The position numbers were made by a program, and so were the translations under genes. Positions 1 to 64,000 of a stretch of 64,000 bases of DNA are shown here, one piece after another; position 1 is the stretch's first letter; each line of letters begins with the position of its first letter. The stretch is from Nonomuraea montanisoli. GTDB lineage: Bacteria; Actinomycetota; Actinomycetes; Streptosporangiales; Streptosporangiaceae. The stretch spans positions 248,001 through 312,000 of the forward strand of contig NZ_JABWGN010000001.1 of NCBI RefSeq assembly GCF_013363975.1. Direction: 5' to 3'. The notes under the pieces were generated by a model, which had not been told where the DNA came from, ran no database searches, and worked only from the letters and a program-made list of their open reading frames with translations.

Positions 1-680
1 CCCGCGGCCTCGGCGCCGAGCAGGACGGCGGCCAGGTTGCGCACGTCGAGGCCCTCGACGCCCTCCAGCACCCGCCCGGCGGGCACGCTCACCTCCGCCA
101 GCTCCACCTTCGCCGACGACCGGGTGAGGTCCAGGGACTTCAGCGGGGTGACGGCCGCGGCGGCGGCGTCGAGCGCGATCCACACCTCGCCGCCCCCGGC
201 GGAGACGGGCAGCACCAGCACGTCCGCGGACGCCCCGCCCAGCACCGGCTCGACGGAGCCCGAGACCACCAGCGACCCGTCGTCGGCGAGCGTCCCCGTC
301 AGCCTGTCGGCGTCGCCGAACGCCGCGCCGGTCAGCGCCACGGCGCCCGTGAGCGTGCCGTCGGCGAGGCCCTGGAGGAGGTCATGGCGCTTGGAGGCGT
401 GCACCACCGCGCTCGCGAGCACGGTCGGCACGTACGGGCCCGGCGCCAGCCGCTCGGCCAGCGCCTCGACGGCCACCGCGGCCTCCAGCAGCCCGTAGCC
501 GGAGCCGCCGGCCTCCTCGGGCAGGTGCAGCCCCAGCAGTCCCTGCTCGGCGAGCCCCGACCAGAACGAGGGCCGCTCGTCCGTCGGGGTCCGCGGCGGC
601 TCGGCGGGGATGTTCCGCTCGGCCCAGCCGCTCACCGACTCGCGGAGCGCCTCGTGCTCCTCGTTCAACCCGATCGCCAT
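1..680 (-). CDS. Acyl-CoA dehydrogenase family protein, N-terminal part (runs off left edge)
   Basis: The reverse strand is open from the ATG at 678-680 to the window edge, about 226 codons. The protein begins MAIGLNEEHEALRESVSGWA, the usual alpha-helical N-domain opening of FAD-dependent acyl-CoA dehydrogenases. It then has LLGLHLPEEAGGSGYGLLE, the segment where the family normally reads LxxPExxGGxG, followed by the start of the beta domain. GGAGG stands a few bases before the ATG. The FAD/acyl-CoA C-domain and catalytic Glu would lie outside the window, so substrate and activity cannot be judged. The beta-domain stretch is Ala/Val-rich and divergent, as in the actinobacterial steroid- or lipid-catabolism paralogues (inference). 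Confidence 0.85.
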   Translation of the reverse strand, partial: MAIGLNEEHEALRESVSGWAERNIPAEPPRTPTDERPSFWSGLAEQGLLGLHLPEEAGGSGYGLLEAAVAVEALAERLAPGPYVPTVLASAVVHASKRHDLLQGLADGTLTGAVALTGAAFGDADRLTGTLADDGSLVVSGSVEPVLGGASADVLVLPVSAGGGEVWIALDAAAAAVTPLKSLDLTRSSAKVELAEVSVPAGRVLEGVEGLDVRNLAAVLLGAEAA

Positions 681-846
681 AGCTCATCCTCCAGCCGCGG
701 TCCCGGTCATGCCAGAACCATATTCTAGAGGATGCTTCTGGGGCTAAGGGAAGACGTTCACCAGGCGACGGCGGCCGGCATGAGACGCCGGTGCGCGGGC
801 CCGCGCACCGGCGTCGCCGAGCAGTTGGATCTCCTGACCTCACCCT

Positions 847-2262
847 CTAGGCGGGGGCGATCCGCTCGGCCAGGGTGTTCAGGTCGCGCCAGCGGGACTT
901 GCCGCTCTCCGGGATCGAGGCGAACAGCATCGCGGGCTTCGCCCGGCCCGCGTTCACGACCGAGACGAGGCCCTGGGCCACCCGCCGCCCGTCATCCGTC
1001 TCGTACGCCACCTCGAAGGCGAGCGTCCAGCCCTTGCCGAGGGCGGCCCGCTCGGAGCCCGTCCAGGTCAGGGTGGCGCCGGGCGGGTACTGGGCGGCGA
1101 GCGCCCACTTCGCGGCGCGCGCGGCGAGCTTGCGGTAGTCCGACTCCTTCGCCGGCGGGGTCGCGGGCGCGGCGCCCGGCAGCGGCGCCGAGCCGATCAG
1201 CGCGCCCGGCGTGCCCGGCGCGGCGGCCTTTCCGGCGCGCTGCGCCACCGTGAACGGCGCGACCATGGCCGTCTTCCACGGCGAGCCGAGGCGCGGGTAG
1301 GACAGGCCCGCCTTCTGGTCGTCCACCAGGCCGATCACGACCGAGGCCGTGCCGGGCAGCACGGCGTACTCCTTGGCGGCGGGCACGGACGGCAGCGCCG
1401 CCGCGACCTGCGACCGCGCCGCCGAGGCGGTGGCCGACGGGGCGGCGGCCGTCGGCTCGGCGGCGGCGGGCGGCGGCGGGATCGAGCCGCCCTGCGGCTG
1501 CTGGTCCTTGGGCACGTCGCCGGAGAAGAGGATGAAGATGAGGAGCACGGCGGCCACGGTGGCGATGATCGCGCCGAGGAGGTAGACGACCCGGATGGGG
1601 ATGTCACCGATGCGGCTGACCAGGCCGGACTTGGGCGGCACCGGGGGAAGGGTCGGCGGCATGGGGTACTGCTGCGGCGAGGATCCCGGCCCCGAGCCCA
1701 TCCGGGTCGCCGCGCCCGCCCACGTCCCGGCCCCCGACGGACCGCCCTGCGGGCCGGAGCGCGGCTGCGGGGTGTAGGGGGGAGCGCCCTGGGGTCCCGA
1801 ACGGGGCTGCGGACCGTACGGCGAAGCGCCCTGGGGCCCCGAACGCGGCTGCGCGCCATAGGACGGACCACCCTGGGGTCCGGAGCGCGGCTGCGGACCG
1901 TACGAGGAACCAGCCTGAGGACCGGAACGAGGCTGCGGACCGTACGAGGAACCAGCCTGAGGACCGGAACGAGGCTGCGGACCGTATGGCGAGGCGGGCT
2001 GCGGGCCGGGCGGCGGGGTGGGCTGGGGGCCGGAGGGCGGGCTCTGCCGGGGCCCGGACTGCGGCGCCGGCCCCTGCTGCGGCCCCTGCTGCAGCGGCCG
2101 CGACGGCGGCTCCGTGGGACCGGACGGGCGGGGCGCGGGCGGCCGGGAGATCCAGACCGTCTCATCCGCGGCGCCGGCCGTCTCGTCCGCGGGCACGACG
2201 ATCTTCCGGAAGGGGGTCGTGGGAGCATCTTGAGAGGGCTGCTGGTCACCGACGTCCGCCAT
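847..2262 (-). CDS. Pro/Gly/Gln-rich single-pass membrane protein with 14-residue tandem repeats
   Basis: 471 residues of unknown function. The first ~210 residues are disordered and Pro/Gln/Gly-rich, with about six copies of a 14-residue unit like YGPQPRSGPQAGSS. A single hydrophobic helix follows at about residues 220-245 (VVYLLGAIIATVAAVLLIFILF). After an Ala/Pro linker comes a compact, presumably extracytoplasmic domain of ~170 residues containing ASVVIGLVDDQKAGLSYPRLGSPW. There is no signal peptide, so the Pro-rich arm should be cytoplasmic and the C-domain outside (inference). The start ATG at 2262 is preceded by AAGG. It is divergent from the HtrA-like gene across a 184-bp region, so the two may share control. 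Many actinobacterial envelope proteins have this layout and no precise function is claimed. Confidence 0.8.
   Translation of the reverse strand: MADVGDQQPSQDAPTTPFRKIVVPADETAGAADETVWISRPPAPRPSGPTEPPSRPLQQGPQQGPAPQSGPRQSPPSGPQPTPPPGPQPASPYGPQPRSGPQAGSSYGPQPRSGPQAGSSYGPQPRSGPQGGPSYGAQPRSGPQGASPYGPQPRSGPQGAPPYTPQPRSGPQGGPSGAGTWAGAATRMGSGPGSSPQQYPMPPTLPPVPPKSGLVSRIGDIPIRVVYLLGAIIATVAAVLLIFILFSGDVPKDQQPQGGSIPPPPAAAEPTAAAPSATASAARSQVAAALPSVPAAKEYAVLPGTASVVIGLVDDQKAGLSYPRLGSPWKTAMVAPFTVAQRAGKAAAPGTPGALIGSAPLPGAAPATPPAKESDYRKLAARAAKWALAAQYPPGATLTWTGSERAALGKGWTLAFEVAYETDDGRRVAQGLVSVVNAGRAKPAMLFASIPESGKSRWRDLNTLAERIAPA
1777..1985 (-). repeat. In-frame tandem 42-bp repeats coding a Pro/Gln-rich 14-mer
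   Basis: About five to six consecutive 42-bp units within the 471-codon membrane protein gene, each coding GPQPRSGPQ plus five variable residues. Two adjacent units (around 1890-1985) are almost identical at base level, which suggests recent expansion or gene-conversion slippage. No frame is broken. Confidence 0.8.
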
Positions 2263-2446
2263 GACCTTGAGGTTACGTCACTTCACGCCGGGATATTTCC
2301 GCCATGTCCTGCCCAGAATTTTATTCTGTAAGCGACGGCCCCCACCCGCACGCCGCGACACATCGGCAAACTCCCCCCGACCCCCTCCAACGGGACAAAC
2401 GTCACAATGGCGTATCTTTCTCCGCACACCGGGCAGGTACCAGCGC

Positions 2447-3571
2447 ATGAGGAAGATCGTCGCAGGATTCGCCATGACCATCCTGCTGACCGGCTGCGCG
2501 GCGCTCCAGTCCGCCGGCGCCGCCGGTCCCACGACGCCCTCTGGAGGCGCCCCGTCCACTGCCACGGCCACCGCCCCGTCCACCGCCCCGTCCACCGCGA
2601 CGACCAGCCCTCCGGCCGGCGCGGGCGCCCCGCCGTCGCCCCAGGCGCTGGAGTCCGCGTACGAGCAGGTCATCAAGGAGGTCCTGCCGTCGATCGTGCA
2701 GATCACCACCAAGGTGGGCCTCGGCTCCGGGATCGTGTACGACACGGCGGGCCACGTCATCACCAACGCGCACGTGGTCGGCGAGGCCACGCGGATGCAG
2801 GTGACGCTCGCCACCGGCGGGGCCGGCCGCAGCGCCCGGCTGGTCAAGTCGTTCCCGGCCGGCGACCTCGCGGTGATCAAGGTGGACGACCCGAAGGGGC
2901 TGAAGCCGGCCCGGTTCGGCGACTCCGCCAAGCTGCGCGTCGGCCAGCTCGTGCTGGCCATGGGCAACCCGCTCGGCCTGTCGGGCAGCGTGACGGACGG
3001 CATCGTCTCCGCCCTCGGCCGCACGGTCAGCGAGCCGCAGGACCCGGAGTCGCCCGGCGCGACGATCGCCAACGCGATCCAGACCTCGGCCGCCATCAAC
3101 CCCGGCAACAGCGGCGGCGCCCTGGTGGACCTCTCCGGCCAGGTCATCGGCATCCCGACGCTCGCCGCCACGGACCCGAACCTGGGCGGCGGGGCGGCGC
3201 CCGGCATCGGCTTCGCCATCCCCAGCAACACCGCGACGGACATCGCCGGCCAGATCATCCGCCAGGGCAAGGTCACCAACACGCACCGCGCCGCCCTCGG
3301 CGTCCGGGGCAGCACGGTCGTCGGCCAGGACGGGCAGCCCGCCGGGGTCGGGGTGATCAGCGTCGAGTCCGGCAGCGGCGCCCAGAAGGCCGGCATCCGG
3401 CCGGGTGACGTGATCGTCTCGATCAACGACACCGAGACTCCGACCATGGCGGCCCTGTCGGAGACGCTGACCACGCTCAAGCCCGGCGACCAGGTCAAGG
3501 TCGGCCTCGTCCGCTCCGACGGCGGCCAGGCCACCGTCACGGCCACCCTCGGAGAGCTGCCCGGCGACTGA
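2447..3571 (+). CDS. HtrA/DegP-like serine protease lipoprotein with PDZ domain
   Basis: 374 residues from the ATG at 2447. That start was chosen because it gives a proper lipoprotein signal (MRKIVAGFAMTILLTGC), whereas upstream in-frame codons give an implausible N-terminus. After a Ser/Thr/Pro linker comes a trypsin-fold domain with His109 (TNAHVVG), Asp140 (GDLAVIK) and Ser222 (NPGNSGGAL), a complete catalytic triad. One C-terminal PDZ domain (about 285-370, GIRPGDVIVSIND) should bind substrate or partner C-termini. Expected role is envelope protein quality control outside the membrane. It is divergent from the Pro-rich membrane protein gene and convergent with the OmpA-domain gene. The lipid anchor replaces the transmembrane helix seen in many actinobacterial HtrA proteins. 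Confidence 0.9.
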   Translation: MRKIVAGFAMTILLTGCAALQSAGAAGPTTPSGGAPSTATATAPSTAPSTATTSPPAGAGAPPSPQALESAYEQVIKEVLPSIVQITTKVGLGSGIVYDTAGHVITNAHVVGEATRMQVTLATGGAGRSARLVKSFPAGDLAVIKVDDPKGLKPARFGDSAKLRVGQLVLAMGNPLGLSGSVTDGIVSALGRTVSEPQDPESPGATIANAIQTSAAINPGNSGGALVDLSGQVIGIPTLAATDPNLGGGAAPGIGFAIPSNTATDIAGQIIRQGKVTNTHRAALGVRGSTVVGQDGQPAGVGVISVESGSGAQKAGIRPGDVIVSINDTETPTMAALSETLTTLKPGDQVKVGLVRSDGGQATVTATLGELPGD

Positions 3572-3588
3572 CGGCGATGGAGCGCGGG

Positions 3589-4161
3589 TCACTGGCGCGC
3601 GTCGAAGACGATCTCCACGCGGCGGTTGCGGGCGCGGTTGCCCTCCACGGGCTTGCCCTCGACGACGTTCGGCAGCTTGGGGCGGCTCTCGCCGTACCCC
3701 TGCGCCTGGAGCGTGACGTCCGCGCCCGCGAGCAGCCCGCGCAGCGCCTGCTCCACCGCCTGGGCGCGGCGCTGGGACAGCCGCAGGTTGTACGCGTCGG
3801 AGCCCTGGTCGTCCGTGTGCCCCTGCACCTTGACGACCCCGCCCGCGCCCTCGGCCTCGACCTGGTCGGCGACGCCCTGGAGCCGCTTGCGGGCGGCGCC
3901 GGTCAGCGCCCACTTGTCCAGCGCGAACAGCACGTCGCTGGTGAGCGCGACCGTGACCCGGGTGCCCTGCTTGGTCTCGCTCTGGGCGCCGTCGAGCGAC
4001 TCGACCTCGCCGATGACGTCCTCGACGGGCAGCACGAGGTCCTCCACGGGCGCGTACGCGTCCGAGGGGACGGGCGGGACGGTGGGGCTGAACAACGGGG
4101 TCGCCGGCAGCAGCAGCCCGGCGGCGACGCCGAGCGAGGCGACGCTAAGAAATCGGGACAT
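3589..4161 (-). CDS. OmpA-like peptidoglycan-binding domain protein
   Basis: 190 residues. It has an N-terminal signal peptide (MSRFLSVASLGVAAGLLLP), then a C-terminal OmpA/MotB-type domain from about residue 65. The diagnostic stretch is VQGHTDDQGSDAYNLRLSQRRAQAVEQAL and RARNRRVEI, where the Asp and Arg normally hold the meso-diaminopimelate of peptidoglycan. It would be a secreted, wall-bound protein. The start lies inside the last 17 bases of the upstream lipoprotein gene, so the two are probably translationally coupled and work together. Monoderm actinobacteria use such domains for wall anchoring rather than as porins. Confidence 0.88.
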   Translation of the reverse strand: MSRFLSVASLGVAAGLLLPATPLFSPTVPPVPSDAYAPVEDLVLPVEDVIGEVESLDGAQSETKQGTRVTVALTSDVLFALDKWALTGAARKRLQGVADQVEAEGAGGVVKVQGHTDDQGSDAYNLRLSQRRAQAVEQALRGLLAGADVTLQAQGYGESRPKLPNVVEGKPVEGNRARNRRVEIVFDARQ

Positions 4162-4723
4162 CGGTGAGCACGCCGATCATCGGCATCTCCACGTTGATCT
4201 TCGTGACGTCCGCGGGCGGAGCCGCGAAGACGGCGTAGAGCGAGCTGGTGGCGCCGTTCTCCAGGAACTGCCCCTGGGTCTTGGAGCAGACGCACTCGCT
4301 GTCGGCGTTCGTGCCGTTGCGGGCCACCCGGTAGCGCTTGGCGTTGACCGGGTCGATCAGCGAGACGGCGGACACCGTCATGTCGAGGGGACCGGCGCCC
4401 ATGCCGTTGTGCAGGTTGACCTTGCCGTCGAGGGCGGTGACGGTCCAGGTGAGGGTGGCGGTCCTGCCCTGGCGCTTGAGGCCGGTGATGTCCACCCGCG
4501 CCTTGCCGCTCTGGCCGCCGGAGGTCGTGCTCGCCTCGCGGCTGGCGATCACCTGGGTCTGCTGGGGCGCGGCGGGGGCGGTGGTGGCGGGGGTGGTCTC
4601 GGTCCGCGCCGTGGTCTGCTGCGCCTGCCCGCTCTCGCCGCCGCCGCTCCGCTGACCACCGGGGATCACCCCGCAGCCGGTCAGCGCCACGGCCGTGACG
4701 GCCAGCGCGATCGTCTTCCGCAT
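4145..4723 (-). CDS. Secreted lipoprotein of unknown function, coupled to OmpA-domain protein
   Basis: 192 residues with a clear lipoprotein signal (ALAVTAVALTGCG, Cys at ~17), then a low-complexity Gly/Ser/Gln/Thr linker to about residue 70. A beta-rich domain follows (RTATLTWTVTALDGKVNLHNGM, then DSECVCSKTQGQFLENGATSSLYAVFA). Two close Cys (CVC) could form a disulfide or bind metal. The 3' end overlaps the OmpA-domain gene by 17 bp in another frame, so they form one transcription unit. I do not recognise the domain; the layout resembles calcium- or wall-associated adhesive lipoproteins only in general terms. Confidence 0.82.
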   Translation of the reverse strand: MRKTIALAVTAVALTGCGVIPGGQRSGGGESGQAQQTTARTETTPATTAPAAPQQTQVIASREASTTSGGQSGKARVDITGLKRQGRTATLTWTVTALDGKVNLHNGMGAGPLDMTVSAVSLIDPVNAKRYRVARNGTNADSECVCSKTQGQFLENGATSSLYAVFAAPPADVTKINVEMPMIGVLTDVPIS

Positions 4724-4935
4724 GATCGTGGATCACCTTTCGGGGGGAACGCCTCCGGCACCGGGAGCCCCGGATCACCGCAGGTGTAAGACTCTCCCAC
4801 AATCGCCGCAAACGCCTCAACTTTCACTGTTGTCACTGGTCAGCGGCCATCAAGGCCCTCGCAACCGGCCCGTCCTCATAATCAGGGGCCAACCAGGCGA
4901 AAACCCAGACGCGGCCGCCAGACGAGGACACTGCC

Positions 4936-6453
4936 ATGCGACGCCTACCGAGGGTGATCACACCCGCACTCGCCGGCCTGCTCATCGCGGGCCTGGCCGC
5001 CACCGCGCAGCCCGCCCAGGCCGCCCAGCTCTCCCCGCCCGCCCCGGTCGCGCGGAACGCCCAGGTCGCCCAGACGGCGCCGGGCGCTCCCGCCGCGCTC
5101 GCCGCTTACTACGGCCAGCGGCTGGCCTGGAGCGCGTGCGGCGGCGCCTACCAGTGCGCGAAGCTCAAGGTGCCGCTCGACTACGCCAAGCCGGCCGGCG
5201 ACCGGATCGACATCGCCGTGACCCGCCTGCGCGCCACCGGCAGGCGGCTCGGGTCGGTCGTCATCAACCCCGGCGGGCCCGGCGGGTCGGGCATCGAGGC
5301 GGCCAAGAACGCCGACGCCTTCCTCTCCCCCGCCGTCCGCGCCCGGTACGACCTGGTCGGCTTCGATCCCCGCGGCGTCGGCGCCTCCACTGCCGTGCGC
5401 TGCTTCACCGACGCCCAGCTCGACGCCTACTACGCCATCGACCGGACGCCGGACACCGCCTTCGAGGTCAAGAACCTCGACCTGGCCCAGAAGCAGTTCG
5501 CCCAGGCGTGCAAGGCCCGTTCCGGCAGGCTGCTCCCCCACCTCGGCACCCCCGACGCGGCCCGCGACATGGACGTGCTGCGCGCCGCCCTCGGCGAGTC
5601 GCGCCTGACGTACGTGGGCTTCTCGTACGGCACCTTCCTCGGCGCCACGTACGCCGACCTGTTCCCCGGCAAGGTGCGCGCCCTGGTGCTCGACGGCGCC
5701 ATGGACCCCACCCGGACCGGCGACGAGGTCGGCACCGGCCAGTCCGGCGGCTTCGGCGTGGCCTTCGACTCGTTCCTGCGCGACTGCTTCAGGCACGCGG
5801 ACTGCCCGTTCCGCACGCACAAGCCGAGCGCGGCCAACACGAAGCTGGAGGCGCTGCTCAAGCGGGTGGACAAGGCGCCGCTGCGCAACGAGTACGACGG
5901 CAGGCAGGCCAGCGAGTCGATCGCGATCACGGGGATCATGTCGGCCCTCTACAGCGAGTCGGCCTGGCCCGTGCTGCGCCAGGCGCTGGCCGACGCGTTC
6001 CAGGGTGACGGGACCAGGCTGCTGCTGCTCGCGGACCTGTACAACGAGCGCCGGGCCGACGGGACCTACGCCAACAGCTTCGCCGCGCAGGAGGCCGTCG
6101 ACTGCCTCGACCACCCGTCCACGCACAAGCCCGACCCCCGGAACGGGACCTCGCCGTGCGACTACTGGCCGGTCAGGCGGAAGACGTCGGTCCGGCCGCT
6201 GCGGGCCGACGGCGCGCCGACCATCCTGGTGATCGGCACCCTGCGCGACCCGGCCACGCCGTACAAGTGGGCGCAGGCGCTGGCCTCGCAGCTCTCGTCC
6301 GGCGTGCTGCTCACCTTCGACGGCGACGGCCACACCGCGTACCGCAAGGGCTCGGCGTGCGTGGACCGCTACGTGGACCGGTACCTGCTCACGCGGACCG
6401 CCCCCGCGAACGGCGCGAACTGCCCGAAGATCAAGCCCGCGACGTCCCGGTGA
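4936..6453 (+). CDS. Secreted alpha/beta hydrolase, TAP-like (tripeptidyl aminopeptidase family)
   Basis: 505 residues. An N-terminal signal peptide ends near AQPAQAAQ (residues 1-34). The oxyanion-side motif is INPGGPGGSG and the nucleophile elbow is GFSYGTFLG (Ser). The acid is probably DPATPYKWA and the base is in DGDGHTAY, inside the C-terminal TAP-like domain that ends with paired Cys (SACVDRYVDRYL and NGANC). Streptomyces homologues are secreted peptidases or esterases of the S33 group, and several are proline- or tripeptide-specific; the substrate here is not predictable. Genes on both sides are on the other strand, so it is monocistronic, and a strong terminator hairpin follows. Confidence 0.92.
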   Translation: MRRLPRVITPALAGLLIAGLAATAQPAQAAQLSPPAPVARNAQVAQTAPGAPAALAAYYGQRLAWSACGGAYQCAKLKVPLDYAKPAGDRIDIAVTRLRATGRRLGSVVINPGGPGGSGIEAAKNADAFLSPAVRARYDLVGFDPRGVGASTAVRCFTDAQLDAYYAIDRTPDTAFEVKNLDLAQKQFAQACKARSGRLLPHLGTPDAARDMDVLRAALGESRLTYVGFSYGTFLGATYADLFPGKVRALVLDGAMDPTRTGDEVGTGQSGGFGVAFDSFLRDCFRHADCPFRTHKPSAANTKLEALLKRVDKAPLRNEYDGRQASESIAITGIMSALYSESAWPVLRQALADAFQGDGTRLLLLADLYNERRADGTYANSFAAQEAVDCLDHPSTHKPDPRNGTSPCDYWPVRRKTSVRPLRADGAPTILVIGTLRDPATPYKWAQALASQLSSGVLLTFDGDGHTAYRKGSACVDRYVDRYLLTRTAPANGANCPKIKPATSR

Positions 6454-6461
6454 CGCCGCCC

Positions 6462-6490
6462 GCCCCGGCGCCCGCCCGCGGCGCCGGGGC
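6462..6490. terminator. GC-rich hairpin terminator between convergent genes
   Basis: An 11-bp perfect stem (GCCCCGGCGCC at 6462-6472 with its complement at 6480-6490) and a 7-base loop, located 8 bp after the TAP-like hydrolase stop. There is no U-tract, as is common in high-GC actinobacteria. It could serve either direction. Confidence 0.6.
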
Positions 6491-6536
6491 GCACGCATGC
6501 CCGCCCGCCCGGTCGCGGCCCCGGGGCACCCACGTG

Positions 6537-6599
6537 CCCGCTCAGTCCTCGCCCACGTACGGGCAGGCCCCGCTCAGTCCTCGCTCACGTACGACCAGG
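6537..6599. repeat. Imperfect tandem duplication of the 3' end of the ATPase gene
   Basis: Two 31-bp units (6537-6567 and 6569-6599) differ at about four bases. The right-hand unit codes the last residues AWSYVSED and the stop of the ATPase gene. The left-hand unit is a second copy lying beyond the stop, and it still reads PYVGED plus a stop. Confidence 0.8.
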
Positions 6600-8748
6600 C
6601 CCCGTCGAGCCCGAGCCGCTCCCCGCTGCGGAAGGCCGCCCCGTACTCCCGCGGTCCCAGCGCCTCGCGGGTGCGCGCCACGCAGTTCTCGTGGTCGCGC
6701 TTGTGCGGCCAGAACGTGGCGGGCGAGGCGCCCATCTCCTGCCAGAGCGCGTTGGCCACCCCCAGCATGCGGGCGGCACGCTCGTACCGGCCGTACGCCC
6801 CGGCGATCCAGGCCAGGACCTCGACGCACTCGGCGAGCCCCCACCGGTCGTTGATGGTCCGCCTGATCGCCATCGCCTCCTTCAGCATCGCCTCCGCCCG
6901 CTCCGGCTGGCCCTGGTGCCAGGCGGTGACGCCGACGGCGAACAGCGCGTACCCGCGGGAGGGCTCGGCGCGCCGCTTCTCGCACAGTGTCAGGAACTCC
7001 TGGGCCAGCTCACCGGCGCGCTCGGGGTCCTGCTCGGCGCTGAACGAGGCGTCGTAGTACAGGTTGATGCCCAGGGCGCTGAGGTCGCCGCGGTCGACGT
7101 GCCCGGCCCGGGCCTTCTCCATGAGCTCCATCCCGGTCCCGGCGTCGCCCTCCGAGAAGGCGACCATGGCGGAGACCTGCGTCGCGAACGCCCGCGTCTC
7201 GTCGTCACCCGCCTCGCGCGCCAGCCGCTGGGCGTCCTCCAGCATGTCCTGCGCCTCGGCGCAGTCACCCTGGTAGAGGGCGAGCGTCGCGGCCGCCCAC
7301 AGCCCCGTCCGGCGGGCCCGCGCGTCCGGCGGCACGAGAGCGAGTCCCCGGTCCATCCAGTGGCGGCCCTCCGTGACGGAGCCCGCGAGGATCCAGTACC
7401 CCCACATCGCGGATACCGTGTCGAGCCCGTCGGCGGCGTCCTCCGGCCGGGCGTACGACAGGTCGAGCGCGACGCGGATGTTGGGCAGCTCCGCCGCCAG
7501 CACGCGGTAGCGGGCGAGCTGCTCGGGCACCAGCCGGTCCACCCGCCGCTCGGCGGTCAGCCGCCGGTAGTGGTCGCAGAAGCGCCGCCGCAGCGCCTCC
7601 TCCTCGCCGCTGTCCGCCAGCTTCTCCCGGCCGTACGAGCGGATGCTGTCGAGCATGTGGTAGCGGACGCCGTCCTCGTGCGGCTCGGCGACCAGGATGG
7701 ACTTGTCCACCAGCCCGGCCAGCAGCTCGAACACGTCCGCCGGTTCGATGCCGTCGCCCTGGCAGACCTCCTCGGCCGTCTCCACCTCGACGCCGCCCGC
7801 GAACATCGACAGCCGGCACCACAGCCGCTGCTCGGCCCGCGTGCACAGGTCGAAGCTCCAGTCCACGGCCGCGCGCATCGTCTGGTGGCGCGGCGGCCCG
7901 CCGCCGCCCGCGCCGGCGTCGAGGACCTCGAACCGCTCGTCGAGGCGGCGTTCCAGCTCCTCCACCGGCGTGGAGGCGAGCCGTCCGGCCGCCAGCTCGA
8001 TGGCGAGGGGGATGCCGTCGAGCCGGCGGCAGAGCCGGGCGAACACCCGGGCGTCCGCGCGGTCCAGGGTGAAGCCGGGACGCACCCGCGCCACCCGGTC
8101 GGCCAGCATGCGGACGGACTCGCTGCGCGTGATGTCCCGCGGCGCGGCGGCGGGGTCCGGCACGGACAGCGAGGGCACCACGAGCACCTGCTCGCCCGCC
8201 ACTCCGAGGGTCTGCCTGCTGGTGGCCAGGACGCGCAGCCGGCCGGCGCCGCGCAGCAGCCCGTCGATGAGCTTCGCGCACGCGTCCAGCAGGTGCTCGC
8301 AGTTGTCGAGGACGAGCAGCACGCGCCGCTCGGCCAGGTAGTCGACCAGCACGCTCATGGGGGACGGCCCCGCGTCGCGGACGCCCAGCGCCGTCGCGAC
8401 CGTCGGCACCAGCAGCTCCGGGTCCTCCAGGGAAGCCAGCTCGACGATCTCCACCCCGTCGTCGTAGGCCGGCCGCAGCGCCTCGGCCACCCGCATCGCC
8501 AGCCGGGTCTTGCCGACCCCGCCGGCGCCGGTCAGCGTCAGCAGACGCCCCCGCGCCAGCAACCGCCGGGCCGCGGACACCTCGCCCCGGCGCCCGATGA
8601 ACGTGGACGTCTCAGCGGACGTCAGCACTGGATGTAGCACGGCCTGTACACGCTCTCGCCGCCCCCTGCCGGCTCCCCCACCGGTCACGCGGTCAGCCGA
8701 TGACCGGCACCGTTCCTCCAGGTTAAGCGCAGAGCGCGAGGAACGCAT
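6574..8748 (-). CDS. Large AAA/NB-ARC-like ATPase regulator without visible DNA-binding domain
   Basis: 724 residues. From residue ~45 it has TFIGRRGEVSAARRLL, then Walker A GAGGVGKT, RVLLVLDNCEHLLDACA (Walker B region) and LRVLATSRQ. This is the NTPase core of AfsR/LuxR-type (STAND) regulators. A winged region follows, then helical TPR-like repeats (about 450-690). Most relatives carry a SARP domain before or a LuxR helix-turn-helix after this core. Here the protein stops at LGPREYGAAFRSGERLGL.., exactly where a LuxR domain would begin, and the N-terminus is too short for a SARP domain. Start ATG at 8748 lacks a good ribosome site; a GTG near 8643 (VLHPVLTSAETS) is an alternative. It may act by protein contact. 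Confidence 0.88.
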   Translation of the reverse strand: MRSSRSALNLEERCRSSADRVTGGGAGRGRRERVQAVLHPVLTSAETSTFIGRRGEVSAARRLLARGRLLTLTGAGGVGKTRLAMRVAEALRPAYDDGVEIVELASLEDPELLVPTVATALGVRDAGPSPMSVLVDYLAERRVLLVLDNCEHLLDACAKLIDGLLRGAGRLRVLATSRQTLGVAGEQVLVVPSLSVPDPAAAPRDITRSESVRMLADRVARVRPGFTLDRADARVFARLCRRLDGIPLAIELAAGRLASTPVEELERRLDERFEVLDAGAGGGGPPRHQTMRAAVDWSFDLCTRAEQRLWCRLSMFAGGVEVETAEEVCQGDGIEPADVFELLAGLVDKSILVAEPHEDGVRYHMLDSIRSYGREKLADSGEEEALRRRFCDHYRRLTAERRVDRLVPEQLARYRVLAAELPNIRVALDLSYARPEDAADGLDTVSAMWGYWILAGSVTEGRHWMDRGLALVPPDARARRTGLWAAATLALYQGDCAEAQDMLEDAQRLAREAGDDETRAFATQVSAMVAFSEGDAGTGMELMEKARAGHVDRGDLSALGINLYYDASFSAEQDPERAGELAQEFLTLCEKRRAEPSRGYALFAVGVTAWHQGQPERAEAMLKEAMAIRRTINDRWGLAECVEVLAWIAGAYGRYERAARMLGVANALWQEMGASPATFWPHKRDHENCVARTREALGPREYGAAFRSGERLGLDGAWSYVSED

Positions 8749-8817
8749 CAGTGCGTTCCCGTCGGCGGCTCGGTCGCCGGCGCGGCGGACACCTGTCCAC
8801 CGCGCCGGCGACCGTCC

Positions 8818-8973
8818 TCACCACCAGTACCGCCGCCCGCCCACGGGTCGCCCGACCGAGCCGAGAACCAGGAAGACGACGCCGATGAGCAGCAGGATGC
8901 CGCCGATCGTGTAGAGGATCGAGATGCCGAGCAGCCATCCCAGCACCACGAGTATCAGACCAAGAATGATCAC
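8818..8973 (-). CDS. Small hydrophobic membrane protein, DUF6131-like
   Basis: 51 residues reading VIILGLILVVLGWLLGIS.., then a second hydrophobic stretch ILLLIGVVFLVLG and a basic/aromatic tail GGRRYWW. I chose GTG at 8971-8973 because GGAGGG lies four bases before it. The ATG 12 bases upstream (8985) overlaps that ribosome site and would add MEGN. Two transmembrane segments form a hairpin. The pattern matches the small actinobacterial DUF6131 family (recognition from memory), whose function is unknown. It stands alone upstream of the ATPase gene on the same strand. Confidence 0.75.
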   Translation of the reverse strand: MIILGLILVVLGWLLGISILYTIGGILLLIGVVFLVLGSVGRPVGGRRYWW

Positions 8974-9188
8974 ATTGCCCTCCATGGACAACCGGGACTG
9001 CCCCGGACTCGCTTCTCCACTTCCCCACCGTCGGCCTCTAATCCCGCTCCGTCCACATGAGCCTCTGACCTGCGCTTTCGTGCCCGATTTCGGATGAGGG
9101 CCCGTGCACGCGGGCTTTACGCCGTGAGAAGATCCGCCAAGAACGAAACGCCATGGGCCATGGGTCCGCTCCCGGCTAGATTGCCGGG

Positions 9189-10022
9189 ATGCGCGAAGTG
9201 ATCACTTCGGACGGCCGCACGCTCGCCGTCGAGGAATGGGGCGTGCCCGACGGCACGCCGGTCCTGTATCTGCACGGCAGCCCCATGAGCCGGTTGGCCC
9301 GCCATCCCGACGACTCCCTGTACACGGGTCTCGGCATCAGGCTGATCACCTTCGACCGTCCCGGGTTCGGCGGCTCCACCGCCCGGCCCGGGCGGCGCGT
9401 CGTGGACGGCGCCGACGACGTCGCCGCCGTCGCGGACGCCCTCGGGCTCGGCCGGTTCGCCGTCTACGGGGTCTCCGGCGGCGGCCCGCACGCGCTGGCC
9501 TTCGCCGCCCGCCACCCGGACCGCGCGCTGCGCGTCGCCTCGCTGGCCGCGCTCGCTCCGCGCGACGCCGACGGGCTCGACTGGACGGCCGGGATGATGG
9601 ACGGCAACGTCCGCAGCTCCGAGGTGGCCCTGCTGGACCGCGACGCCATGACGGCCCACCTCGGCGCGGACGCCTCGGCGCCGCCCAAGCTCCCGGACAC
9701 CGAGGCCGCCGTCCTCAGCCGTCCCGAGGTCAGCGCCATGCTCGGCGCCGCGTACGCGGAGGCGGTGCGCCCCGGCCTCGGCGGCTGGGCGGACGACGTG
9801 ATCGCGCTGTTCGGCAGCCCGTGGGGCTTCGACCCGGGCTCCATCACCGTGCCGGTGCGGCTCTGGCACGGCGAGCTGGACTCCGTGGTGCCGGCCGCCC
9901 ACGCGCGCTGGCTCGCCTCCCGCATCCCCACCGCCACGCTCACGGTGCAGCCGGACGCGGGACACGCCGGCCACTTCGACGCCACCCCGGCCACGCTCGC
10001 CTGGCTCCTGGAGCCGTCCTGA
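9189..10022 (+). CDS. Alpha/beta-fold hydrolase (cytoplasmic)
   Basis: 277 residues without a signal peptide. Residues ~20-30 read PVLYLHGSPMSR (oxyanion HG), the nucleophile elbow is GVSGGGPHA (Ser), the acid is in HGELDSVVP and the base in DAGHAGHF. The catalytic triad is therefore complete. It belongs to the broad proline-iminopeptidase/haloperoxidase-like group; substrate is unknown. The gene ends 12 bp before the convergent serine hydrolase gene and has no operon partner. Confidence 0.9.
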   Translation: MREVITSDGRTLAVEEWGVPDGTPVLYLHGSPMSRLARHPDDSLYTGLGIRLITFDRPGFGGSTARPGRRVVDGADDVAAVADALGLGRFAVYGVSGGGPHALAFAARHPDRALRVASLAALAPRDADGLDWTAGMMDGNVRSSEVALLDRDAMTAHLGADASAPPKLPDTEAAVLSRPEVSAMLGAAYAEAVRPGLGGWADDVIALFGSPWGFDPGSITVPVRLWHGELDSVVPAAHARWLASRIPTATLTVQPDAGHAGHFDATPATLAWLLEPS

Positions 10023-10034
10023 CGCGGATCCTGA

Positions 10035-11126
10035 TCAGCTAGTGGGGGCGCACAGGGCGGCGTCGAAGGCGGCGAAGAGGTGGCCGTCGTCCTTCGGGGT
10101 GCCCGTGACGTACACGGTCGCGGCCCGGCCGGCGCGGTCGCGCCCGCTGAGCACCCGCACGCCCGGCAGCCCGCCGTCGTGCATCCAGACGGGTCCGCAG
10201 CTCAGCGGGTAGGTGTAGACGCCCAGGCCGTAGCGGCTGCCCTTGGGGTCGTCGCCCGGGACCGCGTGGGCGGTCATGGTGCGCAGCGTCGCCTCGGGAA
10301 CGGACTGCCAGAAGCGGTTCAGGTCCTCGGGGGTGGAGATCAGGCCCCCGCCCGCCCCGAACGCGTGGCCGGGCAGCCGGGTCTGGTCCGTCTCCCCCGC
10401 GTCCGGGGCGGTGGGGTTGACGCCGTACGTGTGGGCGTGCCGGCCCCGGATGGGCAGCTCGCCGCTCTTGGGCCAGTACGTGCCGGGCAGGCCCTTCAGC
10501 ACGCCCTCCTCGGTGACCCGGCGGAAGTCCTCGCCGGTGACCTTCTCGATGAGCATGCCGGCGACCAGGTAGTTGGTGTTGGAGTAGGACCACCGCTCGC
10601 CGGGCTTGCCGACGGGCTCGCGGGTCAGGGCCAGCTTGAGGTGCTCGGCCGGGACCGCGGGCTTGGTCCAGTCGACCAGGTCGAAGTACTCGGGCAGGCC
10701 GCTGGTGTGCTGGAGGAGCTGGCGGACCGTGATCGGCGCGCCGCCCAGCGCGCCGGGCAGGTACCGCTCGACCTCGGCGTCCAGGTCCACCTTGCCCGCC
10801 TCGACCAGGCGCATGACCGCGGCCGCGATGACGGGCTTGGTGACGCTGGCCGCGCGGAACCGGCCGTCGCCGCCGACCATCGGGGCGCCGGTGCCGCGCC
10901 GCGCGGTTCCCGACGTCCAGGTGGTGGTCCGGCCGTTCCGGTCGCGTACGGACAGGACCGCTCCCGCCATGCCGTCCCGGGTGGTCAGCCGGTCCAGCCG
11001 CGCCTGGACGCTCTCGCGAGGGGCCGCGGCGGTGTGGACGCTCTCGCGGGCGGCGGCGAGGGCCGGGGAAGAGGCGCTCAGCAGGACGATCGCGGCGGTG
11101 GCCGCGGCGAGGTACTTACCCACCAT
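10035..11126 (-). CDS. Secreted serine hydrolase, class C beta-lactamase/DD-carboxypeptidase-like
   Basis: 363 residues from the ATG at 11126. AAGGAG lies nine bases before it; an ATG nine bases upstream touches that ribosome site. A signal peptide ends near SSPALAA. Catalytic motifs are S94-x-x-K97 (SVTK), Y181-S-N183 (YSN) and HDGGLPG near the C-terminus, which is the full set for the S12/beta-lactamase-C fold. The length and the HDGG motif resemble Streptomyces R61-type DD-carboxypeptidase and related esterases or D-aminopeptidases. It should act outside the membrane on peptidoglycan stem peptides or D-amino-acid esters (family knowledge). Monocistronic. Confidence 0.9.
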   Translation of the reverse strand: MVGKYLAAATAAIVLLSASSPALAAARESVHTAAAPRESVQARLDRLTTRDGMAGAVLSVRDRNGRTTTWTSGTARRGTGAPMVGGDGRFRAASVTKPVIAAAVMRLVEAGKVDLDAEVERYLPGALGGAPITVRQLLQHTSGLPEYFDLVDWTKPAVPAEHLKLALTREPVGKPGERWSYSNTNYLVAGMLIEKVTGEDFRRVTEEGVLKGLPGTYWPKSGELPIRGRHAHTYGVNPTAPDAGETDQTRLPGHAFGAGGGLISTPEDLNRFWQSVPEATLRTMTAHAVPGDDPKGSRYGLGVYTYPLSCGPVWMHDGGLPGVRVLSGRDRAGRAATVYVTGTPKDDGHLFAAFDAALCAPTS

Positions 11127-11275
11127 CGTGGACATCTCCTTGTTTCCGGGTGACGTCCTCATCCTTGATCGTCCAGCGTCCGCGATCAGTCACGCGGCCC
11201 GGCCTCTCGTGGTGGGGCAGGCACCACCCGGAAAACCGATCGCCGTCGCGTGACCACGCCCACGACAATGGCGCG

Positions 11276-12157
11276 ATGCTGAGCAAGCGCCCCTACGTCG
11301 ACGCCGACCTGCCCCTGCTCCAGGAGGGCATGGCCGGCTGGATCGCCTGCGCCGGCCGCTGCGGTTACGACCACATCGGCGAGCTGCCCCACCGCATCTA
11401 CGAGAACCTGCGCGGGCGCCGTCCCGTCGGCGAGGTCGTCCACGTCTGGGAGCACGCCGGCACGCCGGCCGGGCTGACCGTCAACACCCGCTTCGGCAAC
11501 GCCTTCGACGTCTTCACCGCCCCCGGACTGCGCGGCGCCGAAGCCGAGATCACCATGATCGAGGACGCCGCCGCCACCACCGGCCGGGACGCCGACGAGG
11601 TGCTCACCGACGTCTGGGACTGCGACCACATCCGCATCGAGCTGCTGGAACGCCTCGGCTTCACCCGCTTCCGCGTCTGGGACGACGTCCAGGAGATGGC
11701 GCTCGCCGGCACCCCGCCGGAGCCGGAGCCCCCCGCGGGCTTCACCGTCCGCCAGGCCCGCCTGTCAGACGCCGCCCACCTGGCCGAGGCCCGCAACGGC
11801 GCCTTCCAGGCGGGCTGGACCACCGCCGAATACCTCGACGAGGTCATGCGCAAGCCCGGCTACGACCCCGCCCGCGAGATCGTCGCCGAGGCCCCGGACG
11901 GCCGCATCGCGGCCTTCGCCGTCTACTGGACCGACGACCGCAACGGCCTGGGCCACTTCGAGCCCGTCGGCACCCACCCCGACTTCCGGCGCCGGGGCCT
12001 GGCCCGTGCGGTGATGCTGCACGCCATGCACCGCATGCGGCCGCTGACCACCGTCACCGTCAACCACAACGCCGAGAACCTCGCGGCCCGCAAGCTCTAC
12101 GAGAGCATCGGCTTCACCCCGCGCCACCAGACCTACGGCTACCGCCGACACCCGTGA
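11276..12157 (+). CDS. GNAT family N-acetyltransferase (tandem GNAT fold)
   Basis: 293 residues from the ATG at 11276. The C-terminal half is a clear GNAT domain: GTHPDFRRRGLARAVML is the acetyl-CoA pyrophosphate loop and NHNAENLAARKLYESIGFTP is the final helix-strand. The N-terminal half (RPYVDADLPLLQEGMAGWI.., then ELLERLGFTRFRVWDDVQEMAL) looks like a decayed GNAT copy ending in its own LGF motif, so this is a tandem type. Acceptor substrate unknown. It is divergent from the serine hydrolase gene across ~150 bp and convergent with the TrmO-like gene. Confidence 0.88.
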   Translation: MLSKRPYVDADLPLLQEGMAGWIACAGRCGYDHIGELPHRIYENLRGRRPVGEVVHVWEHAGTPAGLTVNTRFGNAFDVFTAPGLRGAEAEITMIEDAAATTGRDADEVLTDVWDCDHIRIELLERLGFTRFRVWDDVQEMALAGTPPEPEPPAGFTVRQARLSDAAHLAEARNGAFQAGWTTAEYLDEVMRKPGYDPAREIVAEAPDGRIAAFAVYWTDDRNGLGHFEPVGTHPDFRRRGLARAVMLHAMHRMRPLTTVTVNHNAENLAARKLYESIGFTPRHQTYGYRRHP

Positions 12158-12199
12158 CCGCGCAGGACGCGCCCTGGCGCCCGTGCGACATGCCGCTCC

Positions 12200-12706
12200 T
12201 CAGTAGTAGGCGCGCATCAACTCGGTCACCCAGGACGGCTGCACGACCTCACCCTGCGGACCGAACTCGACCATGTACGGCTTGATGTCGAGAACCGGGG
12301 TGCCGTCGATGGCGTCGAGGCCGCGCACGCGCACGTCGAGACCGTCCACCCCGAGCAGGCGGCAGCGGGAGACGCCCAGCCGGTTGGGGCGGTTCTTGCC
12401 CCGCTGCGCGAAGATCCCCACCAGCGGCCAGTCCGGATTGCCCCGGGGCCGGCGCGCGGCCGTCTGCACCGATTCCGGGTCCACGCGATGAAACTGGAAG
12501 ACCACTTCCAGGTGCGAGAACGTCTCCAGGCCCGCCAAGGACTCCGGTCCGAAGCGCTCGCCATCCAGGCGGATCACCGCCTCCTCGGCGTTCCAGTCGT
12601 CGTCGTAAGGCTCGGCGCGTCCGCCGACCACGGTCCCCAGCGGGTACAGCTCGATCGTCATGGCCGTGACTGTACGGGGTGCCGGGCCCTCGCCGGAATC
12701 CGTCAT
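12200..12706 (-). CDS. TsaA/TrmO-like S-adenosylmethionine-dependent methyltransferase
   Basis: 168 residues (153 if started at the ATG at 12661). The diagnostic segments are SHLEVVFQFHRV, ARRPRGNPDWPLVGIFAQRGKNRPNRLGVSRCRLL and LDAIDGTPVLDIKPY. These match the TrmO/YaeB family, which N6-methylates t6A37 of tRNA-Thr in E. coli. Actinobacterial short members have not all been tested and may modify other substrates. The first ATG forms an ATGA overlap with the stop of the upstream membrane-protein gene, which supports the longer start by coupling, although the conserved fold begins at MTIELYPLG. It is last in a three-gene coupled unit (12200-13868). Confidence 0.85.
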   Translation of the reverse strand: MTDSGEGPAPRTVTAMTIELYPLGTVVGGRAEPYDDDWNAEEAVIRLDGERFGPESLAGLETFSHLEVVFQFHRVDPESVQTAARRPRGNPDWPLVGIFAQRGKNRPNRLGVSRCRLLGVDGLDVRVRGLDAIDGTPVLDIKPYMVEFGPQGEVVQPSWVTELMRAYY

Positions 12707-13302
12707 GATGCCGGTCTGCCCGTCGGGACGTCAGGTGACCATCCCGGGGAGAGGGACGCCAGACCTGCCGAGGCGTAGAGCACGACGATCAGGCTCAGCA
12801 CGGTCGCGAAACAGGCGACCGTGACGACCGGGCCGAGGGCGGCGTAGCCGTACTCCGCCAGCACACCGGGCCAGCCCAGCGCGACCACGGCCCAGCGCAA
12901 CACGTCGAGGAGCGCGGCCCTGGAGGCGTCGCCGCCGGAACGCACCCGTCGGACGACAGGGTCGGCCACCAGCCAGACCGCGGCCAGGGCGCCGGCGGCG
13001 ATGAGGGCGCCGACCGCCCGCCTGACCGGCGAGTCACTCGGGCCGGCTATGGACAGGGTGAAGGAGGCGATCTCCACCCAGACCATGGCGACGGCCATGC
13101 CATGGGCCCGGTCGAAGCCGTCGTCGGCGGATCGCCGCAACTGCGCCAGCCCGGACGCGCACAGCCCCCATCCCACGGGGTCGAGCAGCAGGTCGAAGCC
13201 GTTGATCCGCAGAGCGACGAAGGCGATGGCCAAGCCTATGGCGATCTTCGTGACCGGCAGCAGTCCCGCCTGGGCGGACTCGGGTGGCGGGCCTTTCACC
13301 AT
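12703..13302 (-). CDS. Hypothetical polytopic membrane protein
   Basis: 199 residues with about five hydrophobic segments: KIAIGLAIAFVALRI, MVWVEIASFTLSIAG, AVGALIAAGALAAVWLVA, WAVVALGWPGVLAEYGYAALGPVV and ACFATVLSLIVVLYASAGLA. A short helix LLLDPVGWGLCASGLAQL could be a further membrane helix. I do not recognise a family. It overlaps the upstream gene by 7 bp and the downstream TrmO-like gene by ATGA, so the three are almost certainly co-translated. No enzymatic motif is seen. Confidence 0.75.
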   Translation of the reverse strand: MVKGPPPESAQAGLLPVTKIAIGLAIAFVALRINGFDLLLDPVGWGLCASGLAQLRRSADDGFDRAHGMAVAMVWVEIASFTLSIAGPSDSPVRRAVGALIAAGALAAVWLVADPVVRRVRSGGDASRAALLDVLRWAVVALGWPGVLAEYGYAALGPVVTVACFATVLSLIVVLYASAGLASLSPGWSPDVPTGRPAS

Positions 13303-13868
13303 GCCGGGCTCACCGCCTCGTTGCAGATCTTGCCGGCGAGCCCGCGCTGCCAGGCGATCGGCAGGCTCTTCGAGGGGCCGTCCAACCGCCCCGAGTCCCA
13401 GATCACCTCCGCGGATCCCCCGCCGAGCCAGGTTCGGTACGTGAAGCGGATCGGCCGAGGCTCGTGCGGCACCGCGGCGCAGTCGGTGATGACCACGCGT
13501 CTCCTGAGAACCTCCATGTCACCGCGTCGCGCGGTGAGCGTGGCGGGTTCCTGGCGCCCTTCGTCCGGAGGCAGGAAACGCAGGCCGGGAATGTCCGCCG
13601 AGATCCCGGTGAGCGTGAAGGTCGCCCACCCTTCATTCTCGACTTCGATATCGACGTCGCCGTAGAGGACACCATTCGCGTCCACATCGGCGCGGGTGAA
13701 CAACGTGTCGACGCCCCACCGGATATGCGGGGTCATCGCCCCCGTCCACCACAGACCCGCGGCCATGACCAGCGACGCCAGGCAACAATGGACCACGATC
13801 TGTAATCGCACGCGGTAGGCATGCCACGAGGCGATACCTAATTGCTTCCATATATCGTCCGGAGTCAC
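13296..13868 (-). CDS. Hypothetical single-pass membrane protein with extracytoplasmic beta domain
   Basis: 190 residues if the GTG at 13866-13868 is the start. Extending further upstream would enter the divergent gene and give an Arg-rich, non-protein-like sequence. A short cytoplasmic N-terminus (TPDDIWKQLGIASWHAYRVRL) is followed by one membrane helix (QIVVHCCLASLVMAAGLWWTG). An outer domain with alternating strands follows (GVLYGDVDIEVENEGWATFTLTGISADIPGLRF), like an immunoglobulin-type or transglutaminase-associated beta sandwich. No family is recognised. First gene of a coupled trio. No ribosome site is visible before the GTG, so it may be leaderless or start differently. Confidence 0.65.
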   Translation of the reverse strand: MTPDDIWKQLGIASWHAYRVRLQIVVHCCLASLVMAAGLWWTGAMTPHIRWGVDTLFTRADVDANGVLYGDVDIEVENEGWATFTLTGISADIPGLRFLPPDEGRQEPATLTARRGDMEVLRRRVVITDCAAVPHEPRPIRFTYRTWLGGGSAEVIWDSGRLDGPSKSLPIAWQRGLAGKICNEAVSPAW

Positions 13869-13896
13869 GATATCGAACCATATATGGTGGCAACTC
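13848..13896. promoter_or_regulatory. Dyad-rich AT-rich divergent control region
   Basis: This short intergenic region contains a perfect 12-bp palindrome ACCATATATGGT (13877-13888), the 8-bp palindrome CGATATCG just left of it, and a second CCATATAT half-site near 13849. CACGATATCG on the left mirrors CGTGACGATA on the right. These AT-rich dyads stand out from the surrounding very GC-rich sequence and lie between the starts of two divergent membrane-protein genes, so an operator is likely (inference). Confidence 0.5.
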
Positions 13897-15243
13897 GTGA
13901 CGATACTCTCCTGGACTGCCGGCATGATCACGGTTTTCGTGGCGGCCATGCCGGTCACTCGGGAGCGGCTCACCCGCTTCGCCGCGCTCGCCGGCCTGTC
14001 CGTCACGCCGGACAACGCCCGCCGGATCATCGACCACGTCGCCCGCCTGCGGCGACGGCGCCTGATCGCCGTCATACCGGCCGCTCTCGCGACCGGGCTC
14101 ACCGACGACCCCTTCTATCTGGTCGTGGGCTGGTCCGCCGTTCCCCTCATCGACGCGATACGGCGACCACCCACGCACGGACAGGAGATCTATCGGACGG
14201 CATGGCTGCTGGGTTCCGGCGGAGCCGTGGTGGCGTCCGGCTTTCTGCTGCTGAACCAGGGCCCCACTCCGGCGCGTCTCGCGCACGCCGCCATCGTGCT
14301 CATTGTGGCGGCGACCGTACTTCTGGCCGCCGCCCGGAAAGCCGGAACTCCCGATGAAATCGGAGAATGGTCGACCCGAAGCCTTTATCTTTCCGGGACC
14401 GTCATCGCGTTGTCGGGTGCGCTGCTCACCCCTGGGCAACCGACAGAGCCGGACCTCCCCGAATATTCGACGCCCGCACCGGTTTCCTCCTCAACGGGCT
14501 CCTTCACTACGGTGAACAGCATCAAAGACCCGAAGTGCCCGTGGTTCGACGAAATGGACGAACCGTGCCGGTGGTGGCTGGTGAACGGCAGCCCGTTCCC
14601 GCAGGCCGCGCCGTACACCATCCGCACGGGCGGAGCCCCGCAGCGAGCCCCCCTCGTCCGCAGCCCCGACCACAAGGCGCTCGTCTACCTGGACAGACGC
14701 GAGCGTCGCATGAGCTACCAGGACGCCGACCGCACCCGTGCGCTCACGGGCGTCCTCGCCGACAGCGCGGTTCCCAGCGTCACCTTCGCCCACCAGAACA
14801 GGTACGTCGCCCTCGCCAAGGACGACGCACAGGTCACCGACACCCGAACGTGGGCCACGATCACCATCCCCGGCGCCCGGCAGGTGCACGACATCAACCA
14901 GCACGGCATCGTGGCGACGACGGCGTCCCACGTCCTGGTGGTCGATCATCTCGGCCGGACCCGCATGACCCTGCCTCGGAGACATCCCCAGGCCACCTAT
15001 CTCCTTCACCCGGACGGAGCCCTGCTCGCGATCGTCCGGAACGCCGAAGAACGCGTGGACACCTATCTGGTCAAGACCGGCGAACACCTCTCCGGGGTGG
15101 CCCTCAGGTTCCCCGGCGACGAGTATCTCGGCGCCGGCCTCGGCTGGTCGAAGGAGGGACCCTTCCTCGTCCGCGGGTCCCTGCACGAACGCGTCTACTA
15201 CGTGGACCTGACGACAGGCAAGCTCTGGCGCCGCAAGCACTGA
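13897..15243 (+). CDS. Hypothetical membrane protein with C-terminal beta-propeller-like domain
   Basis: 448 residues from GTG 13897 (weak GGTGG before it). The N-terminal ~190 residues hold four or more hydrophobic segments (MITVFVAAM, LIAVIPAALATG, WLLGSGGAVVASGFLLLNQ, AAIVLIVAATVLLAAA, LSGTVIALSGALLTPG). From residue ~210 the protein is soluble with short repeated strands: KALVYLDRRERRMSYQDADRTRALTG, NRYVALAKDDAQVTDTRTWATI, ASHVLVVDHLGRTRMTLP. This cadence of WD40/PQQ-like propeller blades is read from sequence pattern only. Two Cys near the junction (PKCPWFDEMDEPCRWW) may form a disulfide. Divergent from another membrane-protein unit; function unknown. Confidence 0.75.
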   Translation: MTILSWTAGMITVFVAAMPVTRERLTRFAALAGLSVTPDNARRIIDHVARLRRRRLIAVIPAALATGLTDDPFYLVVGWSAVPLIDAIRRPPTHGQEIYRTAWLLGSGGAVVASGFLLLNQGPTPARLAHAAIVLIVAATVLLAAARKAGTPDEIGEWSTRSLYLSGTVIALSGALLTPGQPTEPDLPEYSTPAPVSSSTGSFTTVNSIKDPKCPWFDEMDEPCRWWLVNGSPFPQAAPYTIRTGGAPQRAPLVRSPDHKALVYLDRRERRMSYQDADRTRALTGVLADSAVPSVTFAHQNRYVALAKDDAQVTDTRTWATITIPGARQVHDINQHGIVATTASHVLVVDHLGRTRMTLPRRHPQATYLLHPDGALLAIVRNAEERVDTYLVKTGEHLSGVALRFPGDEYLGAGLGWSKEGPFLVRGSLHERVYYVDLTTGKLWRRKH

Positions 15244-15322
15244 CACGGTGGTGCCAGCCTTACCGGCAAGAGGCCGGTCCACGGGATCGAGACGGCGCGG
15301 GCCGATCCCTACGGTTGAACGC

Positions 15323-16606
15323 ATGAACAAGCTCTCCCTACTGACGTTCGGCCTGGTCGCGGCGCTGGCCGCGCCGATCCTGGCCACCCCGGCCCACGCC
15401 ACTTCCGCCAAGTCCGACAAGTCCGACAAGGGGGTCGTGGCCGGGCTCGACCGGTACGCCCGCCCACTGAGCGACTTGGACGCGCTGTCCGAGATGACCC
15501 GCGACGCCTCGATCGTGGGTATCGGCGAAGTGACCCACGGGTCAAAGGAGCTGTTCACCGTACGCAATCGGATGTTCCGGCACCTGGTCAGCAACCAGGG
15601 CTTCACCACGATCGCCCTTGAGGCGCCCTGGTCGGCGGGCGTCCGGCTGGACGAGTACATCCGCACCGGAAAGGGCGACCTGCGCACGATCATGCGCGAG
15701 GACTTCCAGCAGGCCTACGGCTTCTGGCAGACCAAGGAGTGGATGGACCTCTACACCTGGATGCGCGAGTACAACCGCACGGCCCGCCACAAGCTGCGGG
15801 TCATGGGCTTCGACATGGGCGACGTCCATCCGGACCAGTACCGGCGAGTGATCGCCTGGGCCGAGAAGAACAAGCCCGCGATCGCGCCCGAGCTGCGCCG
15901 CCGTTACGCCGATCTGCTCGCCCTTCCCGGCGGTACGGCGGAGCGCATGGACGCCCTCGCCGCCCTCCCGGCGGAGCGGCACAAGACCCTGGCCGAGAAC
16001 GCCGAGGCCGCCTACCGCCTGGTGGAGAAGGCTCCTCCGATCGTGGCCCAGGAGGCGCGGGTCATCGCGCAGATGGCCACGCTGTACACCCTGGACGGCC
16101 CCGCCATGCACCGCCACCGCGACAGGTCCATGGCGGAGAACACATGGTGGTGGAACCGGCACACCGGCCTGAAGACGGTGGCGGCGGCCCACAACGGCCA
16201 CATCGGCTACGTCTCGGCCTGGCCGGACATGTACCCGGTCACCCAGGGCGCCCATCTGCGCGCGATGGCCGGCAAGTCCTACGTCGCCATCGGCACCACC
16301 ATCCACAGCGGCCGGTTCCGCGCCATGGATCCGAAGACCGGCAAGATCGGGGTCTTCGACACCGGCGCCCCGGGCACCGGCAGCAGCGAGCACACGCTCG
16401 ACAAGGTCCGCCACCGCGACTATCTCCTGAGCCTGCGCCAGGCCGGCCAGAACCCGGCGGTCCGCACCTGGCTGGACACCGCCCGCCCCACCTACACGAT
16501 CCCGGCCACGTACATGCCCGAGATGTTCACCAAGCCCCTGGCCCTGGGCAAGGCCTACGACTCGCTGATCCACCTCCACCGTGTGAAGGCGGCCGACCCC
16601 CTCTGA
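15323..16606 (+). CDS. Secreted erythromycin esterase-like protein
   Basis: 427 residues from the ATG at 15323, with a signal peptide MNKLSLLTFGLVAALAAPILATPAHA. Family signatures are present in order: IVGIGEVTHGSKELFTVRNRMFRHL (catalytic Glu/His region), TIALEAPWSAGVRLDEYI, MGFDMGD and AHNGHIGYVS (second catalytic His). These are the positions used by EreA/EreB-type and related ChaN-fold hydrolases. Many such proteins in soil actinobacteria do not hydrolyse macrolides, and secretion makes a classic cytosolic EreA role less likely. Monocistronic, followed by a shared bidirectional terminator. Confidence 0.9.
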   Translation: MNKLSLLTFGLVAALAAPILATPAHATSAKSDKSDKGVVAGLDRYARPLSDLDALSEMTRDASIVGIGEVTHGSKELFTVRNRMFRHLVSNQGFTTIALEAPWSAGVRLDEYIRTGKGDLRTIMREDFQQAYGFWQTKEWMDLYTWMREYNRTARHKLRVMGFDMGDVHPDQYRRVIAWAEKNKPAIAPELRRRYADLLALPGGTAERMDALAALPAERHKTLAENAEAAYRLVEKAPPIVAQEARVIAQMATLYTLDGPAMHRHRDRSMAENTWWWNRHTGLKTVAAAHNGHIGYVSAWPDMYPVTQGAHLRAMAGKSYVAIGTTIHSGRFRAMDPKTGKIGVFDTGAPGTGSSEHTLDKVRHRDYLLSLRQAGQNPAVRTWLDTARPTYTIPATYMPEMFTKPLALGKAYDSLIHLHRVKAADPL

Positions 16607-16630
16607 GCCGCGCTCCTGCGCGTACAACGC

Positions 16631-16666
16631 AAAAACGGCGGTGTCCGTGAGGACACCGCCGTTTTT
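16631..16666. terminator. Bidirectional rho-independent terminator shared by esterase gene and ssrA
   Basis: A 16-bp perfect inverted repeat (AAAAACGGCGGTGTCC, loop GTGA, complement ending GTTTTT). It is flanked by A5 and T5, so it functions on both strands. It ends the erythromycin-esterase gene rightward and the tmRNA gene leftward. Confidence 0.9.
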
Positions 16667-16674
16667 GACATGAG

Positions 16675-17055
16675 TGGAGGTGGCGGGAATCGAACCCGCG
16701 TCCTTCAACCCCAAGACAGGGCTTCTCCGGGCGCAGCCTGCTGTGCTTTTCTCAGCCCCGGCGATCTCGCAGGCGAGTCACCGACGGGCTCAGCCACTGT
16801 TTGGTTTCCCGATCACCCCCGTGGCCGGGTTGATCGGTTGAGCCTTCTAGCGATGCCAGATCCCGGGCCGAAGGCGCTCCCGGGCTGACAGTGGTTTCGC
16901 TACTTAGGCAGCGAGGCCCAGGGAGTCCTGGGCTACCACAGTGCGCTTGGAATTGGCACTTGTTGTTTGCGGTCACAGGATTAACGAGGTTATGTCCGCA
17001 GTCCTCGGCCCGCTTCACCTGACTTGCAAGGTCAAAGTCGAAGCCAGTCACCCCC
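16675..17055 (-). ncRNA. ssrA: Transfer-messenger RNA (tmRNA)
   Basis: On the reverse strand the 381-nt RNA begins GGGGGTGACTGGCTTCGAC and ends with a T-arm GGACGCGGGTTCGATTCCCGC and acceptor CACCTCCA. The 5' GGGGGTG pairs with CACCTCC, leaving A as discriminator; the CCA tail is not encoded. A one-piece tmRNA is expected in actinobacteria. The tag frame runs from a GCC resume codon at 16957-16955 to TAA at 16906-16904 and codes ANSKRTVVAQDSLGLAA, ending in the LAA degron. With SmpB, tmRNA rescues stalled ribosomes and marks the nascent chain for ClpP. smpB lies two genes upstream on the same strand. Confidence 0.95.
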
Positions 17056-17471
17056 TGTGCAATTGTCAACACGGTCTCCGCGCTTGCACGCGATGACCGA
17101 GCAACATGAAGATACAACCCACAACGCCTGCGACGCCAACTTGATTCCCGGTGTCCCCCAGGTTCGCCTGTCACCAAGACGGCGAAACCCCCGGGAACGC
17201 GGCTCGAAGCGCACGCTCCCGGGGGCCGACCGGCAGGGTCGAGCCGGTCCGACGGCAGGACTTCCCCCGAGATGAAGTCCTGGTCTCATCGCGACGACTG
17301 GAACCGCAACCCCCCGAGCGGCCCAGTCATTCTGTAAGACGCCGCCGGAGGCCCCGCGGGTTGCTTCCCGGCGTCAGCGTTGCTTCAGGACCTCGCCATG
17401 GAACGGCATGGCCGCACGCGCCCCGCTCCGGGCGCCCCCGTGGAACGCGCCGAACGCCCCGGAACCGAGCC
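17056..17471. other. Intergenic region between tmRNA and the PBP-like gene
   Basis: 416 bp without a credible protein gene. Short open frames here are Arg/Ser/Gly-rich and lack ribosome sites. It should hold the leftward ssrA promoter: GTTGACAAT at about 17059-17067 on the reverse strand could be an extended -10-like element, but no convincing -35 was found. A GC-rich hairpin at 17188-17225 is listed separately. Confidence 0.6.
17188..17225. terminator. Possible terminator after the smpB/PBP-like operon
   Basis: A 9-bp perfect stem CCCCCGGGA / TCCCGGGGG with a 20-base loop, about 250 bp downstream of the PBP-like stop and ahead of ssrA. It is stable but without a T-tract; function is inferred from position only. 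Confidence 0.35.
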
Positions 17472-19346
17472 TCAGCCCTGGTCGCGCAGCGCGCCGAAGA
17501 AGTCGCCCGCGATGGCCGCCGGGTTGTAGTTCTTGGCCAGGACGGCGATCGCCAGGTCGCCCTGCCAGCCCACGAACCAGCGCTGCCGGCTGTCCTCGTC
17601 ACCCGCCGCCGCGGACACCCCGTACACCTGCCCCTTGCCCGCCTGCGCGGGCGAGCCCTTGGCGCCCGCCTGCATCATCGCGGTCAGGGCCGCGCGGACC
17701 TTCGGGTCGAGCGGCACCGGCTGCGGCGCCGGCGCGGGCGCGATCTCGCCCGTGGGGTCGGGCGACTTGGGGTCGGTCACCAGCACGGGCGGCCGCCACG
17801 TGCCGGAGCCGACGGCCGCCGCGACCAGCGCCATCGACAGCGGGCTCACCTGGACGCTCTGGCCCGCGATGGCCCTGGCCTTGTCCGCGTCGCTGCCGAG
17901 CTCGCCGACCGAGCCGCTGAACGACTTGAGCGGGAGCTGCCACGGCTGCCCGAAGCCGAACGCCTTGGCGCTCTGCGCGAGCGCCCCCGCGTCCACCCGG
18001 CGGGCGAGCGAGGCGAGCGCGGTGACGCAGCCCCTGGCGAAGTTCTCGGTGAGGGTCGGCGCCGGCTCGCTCACGCCCGCCGCCTGGCCCACCTCGACGA
18101 ACCGGGCGCCGCCGACCGTGCGCTCCGCCGGGCACGCCAGCCGCAGCTTCGGGCTCACGTTCCCCTTGACGAGGGCGTCGGTGGCGACGATGGAGAACGC
18201 GGTGCCGGCCGGGAACTTGCCGGCCAGGGCGTCCTTCTCCTGGTTCATGCCGCTCGTGGCGACCGCCCGGATCTCGCCCGTCGCCTTGTCGACCGCGACG
18301 AGGGCGCCGCTCTGGCTCTGCTCGACCGCCTGGTCGGCGGCCTGCTGGACGGCGCTGTCGATGGTGGTCTTGACCGACTGGTTCGCGCGGCCGGGCCACT
18401 CCTTGAGCACCGCGACGTCCTTGCCGGTCTTGGCGTCGAGGATGACCACCTTGGTCTGCGTGGAACCGGTCAGGTAGTCCTGGTACGCCTTCTGCAGACC
18501 GCTCTGCCCGATCGAGTCGCCCGCGCGCTGCGGGCCGCCGAGCTTCGCCTCGTCCTCGGCGGTGATCGCGCTGACCTTGCCGACCAGGTCCTTGGGCTCC
18601 TTGGGGGCGAGCGGCTGCGGCTGCTCCTGCACCGTGAGCTGCTCGATCTTGTCGAGCTGGTTCTTCAGCGCCAGGTACCGGGTGCGGCCGAAGTGGGCCA
18701 GCGGCACGAACTGGTGCGGCGGGGACGACCGGATGCGGTTGAGCAGCCGGTCGTGAGGGAACCCGGTGTACTTGGCGAGCTGCTGCACGACCTCCTCGGC
18801 CTGCGCGCCGAGCTGCGAGGGCACCACGCCGGCCACGTACAGCACCTGCGGGCTCTGCAGCGAGTCGCCGTTGCGGTCGTTGATCGGCTGGCGCGGGATC
18901 GCCTCGGGGTCCACGGCGAACCGCTGCCCCTCCTTGAGCTGCGGGTGGATGACCGAGGGCGACCAGCGCACCTTCCACACGCCGTCGACGAGGTGCAGGG
19001 GCAGCACGCCGTCGTAGCCCCAGAGCGGGCTGTTCTCGCCCAGGTCCACCTCGGCCCGGAAGTCGGCCCGCGACTCGTCGCCGTTCAGGCTGACGTTCTT
19101 GATCTTGAAGCGGAAGGAGGCGGCGTCCAGCTCCAGCTTCACGTCGGCCAGCGTCTTGCGGACCGCCGCCTCGTCGCCGTCGGTGCGGCGGGCCGCGAGC
19201 TCGTAGTCGCCCGTCTGCCAGCCCACGAGGAAGTCGCGCAGCGCGTCGTGCGGCGACGACTCGTCGAAGCAGCCGGTCAGAGTCGTGGACGCGACCGCGA
19301 GCGTGGCGAACGCGGACAGCGTACGGCGAAGGCGGGGACGGCTCAT
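17472..19346 (-). CDS. Penicillin-binding-protein-like lipoprotein lacking all catalytic motifs
   Basis: 624 residues, ATG at 19346. The signal ends in TTLTGC (lipoprotein). An NTF2-like MecA_N domain follows (about 30-150, [17 protein letters not shown]), then a PBP dimer-type region and a transpeptidase-fold C-domain. Compared with the intact PBP at 40830-42440 the motifs are changed: SxxK is T382-A-F-S385 (GTAFS instead of GSTFK), SxN is G439-C-V441, and KTG is V574-Y-G576. Surrounding residues still align ([35 protein letters not shown]), so the fold is kept but acylation by penicillin or substrate is not possible. The start overlaps the smpB stop (ATGA). Probably a structural or regulatory pseudoenzyme; the open frame is undamaged. 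Confidence 0.88.
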
Positions 19347-19810
19347 CGGTTGCGGTGGCGCAGTGCCCTGGCCATCTCCCGCTTTGCCTGCTGCTCGGCC
19401 AGCGTCTGCCGCTTGTCCCAGTCCTTCTTGCCGCGCGCCACGCCGATCTCGACCTTGGCCCGGCCGTCCTTGAAGTACAGGGAGAGCGGCACGATCGTCA
19501 GGCCGCCCTCCTTCACCTTGGCGGACAGCTTGGCGATCTCCTTGCGGTGCAGCAGGAGCTTGCGCTTGCGGCGGGCGGCGTGGTTGGTCCACGTGCCCTG
19601 GGTGTACTCGGGGATGTGGACGTTGAGCAGCCACGCTTCGCCGTCGTCGATGGTGGCGTATCCGTCGATGAGCGAGGCGCGTCCCTCGCGCAGGGACTTG
19701 ACCTCGGTGCCCTGCAGCACGAGGCCGGCCTCGTAGGTGTCCTCGACGTGGTAGTCGTGCCGAGCACGCTTGTTCTGGGCGATGACCTTCCGCCCCGTCT
19801 CACGTGGCAT
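19343..19810 (-). CDS. smpB: SsrA-binding protein
   Basis: 155 residues, normal length. It begins [20 protein letters not shown] and contains [31 protein letters not shown] and the lysine-rich [16 protein letters not shown]. Its C-terminal helix [24 protein letters not shown] is the tail that enters the mRNA channel of stalled ribosomes. It binds tmRNA (encoded ~2.3 kb downstream on the same strand) and delivers it to the A site. It lies 23 bp downstream of ftsX and overlaps the PBP-like gene by 4 bp, so the three are probably read as one unit. Confidence 0.97.
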
Positions 19811-19833
19811 GCCTCGACCTTACCGGCGTTCCT

Positions 19834-20745
19834 CTAGACCCTGAGATAGCGGCGGAGCGTCACGAACGACGCCAGGACACAGATCAGCACGCCGATCACC
19901 ATGGTGAGGGTGATGGAAGTCGCCACCTCGTCCCAGCCCAGCGGCGCGCCGATGGCGATGAACTTGGTGATCTCCTCGAACATGAACACCTTGGCCGCGA
20001 TGAGCAGGACCGCGGCGAGCACACCGCCGATCAGGCCGGCGATCATGCCTTCCATCACGAACGGCAGCTGGATGTAGAGGTTCGAGGCGCCGACCAGGCG
20101 CATGATGCCGGTCTCACGGCGGCGGTTGAAGGCCGACAGCCGGACGGTGTTGCCGATCAGCAGCGCGGCGGCGAGCACCAGGATGATGGCGATGGTGATC
20201 GCCGCCCAGCGGAGCGTGTCGAGCATGCTGAAGAACTTGCCGATCAGCTCTCTCTGGTTGATCACCTGAGAGACGCCCGGCAGCACCTCCGCCGCCTTCA
20301 CAATCGGCTCGTAGTTCTCCGGATCGGTCAGCTTGAGCCGGAACGAGGTCGGCATGTCCTTGACCGTCGCGGCGTCGATCAGCGCCTTGTTGGTGGCGAA
20401 GGACTGCTTGAAGTTCTCGTAGGCCTGCTGCTGGTTCTCGTAGATCACCCCACCGGGGGCGACGCCGGGGATCTTCTCGAGTTGGGCCTTCAGGGCGGTG
20501 GTCTCCTCGTCGGTGATGCCCTTGCCCTTGCACCTCTCGGAAGCGGTGCCCTGGTTGCAGAGGAAAACCGAGACCTCGACCTTGTCGTACCAGTAGCTCT
20601 GCATCATCGAGACCTGCGAGTTGATCATCAGGCCGACGCCCAGCATCGCCATGCCGACCGCCACAGTGATCACCACCGCGATCGTCATGGTCAGGTTGCG
20701 ACGGAGGCCGATCCAGACCTCGGAGAAGATGAAATTCGCCCGCAT
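19834..20745 (-). CDS. ftsX: Cell division ABC transporter permease FtsX
   Basis: 303 residues. A first membrane helix (MTIAVVITVAVGMAMLGVGLMI) is followed by a ~130-residue outer loop with two Cys (FLCNQGTASERCKGK). Three C-terminal helices follow (WAAITIAIILVLAAALLI, GMIAGLIGGVLAAVLLIAA, ITLTMVIGVLICVLASFVTL). The cytoplasmic N-terminus FIFSEVWIGLRRNLTM is typical. FtsX with FtsE passes ATP-driven conformational change to peptidoglycan hydrolases such as RipC in mycobacteria (family knowledge). It is 20 bp downstream of ftsE and upstream of smpB. Confidence 0.95.
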   Translation of the reverse strand: MRANFIFSEVWIGLRRNLTMTIAVVITVAVGMAMLGVGLMINSQVSMMQSYWYDKVEVSVFLCNQGTASERCKGKGITDEETTALKAQLEKIPGVAPGGVIYENQQQAYENFKQSFATNKALIDAATVKDMPTSFRLKLTDPENYEPIVKAAEVLPGVSQVINQRELIGKFFSMLDTLRWAAITIAIILVLAAALLIGNTVRLSAFNRRRETGIMRLVGASNLYIQLPFVMEGMIAGLIGGVLAAVLLIAAKVFMFEEITKFIAIGAPLGWDEVATSITLTMVIGVLICVLASFVTLRRYLRV

Positions 20746-20765
20746 GGTTTGCCTGCTGCTCCCTG

Positions 20766-21455
20766 TCAGTACGCCTGGCCGTAGACGCCACGCGACTGGT
20801 CGCGGACGATCTTGCCGTCCTCCAGCTCCACGACACGCTTGCGCATGGAGTCGACGATGGCCGCGTCGTGCGTGGCCATGACGACAGTAGTGCCGGTTCG
20901 GTTGATGCGGTCCAGCACCTTCATGATGCCGATGCTCGTCGCCGGGTCGATGTTGCCCGTCGGCTCGTCGGCCAGCAGGATCATCGGCCGGTTGACGAAC
21001 GCGCGCGCCATGGCGACACGCTGCTGCTCGCCGCCGGACAGCTCGTCGGGCATGCGGTGCGCCTTGCCCTCCAGGCCGACCAGCTCGATGACCTCGGGCA
21101 CCACCTTGCGGATGAAGCGCCGCGGCTTGCCGATGACCTCCAGGGCGAACGCCACGTTCTCGTAGACGTTCTTGTTCGGCAGCAGCCGGAAGTCCTGGAA
21201 GACGCAGCCGATGCGGCGGCGCAGGTGCGGCACCTTGAAGTTGGAGAGGCGAGCCAGGTCCTTGCCGGCGACATGAATGGCGCCGGAGTTGGGCCGCTCC
21301 TCCTTGAGGACCAGTCGCAGGAACGTGGACTTGCCTGATCCCGAAGGACCGACGAGGAACACGAACTCGCCCTTGTCCACGTCAACGGAGACGTGGTCGA
21401 GCGCGGGCCGGTTCTGGTTCGTGTAGACCTTGGTGACATTATCGAAATGGATCAC
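20766..21455 (-). CDS. ftsE: Cell division ATP-binding protein FtsE
   Basis: 229 residues starting at GTG 21455 ([11 protein letters not shown]). Walker A is GPSGSGKST, the signature is [14 protein letters not shown], Walker B is [12 protein letters not shown], and the switch His lies in [11 protein letters not shown]. It is the soluble ATPase of the FtsEX divisome complex. First gene of the ftsE-ftsX-smpB-PBP-like unit. The 203 bp upstream separate it from a divergent zinc-ribbon gene. Confidence 0.96.
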
Positions 21456-21658
21456 GAGAGCATCACGGCATGCCAGTCTAGGGGTCAGGACGGAAGCGAG
21501 GGTGGCACATGCCCACTTCCCGCCGCTCGGCCGTCGGGGACGTCTTTCTTTACCGATGATCGACGTTCCGATTGGCCAGGGGACAGTCTAGGGGGAAGAC
21601 TGGCATGGAACGTCCATAACGGAAACAAAACGATTGTGCGGCTACACTTGGGGCTGAC

Positions 21659-21850
21659 ATGAGTTGCCAACACCTCGTCTGCGCGCAGTGCGCCCACCCG
21701 GTCATCGAGGGTCGCTGCGCGGTCTGCCGCGCCAACCGCGAGCGGATGCACAACCACGGCTTCGCCGGGCTGTCACCCGCTCTCATCGCCGGGCTGCTGC
21801 TCGCGCTGTTGTTCCTGACCCTCGTGCTGAAGCACCTGAGCGGCCTCTAG
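21659..21850 (+). CDS. Small zinc-ribbon membrane protein
   Basis: 63 residues. The N-terminal half holds C8-x2-C11 and C20-x2-C23, a zinc ribbon, with extra Cys3 and His5 (CQHLVCAQCAHPVIEGRCAVC). The C-terminal half is one membrane helix (LIAGLLLALLFLTLVLK). Similar peptides occur next to prfB/ftsE in related actinobacteria, but no function is known to me. CTACACT just upstream could be a -10 element, giving a very short leader. It is convergent with prfB and divergent from ftsE. Confidence 0.75.
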   Translation: MSCQHLVCAQCAHPVIEGRCAVCRANRERMHNHGFAGLSPALIAGLLLALLFLTLVLKHLSGL

Positions 21851-21893
21851 GAGCCCCGGGCGCCCGGCGCCCGGGTCGGCCTTCGGACGGCCC

Positions 21894-23012
21894 CTAGAGG
21901 GCCGCTTCCGACTCCTGCCGGCGCATCCAGCGGATCTCCGACTCGATGAACTGGTCGAGGTCGCCGTCGAGCACGGCCGACGGGTTGCCGGCCTCGGTGC
22001 TCGTGCGCAGGTCCTTCACGATCTGGTACGGGTGCAGCACGTAGTTGCGGATCTGCGTGCCCCACGACGTGGTCGTGGCGCCGCGCAGCTCCGACATCTT
22101 CTCCGCCTCCTCCTGGCGCTTGCGCTCCAGCAGCTTGGCCTGGAGCACGGCCATGGCGGTCGCGCGGTTCTGGAGCTGGGAGCGCTCGTTCTGGCAGGAG
22201 ACCACGATGTTGGTCGGCAGGTGCGTGATGCGGACGGCCGAGTCGGTCGTGTTGACGCCCTGGCCGCCGGGGCCGGAGGAGCGGTAGACGTCGACGCGGA
22301 TCTCGTCCTCGTTGATGTCGATGTGGTCGGTCTGCTCGACCACCGGCACGATGTCCACGCCGGCGAACGACGTCTGGCGGCGGCCCTGGTTGTCGAACGG
22401 GCTGATGCGCACCAGGCGGTGGGTGCCGTGCTCGCCGCGCAGCGTGCCGTACGCGTAGGGGGCCTTGACCGTGAACGTGGCCGACTTGATGCCGGCCTCC
22501 TCGGCGTAGGAGGTCTCGTAGACCTCGGTCGGGTAGCCCTTGCGCTCGGCCCAGCGGAGGTACATGCGCAGCAGCATCTCGGCCCAGTCGGCGGCGTCGA
22601 CGCCACCGGCCTGCGAGTTGATCGTCACCAGCGCCTCGCGGGCGTCGTACTCGCCCGACAGCAGGGTGCGGACCTCCAGCGCGCCGATGTCGGAGCGCAG
22701 CGTGGCGAGCTCCTTGTCGGCCTCGGCCCGCGTGTCGTCGTCGCCCTCCTCGGCGGCCAGCTCGTAGAGCACGCCGAGGTCGTCCAGCCGGCGCGCCAGC
22801 CCGTCGACGCGGTTGAGCTCGCCCTGCAGGTGGGACAGCTTGCTCGTGACCTTCTGCGCCTGGTCGGGGTCGTCCCACAGGTCGGGGGCGGCCACCTGCT
22901 GCTCCAGCTCCTCGATCTGCTTGCGCATCGCGTCGAGGTCGAGCACGTCCTGGATGCTCCGGAGCGTGCCCGCGAGCTCGTTGATCTCTTCTGCCGGATC
23001 GATGACTGCCAC
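21894..23012 (-). CDS. prfB: Peptide chain release factor 2
   Basis: 372 residues from GTG 23012 ([21 protein letters not shown]), the usual actinobacterial start; a longer frame upstream is not family-like. The peptidyl-hydrolysis loop is SGPGGQGVN (GGQ), and [20 protein letters not shown] contains the SPF tripeptide that reads UGA/UAA. There is no in-frame UGA or programmed frameshift as in E. coli prfB, so autoregulation by frameshifting is absent. It sits upstream of ftsEX-smpB on the same strand, separated by the small convergent zinc-ribbon gene. Confidence 0.97.
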
Positions 23013-23059
23013 GTCTCCCAAGGGTACGCGACCCTCACGCGCACGAATAACATGGCGAG

Positions 23060-24103
23060 GTGCGTGCATCCGGTCGGCTCAGGACACTGGCGCTCGCCGC
23101 CGGGCTGCTGGCCGGCGCGACCGCCTGCTCAGGCGGCTCCGCCGCGCCCTCGGCGGCGCCCGTGACGCGCGCCGCCGTCAGCTCGTCGGCGACCGCCACG
23201 CCGGCGCTGCCGCCCCCCGAGGTCACCCGGGCCGAGGCGGGCGAGGTGTTCTCCACGCTGACGGCCACCGACGACGTGCTGCGGGCCGCCGCGCCCAAGC
23301 TGCACGACGGCACCCTGCGCGACGCGCTCGACCTCACCCGCGACGCCGAAGCCCAGCTCACCACGGCCGCCTACCAGTCCACGGGCTACCATCCCCCCCG
23401 CTACGAATGGGGCTCGCCCGTCCTGTACGTGCCCCGCTTCCCCGCCGGCTCGGAGTCGCCGTGGTTCACCGCCCTGGTGGCCCGCGACGGTCATCCGACG
23501 CTGCTGACCTTCGCCAAGGTCAACAAGGACGCCAAGTGGCAGATCAGCGCGGTGACCCGGCTGCTCGACGGGCAGGACCCGCCGCCGGTCCAGCTCGACG
23601 CCGAGGGCTACGCGACGGCGCTCGACCCGGGCGACAAGAGCGTGACCATCAGCCCGCAGTACATGGGGCCGCTGCACGCGACGGCGGCCGAGGCGGGGGC
23701 CACCGGCGTGGCGGCCGGCCTGATCGCGCCCGGCCCCTACACCACCGACCTCGCCGAGGAGATCAACGACGAGCGCAAGGCGGCCAAGGACGCCGGGCTC
23801 AGCTACGACTCGATCTTCAGCGGCAACGACTACCCCGTCTACGCGCTGCGCACCCGCGACGGCGGCGCGCTGATCCAGTACTCCCTGTCGCGCAACACCA
23901 CCACGACGGCGGCGACCAACGTGAAGGACTTCATCCCGGTGCCCGACGACGCCCAGTGGGCGATCGACGAGCCGAAGGTCCGGCGCACGCTCAAACTGAC
24001 CGAGACGCACCAGTACGCCACGGCCGTGCCGCCGGCGTCGGCGCCGGCGGCGGCCCGGGTCATCGCCCACGAGGGCGGCCTCACCCGCGCCTCGGGCGAG
24101 TGA
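23060..24103 (+). CDS. Secreted lipoprotein of unknown function
   Basis: 347 residues from GTG 23060. The signal [19 protein letters not shown] provides a plausible lipobox (ATAC). An Ala/Ser/Pro linker to residue ~55 leads to a folded region with two similar halves: one around [43 protein letters not shown] and one around [27 protein letters not shown]. This suggests an internal NTF2-like or cystatin-like duplication (pattern reading only). It is divergent from prfB across 47 bp. Family not recognised. Confidence 0.78.
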
Positions 24104-24181
24104 TCTCCGGCACGTGACAGCAGGCGCCGGGCGGCGCCTCGGGTGGGTGGTCCCGCCCGAGGCACTCCTACGGCGCCGCCC

Positions 24182-27100
24182 TCACTCCTCCCCGTGCGGC
24201 AGGTTGCTGGTCGCGACGAGCGTGCGGACGGCGCGCAGCGCGACCGACAGCGTGGCCAGGTCGAAGTTGTCGCTCTCCCAGATCTCCGACAGCGTCTGCC
24301 GGGCACGGCCCACGGCGGCCGAGTTGGCGTCCGTCCAGAGAGCCAGCCGCTCCTCCGGCGACAGGCCCGGCGTGCTGTGCGTCAGCACGTCGCGGGTGAG
24401 CGAGGCGTGCGCGGCGTAGAGGTCGTCGCGCAGCGCCGAGCGGGCCATCGAGTTCCACCGGTTGTCGCGCGGCAGGGAGATGACGCGCTCCCTGAGCCGG
24501 GCGAGCTGGAGCCGGTCGGCCAGGTCGAAGTACACCTCGGCCACCTCGTTGACCGGCCGTCCCGTGAGCGAGGAGATCTCCACCAGGTCGAACGTCGAGT
24601 AGGCGGGCACCATCGCCGCCACCCGCTCGGCCAGGTCCACGGGCACGTCCCGGGCCACGAAGGCGTCGCGGCGCTCCTCGAAGGCGGCCAGGTCCGGGCC
24701 GGCGAGGAGCTTGGGCATGTGCGTGAGCAGGCCGTTGACGCCCTTGACGAAGAACCCGGCCGCGGCGGCGAGGTCGAGCGGCGGGCGGCGGTTGGTGAGC
24801 AGCCAGCGGGTGCCCCGCTCGGCCAGCTTGCGCGCCTCCAGCAACATGGCGATCTGGGTGCTCGTGTCCACGACGTTGTCCAGCGCCTCCACCTGGCGGT
24901 AGAAGCTGGGCAGGTCGAAGACCTCGCGGGCGACGAGGTAGGCGCGCACGATGTCGGGCGTCGAGGCGCCGGTCTCCTCCGCGAGGCGGAACATGAACGT
25001 GGTGCCCATGGAGTTGACCAGCTCGTTCACCACGCAGGTGGTGATGATCTCGCGGCGCAGCGGGTGGGCGTCCATGTACTCGCGGAACCGCTCGCGCAGC
25101 GCCGACGGGAAGTACGACACCAGCCACGAGGCGAGGTACGGGTCGTCGGGCAGGTCGGAGGCGAGCAGCTCGGCGTCCACCACCAGCTTGGTGTAGGCGA
25201 GCAGCACCGAGAACTCCGGCGCGGTGAGCCCGAGCCGCGCCTGGCGGCGCTCGGCCAGCGTCTTGTCCGACGGCAGGAACTCCAGCTCCCGGTTGACCAG
25301 CCCGTCGCGTTCGAGCCGGCGCAGGTAGCGGGCGTGGATGTGGAGCATCTCCACGGCCTGGGAGCGGGCGGCGGCCAGCACCACGTTCTGCGCGTGGTTG
25401 TCGCGCAGGACCAGGTCGGCGACCTCGTCGGTCATCGAGGTGAAGACCTCGTTGCGCTGGGTGTCGGTGAGCCTGCCGTCGCGGACGACCTGGTCGAGCA
25501 GGATCTTGATGTTCACCTCGTGGTCGGAGGTGTCGACGCCCGCGGAGTTGTCGATGAAGTCGGTGTTGACCAGACCGCCGTTGAGCGCGAACTCGATGCG
25601 GGCGAGCTGGGTGAAGCCGAGGTTGCCGCCCTCGCCGATGACCTTGCAGCGCAGCTCGGCGGCGTCGACGCGCAGCGGGTCGTTGGCCTTGTCGCCGACG
25701 TCGGCGTGGGACTCGACGCTCGCCTTGACGTAGGTGCCGATGCCGCCGTTCCACAGCAGGTCGACCGGGGCCTTCAGGATGGCGCTGATCAGGTCGTTGG
25801 GCGCCATGGACGTGACGCCGGCCGGCAGGTCGAGCGCCTCGCGCATCTGCGGGGTGATGGAGACGGACTTGGCGGTGCGCGGGAAGACGCCGCCGCCCGC
25901 CGAGATCAGCTCGGCCGAGTAGTCGGCCCACGAGCTGCGGGGCAGCTCGAACAGGCGCTGCCGCTCGGCGAACGAGGTGGCCGCGTCCGGGTCGGGGTCG
26001 ATGAAGATGTGCCGGTGGTCGAAGGCGGCGACCAGGCGGATGTGCCGCGACAGCAGCATGCCGTTGCCGAACACGTCGCCGGACATGTCGCCGACGCCGG
26101 CCACCGTGAAGTCGGTGGTCTGGACGTCGACGCCGGTGGTGCGGAAGTGGTACTTGACCGACTCCCAGGCGCCGCGGGCGGTGATGCCCATGGCCTTGTG
26201 GTCGTAGCCGATGGAGCCGCCGGAGGCGAAGGCGTCGCCGAGCCAGAAGCCGTAGTCCTTGGCCACGCCGTTGGCGATGTCGGAGAACGTCGCGGTGCCC
26301 TTGTCGGCGGCCACGACCAGGTAGGGGTCGTCGCCGTCGTGCCGGACGACGTCGGCCGGCGGCACGACCTTGCCGTCGACGAGGTTGTCGGTGACGTCGA
26401 GCAGGCCCGAGATGAACGTCCGGTAGCAGGCCACGCCCTCGGCCAGCACCTCCTCGCGGGAGCCGGACGCCGGGGGCCGCTTGACGACGAACCCGCCCTT
26501 GGACCCGGTCGGCACGATGACGGTGTTCTTGACCATCTGCGCCTTGACCAGGCCGAGGATCTCGGTGCGGAAGTCCTCCATGCGGTCGGACCAGCGCAGG
26601 CCGCCTCGGGCCACCTTGCCGAAGCGCAGGTGGACGCCCTCGACCCGCGGCGAGTACACGAAGATCTCGAACTTGGGCCGCGGCAGCGGCAGCACGCTGA
26701 TCGCCTGCGAGTCGAACTTGAGGGAGATGTAGTCCTTGCGGACCCCGTCGACGCTCTGGAAGTAGTTGGTGCGCAGCGTCGCCTCGATCATCTCGAGGTA
26801 CGCCCGCAGGATCCGGTCCTCGTCGAGCGAGGCGACCTCGTCGAGCGCGCCCAGGACCTCCTCCCGCAGGGCGTCGGCCAGGTCGTCGCGCGCGTCCTGC
26901 GGGCGCCGCGGGTCGAGCCGGGCCTCGAAGAGGCTGACCAGCAGCCGCGACAGCCGGACGTTGCCGATCAGCACCCGCTCCATGTAGCGCTCGGAGAAGG
27001 CGCTGCCGGCCTGGCGCAGGTACTTGGCGTAGACCCGCAGGATCTCGACCTGCTCCCAGGTCAGCCCGGCGCGCAGGATCAGCGCGTTGAAGTTGTCGGC

Positions 27101-29110
27101 CTGGACGCGGCCCCGCCACAGCGCGAGCAGGCCGGCCTCGAACAGCCGCTTGACGTCGTCGCCCGTGGCCGCCTCGGAGGCGGTGAAGCGCAGGCCGAAG
27201 TCGTAGATCCAGCAGTTGCGCGTGTCGTCGTCCGCCGTGGCGGCCGGGGCGGCCGAGTCGGGGGCGGCCCTGCGATAGGTGTCGATCTCGTACGGGCGCT
27301 CGTCCACGACCTCGACGCCGAGCCGCTGGATGAGCGGCAGCGCCTTGGACAGCGAGATGGGCTCGCCGACCTTGTAGATCTTCAGCCGGCGCTGGCCCTC
27401 CTCGGCGTCGTCCGGCACGTACAGGTCGATGTCGACGGCGTCGCCGTCGCTCCCGGTCACCAGCCGCTCCAGCCGGCGCACGTCGGCGACGGCCGTCTCG
27501 GGCGTGAAGTCGGCCTTGTAGCCCTCGGGGAACGCCTGCTGGTAGCGCCGGACCAGCCGGGGCGCCTGGTCGTCGGAGACGGTGTCGGTGAGCGCCACCG
27601 CCAGGTCGTCGGCCCAGGAGCGGGTGATCGCGGCCAGCCGCGCCTCCAGCTGCTCGACGTCCACCTCCGGCTGCGGGAGCTGCTTGCCCCGCTCGCCGCG
27701 GATGACCACGTGCAGGCGGGCCAGCGCCGACTCGCCGATCATCGCGCTGTAGTCGAGCGACCTGCCGCCGAGCGCCTTCAGCAGCACCTCCTGCATCTTC
27801 AGCCGCACCTGGGTGGTGTAGCGGTCGCGCGGCAGGTAGATGAGGCAGGAGATGGAGCGGCCGTAGTCGTCGGGGCGCAGGAACAGCTTGACCTGCTTGC
27901 GCTCGCGCAGCCGCAGCACGCCCAGCGCGATCGGCAGGAGCTGCTCGACCGAGGTCTGGAACAGCTCGTCGCGGGGGAAGGTCTCCAGGATCTCGATGAG
28001 GTCCTTGCCGTCGTGGCTGTCGGCGGCGAGCCCGGCCATCTCCAGCACCGCGGCCAGCTTGCGGCGCAGCACGGGGATCCGGGAGATCGACTCGTTGTAG
28101 GCCACGTGGGTGAACAGGCCGAGGAAGCGGCGCTCGCCGATGACCTCGCCCATGGGGGAGAACAGCTTCACCCCGATGTAGTCGAGGTAGGCGGCCCGGT
28201 GGACGGTGGCGCGGGAGTTGGCCTTGGTGATGATGAGCTGCCGCTTCTCGCGCGCCTTGGCGCGCACCTCGGGCGGCAGCACGGAGAAGCTGGCCGAGCC
28301 GATCTTGTCGTCGCGCAGGATGCCGAACGCGGTGCCGGGCAGCGCGCGCAGCGCGTCGCCCTCGTCGGTGCTCTCCAGGCGGTACTCGCGGTAGCCGAGG
28401 AAGGTGAAGTGCCCGTCGGCGAGCCAGCGCAGCAGGTCGATGCTGTCCTCGACCTCGGCCGGCTCCAGCGGCGGCGGGTTCATCGACAGGTCCTCGGCGG
28501 TCTGCTCGGCCAGCGCCCGCATCTTGGAGAAGTCCTCGACCGCGTGCCGGACGTCGGTCAGCACCCGCTGGAGGTCGTCCTCCAGCCGCTTGAGCGCCTC
28601 CGGATCGGCCTGCCGGTCGATCTCGATGTGGATCCAGGACTCGACCATGAGCTGGCCGGTGACGTCCTCCTGGCCGCGCCCGAGCATGCGGCCCGTCATG
28701 TCGCGGCGCACCCGCATCTGGGGGTGGACGAGCAGGCGGATGCCGATGTCGTGCCGGTCGAGCTCCATCGTGACCGAGTCGACGAGGAACGGCATGTCGT
28801 CGGTGACGACCTCCACGACGGAGGCGCCCGGGTCCCAGCCGTGCTCGGCCACCGTGGGGGTGTAGGCCCGGACCGCCGGGCGGCCCTGCGGGCGTACCGC
28901 GGCCAGCCGTCGCTGGGACATCGCGGGACCGTAGACCTCGACGGGACCGCGGTCGAGCAGGTCCTCCGGCGCCACGTGCCGGTAGTAGACCCGCAGCAGG
29001 CCCAGCGCCTCGTCGGGACTCGTGTCGTCGCTCACGGCCGCGTATCGCTGCGCGGCTCGCTGGAGCAACTCGTCCTTGGCCTCGTCGAGCTTGGCCTCGT
29101 CGAGCGGCAT
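24182..29110 (-). CDS. gdh: Large NAD-dependent glutamate dehydrogenase
   Basis: 1642 residues from the ATG at 29110; AAAGGAG lies ten bases upstream, and upstream in-frame starts give non-homologous sequence. The long N-terminal half carries ACT-like regulatory segments ([42 protein letters not shown]). The catalytic core has [27 protein letters not shown] and [14 protein letters not shown] (substrate lysines), [30 protein letters not shown] and [14 protein letters not shown]. This is the 180-kDa class first known from Streptomyces clavuligerus. It interconverts glutamate and 2-oxoglutarate with NAD, mainly catabolic. Mycobacterial homologues are inhibited by GarA (not seen here). Monocistronic. 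Confidence 0.95.
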   Translation of the reverse strand: [1642 protein letters not shown]

Positions 29111-29568
29111 GTCGCTCTCACTCCTTTGTGAGGGTTTGCCATACATGTTCATAGCCAGGCCTCTGGTTCCCCAAAAGGCGGGAAATAGTGCGCGCGCTTC
29201 ATCGCCCACGCACGGGAGGGGCCCGCCGGTCCGCCCGTGCCCGGCGTGGCGCCGGTCGGACGCCTGGCCGCGCCTCGTGGGCGCACGGGCACGCCGGACG
29301 AATCCGGTGCCGCCGGCATGCCGGGGCCGCCGCTGTGGAGCGGCAGGCCACGCTGGGGAAAGACGGTGCTACCAGCATCCCACACCTGGGGCGCACCCGC
29401 CGTACGGCACGGACGCCGAAGTGGGCCGCCGTCCTCGCCGGCCCACCCGTACGGGAGGATGGGCGCAGCCGTGTCGGGCCCCACCGAACACCTCCCCCAG
29501 ATCGCCCGGCCATGGACAGCCGGACGCATGCCTTGCCGTACCGATATCACCCGAAAAGGGCGAAGACG
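29111..29568. other. Intergenic region upstream of glutamate dehydrogenase
   Basis: 458 bp between the dehydrogenase start and the anti-sigma stop. Open frames are proline/arginine/glycine-rich with no ribosome site, so no gene is called. Near the dehydrogenase start TATGAAC and CATGTATGG on the reverse strand are the only AT-rich spots and may include the -10 region (weak). Confidence 0.5.
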
Positions 29569-29763
29569 TCAACGTGACATCGACATGGGGGGATCGTCTT
29601 CGGAGGCGGAGGGGTGCTTGAGCTCGTCGAGCTGACCGGGGAGCGCGGTCAGGTCCTTGAGCTCCTCCTGGCATGACGGGCACGTGTCGAGGTGGCGCTC
29701 GAACGCCTCCAGGTCCTCTTCGTCGAGGACACCGAGGACATAGGCGGCCACCTCTTCGTGCAT
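29569..29763 (-). CDS. Minimal zinc-finger anti-sigma factor (ZAS domain only)
   Basis: 64 residues. Residues 1-31 form the zf-HC2/ZAS helix set with H24-x3-C28-x2-C31 (HLDTCPSC), which binds zinc and caps ECF sigma factors. The rest is a short acidic/polar tail with no membrane helix. Most actinobacterial membrane anti-sigma factors (RskA/RslA-like) have ~230 residues with a helix and an outer domain, so this protein should be soluble and perhaps redox- or zinc-sensing. Its ATG shares one base with the sigma-factor stop (TGATG), implying coupled, stoichiometric synthesis. Confidence 0.85.
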   Translation of the reverse strand: MHEEVAAYVLGVLDEEDLEAFERHLDTCPSCQEELKDLTALPGQLDELKHPSASEDDPPMSMSR

Positions 29764-30317
29764 CAGCCGGCAACCCCCTTGTCCCGCAGCAGCTCGCGCA
29801 GAGCCCGAATCCCGTAATAGAGCCTGGACTTCACCGTACCCGGCGGGATCCCCAGAATCTCCGCCGCCTCATTAATCGTACGGTCCCTGAGATAGGTCTG
29901 CTCAATGACTTCGCGGTGTTCTTCCGACAGGCTCCGCAGCGCGTCGGCGACGACTATCGCCGACAACGCCCGCTCGGAGCCGTCAGGTACCGCCAACATG
30001 TCGACTTCGGGGGGCTCGACCTCATGGGGCCGGACGCTCTTGCGCCGGCGACCGTCGATCACGATGCGGCGGGCCACGGTCAGCAGCCACGCCCATATGA
30101 GGCTCGGTTCCCATTGCAGTCTTGCCGAGTTACGCCAGGCCCGGACGAGCGTCTCCTGCACGACGTCCTCGGCCCATTGCAGATCGTTGCCGGTCGACTT
30201 GCGTATGTGGCGCAGCAGAGGGCCGCCGAACTCCTGGTAGAGCACCGCGATGCGGTGCTCCGCCTCGGCATCCGCACTCTCGAACCTGCCGTCGAGGTGA
30301 CTTAGCACGGGGCACAT
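29763..30317 (-). CDS. ECF-type RNA polymerase sigma factor
   Basis: 184 residues. Region 2 spans about 25-95 (YQEFGGPLLRHIRKSTGN, then AEDVVQETLVRAWRN and IWAWLLTVARRIVIDGRRRK). Region 4 spans about 120-180 (ALRSLSEEHREVIEQTYLRDRTINEAAEILGIPPGTVKSRLYYGIRALRELL). GAAGG lies before the ATG. It resembles mycobacterial SigL and related factors that control envelope/secreted redox proteins (inference). Divergent from the DUF4142-DUF1996 pair, whose upstream region holds an ECF-like promoter; coupled to its anti-sigma gene downstream. Confidence 0.93.
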   Translation of the reverse strand: MCPVLSHLDGRFESADAEAEHRIAVLYQEFGGPLLRHIRKSTGNDLQWAEDVVQETLVRAWRNSARLQWEPSLIWAWLLTVARRIVIDGRRRKSVRPHEVEPPEVDMLAVPDGSERALSAIVVADALRSLSEEHREVIEQTYLRDRTINEAAEILGIPPGTVKSRLYYGIRALRELLRDKGVAG

Positions 30318-30391
30318 CTTTACACCTTCGTTATGAGTCCGGTAGCCACTCCGATAACTCCAGTCATTTCTGACTATTCGCCGCTAGAAGT

Positions 30392-30416
30392 GAACCGGTC
30401 CCCGAGGCTCCGCGTA
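30392..30416 (+). promoter_or_regulatory. ECF-sigma-type promoter candidate (GAAC-N17-CGTA)
   Basis: GAAC at 30392-30395 and CGTA at 30413-30416 are separated by 17 bp, the common -35/-10 layout for actinobacterial ECF factors. It lies between the divergent sigma gene and the DUF4142 gene, pointing at the latter, with predicted start close to the ATG at 30426. This supports direct control by the adjacent sigma factor, but one motif match is modest evidence. Confidence 0.4.
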
Positions 30417-30425
30417 CCTCCGACC

Positions 30426-31070
30426 ATGCACAGGCTTCTACGCGGTGAGGTCCTCATGTTCGGCGGCTTCGCCGTGGCCGCGGTGGCGACGATTTTCCTG
30501 GTCATGCCATCGTCGGCCGCGCCCGTGTCCGCCGAGTGGACGGTGCTGCCCTCCGGCCCGCTGGGGCCGGCCGACCGCGACCTTCTGGTCAAGGTACGTC
30601 AGGCAGGCCTATGGGAGATACCCGTCGGACGGTACGCGCAGGAGCGCGCGGCGTCCCAGCGGGTCAAGGACGTCGGGATGCACCTGGTGGAGGACCACTC
30701 CAAGCTGGACGTGGTCACCCGCCAGTACGCGGCCAAGCTGGGCGTGCCACTGCCCGACCAGCCCAATCCCGACCAGCAGAGCTGGATGGCTCAACTGGCG
30801 GCCGAGAACGGCCCCGCCTTCGACCGGGACTTCGCCAACCTGCTGCGCGCGGCGCACGGGAAGGTCTTCACCGTCGTGGCGGGCGTCCGGGCAGGAACGC
30901 GCAACAGCGAGGTGCGCAAGTTCGCCCAGCAGGCGGTGACCGTGGTCATGAAGCACATGACGCTGCTCGAGTCCACCGGGCTGGTGGACCACAACGCGCT
31001 TCCCGAACCCCCGACCCCCTCGGCCACTCCACCCGCCCCCGCGGCGGTCGAAACAAGGAGACAACCATGA
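30426..31070 (+). CDS. DUF4142 secreted/membrane-anchored protein
   Basis: 214 residues from the ATG at 30426, which gives a basic N-terminus and a signal/anchor (HRLLRGEVLMFGGFAVAAVATIFLVM). Alternatives are ATG 30456 (with GTGAGG five bases before it) and ATG 30333, which would precede the candidate promoter. The mature part is the helical, ferritin-like DUF4142 domain: LLVKVRQAGLWEIPVGRYAQERAASQRVKDVGMHLVEDHSKLDV..KHMTLLE. Related proteins are stress-induced and extracytoplasmic, with no known biochemical activity. The stop overlaps the DUF1996 start (ATGA), so the two are co-translated and probably part of the sigma regulon. Confidence 0.85.
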   Translation: MHRLLRGEVLMFGGFAVAAVATIFLVMPSSAAPVSAEWTVLPSGPLGPADRDLLVKVRQAGLWEIPVGRYAQERAASQRVKDVGMHLVEDHSKLDVVTRQYAAKLGVPLPDQPNPDQQSWMAQLAAENGPAFDRDFANLLRAAHGKVFTVVAGVRAGTRNSEVRKFAQQAVTVVMKHMTLLESTGLVDHNALPEPPTPSATPPAPAAVETRRQP

Positions 31071-32620
31071 GTAGATCGAGACGCATGGCCGCGGCCGTGT
31101 CCGCCCTGGCCATGGTGGCCGGCGGTCTGGTGTCCGCGGCCGTCTTCAGCGTCAGTCCGGCCTTCGCCGACCACTGCGACCCCGCCGAGCAGCATCAGGG
31201 GCAGCAGACGACCCGGGCGCAGCGGCAGGGGCAGGACGAGCAGGCGCCGGACGGCCAGGACCAGGGGCAGCAGGACCAGGGCCAGAACGACCAGGACGGC
31301 CAGAACCAGGACCAGGGCCAGAACCAGGACCAGGGGCAGAACAACCAGGACCAGGGCCGTAACCAGGATCAAGGCCAGAACCAGGACCAGGGGCAGCAGC
31401 AGCAGAACCAGCAGCGCGACAACCGCCGCAACAACCAGCAGCAGGGCTTCCAGCAGCAGGGCACCGGCGGCGGGGCGCTCTCCCCCGCGCCCGACCCGAC
31501 CGGCCAGAACCGCAACGGCCAGAACCGGAACGGTCAGGACCAGAACAACAACCAGGACCAGGGGCAGAACAACAACCAGGACCAGGGCGACCAGCAGGCC
31601 GACCGGAACGGCCAGAACCAGGACGACCAGCAGGCCGGCGAGCCGACCCAGGACCCGAACACCCTGTTCCGCCGGCGCGGCCGGGGCAACCAGCAGCAGC
31701 CCACCCGCCGGCCCACCCCGTCGCCCTCCCCCACGGCCGGCGGCGAGGACGAGTGCGCCGACCTGGGCCCGTTCCTGACCGACTTCGTCGACATCCGGCA
31801 GGTCCAGCCCACCTCGATCGACCCGCCGCGCGGCCGGGGCGGCTCCCGCGGCACGTTCGTCTCCGCGTGCGGCACCAACCGCAACGGTCACAACAACCCG
31901 GACAACTTCATCGTCGCGCCGGGTGTCTCGAACGGCGCCCACCACCTGCACGACTACGTGGGCAACCTGTCCACGAACGGCTTCTCGACCGACGAGAGCC
32001 TCTCGGCGGCGGGGACGACGTGCCGGTTCGGCGACAGGTCGACGTACTTCTGGCCGGTGCTGCGCGACCGCAAGGTCGACGTCAACACCGGCGACCCGGA
32101 CGGCAACGTCGGCCAGGTGCTGCGTGCCCGTGCGGTGACGCTCCAGTTCCGGGGCAACGCGGTCTCCCGGGTGACGGCCATGCCGCGGTTCCTGCGGTTG
32201 ATCACCGGTGACGCCAAGGCGGCCACGAACGGCGGGGCCAACGCCCGCGCGGCCTGGACCTGCACCGGCTTCCAGAACCGAATCACCACGAAATACCCGC
32301 TTTGCCCGCGCGGTACTGGGGTCGTGCGTATTCTGGACTTCCCGAGTTGCTGGGACGGGCAGAACACCGACAGCGCCAACCACCGGACGCACGTGGTCTT
32401 CCCCGACCAGAGTGGTGCCTGCCCCGGAGGCATGAAGGCTGTTCCGCAGCTGCGGATGACCCTCGTCTACAGCGTTCCCCAGGGTCCCTCCTTCGCCGTG
32501 GACGCCTTCCCCGAGCAGCAGCACAACCCCATCACCGACCACGCCGACTTCGCCAACGTCATGCCCGACCGGCTGATGGCCTTCGTGGTCAACTGCATCA
32601 ACCGGGGCCGCCGCTGCTGA
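31067..32620 (+). CDS. Secreted DUF1996 protein with long Gln/Asn/Asp repeat region
   Basis: 517 residues, ATG with AAGGAG seven bases before. The signal peptide ends at SPAFA-DHC. Residues ~40-205 are a low-complexity stretch of NQDQGQ-type hexads with Gly and Arg. A Pro/Arg linker leads to the C-terminal DUF1996 domain (about 240-517): FVSACGTNRNGHNNPDNFIVAPGVSNGAHHLHDYVGN, DRSTYFWPVLRD, DFPSCWDGQNTDSANHRTHVVFP, CPGGMKAVPQLRMTLVYSV. The paired His and regular Cys suggest a disulfide-bonded extracellular domain; some fungal relatives act on wall glucans, but activity here is unproven. Coupled to the DUF4142 gene. Confidence 0.88.
   Translation: MSRSRRMAAAVSALAMVAGGLVSAAVFSVSPAFADHCDPAEQHQGQQTTRAQRQGQDEQAPDGQDQGQQDQGQNDQDGQNQDQGQNQDQGQNNQDQGRNQDQGQNQDQGQQQQNQQRDNRRNNQQQGFQQQGTGGGALSPAPDPTGQNRNGQNRNGQDQNNNQDQGQNNNQDQGDQQADRNGQNQDDQQAGEPTQDPNTLFRRRGRGNQQQPTRRPTPSPSPTAGGEDECADLGPFLTDFVDIRQVQPTSIDPPRGRGGSRGTFVSACGTNRNGHNNPDNFIVAPGVSNGAHHLHDYVGNLSTNGFSTDESLSAAGTTCRFGDRSTYFWPVLRDRKVDVNTGDPDGNVGQVLRARAVTLQFRGNAVSRVTAMPRFLRLITGDAKAATNGGANARAAWTCTGFQNRITTKYPLCPRGTGVVRILDFPSCWDGQNTDSANHRTHVVFPDQSGACPGGMKAVPQLRMTLVYSVPQGPSFAVDAFPEQQHNPITDHADFANVMPDRLMAFVVNCINRGRRC
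31215..31660 (+). repeat. Hexad repeat tract coding NQDQGQ units
   Basis: Dozens of near-copies of an 18-bp unit such as CAGAACCAGGACCAGGGC, in frame, with synonymous and single-base variation. It is interrupted near 31470-31510 by a Gly/Ser/Pro segment. The composition (CAG/AAC/GAC codons) is very unlike the flanking sequence. Confidence 0.85.
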
Positions 32621-32727
32621 CCTGACCACGCGCCGTCCACCGGGTCGCCCGCCGGCCCGCCACCCGACGCCACCCTCTCCCGCCGCACCGGCACGCGGGC
32701 CCGCCTCCCCGGGCCCGGCCGGAACGA

Positions 32728-32757
32728 GCCCGGCCCTCCTCCCCCGAGGGGCCGGGC
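32728..32757. terminator. GC-rich hairpin in the DUF1996/cytochrome-like gap
   Basis: A 9-bp perfect stem (GCCCGGCCC at 32728-32736 with 32749-32757). A second 7-bp stem GGCCCTC/GAGGGCC follows near 32770-32789. The 298-bp gap 32621-32918 holds no gene, and these hairpins likely end the sigma-regulon transcript or attenuate read-through. Confidence 0.45.
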
Positions 32758-32918
32758 CGAGCGGGGCCGGGCCCTCTGTCCCGAGGGCCGGGCTCCCCGG
32801 CGAGCCGGAGCGGCGGTCACGGGCCGGCGGAACCGGACGGGCGATCTGGGTGGACGGCGCGGTCAGGACGGCCCGGACCCTCCCGAGGCGCACCCTCAAC
32901 CGACCTTGGAGGGAATGA

Positions 32919-33707
32919 ATGCTCCACAGACGACACCCCCGGCACGCGCCGGCCAAGCTGGACACCCGCAACGTCCGGCTGGGCCTGAGCGTGGCCATCA
33001 TGGCGCTCGGCCTGTCGGCCTTCGCCCTGACCAGGACCGATCGCGGCATGTCCGTGTTCGGTCAGGGGGTGAGCTTCCTCGAGTTCTACGCCGGGGTCTT
33101 CGCCCTGGTGCTGCTGACCGCCACCGTCGGGCTCGGCCTGCTGACGACCGAGCGCGTCTTCCTGTCCCCGTCGAACCGCGTCCGGGCCCAGCTCGCGCAT
33201 CGGGCCACCGCCGCGATCGGCATGGGGTACATGTTCACCCACATCGGTCTCATGATCAGCCTCGGCCACGTCCCGCCGGCCGCGGCCGTGATCCCCGTGG
33301 CCGGGATCTGGGTGGGCTTCGGCGCCCTCGCCTCGAACCTCATGATCGCGGTCGTGGTGACGGGCGTCATCCGGGGACGGTTCGCGGTGACGGGCAAGCC
33401 GTGGATGTGGCGGACGCTGCACGGCGGCGCGTACCTGGCCTGGCCGGTGTCCATCCTGCACGGGCTGACCGCCGGCCGTACCGCCGCCGGCTGGGTCACC
33501 TGGTCGTACGCGGCCTGCCTGGCCGCGGTCGGCTCGGCCCTGCTCGTCCGGGTGCTGGCCACGATCCTGCGGCCGTCCACGCGGGCCGAGGTCGTGCCGA
33601 CGCCCGCGGTCTCCGACGCGCCCGCGGCGCGCCGCCCGAAGGAGGTCAACGCGCCGGTCAGCCTGGCCGCCGCCGCCGCGCGGCGGAAGTACCGGGAGGC
33701 GGGATGA
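32919..33707 (+). CDS. Cytochrome-b-like/ferric-reductase-like heme membrane protein
   Basis: 262 residues with GGAGGG five bases before the ATG. About six hydrophobic segments are seen (LGLSVAIMALGLSAFAL, FYAGVFALVLLTATVGLGLL, AAIGMGYMFTHIGLMISLG, IWVGFGALASNLMIAVVVTGVI, LHGGAYLAWPVSILHGL, WSYAACLAAVGSALLVRVL). Candidate heme ligands are His in LAHRAT and FTHIGL on one helix and LHGGAYLAWPVSILHG on another, the spacing of ferric-reductase-like transmembrane domains. The tail is a short cytoplasmic Ala/Arg stretch. It is linked by overlapping stop/starts, via a 61-codon ORF, to a NuoF-like/ferredoxin protein, so electrons from NADH or ferredoxin may cross the membrane here (inference). Confidence 0.82.
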   Translation: MLHRRHPRHAPAKLDTRNVRLGLSVAIMALGLSAFALTRTDRGMSVFGQGVSFLEFYAGVFALVLLTATVGLGLLTTERVFLSPSNRVRAQLAHRATAAIGMGYMFTHIGLMISLGHVPPAAAVIPVAGIWVGFGALASNLMIAVVVTGVIRGRFAVTGKPWMWRTLHGGAYLAWPVSILHGLTAGRTAAGWVTWSYAACLAAVGSALLVRVLATILRPSTRAEVVPTPAVSDAPAARRPKEVNAPVSLAAAAARRKYREAG

Positions 33708-33889
33708 TCCCGCTCCGCGCCTCCCAGGAGTCCCCCGCCCGAAGGGGACTCCGCCGCTCCCAGGAGCCGCCCGCCCCCGCGGGCCACCGCGGCTCCCCCG
33801 AGAAGGCCCCCACGCCCAGGGGCCTTCGCACCACCAAGGAGATCACTCTCCTCGCCCCCCAGGAGACGACCATCCAGGAGACGTCGTGA
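33704..33889 (+). CDS. Possible 61-residue linker ORF between redox genes
   Basis: An ATG at 33704 overlaps the previous stop (ATGA) and its own stop overlaps the next start (GTGA), with GGGAGG upstream, so it is set up for coupled translation. The product (MIPLRASQESPARRGLRR.., ending TTIQETS) is Ser/Pro/Arg/Glu-rich, disordered and unlike any family I know. The same DNA forms two perfect 8-bp hairpins (GAGTCCCC/GGGGACTC at about 33728-33751 and AAGGCCCC/GGGGCCTT at about 33802-33825). It could be a real small protein, or a translated spacer carrying RNA structure. Confidence 0.45.
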   Translation: MIPLRASQESPARRGLRRSQEPPAPAGHRGSPEKAPTPRGLRTTKEITLLAPQETTIQETS

Positions 33890-35382
33890 TCCCGCACCGA
33901 GCACCGGACGTGCTACGGCTGGGCCCCGCCCGGCTGACCGCCGGGCTGGACCACACCAGGCGGCTCGACCTGCCGGCGCACCGCACGCTGCACGGCGAGC
34001 CCTCCCCCCGCGACATCGAGACCCTCATCGCGGAGGTGAACGAGGTCGACATGCGCGGCCGGGGCGGCGCCGCCTTCCCCTTCGGCCGCAAGCTGCGCGC
34101 CGTCGCCGACGCCTCCGGCTCCCGCGAGTGCGTGGTGCTGGTCAACGGCGCCGAAGGCGAGCCGGCCAGCTCGAAGGACGCGATGCTGCTCATCCGCGCC
34201 CCCCATCTCGTCCTCGACGGCGCCGTGCTGGCCGCCGAGGCGCTGAACGCCCGCGAGGTGGTCGTCGCCACCGCCCGCGGCGAGGTGGCCGAGTCCTCCA
34301 TCGCCGCCGCCGTGGCCGAGCGGCGCGCCGCCAAGGTGGCGGGCGCGACCGAGAGCCACATCCCGATCCGCGTGGTCGGGCTGGAGGAGCGGTTCATCTC
34401 CGGCGAGGGCGGCGCGCTCGTCCGTGCCGTGAACGGCCTGGAGGGGATCCCGCCGGGCCGCAAGAAGCGCGCCGCGACGAGCGGCGTGGACGGCCTGCCC
34501 ACGCTGCTGTCCAACACCGAGACCTTCGCCCAGCTCGCCGTCCTCGCCGAGCTGGGCCCCGAGAAGTACGCCGAGGTGGGCACCAGCAAGGAGCCCGGGA
34601 CCGTGCTGCTCACGGTCAGCGGCGGCGCCGCGACCAACGCGGTCATCGAGGCGCAGACGGGCACGCTCCTGGCCGACGTGCTCGACCTCTGCGACGCCGA
34701 GCCGGGTGAGGGCGTGCTCATGGGCGGCTACCACGGCGCGTTCCTCACGCCCCAGGCCGCCGTGTCGGCGGTGATCTCCCGTGAGGGCATGAAGCAGGCC
34801 GGCGCCGACCTCGGGGCGGGCATCATCGTGCCGCTCGGGGAGGCGACCTGCCCCCTGGGCGAGGCGGCCCGCGTGGCCGCGTACCTCGCCGCGCAGTCGG
34901 CCGGCCAGTGCGGCCCGTGCCGGCTGGGCCTGCCGGACGTGGCGCGCCAGATCCTCGCGCTCGTGGACGGCACCGGCTCGACCGACGCCGTGCGCCGGTC
35001 CGTGCGGGCCGTCGAGCGGCGCGGCGCGTGCTTCCACCCGGACGGCACGGCCAGGTTCGTGCTGTCGGCGCTGGACGCGTTCGAGAACGACATCGCGCTG
35101 CACCTGGAGTTCGGCTCGTGCGGCCGGCCGGTGCTCGGCGTGCTGCCGCTGCCGGAGCAGGAGGTCGAGCCGGAGTACCGGCTGGACGTGGACTGGAGCC
35201 GCTGCGAGGGGCACGGGCTCTGCGCCCACCTGCTGCCGGAGTTCGTGGAGCTGGACCAGTACGGGTTCCCGTCCTTCAAGACCGTGCCGGGCTGGATGGC
35301 GAAGGAGGCGCGCCGGGCGGTGGACATGTGTCCCGCGCTGGCGTTGCGCCTGGCCGAGTCGTCGATGGCCCGCACGGGCTGA
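33886..35382 (+). CDS. NuoF-like flavoprotein fused to a 3Fe-4S ferredoxin domain
   Basis: 498 residues from GTG 33886 with AGGAGA before it. The N-terminal FMN/NADH fold has MRGRGGAAFPFGRKL and LVNGAEGEPASSKDAMLL, matching NuoF signatures, and MGGYHGAFLTP. The iron-sulfur segment AGQCGPCRLG carries C342 and C345 with distal C382. The first ligand of the usual CxxCxxC is Ala339, so a normal N3 4Fe-4S cluster is doubtful. The C-terminus is a small ferredoxin with C440-x5-C446 and C482-Pro, the three-Cys 3Fe-4S type. It probably moves electrons between a pyridine nucleotide or ferredoxin and the adjacent heme membrane protein. Confidence 0.85.
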   Translation: MIPHRAPDVLRLGPARLTAGLDHTRRLDLPAHRTLHGEPSPRDIETLIAEVNEVDMRGRGGAAFPFGRKLRAVADASGSRECVVLVNGAEGEPASSKDAMLLIRAPHLVLDGAVLAAEALNAREVVVATARGEVAESSIAAAVAERRAAKVAGATESHIPIRVVGLEERFISGEGGALVRAVNGLEGIPPGRKKRAATSGVDGLPTLLSNTETFAQLAVLAELGPEKYAEVGTSKEPGTVLLTVSGGAATNAVIEAQTGTLLADVLDLCDAEPGEGVLMGGYHGAFLTPQAAVSAVISREGMKQAGADLGAGIIVPLGEATCPLGEAARVAAYLAAQSAGQCGPCRLGLPDVARQILALVDGTGSTDAVRRSVRAVERRGACFHPDGTARFVLSALDAFENDIALHLEFGSCGRPVLGVLPLPEQEVEPEYRLDVDWSRCEGHGLCAHLLPEFVELDQYGFPSFKTVPGWMAKEARRAVDMCPALALRLAESSMARTG

Positions 35383-35514
35383 CCGCCCCGGGCCCGCCGG
35401 GAGGGGCTCCGGCGGGCCCGCGGGCCCTCCCTCCGGCATCAGATTGTGATGAACCCGTCCATCCGCGACTGCATCTCAACGGATGTGCTGAACGATGACC
35501 GCGGGGAGCCGACC

Positions 35515-36954
35515 ATGGACCGCCGCCATTTCCTCCGCGCCGCCGCCCTGGCCCCGGCGCTGATCACGGCGCCGGCCCTGGTGGCCGCCCGCCCCGCGCG
35601 GGCGCAGGCGCCCGACTGGGCGAAGCTGCGGCGCGGCCTGTCGGGCACGCTCGTGCTGCCCGGCGACTCCGCCTACGGCACGGCCCGCCGCCTGTTCAAC
35701 CCGGTCTTCGACCGGATCAGGCCGAGCGGCGTCGCCTACTGCGAGAGCGCCGCGGACGTGGCGGCGAGCCTGGCGTTCGTGCGCGCGCACGGGCTGCCGG
35801 TCACCGCCCGCTCGGGCGGCCACTCCTACGCGGGCTGGTCCACCGGCACCGGCCTGGTCGTGGACGTCTCCCGGATGAACAAGGTCCGCTACGCGGGCGG
35901 CCGGGCGACGGTCGGGGCGGGGGCCAAGCTGATCGACGTGTTCTCCACGCTGGCCGGGCACGGGGTGGGCATCCCCGCGGGCACCTGCCCCACGGTCGGC
36001 GTGGGCGGCCTCGCGCTGGGCGGCGGCATCGGCGTGCTGTCCAGGAAGTACGGGCTGACCTGCGACACGCTGGAGTCGGTACGGATCGTCACGGCCGACG
36101 GGCGGGTCCTGGACTGCGACGAGCGGACCCACCCCGACCTGTTCTGGGCCTGCCGGGGAGGCGGCGGCGGCAACTTCGGCGTGGCCGTGTCGTTCACCTT
36201 CCGCACCCACGCCACCCGTGACCTCAACGTCTTCTTCCTGCGCTGGCCGTGGGCCAAGGCGGCCGCCGCGCTGACGGCCTGGCAGGCGTGGGCGCCCGGC
36301 GCGCCCGACGACCTGTGGTCCACGCTGCACCTCACCCGCGACCCGGGCGGTCCGGAGGTGCGGATCACCGGCGTCCACCTGGGCTCCAGGGCCGAGCTGG
36401 ACCGGCTGCTCGCGCCCGTCGTGGCCCGGATCGGCCGGCCGGTCTCCCGCACCGTCTACCGGACGTCGTACCTCCAGGCGATGAAGGTGATGGGCGGCTG
36501 CTCCTCGCTGACCGTGGACCAGTGCCACCCCTCGCCGCACGGCCGGCTGGGCCGGGCGAGCTTCGCCGCCAAGTCGCACCTGGCCTACCGGCCGCTCACC
36601 CCCGACGGGGTGCGCGCGATGGTGGCCGAGGTGGGCCGGCCCGGTCCGCACTCGGTGCTGCTGGACGCCATGGGCGGCGCCGTGGCGCGGGTGCGGCCGG
36701 AGGCGACCGCCTTCCCGCACCGGTCGGCGCTCTACAGCGTGCAGTACTACCAGGAGGGCAGCGACCGGTCCTGGCTGCGCCGGATCCACACCGCCATGGC
36801 GCCGCACCTCGGCGACCACGCCTACGTCAACTACATCGACCCGGACCTGAAGGACTGGCGCGCCGCCTACTACGGGCCGAACGCCGCCCGCCTGGCCCAG
36901 GTCAAGACCGCCTACGACCCGTCACGCCTGTTCCGGCTCCCGCAGGGGGTCTGA
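35515..36954 (+). CDS. Tat-exported FAD-linked oxidase, berberine-bridge type
   Basis: 479 residues from the ATG at 35515. The N-terminus MDRRHFLRAAALAPALITAP has the twin-arginine motif RRHFL and a cleavable signal ending PARAQA, so a folded flavoprotein is exported. The FAD-binding PCMH domain has ARSGGHSYAG (His for 8-alpha linkage) and GTCPTVGVGGLALGGGIG (Cys for 6-S-cysteinyl linkage), so bicovalent FAD is likely. The C-terminal BBE domain ends YVNYIDPDLKDWRAAYYGPNAARLAQVKTAYDP. These oxidise sugars, alcohols or alkaloid-like compounds using oxygen. Its last 33 bp overlap the convergent acetoacetate-CoA ligase gene. Confidence 0.93.
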   Translation: MDRRHFLRAAALAPALITAPALVAARPARAQAPDWAKLRRGLSGTLVLPGDSAYGTARRLFNPVFDRIRPSGVAYCESAADVAASLAFVRAHGLPVTARSGGHSYAGWSTGTGLVVDVSRMNKVRYAGGRATVGAGAKLIDVFSTLAGHGVGIPAGTCPTVGVGGLALGGGIGVLSRKYGLTCDTLESVRIVTADGRVLDCDERTHPDLFWACRGGGGGNFGVAVSFTFRTHATRDLNVFFLRWPWAKAAAALTAWQAWAPGAPDDLWSTLHLTRDPGGPEVRITGVHLGSRAELDRLLAPVVARIGRPVSRTVYRTSYLQAMKVMGGCSSLTVDQCHPSPHGRLGRASFAAKSHLAYRPLTPDGVRAMVAEVGRPGPHSVLLDAMGGAVARVRPEATAFPHRSALYSVQYYQEGSDRSWLRRIHTAMAPHLGDHAYVNYIDPDLKDWRAAYYGPNAARLAQVKTAYDPSRLFRLPQGV

Positions 36955-38913
36955 GGGCCGGAAGTGCTCCAGGACCTCCGGGTTGGCCATGGCGTCGGGG
37001 TTGGCGGCCTGCTCGACGGGGGTGCCGAGCAGGATCTTGCGGACCGGCACCTCCAGCTTCTTGCCCGACAGCGTGCGCGGGATCCCCGGCACGGCCCGGA
37101 TCTCGTTGGGCACGTGCCGGGGCGACAGCTCGTCGCGCAGCGCGGCGCACAGGGCCCGGGTCAGCTCGTCGGTCATCTCGGCGCCCTCGGCCAGCGTCAC
37201 GTACAGCAGCAGCCGCCCCTCCTGGCCGAGCACGCCCGTGTCGATGACCAGGCTGTCGGCGACCTGCTCGAACCGCTCGACCACCCGGTAGAACTCGCTG
37301 GTGCCCATCCGGACGCCGCCCCGGTTGAGGGTCGAGTCGGAGCGGCCGTAGATGACGCAGCTCCCGTCCTCGTCGACCCTGATCCAGTCGCCGTGGCGCC
37401 AGACGCCCGGGTAGACGTCGAAGTAGCTGTCGCGGTAGCGCGCGCCGTCCGGGTCGTTCCAGAACATGACCGGCATCGACGGCATCGGCCGGGTGAGCAC
37501 CAGCTCCCCCACCTCGCCGGTGACCGGCCGGCCCTCGGGGTCGTACGCCTCCACCGCGGCGCCCAGCGAGCGGCACGGGATGACGCCCGCCCGGATCGGG
37601 TGCGTGATGGTCGCGCCCACGAAGCCGGTGCACACGTCCGTGCCGCCGGAGAACGAGCCGATCGGCACCTCCGGCAGCTCCTCGTGCACCCAGGCGAAAC
37701 CCTCGGGCGGCAGCGGCGAGCCGGTGGAGCCGACGCCGCGCAGCCGCTCCAGCCCCTCGGGGTGCAGCCCCGCCTTCAGCGAGGCCATGATGTACGGCGC
37801 GCCCACCCCGAAGTACGTCACGCCCTCCGAGGCGGCGATCCGCCACAGGGTGGCCGGTGAGGGATGGGCGGCCGAGCCGTCGTAGAGCACCGGGACGGCC
37901 CCCACCAGCAGGGCGCCGATGAGGTAGTTCCACATCATCCAGCCCGTGGTGGTGTACCAGAAGAACACATCCCCCTCACCGAGGTCCTGGTGGAAGGAGA
38001 GGGACTTCAGGTGCTCCAGGACCACGCCGCCGTGGCCGTGGACGATCGGCTTGGGCAGGCCGGTGGTGCCGCTGGAGTACAGGATCCACAGGGGATGGCC
38101 GAACGGCACCCGCTCGAACTCCAGCGGCCCGGACTCCGCGCGCAGTCCCTCCCAGCCGATCACCTCGCCGTGCGGCACGGCGCGCGCCGGGCCGGGGGCG
38201 GGCTCGGCCCGCTGGGGCGGCAGCCCCTCGGCCGCGGCCGACAGGTACGGGATCCACACCGTGGCGCGCAGCGAGGGCAGCGCGGCGGCGATCTCGTTCA
38301 CCGCCTCCGAGCGGTCGTAGGCCTTGCCGTTGTAGCGGTAGCCGTCGACGGCGATGAGCACCTTGGGCTCGATCTGCCGGAAGCGGTCCACGATGCTGGC
38401 CACCCCGAAGTCCGGGGAGCCGGCCGACCAGATCGCGCCGAGGGAGGCGGTGGCCAGGAAGGCGACGAGCGCCTGCGGGATGTTGGGCAGGTACGCCGCG
38501 ACCCGGTCGCCGCGGCCGACGCCGAGCCGCGCCAGCCCGGCCCGCACGCGGGCGACCTCCTCGCGCAGCTCGTCGTGGCTGATCTCCTGACGGGCGCCGT
38601 CCTCCGAGACGAACACCACGGCCGTGCCGCCGGAGTGGCGCAGCGCGTTCTCCGCGTAGTTGAGGCTGCTTCCGGCGAACCACTCGACGTCCGGCATCGT
38701 CCCGGAGAGGACCGGTCCGTCACCACGCTCGCCGACCACCTGGAAGTGGTCCCAGATCGACGTCCAGAACTCCTCGGGACGCTCGACGGACCACCGCCAC
38801 AGGTCCTCGTAGTCCGCCCCCGCCTTCCCGATCGACTCCTTGTATCGGGTGAGCTTGGCGCGCTTGACGATCTCTTCGGTCGGCTCCCAGAGAAGTGCCC
38901 CTTCAGCAACCAT
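36922..38913 (-). CDS. Acetoacetate-CoA ligase
   Basis: 663 residues from the ATG at 38913 (MVAEGALLWEPTEE); an ATG nine bases upstream is possible. The adenylate-forming core shows ILYSSGTTGLPKPIVHGHGG (P-loop), FFWYTTTGWMMWN, and SDSTLNRGGVRMGTSEFYRVVE with SLVIDTG and a C-terminal LSGKKLEVPVRKIL containing the catalytic Lys. Early ESIGKAGADYEDLWRWSVERPEEFW is the acetyl/acetoacetyl-CoA synthetase N-terminal domain. It activates acetoacetate for lipid or polyhydroxybutyrate turnover in the cytoplasm. Monocistronic; it overlaps the oxidase gene tail to tail. Confidence 0.95.
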   Translation of the reverse strand: MVAEGALLWEPTEEIVKRAKLTRYKESIGKAGADYEDLWRWSVERPEEFWTSIWDHFQVVGERGDGPVLSGTMPDVEWFAGSSLNYAENALRHSGGTAVVFVSEDGARQEISHDELREEVARVRAGLARLGVGRGDRVAAYLPNIPQALVAFLATASLGAIWSAGSPDFGVASIVDRFRQIEPKVLIAVDGYRYNGKAYDRSEAVNEIAAALPSLRATVWIPYLSAAAEGLPPQRAEPAPGPARAVPHGEVIGWEGLRAESGPLEFERVPFGHPLWILYSSGTTGLPKPIVHGHGGVVLEHLKSLSFHQDLGEGDVFFWYTTTGWMMWNYLIGALLVGAVPVLYDGSAAHPSPATLWRIAASEGVTYFGVGAPYIMASLKAGLHPEGLERLRGVGSTGSPLPPEGFAWVHEELPEVPIGSFSGGTDVCTGFVGATITHPIRAGVIPCRSLGAAVEAYDPEGRPVTGEVGELVLTRPMPSMPVMFWNDPDGARYRDSYFDVYPGVWRHGDWIRVDEDGSCVIYGRSDSTLNRGGVRMGTSEFYRVVERFEQVADSLVIDTGVLGQEGRLLLYVTLAEGAEMTDELTRALCAALRDELSPRHVPNEIRAVPGIPRTLSGKKLEVPVRKILLGTPVEQAANPDAMANPEVLEHFRPSDPLREPEQA

Positions 38914-38971
38914 GTGCCCCATCCTGTCGCCCGGTCGGGCCGAAGTCATACCCGCTTCGCCACACAACTAG

Positions 38972-39829
38972 CTAGCGCCTTAGGTGGTCCACCGCCATAC
39001 GCGCGGCCGTGCCGATCACCGCGTCGGCGCGCGGCTGGTTGACCGCGGGGCTGAAGGACCGGGTGAACACCGCCACCGCGTAGCGGCCGCCGTCGGGGTA
39101 CTCGACCACCCCGGCCTCGGCGCGCAGCGTCGGCAGCGAGCCGGTCTTGCCGCTGACGTCCACGTCGTCGTACGGGAAGCCGGAGGCCAGCCGGTGCGGC
39201 CACACCTGCTTGTTGAGCACCGAGCGCATCCAGGCGCAGGAGGCGGGCGAGGCGGCCTCGTCGCGCCAGATCAGCCCGAACAGCTCGGCCGTCTCGCCCG
39301 GCGTGCTGCGGTTGGTGCGCGGCGGGTCGAGCACGCTCAGCCGGTCGATCTCCTCCGGATCGAGGTACGGCCAGCCGTGCCCGGTGTCCTCGGCCATGCT
39401 CGCGTACAGGTCGGCCGACTTCTGCTGGACGAAGGTGCCCGTCAGCCCGAACCCCTCCAGCATGGCGTTGACCGCCTCGAACCCGACCCGGGCCGACAGC
39501 ACGTCCGCGGCGGTGTTGTCGCTGACCGCGATCATCAGGTAGGCGAGGTCCCGCAGCGACATCGTGACGTCGTCCAGCATGGCCGACAGCCCGGTGGGCC
39601 CGAAGGCGCGCTCGTCCGCCCGCACGGTCACCCGCGCGGCCGGGTCGAGCAGCCCGGCGTCGGCCTGCCGGCAGAACGCGACCAGCAGCGGCACCTTGAA
39701 CACCGACGCGGTCGGCACCGGCACGTCGGAGCCGTGCCCCACGTGCCGGCCGGTGTCGATGTCCGTCGCGTGCAGCCAGCCGGTGACGCCCGCCGCGCGG
39801 AAGACCGCACCGAAGTCCGGCTCGTTCAT
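38972..39829 (-). CDS. Class A beta-lactamase-like serine hydrolase without signal peptide
   Basis: 285 residues. Motifs are S42-x-x-K45 (SVFK), S103-D-N105 and K228-T-G230, as in class A enzymes. The Omega-loop region reads LSVLDPPRTNRSTPGETAEL, and the usual ExxLN with general-base Glu166 is not evident. There is no export signal; the first strand begins almost at once (GVTGWLHATDIDTGRHVGHGSDVPV). It is therefore probably a cytoplasmic esterase/amidase-like relative, not a classic secreted lactamase. The ATG overlaps the stop of the LysR regulator gene (ATGA), so the regulator and enzyme are co-translated. Confidence 0.85.
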   Translation of the reverse strand: MNEPDFGAVFRAAGVTGWLHATDIDTGRHVGHGSDVPVPTASVFKVPLLVAFCRQADAGLLDPAARVTVRADERAFGPTGLSAMLDDVTMSLRDLAYLMIAVSDNTAADVLSARVGFEAVNAMLEGFGLTGTFVQQKSADLYASMAEDTGHGWPYLDPEEIDRLSVLDPPRTNRSTPGETAELFGLIWRDEAASPASCAWMRSVLNKQVWPHRLASGFPYDDVDVSGKTGSLPTLRAEAGVVEYPDGGRYAVAVFTRSFSPAVNQPRADAVIGTAARMAVDHLRR

Positions 39830-40743
39830 GCCAGCACCCCCGGCCGACGGCTGACCCGCCGCACGGGCACCGCGCCCTCGTCCGCCATACCGGCGCGCTC
39901 CTTCAGCGTTCGTACGGCCACCGCCGAGAAGGCGGCGACCGCTTCTGTCTCGACCCGCCAGGCCGTGGAGACCCGACCGGCGATGGGCGAGCCTAGCAGC
40001 GGGCGCCAGGCCAGCCCCGGCAGGTCCGTACGCGGCCCGAAGGCCACCGCGGCCCCCGCCAGCACCAGGCCCAGGCCGGCGCCCTCGTGCACCTGCGGCG
40101 GCACGTAGCCGTGGCGGCGGCACTCGGCCAGCACCTCGGCGTGGACGCCCGGCTCGCCCTCGCGGGGCGGCATCAGCAGCTCACGGCCGCCCAGGTCGGC
40201 CAGGTGCAGCTCGCCGCCCCGGGCCAGCGAGTCGTCCTCGGCCAGCAGCACGCCCTGCGACTGGATCAGGGGCGGGCCGAACAGCAGGCCGGGCGCGGCG
40301 AGGGGGTGGCGCACGATGCCCACGTCGATGGCGCCCTCGGCCAGCGCGGCGACCTGCTCGGCCGTCCAGATCTCGGCGGGCGCGAGCCGTACCTCGGGAT
40401 GGCTCTCCCGGAAGCCGGCGACGAGCCCGGCGATCACGGCGGGCGCCAGGTCGGGCGGGACGCCGACGCGCAGCACGGTGCCCTGGCCGTGCCGGGCCAG
40501 CTCACGCAGCCGGTCGGCCCGGGAGACGATCTCGCGGGCCTCGCCGAGCAGCAGCCGCCCGGACTCGGTGAGCCGGACCTGCCGGGCGGAGCGGTCGAAC
40601 AGCCGGACCCCGAGCTCCTCCTCCAGGCGCTTGATCCGCTGGCTGAGGGGCGGCTGCGCCATGCCGAGCCGGATCGCGGCGTTGCCGAAGTGGAGTTCCT
40701 CCGCGACCACGATGAAGTAGCGAAGGTGCCGGACGAGGTCCAT
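39826..40743 (-). CDS. LysR family transcriptional regulator
   Basis: 305 residues from the ATG at 40743. The winged helix-turn-helix occupies residues 1-60 (HLRYFIVVAEELHFGNAAIRLGMAQPPLSQRIKRLEEELGVRLFDR). The periplasmic-binding-like effector domain follows (about 88-290: VLRVGVPPDLAPAVIAGLVAGFRESHPEVRL). It precedes and overlaps the class-A-like serine hydrolase, an order reminiscent of AmpR-type pairs but here co-directional rather than divergent. It is divergent from the penicillin-binding-protein gene across 86 bp, so it may control that gene too (inference). Confidence 0.93.
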   Translation of the reverse strand: MDLVRHLRYFIVVAEELHFGNAAIRLGMAQPPLSQRIKRLEEELGVRLFDRSARQVRLTESGRLLLGEAREIVSRADRLRELARHGQGTVLRVGVPPDLAPAVIAGLVAGFRESHPEVRLAPAEIWTAEQVAALAEGAIDVGIVRHPLAAPGLLFGPPLIQSQGVLLAEDDSLARGGELHLADLGGRELLMPPREGEPGVHAEVLAECRRHGYVPPQVHEGAGLGLVLAGAAVAFGPRTDLPGLAWRPLLGSPIAGRVSTAWRVETEAVAAFSAVAVRTLKERAGMADEGAVPVRRVSRRPGVLA

Positions 40744-40829
40744 GAGCAGCAACTATAGCCAAACTCATATGCATGGTCGGCTCATATCGGTATTGGACAG
40801 CACCGCGAGGGCTCTGGTCTTCTCACCCC
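40744..40829. promoter_or_regulatory. Divergent LysR/PBP control region
   Basis: 86 bp, the most AT-rich stretch nearby. It holds two CTCATAT direct copies about 17 bp apart (near 40764 and 40781) and the near-palindrome CATATGCATG. ATA-N9-TAT-like spacing compatible with a LysR T-N11-A box occurs around 40756-40770. The assignment rests on position and composition. Confidence 0.35.
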
Positions 40830-42440
40830 ATGGCACCACCAACGGGGACAATCTACGCCCACCTCAGGGAGGACGAGCGGCGTCCGCGCAGAAGGCGCAG
40901 GTGGCGGTGGGTCGCCGCGGCGCTGCTCGTCCCGGCCCTCGCGGCCGGTGGCACGCTCTGGCTCCTGCGCACGGAGGGCACGCCCGAGCAGACCGCCGAC
41001 GACTACCTGGACGCGTGGACGGACCAGAGCTACGCCGAGATGCGCGAGCTCGTCGCCGACCCGCCCGCCGACTTCGAGCAGTGGCACCGGCGCTTCCTCA
41101 CCGACCTCCAGGCCGAGCACATCTCCTTGCGGCGCCCCCTACCGAACGGGGTCTTCGCGAGCACCGTGGGGGACGACGGCGCCGTGACCTTCCACGCCGT
41201 CGTCCAGGGCAGGAGGGACTGGGACTACGACGGCGAGCTCAAGCTCGTCGAGCGCGGCGGCAGGTGGAAGGTCGCCTGGACCCCGGCCACCATCCACCGC
41301 CTGCTCAAGAAGGGCAGGTCGCTGCGGGCGATCACCCGGCCGGGCGAGCCCGCGCACGTCCTGGCCGCCGGCGGCGAACGCATCGACACCCCGGACACGC
41401 CCGGCTCGGTGCAGCAGCTCGTCGAGGGCCTCAAGCGGACGTACCCGGACTGGTTCGCCCCCTACAAGGAGACCACGATCGAGCTGTACGAGGGCGACAG
41501 ACCGGTCGAGACGCTCGTCGGGGCCGGCGGCAAGGTGCCGCTGAAGACCACGATCGACCTCAAGGTGCACCGGGCGGGGGCCGCCGCACTGGAGGGCGTG
41601 GACAAGCCCGCCTCGCTGGTGGCGCTGCGGCCCTCCACCGGCGAGATCCTCGCCGTGGTCAACAAGCCGGGCGGCTTCAACCGGGCGCTGCTCGGCAAGT
41701 ACCCGCCCGGTTCCACGTTCAAGGTCGTCACCGCCTCGGCGCTGGTCGCGGACGGCGCGAAGCCGGACGCGCGGGTGACCTGCCCCGCCGAGCAGAACAT
41801 CGGCGGCTTCCCCTTCCACAACGCCGGTTTCAAGGACTACGGCACGCTGGCCTTCCGCGACGCCTTCGCCCACTCCTGCAACACCACGTTCGGCGCGATG
41901 AGCGTGGACCGGCTCGGCGCCGACCGGCTCGCCAAGGTGGCCGCCAGCTTCGGCTTCGGCGCGGCGATCACGCCGGGCGTGCCGGCCGTGAAGGCGGAGT
42001 TCCCGGCGCCGAAGGACGACACGGACCTCGCCTCCGCCTCCATCGGGCAGGGCAGGGTGCTGGCCAGCCCACTGAACATGGCCTCCGTGGCGGCGGCCAT
42101 CGCCGCCGGCGCTTGGTGGCCGCCCCGGCTGGTGCCGGAGGAGCGGATGCCGGACCACACGCTCCGGCCGCGCCGCCTGGAGGACGACGTGGTGCGGGCG
42201 CTGCGCGACCTCATGCCGGCCGTCGTCACCGACGGCACGGCCCAGGCCGTCAGCTTCCCGGAGGGCACGGCGGGCAAGACCGGCACGGCGGAGTACGGGT
42301 CGGGCAAGGAGCCGCCCGCGCACTCGTGGTTCGTCGGCTACCGGGGCGACCTGGCGTTCGCGGTGATCGTGGAGGGCGGCGGGGCCGGCTCGGCCGTGGC
42401 GGCCCCGGTCGCGGCCCGCTTCCTCAAGGCGCTCGCCTGA
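40830..42440 (+). CDS. Penicillin-binding protein, MecA_N-type transpeptidase
   Basis: 536 residues from the ATG at 40830. A basic N-terminus and one membrane anchor (WRWVAAALLVPALAAGGTLWLL) precede an NTF2-like MecA_N domain (about 45-160, DYLDAWTDQSYAEMRELV). The transpeptidase domain has all three motifs: S295-T-F-K298, S349-C-N351 and K483-T-G485. It should cross-link peptidoglycan as a class B PBP outside the membrane. It is the intact paralogue of the motif-less lipoprotein at 17472-19346. Similar MecA_N PBPs can confer lower beta-lactam affinity (family knowledge). The divergent LysR gene may regulate it. Confidence 0.93.
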   Translation: MAPPTGTIYAHLREDERRPRRRRRWRWVAAALLVPALAAGGTLWLLRTEGTPEQTADDYLDAWTDQSYAEMRELVADPPADFEQWHRRFLTDLQAEHISLRRPLPNGVFASTVGDDGAVTFHAVVQGRRDWDYDGELKLVERGGRWKVAWTPATIHRLLKKGRSLRAITRPGEPAHVLAAGGERIDTPDTPGSVQQLVEGLKRTYPDWFAPYKETTIELYEGDRPVETLVGAGGKVPLKTTIDLKVHRAGAAALEGVDKPASLVALRPSTGEILAVVNKPGGFNRALLGKYPPGSTFKVVTASALVADGAKPDARVTCPAEQNIGGFPFHNAGFKDYGTLAFRDAFAHSCNTTFGAMSVDRLGADRLAKVAASFGFGAAITPGVPAVKAEFPAPKDDTDLASASIGQGRVLASPLNMASVAAAIAAGAWWPPRLVPEERMPDHTLRPRRLEDDVVRALRDLMPAVVTDGTAQAVSFPEGTAGKTGTAEYGSGKEPPAHSWFVGYRGDLAFAVIVEGGGAGSAVAAPVAARFLKALA

Positions 42441-42458
42441 GCCCCGGACGGGCTGAGG

Positions 42459-43151
42459 TCAGGGCGGGGTGGTGAGGCGCGCGACGGCGGCCACCACCTC
42501 GGCGGCGTCGGACAGGTCGGGCAGCACGACGTCGGCCCCGGCCTCGCGCAGCTCGCCCGCGGTCGAGCGGCCCGACGCGACCGCGATCATCGCCGCGCCG
42601 CCGATGCGGGCGGCCTGGACGTCGCGCGCCGAGTCGCCGATGACCACGGTGTTGGCCGCCGTGAACGGCGTGCCCAGCCGCTGCCGGGCCCGCCCCTGCG
42701 CGACCTGGAGCAGCGTCGCCTTCGGGTAGGCCTCCTCGCCGTAGCCGCCGAGCTCGAAGTCGATGTGCTTGTCCAGCCCGAACGCCTTGAGCTTGTGGAC
42801 GGCGTTGCCCTTGATGGTGCCGGTCAGCACCGACTGGACCACGCCGTCGAGCCGGGCCACGGCCTTGAGCGCGGCCTTGGCCCCGGACATCGCCCTGCCC
42901 TCCCGCGGCAGCCTGCCGCGCCGGTCGGCGAAGGCCGCGGCCAGCGCGTCGAGGAACTTGGGCAGGTGGGCGTCCTCGGCCACGACGCCGTTGAGGGCGA
43001 GGGTCTCGAAGACGATCTCGGAGTCGGGGCGGCCCAGCGCCGGGGCCAGCTTGACCAGCGGGCGGCCGGTCACGGCGCGGAACGCCTCGGCGTAGGCGTC
43101 ACGGGTGACGATGGCCACGTCGACCAGGGTCAGGTCGATGTTCCAGAGCAC
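42459..43151 (-). CDS. HAD-superfamily protein with Asn in place of the nucleophile
   Basis: 230 residues as drawn from GTG 43151. The fold is HAD: motif II region QSVLTGTIKGNA, motif III lysine KATLLQVAQ, and motif IV VIGDSARDVQAARIGGA. Motif I reads LWNIDLTLVD, with Asn where the phospho-accepting Asp normally stands, so ordinary phosphatase activity is doubtful. AGGAGG lies too far from the GTG but exactly right for an ATC codon at 43163, which would give INRLVLWNID; see the finding. Convergent with the PBP gene, 18 bp apart. Phosphoglycolate-phosphatase-like by overall sequence; substrate unknown. Confidence 0.85.
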   Translation of the reverse strand: MLWNIDLTLVDVAIVTRDAYAEAFRAVTGRPLVKLAPALGRPDSEIVFETLALNGVVAEDAHLPKFLDALAAAFADRRGRLPREGRAMSGAKAALKAVARLDGVVQSVLTGTIKGNAVHKLKAFGLDKHIDFELGGYGEEAYPKATLLQVAQGRARQRLGTPFTAANTVVIGDSARDVQAARIGGAAMIAVASGRSTAGELREAGADVVLPDLSDAAEVVAAVARLTTPP

Positions 43152-43260
43152 TAGGCGGTTGATGGCGGCCTCCTGGGGGGACCCTGCAAGGGTACGGCCA
43201 ACCCGGCGAATCCGGCGCCCCGGTCCGCCGGGACCGTCCCGCTGTCGGGCGTGACCGCTG

Positions 43261-43887
43261 TCAGATGTGGTCGATGGCCTCGGCCAGCGTGTCGACGACC
43301 GGCAGGCCCGTGGCCTCCAGGTCGGCCCGCGAGGTCATGCCGCCCGTGTAGAGCACGGCCCGCGCGCCCACGTGGCGGGCGGCGATGCCGTCGTCGACGC
43401 TGTCGCCGATCACCAGCACCTGCCCGGGCTCGACGTCGAGCGCCTGGATGTGGGCGGCCATGTGCGCGGCCTTCTCGCCGCCGGTGGCCCCGACCAGCCC
43501 GTCGACCCGGTTGAAGTGGCCGGTGATGCCGAAGGTCTCGATGATCGTCAGCAGGTGGGAGTGGGGGGCCATCGAGCACAGCGACTGCGTGCCCGTCCAG
43601 CTCGCCAGCGTGGCCAGCGCGCCCTCGGCCAGGCCGCACACCCCGCTCAGCCGGTAGTAGTGCTCGTGGAAGCCCGCGTCGAGCGTCTCCCACTCTCCTT
43701 CGTTCAGCGGACGGCCGAGCAGCCGCTCGTAGGCCAGCCAGATGGGGCGGGTGTAGACGGCGCGGAAGCCGTCGGCCGTGAGGGGGGCCAGTTCGTAGGC
43801 TCTGAAGACCTCGTTGGTGGCTCCGACGACGGCGTCGATGTCGTGGAAGAGGGTGCCGTTCCAGTCCCAGATGATGTGTTTCGTCAT
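43261..43887 (-). CDS. HAD-superfamily hydrolase (DxN-type motif I)
   Basis: 208 residues from the ATG at 43887. Motif I is IIWDWNGTLF: nucleophile Asp present, but the usual acid-base Asp is Asn. Motif II is QSLCSMAPHS, motif III GATGGEKAAHM, and motif IV VLVIGDSVDDGIAARHVGARAV. It belongs to the PGP/Gph-like group with a helical cap (about 20-85). DWN variants occur in known actinobacterial phosphatases but are expected to be slower (inference). Same strand as the next HAD gene with 97 bp between them; no evidence of coupling. Confidence 0.88.
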   Translation of the reverse strand: MTKHIIWDWNGTLFHDIDAVVGATNEVFRAYELAPLTADGFRAVYTRPIWLAYERLLGRPLNEGEWETLDAGFHEHYYRLSGVCGLAEGALATLASWTGTQSLCSMAPHSHLLTIIETFGITGHFNRVDGLVGATGGEKAAHMAAHIQALDVEPGQVLVIGDSVDDGIAARHVGARAVLYTGGMTSRADLEATGLPVVDTLAEAIDHI

Positions 43888-43978
43888 GACAGGCTTCAGG
43901 GTAGCCGGGCCCTGTGACAAAACGGTGAACGGACCGCCGCGGCGCACGGGGCCGCGGCGGTAGTCCGTGCGTGCGGAG

Positions 43979-44434
43979 TTACTTGCAGGCCTGACCGGTT
44001 CCGCCGGTGCCGACCTGACCGCCCATGCCGCTGCCCCACTTCACGCTGGCGCTGCCCCAGGCGCACATGTTGTTGCCGTTGACCATGTTGCCCCAGTGGC
44101 GGCCGCCGTTGCCCTTCCTGAACTGGAAGGTGTCGATGGTGCCCCTGGCGTTCTGGACGGTGATCGAGCCGTAGCCGGCGGTGATCGTGTTGATCTCGAT
44201 CCAGTTGGTCTTGCACGAGAACGAGTACATGAGCTTGACCGTGCCGATCTTGCCCTCGAGCCGGCTGTTGATGTTGCCGGTGCGGACCGCGCGGGCGGAG
44301 TTGCCACAGCCGGTCTGGTACGGGTCCTTGTGGTCGTATCCGCGGGCCTGGGCGGTTGCGGCCTGCGCGGGCGACATGACGACCACGGCCGCGGCCACCG
44401 CGCCGACCGCGGTCACGACTGCTCGGAGCTTCAC
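43979..44434 (-). CDS. Secreted DUF2690-like protein
   Basis: 151 residues from GTG 44434 with AAGGAG nine bases upstream. The signal peptide ends at MSPAQAATAQA. The mature domain has KDPYQTGCGNSARAVRTG, LEGKIGTVKLMYSFSCKTNWIEI and GNGGRHWGNMVNGNNMCAWGS, and a final CK. The two N-terminal Cys and the MYSFSCKTNW segment match the DUF2690/YjfA pattern of actinobacteria (recognition from memory). Four Cys suggest two disulfides. Function unknown; it is small, exported and abundant-looking (strong ribosome site). Confidence 0.85.
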   Translation of the reverse strand: MKLRAVVTAVGAVAAAVVVMSPAQAATAQARGYDHKDPYQTGCGNSARAVRTGNINSRLEGKIGTVKLMYSFSCKTNWIEINTITAGYGSITVQNARGTIDTFQFRKGNGGRHWGNMVNGNNMCAWGSASVKWGSGMGGQVGTGGTGQACK

Positions 44435-44475
44435 AGGAACCGACTCCTTCTGTAGGGGACGTAGTCCGGCCTGTG

Positions 44476-44506
44476 ATCCTAGCGACCTTGGTCAAGAAAA
44501 GGTCAA
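44476..44506 (-). promoter_or_regulatory. Putative housekeeping-type promoter of the DUF2690 gene
   Basis: On the reverse strand TTGACC (44501-44506) is followed after 19 bp by TAGGAT (44476-44481). A second TTGACC copy lies between them. The spacing is a little long, but this AT-rich island sits ~40 bp before the GTG, where a promoter is expected. Confidence 0.4.
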
Positions 44507-44534
44507 GGACCCTTACTGCCGATTTAACATGCCC

Positions 44535-45092
44535 CTAATGATCACCATGCAGGAGATGCGGAATCTCCTGCGTCGCGTACCACATGAGCTCGTGCGCCTC
44601 GGCGCCGTCCACGGTGAAGCGGGCGTCGTCGTCGCCCGCGTCGGAGGCGGGCAGCGCGGCGACGGCCGCCCCGACGTCGGGCACGGCGTACAGGTCGTCC
44701 ACGTGCACCGAGGCGACCTTCGCCATCGGCACCGGGCGCGACAGGCGCACCGTGGCCCGCTCCTCCAGGTCGGCGCCGGCCGTCAGCGTGCCGTCGGGCA
44801 CCTCGGCGGCCACGACCACGCGCCGGGGCACCCACACGGAGCCGTCCTCGTTCTTGACCGGCTCCGCGTGCTGCCCGGCGTCGCCGGCGGGGCGCTCGGC
44901 GGCCAGCAGCCGCAGGGAGGCGCGGGCGGCCTCGGTGAGCGCGACATATTCGAGCTCCTCGGTGTCGCCCGAGGCGTACCACTCGGTCAGCGCGGGCGTC
45001 ACCGCGTAACCGGTCAGCGGGGCCGGGCCGAGCTCGCCCGCCTCCACCGCGCGGGCGAGGGCGGACAGCGTGCACGGCAGGTAGACGCGCAT
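44535..45092 (-). CDS. Conserved actinobacterial hypothetical protein, DUF6912-like
   Basis: 185 residues. It opens MRVYLPCTLSALARAVEAGELGPAPLTGYAVTPALTEWYASGDTEELEY, a signature I associate with the DUF6912 family of actinobacteria. The middle repeats VWVPRRVVVAAEVPD and VASVHVDDLYAVPD, and the end is EAHELMWYATQEIPHLL. No signal or membrane segment, so cytosolic; acidic overall. The start lies 31 bp after the upstream HAD gene, so the two may form an operon. Function unknown. Confidence 0.82.
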   Translation of the reverse strand: MRVYLPCTLSALARAVEAGELGPAPLTGYAVTPALTEWYASGDTEELEYVALTEAARASLRLLAAERPAGDAGQHAEPVKNEDGSVWVPRRVVVAAEVPDGTLTAGADLEERATVRLSRPVPMAKVASVHVDDLYAVPDVGAAVAALPASDAGDDDARFTVDGAEAHELMWYATQEIPHLLHGDH

Positions 45093-45123
45093 CAGAAACC
45101 TTTCACAACGTGCGGAGGCACCA

Positions 45124-45780
45124 TCATGCCGGTCGGAGGGGGATCTGGAGCAGCGACTCGAGCTGCGCGATCGTCGTCTCGGCGTCGCGGTGGTGGATGC
45201 CGTGGATGCCCAGGGCGCGGGCCGCGGCGATGTTGGCCTCGAAGTCGTCGATGAACACGCACGACTCGCCCGGCAGCGCCAGCAGGTCGAGGGCGTGCCG
45301 GAAGATGCGGGGCTCCGGCTTGCGCATGCCGACCTCGCCGGAGATGACCACCGCGTCGAAGAGCTCGTCCCAGCCGTCGCGCGGGTAGGCGTTGGACCAC
45401 GAGTTGGACAGCAGGCACGTGCGCACCCCGTGGCCTCTGACCGCCCGCAGCATGTCGTGCATGGCCTCGACGCGCTCGAAGCCGGCGAACATCCGCTCCA
45501 GCAGGCCCTCCGCCTCCGGCGGCACCCCGTCGAGGGTCAGCAGGCGGGCGGCCAGGTCGCGCTCGAAGGCCGAGCCGTCGAGCTCGCCGCGCTCCAGCGC
45601 GTGGACCACCGTCTCCTGCGAGCCCTCCGCCGCGCCGTCGTACGCCTGGCGGACCAGCTCGCTCATCACCGCGTGGTAGTGGGCGTGGTCGATGCGGTCG
45701 GCCACGATCCACCTGGCGATGGAGTCGGACAGGCTGGTGGTCAGCACGCCGCCCCAGTCGATGAGAACCCCGGCTACCAC
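45124..45780 (-). CDS. HAD-IA family hydrolase (DWGG motif I)
   Basis: 218 residues from GTG 45780, with GAGGAGG four bases upstream. Motif I is VLIDWGGVLTTS: nucleophile Asp present, the +2 acid-base is Gly, as in the epoxide-hydrolase-N-terminal/haloacid-dehalogenase-like branch. Motif II is TCLLSNSW, motif III GMRKPEPRIFRHAL, motif IV VFIDDFEANIAAARALGI. The cap covers ~20-95. It is probably a cytoplasmic phosphatase or dehalogenase-like enzyme of unknown substrate. It precedes the DUF6912-like gene on the same strand. Confidence 0.9.
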   Translation of the reverse strand: MVAGVLIDWGGVLTTSLSDSIARWIVADRIDHAHYHAVMSELVRQAYDGAAEGSQETVVHALERGELDGSAFERDLAARLLTLDGVPPEAEGLLERMFAGFERVEAMHDMLRAVRGHGVRTCLLSNSWSNAYPRDGWDELFDAVVISGEVGMRKPEPRIFRHALDLLALPGESCVFIDDFEANIAAARALGIHGIHHRDAETTIAQLESLLQIPLRPA

Positions 45781-45824
45781 ACCGCCTCCTCGGACAGGTC
45801 AGGCTCCAAGCCTAGAGCGTCGCG

Positions 45825-47168
<1,344 letters not shown>

Positions 47169-47281
47169 GCCCTCCACCGTATCCAGGCCGCGACACCCCC
47201 GAAGCCCGATCCGGGAGTGATGTCCGATCACGGCCGCCCTCGGTCCCCGGCGGGCCTCCGGGCGGTCTCGGGAAGGCGTGC

Positions 47282-49021
47282 TCAGAGGCCCAGGCGGTCG
47301 AGAGCGGGCAGGCAGGCGCGGGCGGCGGCGCGCGCCTGCCCCGGGCCGCCGGCCGAGCGGGCCGCCTCGGCCGCCTCGCGGCACTGCTCCAGCGTGTGCT
47401 CGCCCAGCCCGGCCCGTACGGCCGGCAGCGCCGCGGCCGCCATCGACAGCGAGGTGACCCCGAGCCCCACGAGCACGCAGGCCAGCGCCGGGTCGGCCGC
47501 CGCCTCGCCGCACACCCCGCACGGCCGCGCCGCCTCGGACGCCCCGGCCGCGGCCAGGCGCACGAGGTCGAGCAGGGCGGGCTGCCACGGGTCCTGGAGG
47601 TCGCCGAGCGTGCCGAGCTCCCGGTCGGCGGCGAACGCGTACTGCGCCAGGTCGTTGGTGCCGATCGACAGGAAGTCCACCTCGGCGGCCAGGCTCGCGG
47701 CCCGCAGCGCCGCCGCCGGCACCTCGACCATCACCCCGGCCTTGCGCAGGCCCCTGGCCCGGCACGCCTCCGCGAACCAGGCCGCCTCCTCGGCCGTCGC
47801 CACCATGGGCGCCATGACCTGGAGCTCGGCCGTCTCGGACGCGGCCGCCCGCGCCAGGGCGCCGAGCTGGGCGTCGAGGACGTCACCGAAGCGCCGCAGC
47901 AGCCGCAGGCCGCGCTCGCCCAGCGCCGGGTTCGGCTCCTCACCGGGCGGCGGCAGGAAGGCCAGCGGCTTGTCGGCTCCGGCGTCGAGGGCGCGCACCA
48001 CGACGGTGCGGCCGGGGAAGGCGGCCAGCGCCGCGCGGTAGGCCCGCTCCTGCTCCTCGGCGTCCGGCGCGTGCCGCCTGCCGAGGAAGAGGAACTCGGT
48101 CCGGTAGAGGCCGACGCCCTCCGCCCCGTGGCGCAGCGCGGCGTCGAGGTCCTGGGGGCCGCCGATGTTGGCCAGCAGCGGCACGGGGCGGCCGTCACGG
48201 GTCGCGCCGCTCTCGCCCGCCCGGGCCAGCGCCGCGCGGCGGGCCTTCTCGACGCCCGCCACCCGGGCCAGGTCCTCGGCCGAGGGGTCGGGCCGTACCT
48301 CGCCGGAGGAGCCGTCGACCAGCACGGTGGCGCCGGGCGGGATGGCGGTCGCGCCGGCGCAGCCGACGACGGCGGGCACGCCCATCGCGCGGGCGAGGAT
48401 CGCGGTGTGGCTGGTCGGGCCGCCCCGCTCCGTGACGAACGCGGCGACCACCTCGCGCGACAGCAGCGCGGTGTCCGCCGGGGCGAGGTCGCGCGCGACC
48501 AGCACGTACGGCCGGGGCGCGCCGCCGGGCTCGGCGGGCGGGGCGGGCTCGGCCGGAACGCCCGGCAGGGGCTGGCCGGTGAGCGCGGCGATCGCACGGT
48601 CGCGGACGTCGTCGAGGTCCGCGACCCGCTCCCCCAGATAGCCGCCCGCGCCCGCGAGCGCGTCGCGGTACTTCACGAAGGCGGAGAAGACCGCCCGCGG
48701 CGCGGCGACCCCCTCGTCGACGAGCGCCTCCACCTCCACGGCCAGCCCGGGGTCGACGGCCATGAGCGCCTGCGCCCGAAGGATGTCGGCCCCCTCGCGG
48801 CCCGTGCCGCCGGAGGCCGGGTCGTCCGGCCGCTCCAGCCGCGCCGCGCGGGCCTCCAGCTCGTCCGCCACCTGGCGCAGGGCCGCCAGGGCGCGTTCCT
48901 TCTCGGCGTCCGCGCCGCCCGTGTGGGCGGAGTCCTCGGGGGGTTCGGGAACGGATGCCGTCAGGATGTACGCGGGGCCGTGTCCGGCGCCCGGGCTCAC
49001 CCCTGCCCCCGTCAGCGTCAC
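47282..49021 (-). CDS. ptsI: Phosphoenolpyruvate-protein phosphotransferase, PTS enzyme I
   Basis: 579 residues. The HPr-interacting N-domain is followed by GGPTSHTAILAR with active His205. The PEP-binding TIM barrel has VGLYRTEFLFLGR, VVRALDAGADKPL, MAPMVATAEEAAWF and FLSIGTNDLAQYAFAADR, and ends with GVCGEAAADP containing the catalytic Cys. It autophosphorylates from PEP and passes phosphate to HPr. Its start overlaps the ptsH stop (ATGA). Ala/Pro-rich inserts near residues 155-170 and the C-terminal tail are longer than in E. coli. Confidence 0.96.
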   Translation of the reverse strand: MTLTGAGVSPGAGHGPAYILTASVPEPPEDSAHTGGADAEKERALAALRQVADELEARAARLERPDDPASGGTGREGADILRAQALMAVDPGLAVEVEALVDEGVAAPRAVFSAFVKYRDALAGAGGYLGERVADLDDVRDRAIAALTGQPLPGVPAEPAPPAEPGGAPRPYVLVARDLAPADTALLSREVVAAFVTERGGPTSHTAILARAMGVPAVVGCAGATAIPPGATVLVDGSSGEVRPDPSAEDLARVAGVEKARRAALARAGESGATRDGRPVPLLANIGGPQDLDAALRHGAEGVGLYRTEFLFLGRRHAPDAEEQERAYRAALAAFPGRTVVVRALDAGADKPLAFLPPPGEEPNPALGERGLRLLRRFGDVLDAQLGALARAAASETAELQVMAPMVATAEEAAWFAEACRARGLRKAGVMVEVPAAALRAASLAAEVDFLSIGTNDLAQYAFAADRELGTLGDLQDPWQPALLDLVRLAAAGASEAARPCGVCGEAAADPALACVLVGLGVTSLSMAAAALPAVRAGLGEHTLEQCREAAEAARSAGGPGQARAAARACLPALDRLGL

Positions 49022-49275
49022 GGCGATCCGGCGATGCCGGCGAGCTCGTCGAGGACCGCGTCGGCGCCGTCGCCCTCGGCCTTGATCACGACCATCTCGT
49101 CCTGCTGCACGTCGAGCGCGAGGATCTGCAGGATGCTCTTGGCGTTGACCGGGTCACGGCCCGGCTTGGCGATCCAGACGTCCATCGGCGCCTTGGCCGC
49201 CGCCCGTACGAACGTGGCCGCCGGTCTGGCGTGCAGCCCGACGTCCGCGACCACGGTGACCTTGCGTTCAGGCAT
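49018..49275 (-). CDS. ptsH: Phosphocarrier protein HPr
   Basis: 85 residues from the ATG at 49275 with GGAGG upstream. The active site is GLHARPAA with His15. The second segment AKSILQILAL holds a Ser (about residue 47) at the place where Firmicutes HPr is regulated; actinobacteria generally lack HPr kinase, so that control is doubtful. It carries phosphate from PtsI to EIIA. Overlaps ptsI by 4 bp and lies 113 bp after the EIIA gene. Confidence 0.96.
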   Translation of the reverse strand: MPERKVTVVADVGLHARPAATFVRAAAKAPMDVWIAKPGRDPVNAKSILQILALDVQQDEMVVIKAEGDGADAVLDELAGIAGSP

Positions 49276-49388
49276 GGGTCTTCTTCCTCCTTCGCCGGTC
49301 CGGACCACGCCGGACCTCTCTGCCGCCCCGGCGGAGTGCCGGGTCTCGTACCATCATCGACGCCGGGACGGCGCCGGAGCCACACGGG

Positions 49389-49835
49389 TCAGAGCCAACG
49401 GAACAACTCCTCCCCTGCCCGCACGCTTCCCGGTGCCACACCCCGGACCGCGGCGGCGTCCGCGTCGAGCGCGACCACCGCGCAGACCGGCGACCGGCCG
49501 CCCGCCTCGATCGCGGCCGGGTCCCAGGCCACGACGGGCTGGCCGGCGCCGACCCGGTCGCCCTCCGCCGCGAGCAGCTCGAAGCCCTCGCCCTTGAGCT
49601 GCACCGTGTCGATGCCGAGGTGAACCAGCACACCTCTGCCGTCGTCCCCGACGATCACGTAGGCATGCGGATGCAGTTTCATGATTTTCCCGGCTATGGG
49701 AGCCACGGCCTTGCCGGGCTCCCGCAGCGGGTCGATCGCCGCTCCGGGGCCCACCATCCCCGCGGAGAACACCGGATCGGGCACGGCCGCCAGCTCCACT
49801 GCCGCCCCCTCGACGGGGGCGAGAACAGTCGTCAT
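49389..49835 (-). CDS. crr: PTS glucose/N-acetylglucosamine-type EIIA component
   Basis: 148 residues. The fold motif KIMKLHPHAYVIVGDD gives His55/His57, and GVLVHLGIDTVQLKGEGF carries the phospho-accepting His72. This is a free-standing EIIA of the Crr type, as used by Streptomyces for GlcNAc uptake. It receives phosphate from HPr and gives it to EIIB. It starts 11 bp after the EIIB gene stop, so the two are in one operon. Confidence 0.95.
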   Translation of the reverse strand: MTTVLAPVEGAAVELAAVPDPVFSAGMVGPGAAIDPLREPGKAVAPIAGKIMKLHPHAYVIVGDDGRGVLVHLGIDTVQLKGEGFELLAAEGDRVGAGQPVVAWDPAAIEAGGRSPVCAVVALDADAAAVRGVAPGSVRAGEELFRWL

Positions 49836-49846
49836 GGTCTCGCCCT

Positions 49847-50083
49847 CTAGCCGATGAGGTCCTCGATGTCGCTGGCGATCGTGTCGGCCTCCGGCCCCAC
49901 GACGACCTGGACGACGTTGCCCGCGGCCATCACGCCGTGGGCGCCGGCCGCGTACAGGGCGTCGCGGTCGATCTTGGACACGTCACGCACCTCGGTCCGC
50001 AGCCGGGTGATGCAGGGCTCGATGTCGATGATGTTGCCGGCACCGCCGAGCCCGGCGATGATCGCGCTCGCATCCGCCGCCAT
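49847..50083 (-). CDS. PTS EIIB component (N-acetylglucosamine type)
   Basis: 78 residues; GGAGGAGG precedes the ATG. The phosphorylated Cys24 lies in IDIEPCITRLRTEVRD, the typical EIIB signature of the glucose/GlcNAc family. It phosphorylates the sugar during EIIC transport. Equivalent to Streptomyces NagF by size and context. First gene of EIIB-EIIA-HPr-EI; its upstream 67 bp contain an operator-like element. Confidence 0.94.
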   Translation of the reverse strand: MAADASAIIAGLGGAGNIIDIEPCITRLRTEVRDVSKIDRDALYAAGAHGVMAAGNVVQVVVGPEADTIASDIEDLIG

Positions 50084-50098
50084 CCGTCCTCCTCCTCA

Positions 50099-50131
50099 CT
50101 GTCCGACCAGATTAGACGGCTGTCCGACCAG
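50099..50131. promoter_or_regulatory. Operator-like element upstream of the EIIB operon
   Basis: Two identical 12-bp repeats CTGTCCGACCAG (50099-50110 and 50120-50131) start 21 bp apart, i.e. two helical turns. Within them GACCAGATTAGAC (50105-50117), read on the reverse strand as GTCTAATCTGGTC, matches 10 of 13 positions of GTCTAGTCCGGAC from the palindrome at 51236. It is a likely binding site for the same GntR regulator. Confidence 0.5.
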
Positions 50132-50150
50132 GCCGGACGACCGTGCGCGA

Positions 50151-51185
50151 TCAGTCGGTCTGCGTGACCTTGTTCAGGCCGCGCGGGGCGTCGGGGTCCA
50201 CGCCGAGCCGCCGGGCCAGGGCCTCGGTCAGGAGCTGGCCGGGGACGATCAGGCCCATCGGCGCGACCCACTCGGGCAGGTCGGGGCCGTTGAGGGAGGC
50301 CGTGCCGGCCGCGGCGAGGGCCGCGCCGCCGCCGATCGTGAACGCGGGCGCGCCCGCCGCGACGACCCGCTCGGCCAGGGCGACCGTGCCGGGCAGCGTG
50401 GGGCTGTTCTCGGCGGCGAGCAGCAGCGCCGGGGTATCGGCGTCCACGACCGCGATCGGGCCGTGCAGCAGGTCGGCGTACGAGAGCCCCATGGCGTGCA
50501 GGTAGCACGCCTCCTTGAGCTTCAGCGCGGTCTCCAGCGCGGTGGAGAAGGCCAGGCCGCGGGCCGAGACGACCGCGCCGGGCTTGTCGGCCAGGCCCTC
50601 GACCACGGCGTCCAGGTCGCCCGGCGCCTCGATGAGCCGCTCGACGGCGTCCGGCACCCGCTGGAGGTCCTTCTCGTCCACCTCGGCGCCGAGGCCGAGC
50701 GCGAGCACCGCCAGCGCGGCGAGCTGGGTGGTGTAGGTCTTGGTGGCCGGCACGGCCTTCTCCTCGCCGGCCAGCGTGCACAGCGCCAGGTCCGCGGCCT
50801 GCGCGAGGGGGCTGTCGGGGCCGCCGTTGGTGATGCCGACGGTCTTCGCCCCGCAGTCGCGCGCCCAGGCCAGCGTCTCGACGATCTCCTCCGTACGGCC
50901 GGACTGGGAGATCGCCACGGCCAGGACGCCGTCCAGGTCGAGCTTGCGCCGGTAGGTCGTCGCGATGGACGGCGCGGCGAGCGCGGCCAGCCGGCCCGCG
51001 CGCGACTCGATGAGGTAGCGGCCGTAGACTGCGGCGTTGTCCGACGTGCCGCGGGCGATGAACAGCAGCTGACGGGTCTGCCCGCCCAGCGCTCGCACCT
51101 CGTCCACCCGGGGCAGCAGCGCGTCGAGTGTGGCCCTCAGCGCCGCGGGTTGCTCGGCGATCTCGCTGCGCATTCTGCTGGTCAT
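50151..51185 (-). CDS. SIS-domain protein, probable glucosamine-6-phosphate deaminase
   Basis: 344 residues with two SIS domains (about 30-165 and 195-330). Sugar-phosphate-binding segments are IARGTSDNAAVYGR and AISQSGRTEEIVE. ALKLKEACYLHAMGLSYADLLHGP is the equivalent of the GlmS isomerase site, keeping the His of LHGP but with Met/Leu where GlmS has the catalytic acidic residue. No glutaminase domain is present, so it is not a GlmS. Such two-SIS proteins next to GlcNAc PTS genes are NagB-II-type deaminases. It makes fructose-6-phosphate and ammonia from GlcN-6-P (inference). Start may alternatively be ATG 51173. Divergent from the GntR gene. Confidence 0.85.
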   Translation of the reverse strand: MTSRMRSEIAEQPAALRATLDALLPRVDEVRALGGQTRQLLFIARGTSDNAAVYGRYLIESRAGRLAALAAPSIATTYRRKLDLDGVLAVAISQSGRTEEIVETLAWARDCGAKTVGITNGGPDSPLAQAADLALCTLAGEEKAVPATKTYTTQLAALAVLALGLGAEVDEKDLQRVPDAVERLIEAPGDLDAVVEGLADKPGAVVSARGLAFSTALETALKLKEACYLHAMGLSYADLLHGPIAVVDADTPALLLAAENSPTLPGTVALAERVVAAGAPAFTIGGGAALAAAGTASLNGPDLPEWVAPMGLIVPGQLLTEALARRLGVDPDAPRGLNKVTQTD

Positions 51186-51214
51186 CTCACGCTCGCAATC
51201 GTTACCGTCTGGAC

Positions 51215-51244
51215 TTGACCCTGTTTTGCGACATGTGGTCTAGT
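51215..51244 (+). promoter_or_regulatory. Promoter of the GntR regulator gene overlapping the operator
   Basis: TTGACC (51215-51220), an 18-bp spacer and TCTAGT (51239-51244, 4 of 6 to TATAAT). The -10 falls inside the 22-bp palindrome, so a bound repressor would block it. The leader would be ~50 nt before GTG 51304. Confidence 0.5.
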
Positions 51245-51257
51245 CCGGACTAGACCA
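51236..51257. promoter_or_regulatory. 22-bp perfect palindromic operator (DasR-like)
   Basis: TGGTCTAGTCC followed directly by its exact reverse complement, centred between the divergent SIS and GntR genes. The half-sites TGGTCTAG/CTAGACCA are those of the Streptomyces DasR responsive element (consensus around TGGTCTAGACCA), here spread by extra central bases. The adjacent GntR/UTRA regulator is the obvious ligand. Confidence 0.7.
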
Positions 51258-51303
51258 GTACGAACCATAGCCCATTGCCCAGGTCAGATCGAGGGGAGGA
51301 TCC

Positions 51304-52044
51304 GTGGCCCACATCGATCCGGACAGCCCGGTGCCCAAGTACTTCCAGCTGCGCGAGATCCTGCTGGACCTCATCGACAGCGATGAGCTGCGCATCGGCG
51401 CGGCCATCCCCTCCGAGCGGGAGCTGTGCCAGCGCTTCGGCCTGTCCCGGATGACGGTGCGCCAGGCGGTCGACCACCTGGTGTCCGAGGGAAGGCTGCA
51501 CCGGGTGCCCGGCAAGGGCACCTTCGTCGCCCGGCCCAAGATCGAGCTGGCCCTCCAGCTCACCTCGTTCACCGACGACATGCGCGCCCGCGGCATGGAG
51601 CCCGGCTCGCGCGACCTCGACCGGCGCGTCGTGCGGGCCAGCGCCCACCTGGCCAAGGAGCTGGGCATCCAGCCGGGCGAGGAGGTCCACTTCATCGAGC
51701 GGCTGCGCACCGCCGACGGCGAGCCGCTGTCCATCGAGCGCGCGCACATCCCCGTGCGCCTCGCCCCCGGCCTCGGCGACCTCGACCTGGCCGACAAGTC
51801 GCTGTACGAGCTGCTGGAGACCCGCTACGGCCTCGTCATGGACGCAGGGGAGCTGACCATCGACGGGGGCATCGCCGACCCGAGCGACGCCGACCTGCTC
51901 AAGCTGCCGCGCGGCGGCGCCGTGCTGCTGCTGCAGCGCAGGTCCTTCTCCGGGGGCGTCTGCGCCGAACTGGGCGTCTCGACCTACCGCGCCGACCGCT
52001 ACCAGTTGCGCACCAGCCTGGAAATGCCCGCCAGACGGGGGTGA
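51304..52044 (+). CDS. GntR/HutC-family repressor, DasR-like
   Basis: 246 residues from GTG 51304, with GGGGAGG five bases before. The winged helix spans about 10-75 (PKYFQLREILLDLIDSDELRIGAAIPSERELCQRFGLSRMTVRQAVDHLVSEGRLHRVPGKGTFV). The UTRA effector domain spans about 90-240. In Streptomyces DasR this domain binds GlcN-6-P/GlcNAc-6-P and releases DNA. Location beside a GlcNAc PTS and a palindrome of dasR type supports the same logic. It lies 33 bp upstream of the EIIC gene and is presumably co-transcribed with it. Confidence 0.93.
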   Translation: MAHIDPDSPVPKYFQLREILLDLIDSDELRIGAAIPSERELCQRFGLSRMTVRQAVDHLVSEGRLHRVPGKGTFVARPKIELALQLTSFTDDMRARGMEPGSRDLDRRVVRASAHLAKELGIQPGEEVHFIERLRTADGEPLSIERAHIPVRLAPGLGDLDLADKSLYELLETRYGLVMDAGELTIDGGIADPSDADLLKLPRGGAVLLLQRRSFSGGVCAELGVSTYRADRYQLRTSLEMPARRG

Positions 52045-52077
52045 GGGCCCGGCTCCCACCCTCAGGAGGAACGTCCG

Positions 52078-53646
52078 GTGAACGAGACCACCGCCCGGCC
52101 TTCGCCGTTCGCCCGCGCCCTGACCGCCCTCCGGCCCCGGCTCGCGCGGGTGATGAGCGTGCTCCAGCGGCTGGGCCGCTCCCTCATGCTGCCCATCGCC
52201 GCCCTGCCGGCCGCCGCGCTGCTCGTCCGCTTCGGGCAGCCCGACATGCTCGGCTCCAACGGCCCGGCCCCCGGCGGCCTGGCGGACGTGGCCGGGTTCG
52301 CGTGGATGGCGCGGGTCGCCCCGGTGCTGGCCGCGGCGGGCGGCGCCCTGTTCGACAACCTGCCGCTGCTGTTCGCCGTGGGCGTGGCCATCGGGTTCGC
52401 CCGCAAGGCCGACGGGACGACCGCGCTGGCGGCCGTGGTCGGCTATCTGGTGTTCGACCGGGTGTCCAAGGTGATGTTCTTCGGCTCGTCCATCCGCGGC
52501 ACCGTGCTGCTGCGCAAGGTCGAGGACGGCGGGATCAACGAGGTCGTCGACCACGGGCTGCAGAACCCGACCAAGGTGCTCGGCGGCATCATGATGGGGC
52601 TCGTCGCCGCCCTGCTGTGGCAGCGCTTCCACCGGATCAAGCTGCCGTCGTGGCTGGCGTTCTTCGGCGGGCGGCGCTTCGTGCCCATCGTGACCGCCAT
52701 CGTGGCGCTGGTGCTCGGCGTCGTCATCGGCTGGATCTGGCCGGTCCTGGGGGGCTGGATCGGCGACGCCGGCCAGGCCCTCACCACGCTCGGACCGCTC
52801 GGCACCGGCATCTACGGGGTGATCAACCGGCTGCTCATCCCGCTGGGGCTGCACCACTTCGTCAACTCGATCGTGTGGCACGTGGTGCCGCAGTGCGAGG
52901 TGGGTGGGCGGGTCCTCGGCGGTGACTGGAACTGCTACTTCGGCGGGGCCGAGCACTCCGGGCAGTTCATGGCCGGGTTCTTCCCCGTCATGATGTTCGC
53001 GCTGCCGGCCGCCGCGCTGGCCATGTGGCGGGCCGCGCCGCCGCACCGGCGCCGGGCCGTGGGCGGCATCATGCTCTCGGCCGCGCTCACCTCCGTGGTC
53101 ACGGGCATCACGGAGCCGATCGAGTTCGCGTTCATCTTCGTCGCGCCGCTGCTGTTCGTCGTCCACGCGGTGCTGACCGGGATCGCGATGGCGGTGACGA
53201 TGCTGGTCGGGGGGCAGCTCGGGTTCGGCTTCTCCGCGGGACTCCTCGACATGCTGCTGAACGTGAGCAAGTCCAACACCCGCAACCTGCCGGGGATCCT
53301 GGCGATCGGGGTCGTGTACGGGGTCGTGTACTACGTGGTGTTCAGCTTCCTCATCCGGCGGCTGAACATCCTGACGCCGGGACGCGAGCCGGAGCCGGAC
53401 GTGGACTCCGGCGAGCCGCGCACCCCCCGCGACAGGGCCGCCCGCCCGTCCCCCTCCCAGCCGGAACCGTCCGGAACCGGGACGGAGACGGGGACGGGAG
53501 CTGAGACGGGCGGGGGAACGGGCGCGGGACCGGACACGGGCAGGGACACGGGCTCGGGCGCGGGACCGGACACGGGCAGGGACATGGGCGCGGGCGCGGG
53601 ACCGGACACGGGCGCGGGGCCGGCGGGCGACCGGGACACGGGCTGA
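52078..53646 (+). CDS. PTS N-acetylglucosamine-type EIIC permease
   Basis: 522 residues from GTG 52078 with AGGAGG eight bases upstream. The glucose-family EIIC core (about 25-430) has ~10 membrane segments, SLMLPIAALPAAALLVRFG near the start, a GLHHFVNSIVWHV segment and VVTGITEPIEFAFIFVAPLLF with the substrate-binding Glu of the GITE motif. EIIB and EIIA are separate proteins encoded on the other strand. The last ~65 residues are a disordered Gly/Thr/Asp tail of repeats AGPDTGRDTG(S/A)G, which is unusual for this family and likely cytoplasmic. Confidence 0.93.
   Translation: MNETTARPSPFARALTALRPRLARVMSVLQRLGRSLMLPIAALPAAALLVRFGQPDMLGSNGPAPGGLADVAGFAWMARVAPVLAAAGGALFDNLPLLFAVGVAIGFARKADGTTALAAVVGYLVFDRVSKVMFFGSSIRGTVLLRKVEDGGINEVVDHGLQNPTKVLGGIMMGLVAALLWQRFHRIKLPSWLAFFGGRRFVPIVTAIVALVLGVVIGWIWPVLGGWIGDAGQALTTLGPLGTGIYGVINRLLIPLGLHHFVNSIVWHVVPQCEVGGRVLGGDWNCYFGGAEHSGQFMAGFFPVMMFALPAAALAMWRAAPPHRRRAVGGIMLSAALTSVVTGITEPIEFAFIFVAPLLFVVHAVLTGIAMAVTMLVGGQLGFGFSAGLLDMLLNVSKSNTRNLPGILAIGVVYGVVYYVVFSFLIRRLNILTPGREPEPDVDSGEPRTPRDRAARPSPSQPEPSGTGTETGTGAETGGGTGAGPDTGRDTGSGAGPDTGRDMGAGAGPDTGAGPAGDRDTG
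53480..53645 (+). repeat. Repeat tail of the EIIC gene
   Basis: In-frame, imperfect tandem units of about 36 bp coding AGPDTGRDxGxG, preceded by shorter TGTE/TGAE units. Very high G content on the coding strand. The stop follows directly after the last unit. Confidence 0.7.
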
Positions 53647-53906
53647 GCGAGGGCGGGCCGGGGATTTCCTGTCGGCCGTTTCGCTCTTATTCTCCGGGCC
53701 GGAAGTCTTGCGGACCGCCCGATGTCGTGACGCGCACGACCGGAAGGCCGCGGGCAACGCGCGGGCACCACTCCAGCTCCGGGTGATCTTCTCCGCCAAC
53801 TCCCCCGAACCGCCGCCCCGATCCGGAAAGCTGGCGGCCGACGTATCCGGGGGCCGGGCCGAAAACTCCTTGTAGCGATCGTCTCCCCCGCGATTCTGGA
53901 GGACCC
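53647..53906. other. Intergenic region between EIIC and Rv3235-like genes
   Basis: 260 bp with no supported gene. Near its right end CTTCGCTCGCGACACG-type repeats begin, but they belong to the next gene's first codons. A promoter for the Rv3235-like gene must lie here; TTGTAGCGATCG near 53872 is the only less GC-rich stretch. Confidence 0.45.
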
Positions 53907-54350
53907 ATGCCGCCCCTTCCCCGTACGCCCTTCGCTCGCGACACGCCCTTCGCTCGCACACGAGCCGCAGACGCCGAACCGCCCGAGGTGGTGGGCTCGC
54001 TCGCCCTGGACACGCGGCATCTGGTGTGGGGCCCGCCGGGCTCGGCGCCGGACGAGCGAGCTCTGCGCCTGCTCGGCCAGGCCCTGGCCGAGGTGCTCAC
54101 CGGCCGCCGGCCGCCCGAGACGGTGGCCGACCGGCTCACCGACCAGGCGTACCGGGAACTGCTGCGGGCGGGACGCATGCTGGACACGCGCCGCCCGCCG
54201 TTCGCGGCCGTCCCCCGCGTGACGGAGCCCGCGGACGGGGTGGTGGAGATGTGCGTGCTGCTGCACTGCGGCGAACGCAGCCACGTCCTGGCCGTACGCC
54301 TGGAACGACGCGGCGTGCAGTGGCTCGTCACCGACTTCGAGACCGCCTGA
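53907..54350 (+). CDS. Rv3235-like conserved actinobacterial protein (DUF6459-like)
   Basis: 147 residues. After a disordered N-terminus (PRTPFARDTPFARTRA, a small repeat) comes a helical then beta domain: ERALRLLGQALAEVLTGRRPPETVADRLTDQAYRELLRAGR and VVEMCVLLHCGERSHVLAVRLERRGVQWLVTDFETA. This matches the protein regularly encoded beside secA in actinobacteria (Rv3235 in M. tuberculosis). No catalytic motif; the context suggests a role tied to secretion (inference). Convergent with secA, with a strong shared terminator between them. Confidence 0.85.
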   Translation: MPPLPRTPFARDTPFARTRAADAEPPEVVGSLALDTRHLVWGPPGSAPDERALRLLGQALAEVLTGRRPPETVADRLTDQAYRELLRAGRMLDTRRPPFAAVPRVTEPADGVVEMCVLLHCGERSHVLAVRLERRGVQWLVTDFETA

Positions 54351-54399
54351 CGGCCTCCCGGACGGGACAAGCCGTCCGGCGGCCGCCCCTTGACGGGGA

Positions 54400-54441
54400 A
54401 CGGCCCCGCTCCCCTCGCCTGAGCGAGAGCAGCGGGGCCGT
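54400..54441. terminator. Bidirectional terminator between Rv3235-like gene and secA
   Basis: An 11-bp perfect stem ACGGCCCCGCT / AGCGGGGCCGT (54400-54410 with 54431-54441) and a 20-base loop with its own small stem. It is placed midway between the two convergent stops. Confidence 0.75.
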
Positions 54442-54466
54442 GAAACCTCAGCCGCGGTCGACCGGG

Positions 54467-57262
<2,796 letters not shown>

Positions 57263-57487
57263 TTTATGTAAAGCTCCTCGCAGGTCTACCCCGGCGGCGC
57301 CGCCAGGAGGAGAGGCCGAGACAAACTTCCCCGTTGCCATGGTAGGCGGTTCCGCCAGCAGACACAGCCACCGCGACATCGAGGGCGCAGGTGATGTCTG
57401 GGAGAATGGGGCGAGGCAGAGGGTATGCCGGTTGACAGCCGGCTCGCACCAAATAGCGGGATATCCGGCAAAGGGAAGGATTTTGTC

Positions 57488-57748
57488 ATGGTTGAGGGCC
57501 AGAAGAGCGAGCAGACTGAGCATCTCGGCAGTCACGGCGGGCGCGCGTCTTCGTGGCTCGCGGTCACCGTCATGCTGATCGGGTTCATCGTCGGCGGTGT
57601 CGGGCTGACCCTGGCGAGCTGGACGCTCGTCTGGGTCGGCGCCGGGGTGATCGTCGTGGGCGGCATCCTGGCGCTCGTCTTCGACATCTTCTCCGACGTC
57701 GTGATCGACGCCCCCCGCGTCGGCATGTCCGTCGAAGACCACCGCTGA
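57488..57748 (+). CDS. HGxxPAAW-family small membrane protein
   Basis: 86 residues from the ATG at 57488, with AAGGGAAGG upstream. The N-terminus [19 protein letters not shown] is the HG..W motif of the HGxxPAAW family (here HGGRASSW). Two membrane helices follow ([19 protein letters not shown] and [20 protein letters not shown]) and a short tail. Such peptides are conserved in actinobacteria, often near tryptophan or division genes, with no known role. Divergent from secA across 225 bp; a strong hairpin terminator follows. Confidence 0.85.
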
Positions 57749-57776
57749 CCCCGAGCCCAGACGGTCTTCCAGGCGC

Positions 57777-57809
57777 AGGAGCGGCGTCACACCACGCGAC
57801 GCCGCTCCT
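57777..57809 (+). terminator. Strong hairpin terminator
   Basis: A 12-bp perfect stem AGGAGCGGCGTC / GACGCCGCTCCT with a 9-base loop, 28 bp after the HGxxPAAW-family stop, followed by TTC. Confidence 0.8.
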
Positions 57810-58297
57810 TCGCATGTCGTCGTTCTGTCGCTGACACCCCACGCGCTCTCCTTGGCGTCTCCGCACGCGACTGATGCTGACCTTCAGGCGCTCCGCGCTC
57901 CTGTCGCCCCGTCCCAGAGCGCGGGCGAGGGCGGCCGTTGTCCCTCCCCGGCCTCGGGCGTGTCGTCGACCCGGCGTCCCCTCCCAGGCCGCCCGGCCCG
58001 ATGTCTGCTCTCGGGCGTGCGGCCGGCCCCACATCACGCTGCCGGGCGCGCCGCGAAGCCGGCCGCGGTTTCTCGGGCGCCGCCGTCGCGGGCCTTCGGG
58101 CGCGGACGGCCCTGAGCGTGGAGAGCGTCGTTCTCGGAGGCGGGCGTGCGGCGAAGCGGCCAGGTTTGTGGTGGACGCTCCGACCCGGCTACCTGCGGAG
58201 AGGTTCCTCCAGATTCTCCCCAGCCGCCCCGCGCTCGCGTTTCTGTCGGTGGGCGGCGCTAGCATGCGCCGCATGCTCGCCTGCCGTACGGAACCGC
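57810..58297. other. Gene-free region left of the TnpB element
   Basis: About 490 bp with no supported gene: the open frames are Arg/Pro/Ser-rich on every strand and have no ribosome sites. It contains many scattered GGGCG/CGGCC words and a few short palindromes, but no long repeat or tRNA end was found. It may be decayed sequence next to the insertion. Confidence 0.5.
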
Positions 58298-58311
58298 TGA
58301 CTTGACTTCCT

Positions 58312-58353
58312 CCCCATGCCTAAGGGCAGGGGATGCCAACCTTCACAGGTTGG
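58312..58353 (-). ncRNA. Probable 3' part of the TnpB guide (omega/reRNA) RNA
   Basis: On the reverse strand the 3' end of tnpB folds into two hairpins: CCAACC-TGTGAA-GGTTGG (58336-58353) and then the CCCC..TGGGG end hairpin (58312-58332). In characterised IS200/IS605 elements the guide RNA scaffold overlaps the end of tnpB and the right end, and the guide is the flanking DNA just beyond. By that rule the guide would derive from bases left of ~58300 (inference). Confidence 0.5.
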
Positions 58354-59540
58354 GGTTCCTGATTCCCAGGCGACTGCACCCGGAGGGCCCCGGAATGTCT
58401 GACGTCACCTCCACAGGCAGTCACGGCAAGACCTGCCGCCAGGATGTTCTTCGCGGCGTTGACGTCCCGGTCGTGCCGGGTGCCGCAGGACGGGCACTGC
58501 CACGTCCGGATGCCGAGCGGAAGCTGCGTGAGCAGGTGCCCGCAGGCCGAGCAGGTCTTGGAGCTGGGCAGCCAGCGGTCGACCACGATCAGCTGACGGC
58601 CGTGTCTGGCCGCTTTGTATTCGAGCATGCGGCGGAAGGCGCCCCACCCGCAGTCGGAGATGGCCTTGGCCAGCTTCCGGTTGCGGACCATGTTGGCCAC
58701 GGCCAAGTCCTCGATCACGATCACGTCGTGGTCGCGCACCAGCCGCGTGCTGGTCTTGTGCAGGAAGTCCGTCCGGGACGCGCGCACCTTCCGGTGGGCG
58801 CGGGCAACCTTCGCTCTCGCCTTGCGGTGGTTGCTCGACCCGCGAATCTTGCGCGCTTGGCGGCGCTGGTAGCGGGCCAGGTTGCGGTCCCGCCTGGCCA
58901 GATGGCGCGGGTTCGGGATCCTTTCGCCGTCGGAGGTGATGGCGAAGTCCTTCACCCCGAGATCAACAGCGACCATGGCTCCGATCACGGGCAACTGGTC
59001 CGGGGCGGGGACGTCGATGGCGAAGGAGACGTACCACCGTCCGCACGGATCCTTGGAGACGGCCACCGTGGTCGGGTCGATCGACGCCGGGTCAACCTCG
59101 GGCCAGGACCAGACGAAGGCCAGGGGCCTGTCCATCTTCGCGAGGAGCAGCCGCCCGTCGCGGTAGCGAAACCCGGACCGGGTGTATTCGGCCGACTGCC
59201 GTCCAGTGCGAGACTTGTAACGCGGGTATCTGGCGCGTCCGGCGAAGAAGTTCGCGAACGCCGTCTGCTGGTGGCGGATCGTCTGCTGCAGTGGGACCGA
59301 GGAGACCTCGTTCAGCCATGCCAGCTCGTCGGTGGCCTTCATCGCGGTGAGATGGGCGTTGGCCTGGATGAGACCGGTCTTCGCCCGCTGGGTGCGATAG
59401 CGGTCGTGCCGCCAGGCCAGGGTGCGGTTCCAGACGACGCGTACGCAGCCGAACGTGCGATTCAGCACGCCGGCCTGCTCAGGCGGCGGGTACGCCCGGC
59501 ACTTGTACGCCGTTCTCACAAATCCATTTTGACGAATCAC
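58320..59540 (-). CDS. tnpB: TnpB RNA-guided endonuclease/transposase-associated protein
   Basis: 406 residues from ATG 59540; GTG 59519 (VRTAYKCRAYPPPEQ) is the more usual family start. The N-terminal wedge/HTH domain has AGVLNRTFGCVRVVWNRTLAWR. The split RuvC nuclease has Asp in AVDLGVKDFAITSDG, Glu in VIVIEDLAVANM and Asp in HDRDVNAAKNIL, so all three acidic residues are present. The zinc ribbon is CSACG..CPSCG. The protein looks intact and able to cut DNA beside a TAM under RNA guidance (family knowledge). Its 3' end overlaps the element's end hairpins. Confidence 0.93.
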   Translation of the reverse strand: MIRQNGFVRTAYKCRAYPPPEQAGVLNRTFGCVRVVWNRTLAWRHDRYRTQRAKTGLIQANAHLTAMKATDELAWLNEVSSVPLQQTIRHQQTAFANFFAGRARYPRYKSRTGRQSAEYTRSGFRYRDGRLLLAKMDRPLAFVWSWPEVDPASIDPTTVAVSKDPCGRWYVSFAIDVPAPDQLPVIGAMVAVDLGVKDFAITSDGERIPNPRHLARRDRNLARYQRRQARKIRGSSNHRKARAKVARAHRKVRASRTDFLHKTSTRLVRDHDVIVIEDLAVANMVRNRKLAKAISDCGWGAFRRMLEYKAARHGRQLIVVDRWLPSSKTCSACGHLLTQLPLGIRTWQCPSCGTRHDRDVNAAKNILAAGLAVTACGGDVRHSGALRVQSPGNQEPQPVKVGIPCP

Positions 59541-59640
59541 GCACTCAAGAACACCCGCTTGGCGTGAAGCATGTGCAGGTGGTGTCCAGCTTTTCCTCCC
59601 CAGGGCTGAGGCCCGGGGGCTCCAGCCTTAAGGAGTTTTG

Positions 59641-61086
59641 ATGACCGACCTGACCGCCGACGAGGCGCGCCGGATCATCCTGCGCGCGCAGGGCCTGCTC
59701 GGCGCCGAGGGGCGCAAGGGCGGCCCGCGCGGCATGCTGCGCAGGCTCGGCGCGGTGCAGCTCGACACGATCTCGGTCCTGGCCCGGTCCCACGAGCTGG
59801 TCGCCTACGCGCGCCTCGGAGCCGTCGGCAGGGCGGCGGTCGAGCGCGCCTACTGGCACGACCCGGCGCAGAGCTTCGAATACTGGTGCCACGCCGCCTG
59901 CATCCTGCCGATCGAGCACTGGCCGCTCTACGCCTTCCGCCGCCGCGCCTACCGGGAGCGGGGCTTCCGCTGGCACGATGTCCCCTACGACCAGGTCGAG
60001 AAGCTGCTGCGGCAGGTGCGCGAGTCCGGCCCCGTCACCACCGCCGAGGTGGGCGGCGCGCGGGCGGCCAGGCGGTCCGACGGCGACGGGCAGGCCGGCG
60101 AGTGGTGGGACTGGTCCGAGTCCAAGATCGCGCTGGAGTGGCTGCTCGACATCGGCGAGCTGGTCTGCACCCGGCGCGTCGGCTGGCGGCGGGTCTACGA
60201 CCTCGCCGAGCGCGTCGTCCCCGCCGACCTGCTGGCCGAGGACCTCACCGACGAGGAGTGCGTCGTACGCCTCGCGCGTGTCGCCGGCCGCGCGCTGGGC
60301 GTCGCGACCCGGGGCGATCTGATCGACTTCCTGCGGCTCAAGGGCAAGTACGCCGCGATGCTCGACGAGTGCCTGCTCAGCGGCGCGGCCGGGCTCGTGC
60401 CGGTGACCGTGTCGGGCTGGCCGGTCCGGGACGCGCCGCGCGGCGGGAGCGCTAACGGCGGGAGCACGAACGGCGGCGGCGCGTCCGGCGGGAGCGCTGA
60501 CGGCGGGAGCGCGTCCGGCGGCGGCGCGAGCGCGGACGGCCGGAGCGCGGGCGACGGCGATGCGAGCGGCAGCAGCGGCAGCGGCAGCGGCAGCGGCAAG
60601 GTGACGATCGCGGTCAACGGGCGGGCCGCGGGTTCAGGCCGGGCCGCCGTCCGGGCCAAGACGGTCAAGGGCGCCGCCGCGTGGGCCGACCCCGAGGCGC
60701 TGGCCGCCGAGCCGCGCGGCCGGCACCGCACCACGCTGGTCTCGCCGTTCGACTCGCTCATCTGGCACCGGGGCCGCACCGAGCGGGTCTTCGGCTTCGC
60801 GTACACGCTGGAGCTGTACGTGCCGCGCCACAAGCGCGTGCACGGCTACTTCACGATGCCCGTGCTGGCCGGGGGCAGGCTGATCGGAAGGGTCGATCCC
60901 GCGCGCGAGGGTTCCACGCTGGTGGCGCGGCAGCTCAGTCTGGAGCCCGGGCTGAGCGGCGCCCGGTGGGCCGACGCGCTGCGCGACGCCCTCTGGTCGG
61001 CCGCCGAGTGGGTGGGCTGCGACGCCGTACGGGTCGAACGGGCCGCCCCGGGCCTCGCCGCCCACCTGGAGACGGCCGTCAGGTGA
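59641..61086 (+). CDS. YcaQ/AlkZ-type winged-helix DNA glycosylase family protein
   Basis: 481 residues from the ATG at 59641 with AAGGAG nearby. The family core (HTH_42) begins LTADEARRIILRAQGLL, and the catalytic Q-x-D motif is in LGAVQLDTISVLARSHELV. E. coli YcaQ/AlkX uses QxD to excise base lesions and crosslinks, whereas Streptomyces AlkZ uses QxQ, so this is the YcaQ type. The later blocks EWWDWSESKIALEWLLDIGELVCTRRVGWRRVYDLAERV and LVSPFDSLIWHRGRTERVFGFAYTLELYVP are conserved. A Gly/Ser/Ala/Asn low-complexity insert (about 266-320) interrupts the fold. Its promoter region is occupied by the TnpB element. Confidence 0.88.
   Translation: MTDLTADEARRIILRAQGLLGAEGRKGGPRGMLRRLGAVQLDTISVLARSHELVAYARLGAVGRAAVERAYWHDPAQSFEYWCHAACILPIEHWPLYAFRRRAYRERGFRWHDVPYDQVEKLLRQVRESGPVTTAEVGGARAARRSDGDGQAGEWWDWSESKIALEWLLDIGELVCTRRVGWRRVYDLAERVVPADLLAEDLTDEECVVRLARVAGRALGVATRGDLIDFLRLKGKYAAMLDECLLSGAAGLVPVTVSGWPVRDAPRGGSANGGSTNGGGASGGSADGGSASGGGASADGRSAGDGDASGSSGSGSGSGKVTIAVNGRAAGSGRAAVRAKTVKGAAAWADPEALAAEPRGRHRTTLVSPFDSLIWHRGRTERVFGFAYTLELYVPRHKRVHGYFTMPVLAGGRLIGRVDPAREGSTLVARQLSLEPGLSGARWADALRDALWSAAEWVGCDAVRVERAAPGLAAHLETAVR
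60440..60600 (+). repeat. Gly/Ser-rich codon repeat insert
   Basis: In-frame imperfect repeats coding GGSANGGSTNGGG.. then GSSGSGSGSG, about 53 residues. The codons are GGC/AGC/GCG-biased. Flanking conserved blocks continue on both sides, so it is an internal linker rather than a fusion joint. Confidence 0.75.
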
Positions 61087-61777
61087 TCTCCAGCATGCGC
61101 TCGCGCACGGCGTAGACCACGGCCTCCATGCGCGAGTGCAGCTGCAGCTTGTCCAGGATGTTGCGGACGTGGTTCTTCACCGTGTTCTCGCTGATGAACA
61201 GCTGCTTGGCGATCTCCCGGTTGTTCATGCCCTTGGCGACCAGGCGCAGCACCTCCATCTCGCGCTCGGTGAGCCGTGGGACCGGCAGCTGGGGGGGCCG
61301 CTCGGCCTCCTTGCGGCTCATGTTCGCGAACTCGGTGATGAGCTTGGCCGCCATGGCCGGGTTGATGAGCGACTGGCCCTCGTGGACGCCGCGCACCGCC
61401 GCCGGGACGTCGTTGATCTGGACGTCCTTGAGCAGGTAGCCCGTCGCACCGGCCTTGATGGCCTCGAAGAGGTCCTCCTCCTCGTCGCTCACCGTCAGCA
61501 TGATGATGCGGGTGCTCGGCACCGAGGCCCGGATGCCCTTGGTGGCCTCGATGCCGTCCTGCCGGGGCATGCGGACGTCCATGAGCGCCACGTCGGGCAT
61601 GAGGCGGTCGGCCAGTTCGACCGCCTCCTGCCCGTCGCTCGCCTCTCCGACCACGTCGATGTCCGGCTCCGCGGCCAGCGCCAGAGCCAGGCTCCGCCTG
61701 ATCAGCTCGTGGTCGTCCACGATCAGCACGCGGATCGGCTCGCCGCCGGGCGCGCCGCCCTCGTCGGGCTCGGTCAC
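61079..61777 (-). CDS. Orphan NarL/LuxR-family response regulator
   Basis: 232 residues from GTG 61777 with GAGGAGG four bases upstream. The receiver domain has acidic D21/D22, phospho-acceptor D67 (LMDVRMPRQDG), Thr in MLTVSD and Lys in YLLKD. The LuxR helix-turn-helix at about 165-230 reads LTEREMEVLRLVAKGMNNREIAKQLFISENTVKNHVRNILDKLQ. No histidine kinase gene lies next to it, so its partner is elsewhere. Its last 8 bp overlap the convergent YcaQ-type gene. It is preceded by the hibernation-factor gene on the same strand. Confidence 0.94.
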   Translation of the reverse strand: MTEPDEGGAPGGEPIRVLIVDDHELIRRSLALALAAEPDIDVVGEASDGQEAVELADRLMPDVALMDVRMPRQDGIEATKGIRASVPSTRIIMLTVSDEEEDLFEAIKAGATGYLLKDVQINDVPAAVRGVHEGQSLINPAMAAKLITEFANMSRKEAERPPQLPVPRLTEREMEVLRLVAKGMNNREIAKQLFISENTVKNHVRNILDKLQLHSRMEAVVYAVRERMLEIT

Positions 61778-61938
61778 GAGGCCTCCTCGGTCAGCATCGC
61801 GACCTCGCTTCGCTCGCTCACACGCACCTGACTGAGCTCGCTCACGTCTCCTCCTCGTCGGGGGGGCCAGAGCCGTTGGACCGATGATGACACGAGTGCC
61901 GGGTCCTCGGTTGGTCGAGAAGATCCTTTAAGACGCTA

Positions 61939-62616
61939 TCAGGGCTCGACGAGCCGCAACACGCCGTAGTTGTACCCGCGCCGGTTGTAGACGACGCACG
62001 GCTGCCCGCTCTCCTTGTCTCGGAACAGGTAGAAGTCGTGCCCGACCAGCTCCATCTCGAGGAGGGCCTGGTCGATGGTCATGGGCTCGGCTCGGTGGAA
62101 CTTCTCCCTCACGATGAGGGGGCCGTCACCTTCCATCTCGATGGGGACGATGTCGTCGTAGCGCCGGTCGTCGTACTGGGTGTCGTCGGGAAGCTCGCCG
62201 GTCTCGGGCTCGGGTGCCTCGGTGGCGAGCGGGGATGGGGCGGGTGCGAGATCCGCGGCGTCAGGGAGCGACGCGGTGAGCTCCGCCACGGAGGGCGGGC
62301 AGTGGTTGCCGTGGTGGACCTTGCGCCGGTCGGCGAGCCTGCGCAGGCGGCCTTCCAGCTTGTCCAGGGCGATGTCGAGGGCGGAGAAGCGGTCGTCGGC
62401 GGAGGCCTCGGCCCTGATGGCGGGCCCCCGGGAATGGATGGTCAGCTCGACGCGCTCGCGTTGCGCGGCGAGGCGCGGATTGCGCTCTTTCGACACCTCC
62501 ACGTCGACTCTGATCAGTTTGCTGTCGAGACGCTCGATCCTGGCCAGCTTGGTCGTCACTTGGTCGCGGAACCGATCACTCACTCCTGTGTGCCGGCCCT
62601 TGACGATGATGTCCAT
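61939..62616 (-). CDS. hpf: Long-form ribosome hibernation promoting factor
   Basis: 225 residues. The N-terminal RaiA/YfiA-type domain (1-100) starts MDIIVKGRHTGVSDRFRDQVTTKLARIERLD and contains DRFSALDIALDKLEGRLRRLADRRK. A disordered linker (about 105-165) leads to the C-terminal dimerising tail EKFHRAEPMTIDQALLEMELVGHDFYLFRDKESGQPCVVYNRRGYNYGVLRL. Long HPF alone forms 100S ribosome dimers in stationary or stressed cells. The start follows a GAAGGGGGG ribosome site. A 624-bp upstream region suggests complex control. Confidence 0.95.
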   Translation of the reverse strand: MDIIVKGRHTGVSDRFRDQVTTKLARIERLDSKLIRVDVEVSKERNPRLAAQRERVELTIHSRGPAIRAEASADDRFSALDIALDKLEGRLRRLADRRKVHHGNHCPPSVAELTASLPDAADLAPAPSPLATEAPEPETGELPDDTQYDDRRYDDIVPIEMEGDGPLIVREKFHRAEPMTIDQALLEMELVGHDFYLFRDKESGQPCVVYNRRGYNYGVLRLVEP

Positions 62617-63083
62617 GCAACAGCCCCCCTTCGCCTAACGACTGAGATAGAGCGCCCGGCGACGCGCCTGCCGGGCAGGGTCTTCTGTTTGCCTCCTGTT
62701 CACCGTTCCCCGCTTTCGGCCTTCCATCACCGGAGTTTCGGGCGGCACCCGTTCGGCCGACCTGGTCTTCGACCCCACATCCGCCTGCTGAGGGTTTCGC
62801 AGCTCTGATGCCACTACTGCCCTTCTCTTCTGACGAGGGACATCTGGACCCTCGGGAAGGCAGGACTTACCCCTAAGCCGCACCGTGATCGGTCGACAAA
62901 GAGTCGCCTTACGTGGACCGTTTCGCCTGCGGCTGGCATCGGCTAGCAGAGCCGGGACTCCCGGCTCTACGCAACCACGGACCCGAACGGGTGCCATGTC
63001 AGAACGCTATCCGGATCGGACCCGAATGTCAGCCTGGGGATTGCTCAAAGGATCACTTTCTGTGATTTTCGCTTGGTGTGACT

Positions 63084-63102
63084 CGGGGGAAAGTTGCCCC
63101 CG
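63084..63102. terminator. Small hairpin, possible comF terminator
   Basis: A 6-bp stem CGGGGG/CCCCCG around a 7-base loop AAAGTTG, ~140 bp downstream of the comF stop. The first three bases on its right side are TTT, on the plus strand; for comF (minus strand) no T-run follows, so confidence is low. Confidence 0.3.
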
Positions 63103-63173
63103 TTTAGGATCTCCCTACCTTTATGTACCTCATGATGATCTCTCTGAGCTGGCTCTCGTCCGCACAGGGGGTA

Positions 63174-63185
63174 GTCACATGTGAC
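63174..63185. promoter_or_regulatory. 12-bp perfect palindrome GTCACATGTGAC
   Basis: Isolated perfect palindrome followed at 63188 by the related CACACGTGAGC. It lies between comF (3' end) and the hpf upstream region. It could be a regulator binding site; nothing more is supported. Confidence 0.35.
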
Positions 63186-63240
63186 CCACACGTGAGCACT
63201 CCGCGCGGCCGGTCGTCACCCACGGTGACCTTCGGACATT

Positions 63241-64000
63241 TCAGGATCTTCGGCGTGTCGCGGCCACGGTCGCGGCGCACACCACGTCCGACCCCTGCTC
63301 CCGGAGCGCCCGGGCCGCCTCCGCCAGCGTGGCGCCGGTGGTCACCAGATCGTCCACGAGCACCACGGGTATGCCGGGCTTGGCGGGCGTCCGAAAGTTG
63401 TCCGTCCCGTGACCATGGAGGGTGAGCGGTGCCGGGGCCGCGGCGGCCGCCTTCGGCCCCTCCTCGCGTCCGGCGCCCCGCAGAGAGCCGGCCACGTTCG
63501 CGGCAACGCGTAGAGAGCTGGCCTGGTTCGCGGCGCGGCCGGTGACACGCAGGGAGCCCGCCAGGTTCGCGGCGCGTTCGGCCGCGTCGAGCCCCGCCTG
63601 GTCGGCCACGCGTCGTGCCGGTGTCAGGGCCCGCCACAGCACGGCCGGACGGCCGAGCCGCGTCAGGGCGTGGACGGCCAGCTCGGCGAGCCGCCCCATG
63701 GGGTCGTGGCCCCGCGAGCGCAGGGCGCGGCGGGCGCTCGGCACCGGCACGACCGCGAACGGGCCCTCGATCGGGCGGCCGGCCGCGAACGGGCCCTCGA
63801 TCGGGCGGCCGGCCGTGAGAGCCGAGGCCACGGTGAAGGCGAGCAACGCGGCCAGGGGGACCGCCAGGCCGGTCTGGGCGCGTTCCTTGTAGGCGATCAC
63901 GGCTCGCCGCAGCGGGCCTTCGTACCAGGTGGCGGACCAGCAAACCGGGAGCCCGGCGGGGCGCGGGGACGGTGTCCGGGCCGCCGGGGCGACGAGCGGC
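63241..64000 (-). CDS. ComF family phosphoribosyltransferase-like protein (5' end beyond window)
   Basis: The reverse strand is open from the edge to the stop at 63241, at least 253 residues. It includes PAGLPVCWSATWYEGPLRRAVIAYKERAQ, the usual ComF opening around the lone Cys, then FAVVPVPSARRALRSRGHDP and the PRPP-binding loop IPVVLVDDLVTTGATL. Members assist DNA uptake or purine salvage; in actinobacteria the role is untested. Two oddities: a perfect 30-bp tandem duplication (GRPIEGPFAA twice) early, and an Ala/Gly/Arg-rich insert of ~60 residues (SLRVTGRAANQASSLRVAANVAGSLRG) between the conserved blocks. A GTG at 63900 is an internal alternative start, but homology extends upstream of it. 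Confidence 0.85.
   Translation of the reverse strand, partial: PLVAPAARTPSPRPAGLPVCWSATWYEGPLRRAVIAYKERAQTGLAVPLAALLAFTVASALTAGRPIEGPFAAGRPIEGPFAVVPVPSARRALRSRGHDPMGRLAELAVHALTRLGRPAVLWRALTPARRVADQAGLDAAERAANLAGSLRVTGRAANQASSLRVAANVAGSLRGAGREEGPKAAAAAPAPLTLHGHGTDNFRTPAKPGIPVVLVDDLVTTGATLAEAARALREQGSDVVCAATVAATRRRS
63755..63814 (-). repeat. Perfect 30-bp tandem duplication inside comF
   Basis: Two identical 30-bp units (63755-63784 and 63785-63814), coding GRPIEGPFAA and GRPIEGPFA plus the next codon. Complete identity argues for recent slippage. Confidence 0.9.

Follow-up and report, generated by a model that had tools for sequence, protein, structure and literature searches.

Results

A penicillin-binding protein gene behind smpB

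The DNA analysed here, referred to as the window, is a 64,000-nt stretch of Nonomuraea montanisoli (GCF_013363975.1, NZ_JABWGN010000001.1, positions 248,001 to 312,000), and coordinates are given within it. A gene for a penicillin-binding protein (PBP), which we call the pseudo-PBP, lies on its minus strand in the following setting.

21894..23069, minus strand: prfB (NCBIfam prfB, over cut-off)
20766..21455, minus strand: ftsE (NCBIfam FtsE, over cut-off)
19834..20745, minus strand: ftsX, 23 nt upstream of smpB (NCBIfam FtsX_actino, over cut-off)
19343..19810, minus strand: smpB (over the NCBIfam cut-offs of PRK05422 and TIGR00086); its stop and the pseudo-PBP start share ATGA
17472..19346, minus strand: pseudo-PBP gene, 624 aa, beginning with an ATG that overlaps the smpB stop by 4 nt (translation, Pfam, homologues)
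16672..17055, minus strand: ssrA (tmRNA), 416 nt downstream of the pseudo-PBP stop (Rfam RF00023; ARAGORN gives 16674-17055)

A preliminary description of this DNA had reported, giving no strand, an intact 624-residue lipoprotein frame with a start overlapping the smpB stop (by four bases, as we find), ftsEX in the same unit and ssrA nearby. All of this was reproduced, with ftsX, ftsE and also prfB upstream on the same strand and ssrA downstream. The protein itself is organised as follows.

19269..19346, minus strand: signal peptide with lipobox (LTGC, Cys26; from the sequence, and by regular expression in relatives)
18924..19256, minus strand: MecA_N (NTF2-like), residues 31-141 (Pfam), with raised constraint in the pseudoenzyme clade (entropy, pairwise identity)
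18429..18896, minus strand: PBP_dimer, residues 151-306 (Pfam)
17559..18308, minus strand: Transpeptidase, residues 347-596, catalytically degenerate (Pfam, AlphaFold2 model)

All three domains scored above their Pfam gathering thresholds. PBP_dimer (PF03717, 43.6 bits) and Transpeptidase (PF00905, 53.4 bits) stand in class B PBP order, and MecA_N (PF05223, 36.3 bits against a cut-off of 22) is placed before PBP_dimer, an arrangement shared with the class B PBPs PBP2a/MecA and PBP5fm. Membership of the MECA_PBP2A family was not indicated by NCBIfam NF000237 (52.9 bits against a cut-off of 750). The AlphaFold2 model (mean pLDDT 90.4, pTM 0.85) predicts an intact fold. The best Foldseek match is PBP2a (4bl2_A, E 1.6e-32), and the best sequence matches are Bacillus subtilis PBP3 (7bn9_A) and Enterococcus faecium PBP5. 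A lipobox was found by regular expression in 68 of 70 loci of the order, and the pseudo-PBP is probably a lipid-anchored, secreted class B PBP of the MecA_N type. One relative (L063, genome G096) has FAFFIDYAEAS in place of the lipobox and no cysteine there, and a helix may anchor this protein instead.

All three catalytic motifs are lost

The window protein was aligned with 120 listed relatives of the intact gene, taken from 4000 homologues found for an intact relative; S..K, S.N and K[T/S]G are intact in every one of them. The corresponding sites in the pseudo-PBP are as follows.

18192..18203, minus strand: lost SxxK, now T382-A-F-S385 (alignment with the 120 intact relatives)
18024..18032, minus strand: lost SxN, now G439-C-V441, with Cys440 kept (same alignment)
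17610..17618, minus strand: lost KTG, now V577-S578-A579 (same alignment; predicted strand 575-581)

The preliminary description was right that all three motifs are replaced, and right about the sites of SxxK and SxN, but its KTG site (V574-Y-G576) lies three residues off: V-Y-G-K-T-G of the intact relative L085 aligns with V-Y-G-V-S-A of the window protein, and the intact relatives place K-T/S-G at 577-579. Judged from these alignments, loss of the canonical transpeptidase mechanism is near certain. The protein thus has the domain order of class B PBPs but not their SxxK, SxN and K[T/S]G. Unlike PBP2a and PBP5fm, it lacks all three motifs, is a predicted lipoprotein, and has a MecA_N domain more conserved than its transpeptidase domain.

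The loss extends over two families

A search of the order gave a match in 200 of 200 genomes, and motifs were read in 100 of these, comprising 96 from the GTDB family of the window (f1), one from a second family (f2) and three from a third (f3); four repeat genomes were dropped and one was left out (G012, whose contig ends inside the gene). The preliminary description had turned on whether the changed positions are conserved among homologues, and across the 97 genomes of f1 and f2 this holds, with no catalytic lysine anywhere (Lys385 in 0/97, Lys577 in 0/97). Asn441 occurs once in 97 (L264). Position 385 carries S, G, T or Q, position 577 V, Q, I, L or A, and position 382 T, E, G, L, M, S or others; on this comparison, the former catalytic sites have drifted after the loss. 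All three f3 genomes (G002, G004 and G006) have an intact full-length copy at the same place.

Two overlapping samples gave the same picture. Among the 264 homologues found for the window protein, the 120 listed, mostly from Nonomuraea, all have Ser at the lysine position; one of them (P0110) lacks the KTG region. The lysine is likewise absent from all 80 named loci, which cover Nonomuraea, Microtetraspora, Sphaerisporangium, Streptosporangium, Planobispora, Actinomadura, Nocardiopsis and others, and many of whose genomes are also in the 97-genome set. Of the rows behind these counts, L094 spans SxxK only and L271 the C-terminal part only, and L014 was dropped as a duplicate of L015.

Gene neighbourhood

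The order ftsX, smpB, PBP on one strand was found in 70/70 loci of the order, with ftsE ahead wherever the stretch reached it, and ARAGORN called a tmRNA in 67 of them. The 4-nt overlap with smpB recurs in 22/70 and the start lies at most 61 nt from smpB in 69/70, where the start taken was the lipobox start nearest the smpB stop, a choice biased to short gaps. Coupling to smpB across genera, a further point raised in the preliminary description, was seen in 79 of the 80 named loci, where a co-oriented smpB precedes the PBP; the gap between the two genes is longer in L062 and L214. The exception is L157 (Nonomuraea sp. MG754425): this PBP homologue (57%) lacks the motifs, and neither smpB nor ftsX was seen in the flanks retrieved. 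Under that strain name there is also a record with a 70% homologue (P0026), and L157 is either a second copy or contamination.

A specific functional link to trans-translation was considered and rejected, because intact PBPs also follow smpB, and smpB and ssrA lie close together with no PBP intervening after smpB in L125, L126, L130, L132 and L133. Beyond intact PBPs, ssrA is found at about 1.0 kb in G281 and 2.8 kb in G205; the stretches around the intact loci of G002 and G004 gave no ssrA call. Proximity to ssrA looks like inherited gene order. Also set aside was the idea that the pseudo-PBP stands in for a missing FtsEX-dependent hydrolase: it occurs both with and without a gap between ftsX and smpB, in no pattern, and the gene filling such a gap was read in one locus only (L055, ~40% group, 2302-3534), where it encodes a PDZ-S41 peptidase. 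Nonomuraea loci have no such gap.

Within the window, an inverted repeat at 17188-17225 (12-nt arms, 92% complementary, 14-nt loop) lies between the pseudo-PBP stop and ssrA and possibly separates their transcripts; no sigma-70-like site was found in 16600-21900. Convergent with ssrA is an erythromycin-esterase-family gene (15248-16606, plus strand; PF05139, 226 bits), which scores far under the EreA, EreB and EreD cut-offs. A large NAD-glutamate dehydrogenase with Bac_GDH domains (24182-29209, minus strand, 1675 aa) is encoded near the prfB-ftsEX-smpB unit. Elsewhere, contig C267 of G109 gave two extra smpB-like matches (52% identity, equal scores) besides the PBP-adjacent smpB.

A probable single loss from an active smpB-adjacent PBP

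In a 60-row tree built after removal of the motif columns, the 44 motif-less rows form one side of one branch (SH-aLRT 99), which fits a single loss. The tree is of a quick type without bootstraps; it leaves 16 inner branches open, nine of its rows are atypical in composition, and 18 Nonomuraea rows were thinned beforehand. An intact PBP is also found beside smpB outside the order (G205 and G281). Within 'Streptosporangiales bacterium' MAGs, an intact PBP (L086 of f3, identical to P0125) occupies the same place with the same three domains at 35% identity and, unlike the window protein, retains SxxK, SxN and KTG. The simplest history suggested by these sequences is that an active PBP at the smpB locus lost its catalytic function a single time, in the lineage ancestral to f1 and f2. 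The main proposal of the preliminary description, a natural PBP pseudoenzyme that is intact, conserved and coupled to smpB, is borne out in 97 genomes of two families and 80 named loci, with what looks like one old loss.

Purifying selection and a shift of constraint

For 24 non-overlapping close pairs, the median dN/dS (Nei-Gojobori, own script) was 0.254 for the pseudo-PBP, compared with 0.125 for smpB and 0.285 for ftsX. Judging by this ratio, the gene is under purifying selection and therefore kept for some function. The reading frame is open in 70/70 loci of the order, and the sole broken copy (G062) is interrupted near a split of the gene over two contigs.

The distribution of constraint along the protein differs from that of active relatives. 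Among pairs matched for overall identity (0.40-0.60; L157 and L187 excluded), MecA_N is the more similar of the two domains, MecA_N and transpeptidase, in 1272 of 1330 pseudoenzyme pairs and in 0 of 5759 pairs of active relatives; the pairs are non-independent, and sampling is unequal between the two groups (effective 59 vs 30 sequences). The active small paralogues of the order behave like the active relatives, with MecA_N ahead in 0/91 pairs drawn from 14 rows of which two (L106 and L222) are one gene. Counting sites conserved at ≥90%, with L157 and L187 again left out, MecA_N rises from 11 in the active group to 27 of 111 in the pseudoenzymes and the transpeptidase domain falls from 82 to 42 of 278, while PBP_dimer has 24/156 in both groups and similar entropy (1.72 in the pseudoenzymes vs 1.69). 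Of 14 residues newly fixed in the pseudoenzyme, seven are in MecA_N, one in the linker after it, five in PBP_dimer and one in Transpeptidase. From these comparisons, constraint is inverted, being strongest at the N-terminal domain of the pseudoenzyme, and the contrast with active relatives is near total.

In close pairs, pN/pS was 0.268 for MecA_N, 0.253 for PBP_dimer and 0.371 for Transpeptidase, with MecA_N slower than Transpeptidase in 21 of 24 pseudoenzyme pairs; since PBP_dimer evolves as slowly as MecA_N, the close pairs do not single out MecA_N. Two cysteines, C405 and C440, stay conserved among active proteins and pseudoenzymes, in keeping with a secreted, folded domain.

A small active paralogue

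The window's genome contains 14 Transpeptidase-domain matches. An intact paralogue lies in the window itself.

40773..42440, plus strand: intact small MecA_N-Transpeptidase paralogue (Pfam, read from 40830), with STFK, SCN and KTG

Read from 40830 it has 536 aa and no PBP_dimer match, and because of this its similarity to the pseudo-PBP is confined to two blocks (residues 29-141 and 283-605, 33% identity each by BLASTP); the full-length alignment claimed in the preliminary description did not hold. Small MecA_N-transpeptidases were found in 192 of 196 f1 genomes (pseudoenzyme motifs were read in 96) and in the one f2 genome, counting best E-values ≤1e-100, a level reached by no full-length gene; the ten weakest genomes were judged by their rows, and G199 was counted from one piece. 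All 17 rows that were read, repeats included, have intact motifs. No separate small copy was found in the three f3 genomes with an intact full-length gene (of which G006 is 77% complete), and, of the 12 genomes outside the order with a motif-checked intact full-length gene, the 11 that were searched had no small-type match among the matches listed. This distribution would fit a hand-over of catalysis, as a single evolutionary contrast within the order. Four f1 genomes (G096, G109, G115 and G145) have no small paralogue, so a take-over of catalysis by this enzyme is not universal.

Discussion

A probable role without catalysis

We favour, with somewhat better than even confidence, a history in which an active PBP at the smpB locus lost catalysis once and became a non-catalytic envelope adaptor or regulator of peptidoglycan synthesis. 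Comparison of the sequences documents the motif loss, the retention of the gene, the purifying selection and the one-loss tree, and from there we infer the adaptor or regulator role. At the membrane, the NTF2-like N-terminal domain, with the neighbouring part of PBP_dimer, would bind either nascent peptidoglycan or a partner and may in this way steer septal or apical wall synthesis. Transpeptidation would be left to other PBPs, including the small MecA_N-transpeptidases of nearly all these genomes. We take the N-terminal domain as the putative working end because constraint has shifted towards it. A role in division is suggested only by co-location with ftsX and ftsE and by the septal mycobacterial lipoprotein PBP-lipo, and the ftsE/ftsX neighbourhood does not prove it, since ftsX and smpB are also close in actinobacteria whose smpB is not followed by a PBP. 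The usual contact of class B PBPs with SEDS polymerases is made by a transmembrane helix, and it speaks against the adaptor role that the pseudo-PBP, a predicted lipoprotein, has none.

BlaR1/MecR1-type acylated β-lactam sensors use an acylatable serine-lysine pair, which is absent here, as Ser382 and Lys385 are both replaced. The acylated type of sensor, entertained in the preliminary description, is therefore less likely, while non-covalent muropeptide binding is possible; the 'scaffold' or 'divisome regulator' role also put forward there would fit the data. A sensor could work non-covalently if the dead cleft or the N-terminal domain bound muropeptides, lipid II stems or β-lactams without turnover and so signalled the state of the wall. 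The best Foldseek match, PBP2a, is represented by structures with allosteric-site ligands (3zfz and 3zg5, from PDB titles), and the increased constraint on MecA_N would suit such binding, but the old cleft drifts, as at the variable residue 382, and the prfB-ftsE-ftsX-smpB-PBP unit of the window contains no sensor kinase or transcription factor, and we think this explanation unlikely. The PBP_dimer domain might instead activate FtsW or RodA, or tether FtsX or its effector, independently of catalysis. The unvarying co-oriented order of ftsX, smpB and PBP argues for such a scaffold, as do the slow evolution of PBP_dimer in close pairs, the conservation of its G256, D277, G280, G283 and G294 in active and pseudo groups alike, and the support of division without catalysis by a B. 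subtilis class B PBP (accessible part of PMC5656894). The missing transmembrane helix weighs against it, PBP_dimer is no more conserved than in active relatives, and the link to ftsX may be gene order only; on balance we think it unlikely.

A related possibility is a split transpeptidase: catalysis would have passed from the full-length ancestor to the small MecA_N-transpeptidase, in which PBP_dimer is mostly missing, and the ancestral protein would have stayed as the non-catalytic subunit of that enzyme in trans, contributing at the membrane a PBP_dimer head and a binding domain of NTF2-like type. The distribution of the small enzyme in f1 and f3 agrees with this, and the four f1 genomes lacking it do not; we judge it quite unlikely, and if true it would be a class B PBP with naturally separated catalytic and regulatory halves. 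A covert enzyme, in which Thr382, Ser385 or another residue is the nucleophile of an altered chemistry, gains some credit from loci at least 52% identical to the window protein, where Ser is constant at 385 and Thr or Ser predominates at 382. The ~40% group (Actinomadura, Nocardiopsis and others), however, has M, L, D, E, G, P, F or S at 382 and G, T, S or Q at 385, and no conserved substitute for Lys385 and Lys577 exists across the clade, which makes hidden catalysis very unlikely. Scarcely credible is a gene in decay that persists by accident or through its coupling to smpB: the lost motifs and the broken G062 frame would agree with decay, but the low dN/dS and a pN/pS below 0.4 in every domain refute it as the main reading, the frame is otherwise open and the gene is kept behind smpB. 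A pseudogene or assembly error was rejected for the same low rates and the confinement of breakage to a gene split over two contigs.

Relation to known proteins

The favoured adaptor or regulator role can be set beside PBP-lipo (MAB_3167c, Rv2864c), a predicted penicillin-binding lipoprotein that is septal in Mycobacterium abscessus, according to the accessible part of PMC9170245. Like the pseudo-PBP with its LTGC lipobox, it is a predicted actinobacterial lipoprotein; it differs in having a required catalytic serine, S364, which the pseudo-PBP lacks, and an S364A variant gave no growth rescue in M. abscessus (same part of PMC9170245). A non-catalytic role is therefore no default for such lipoproteins. 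Roles kept without acylation are described in the accessible parts of two papers, for B. subtilis PBP 2B (S309A; PMC5656894) and Clostridioides difficile SpoVD (S311A; PMC12713402). Those are engineered laboratory point mutants, whereas the pseudo-PBP lost all three motifs in nature and the gene was kept. We found no description of a motif-less smpB-adjacent PBP family in the open-licence literature, including the accessible parts of the reviews PMC6273383 and PMC9146315.

The pseudo-PBP answers to the definition of a pseudoenzyme, in that catalytic residues are lost and the (predicted) fold and the gene are kept by selection. Natural loss of activity in enzyme families is known. Which duties of class B PBPs need no transpeptidation has so far been approached with engineered mutants, and here a natural experiment runs across many genera of soil actinobacteria, with three motifs gone, the protein kept and constraint moved toward the N-terminal domain. 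That shift to the front end of a retained protein suggests, at the level of sequence, a new non-enzymatic job in cell-wall building. Databases name these proteins 'penicillin-binding transpeptidase domain-containing protein', and an annotation-based count of active PBPs will therefore be too high in these antibiotic producers.
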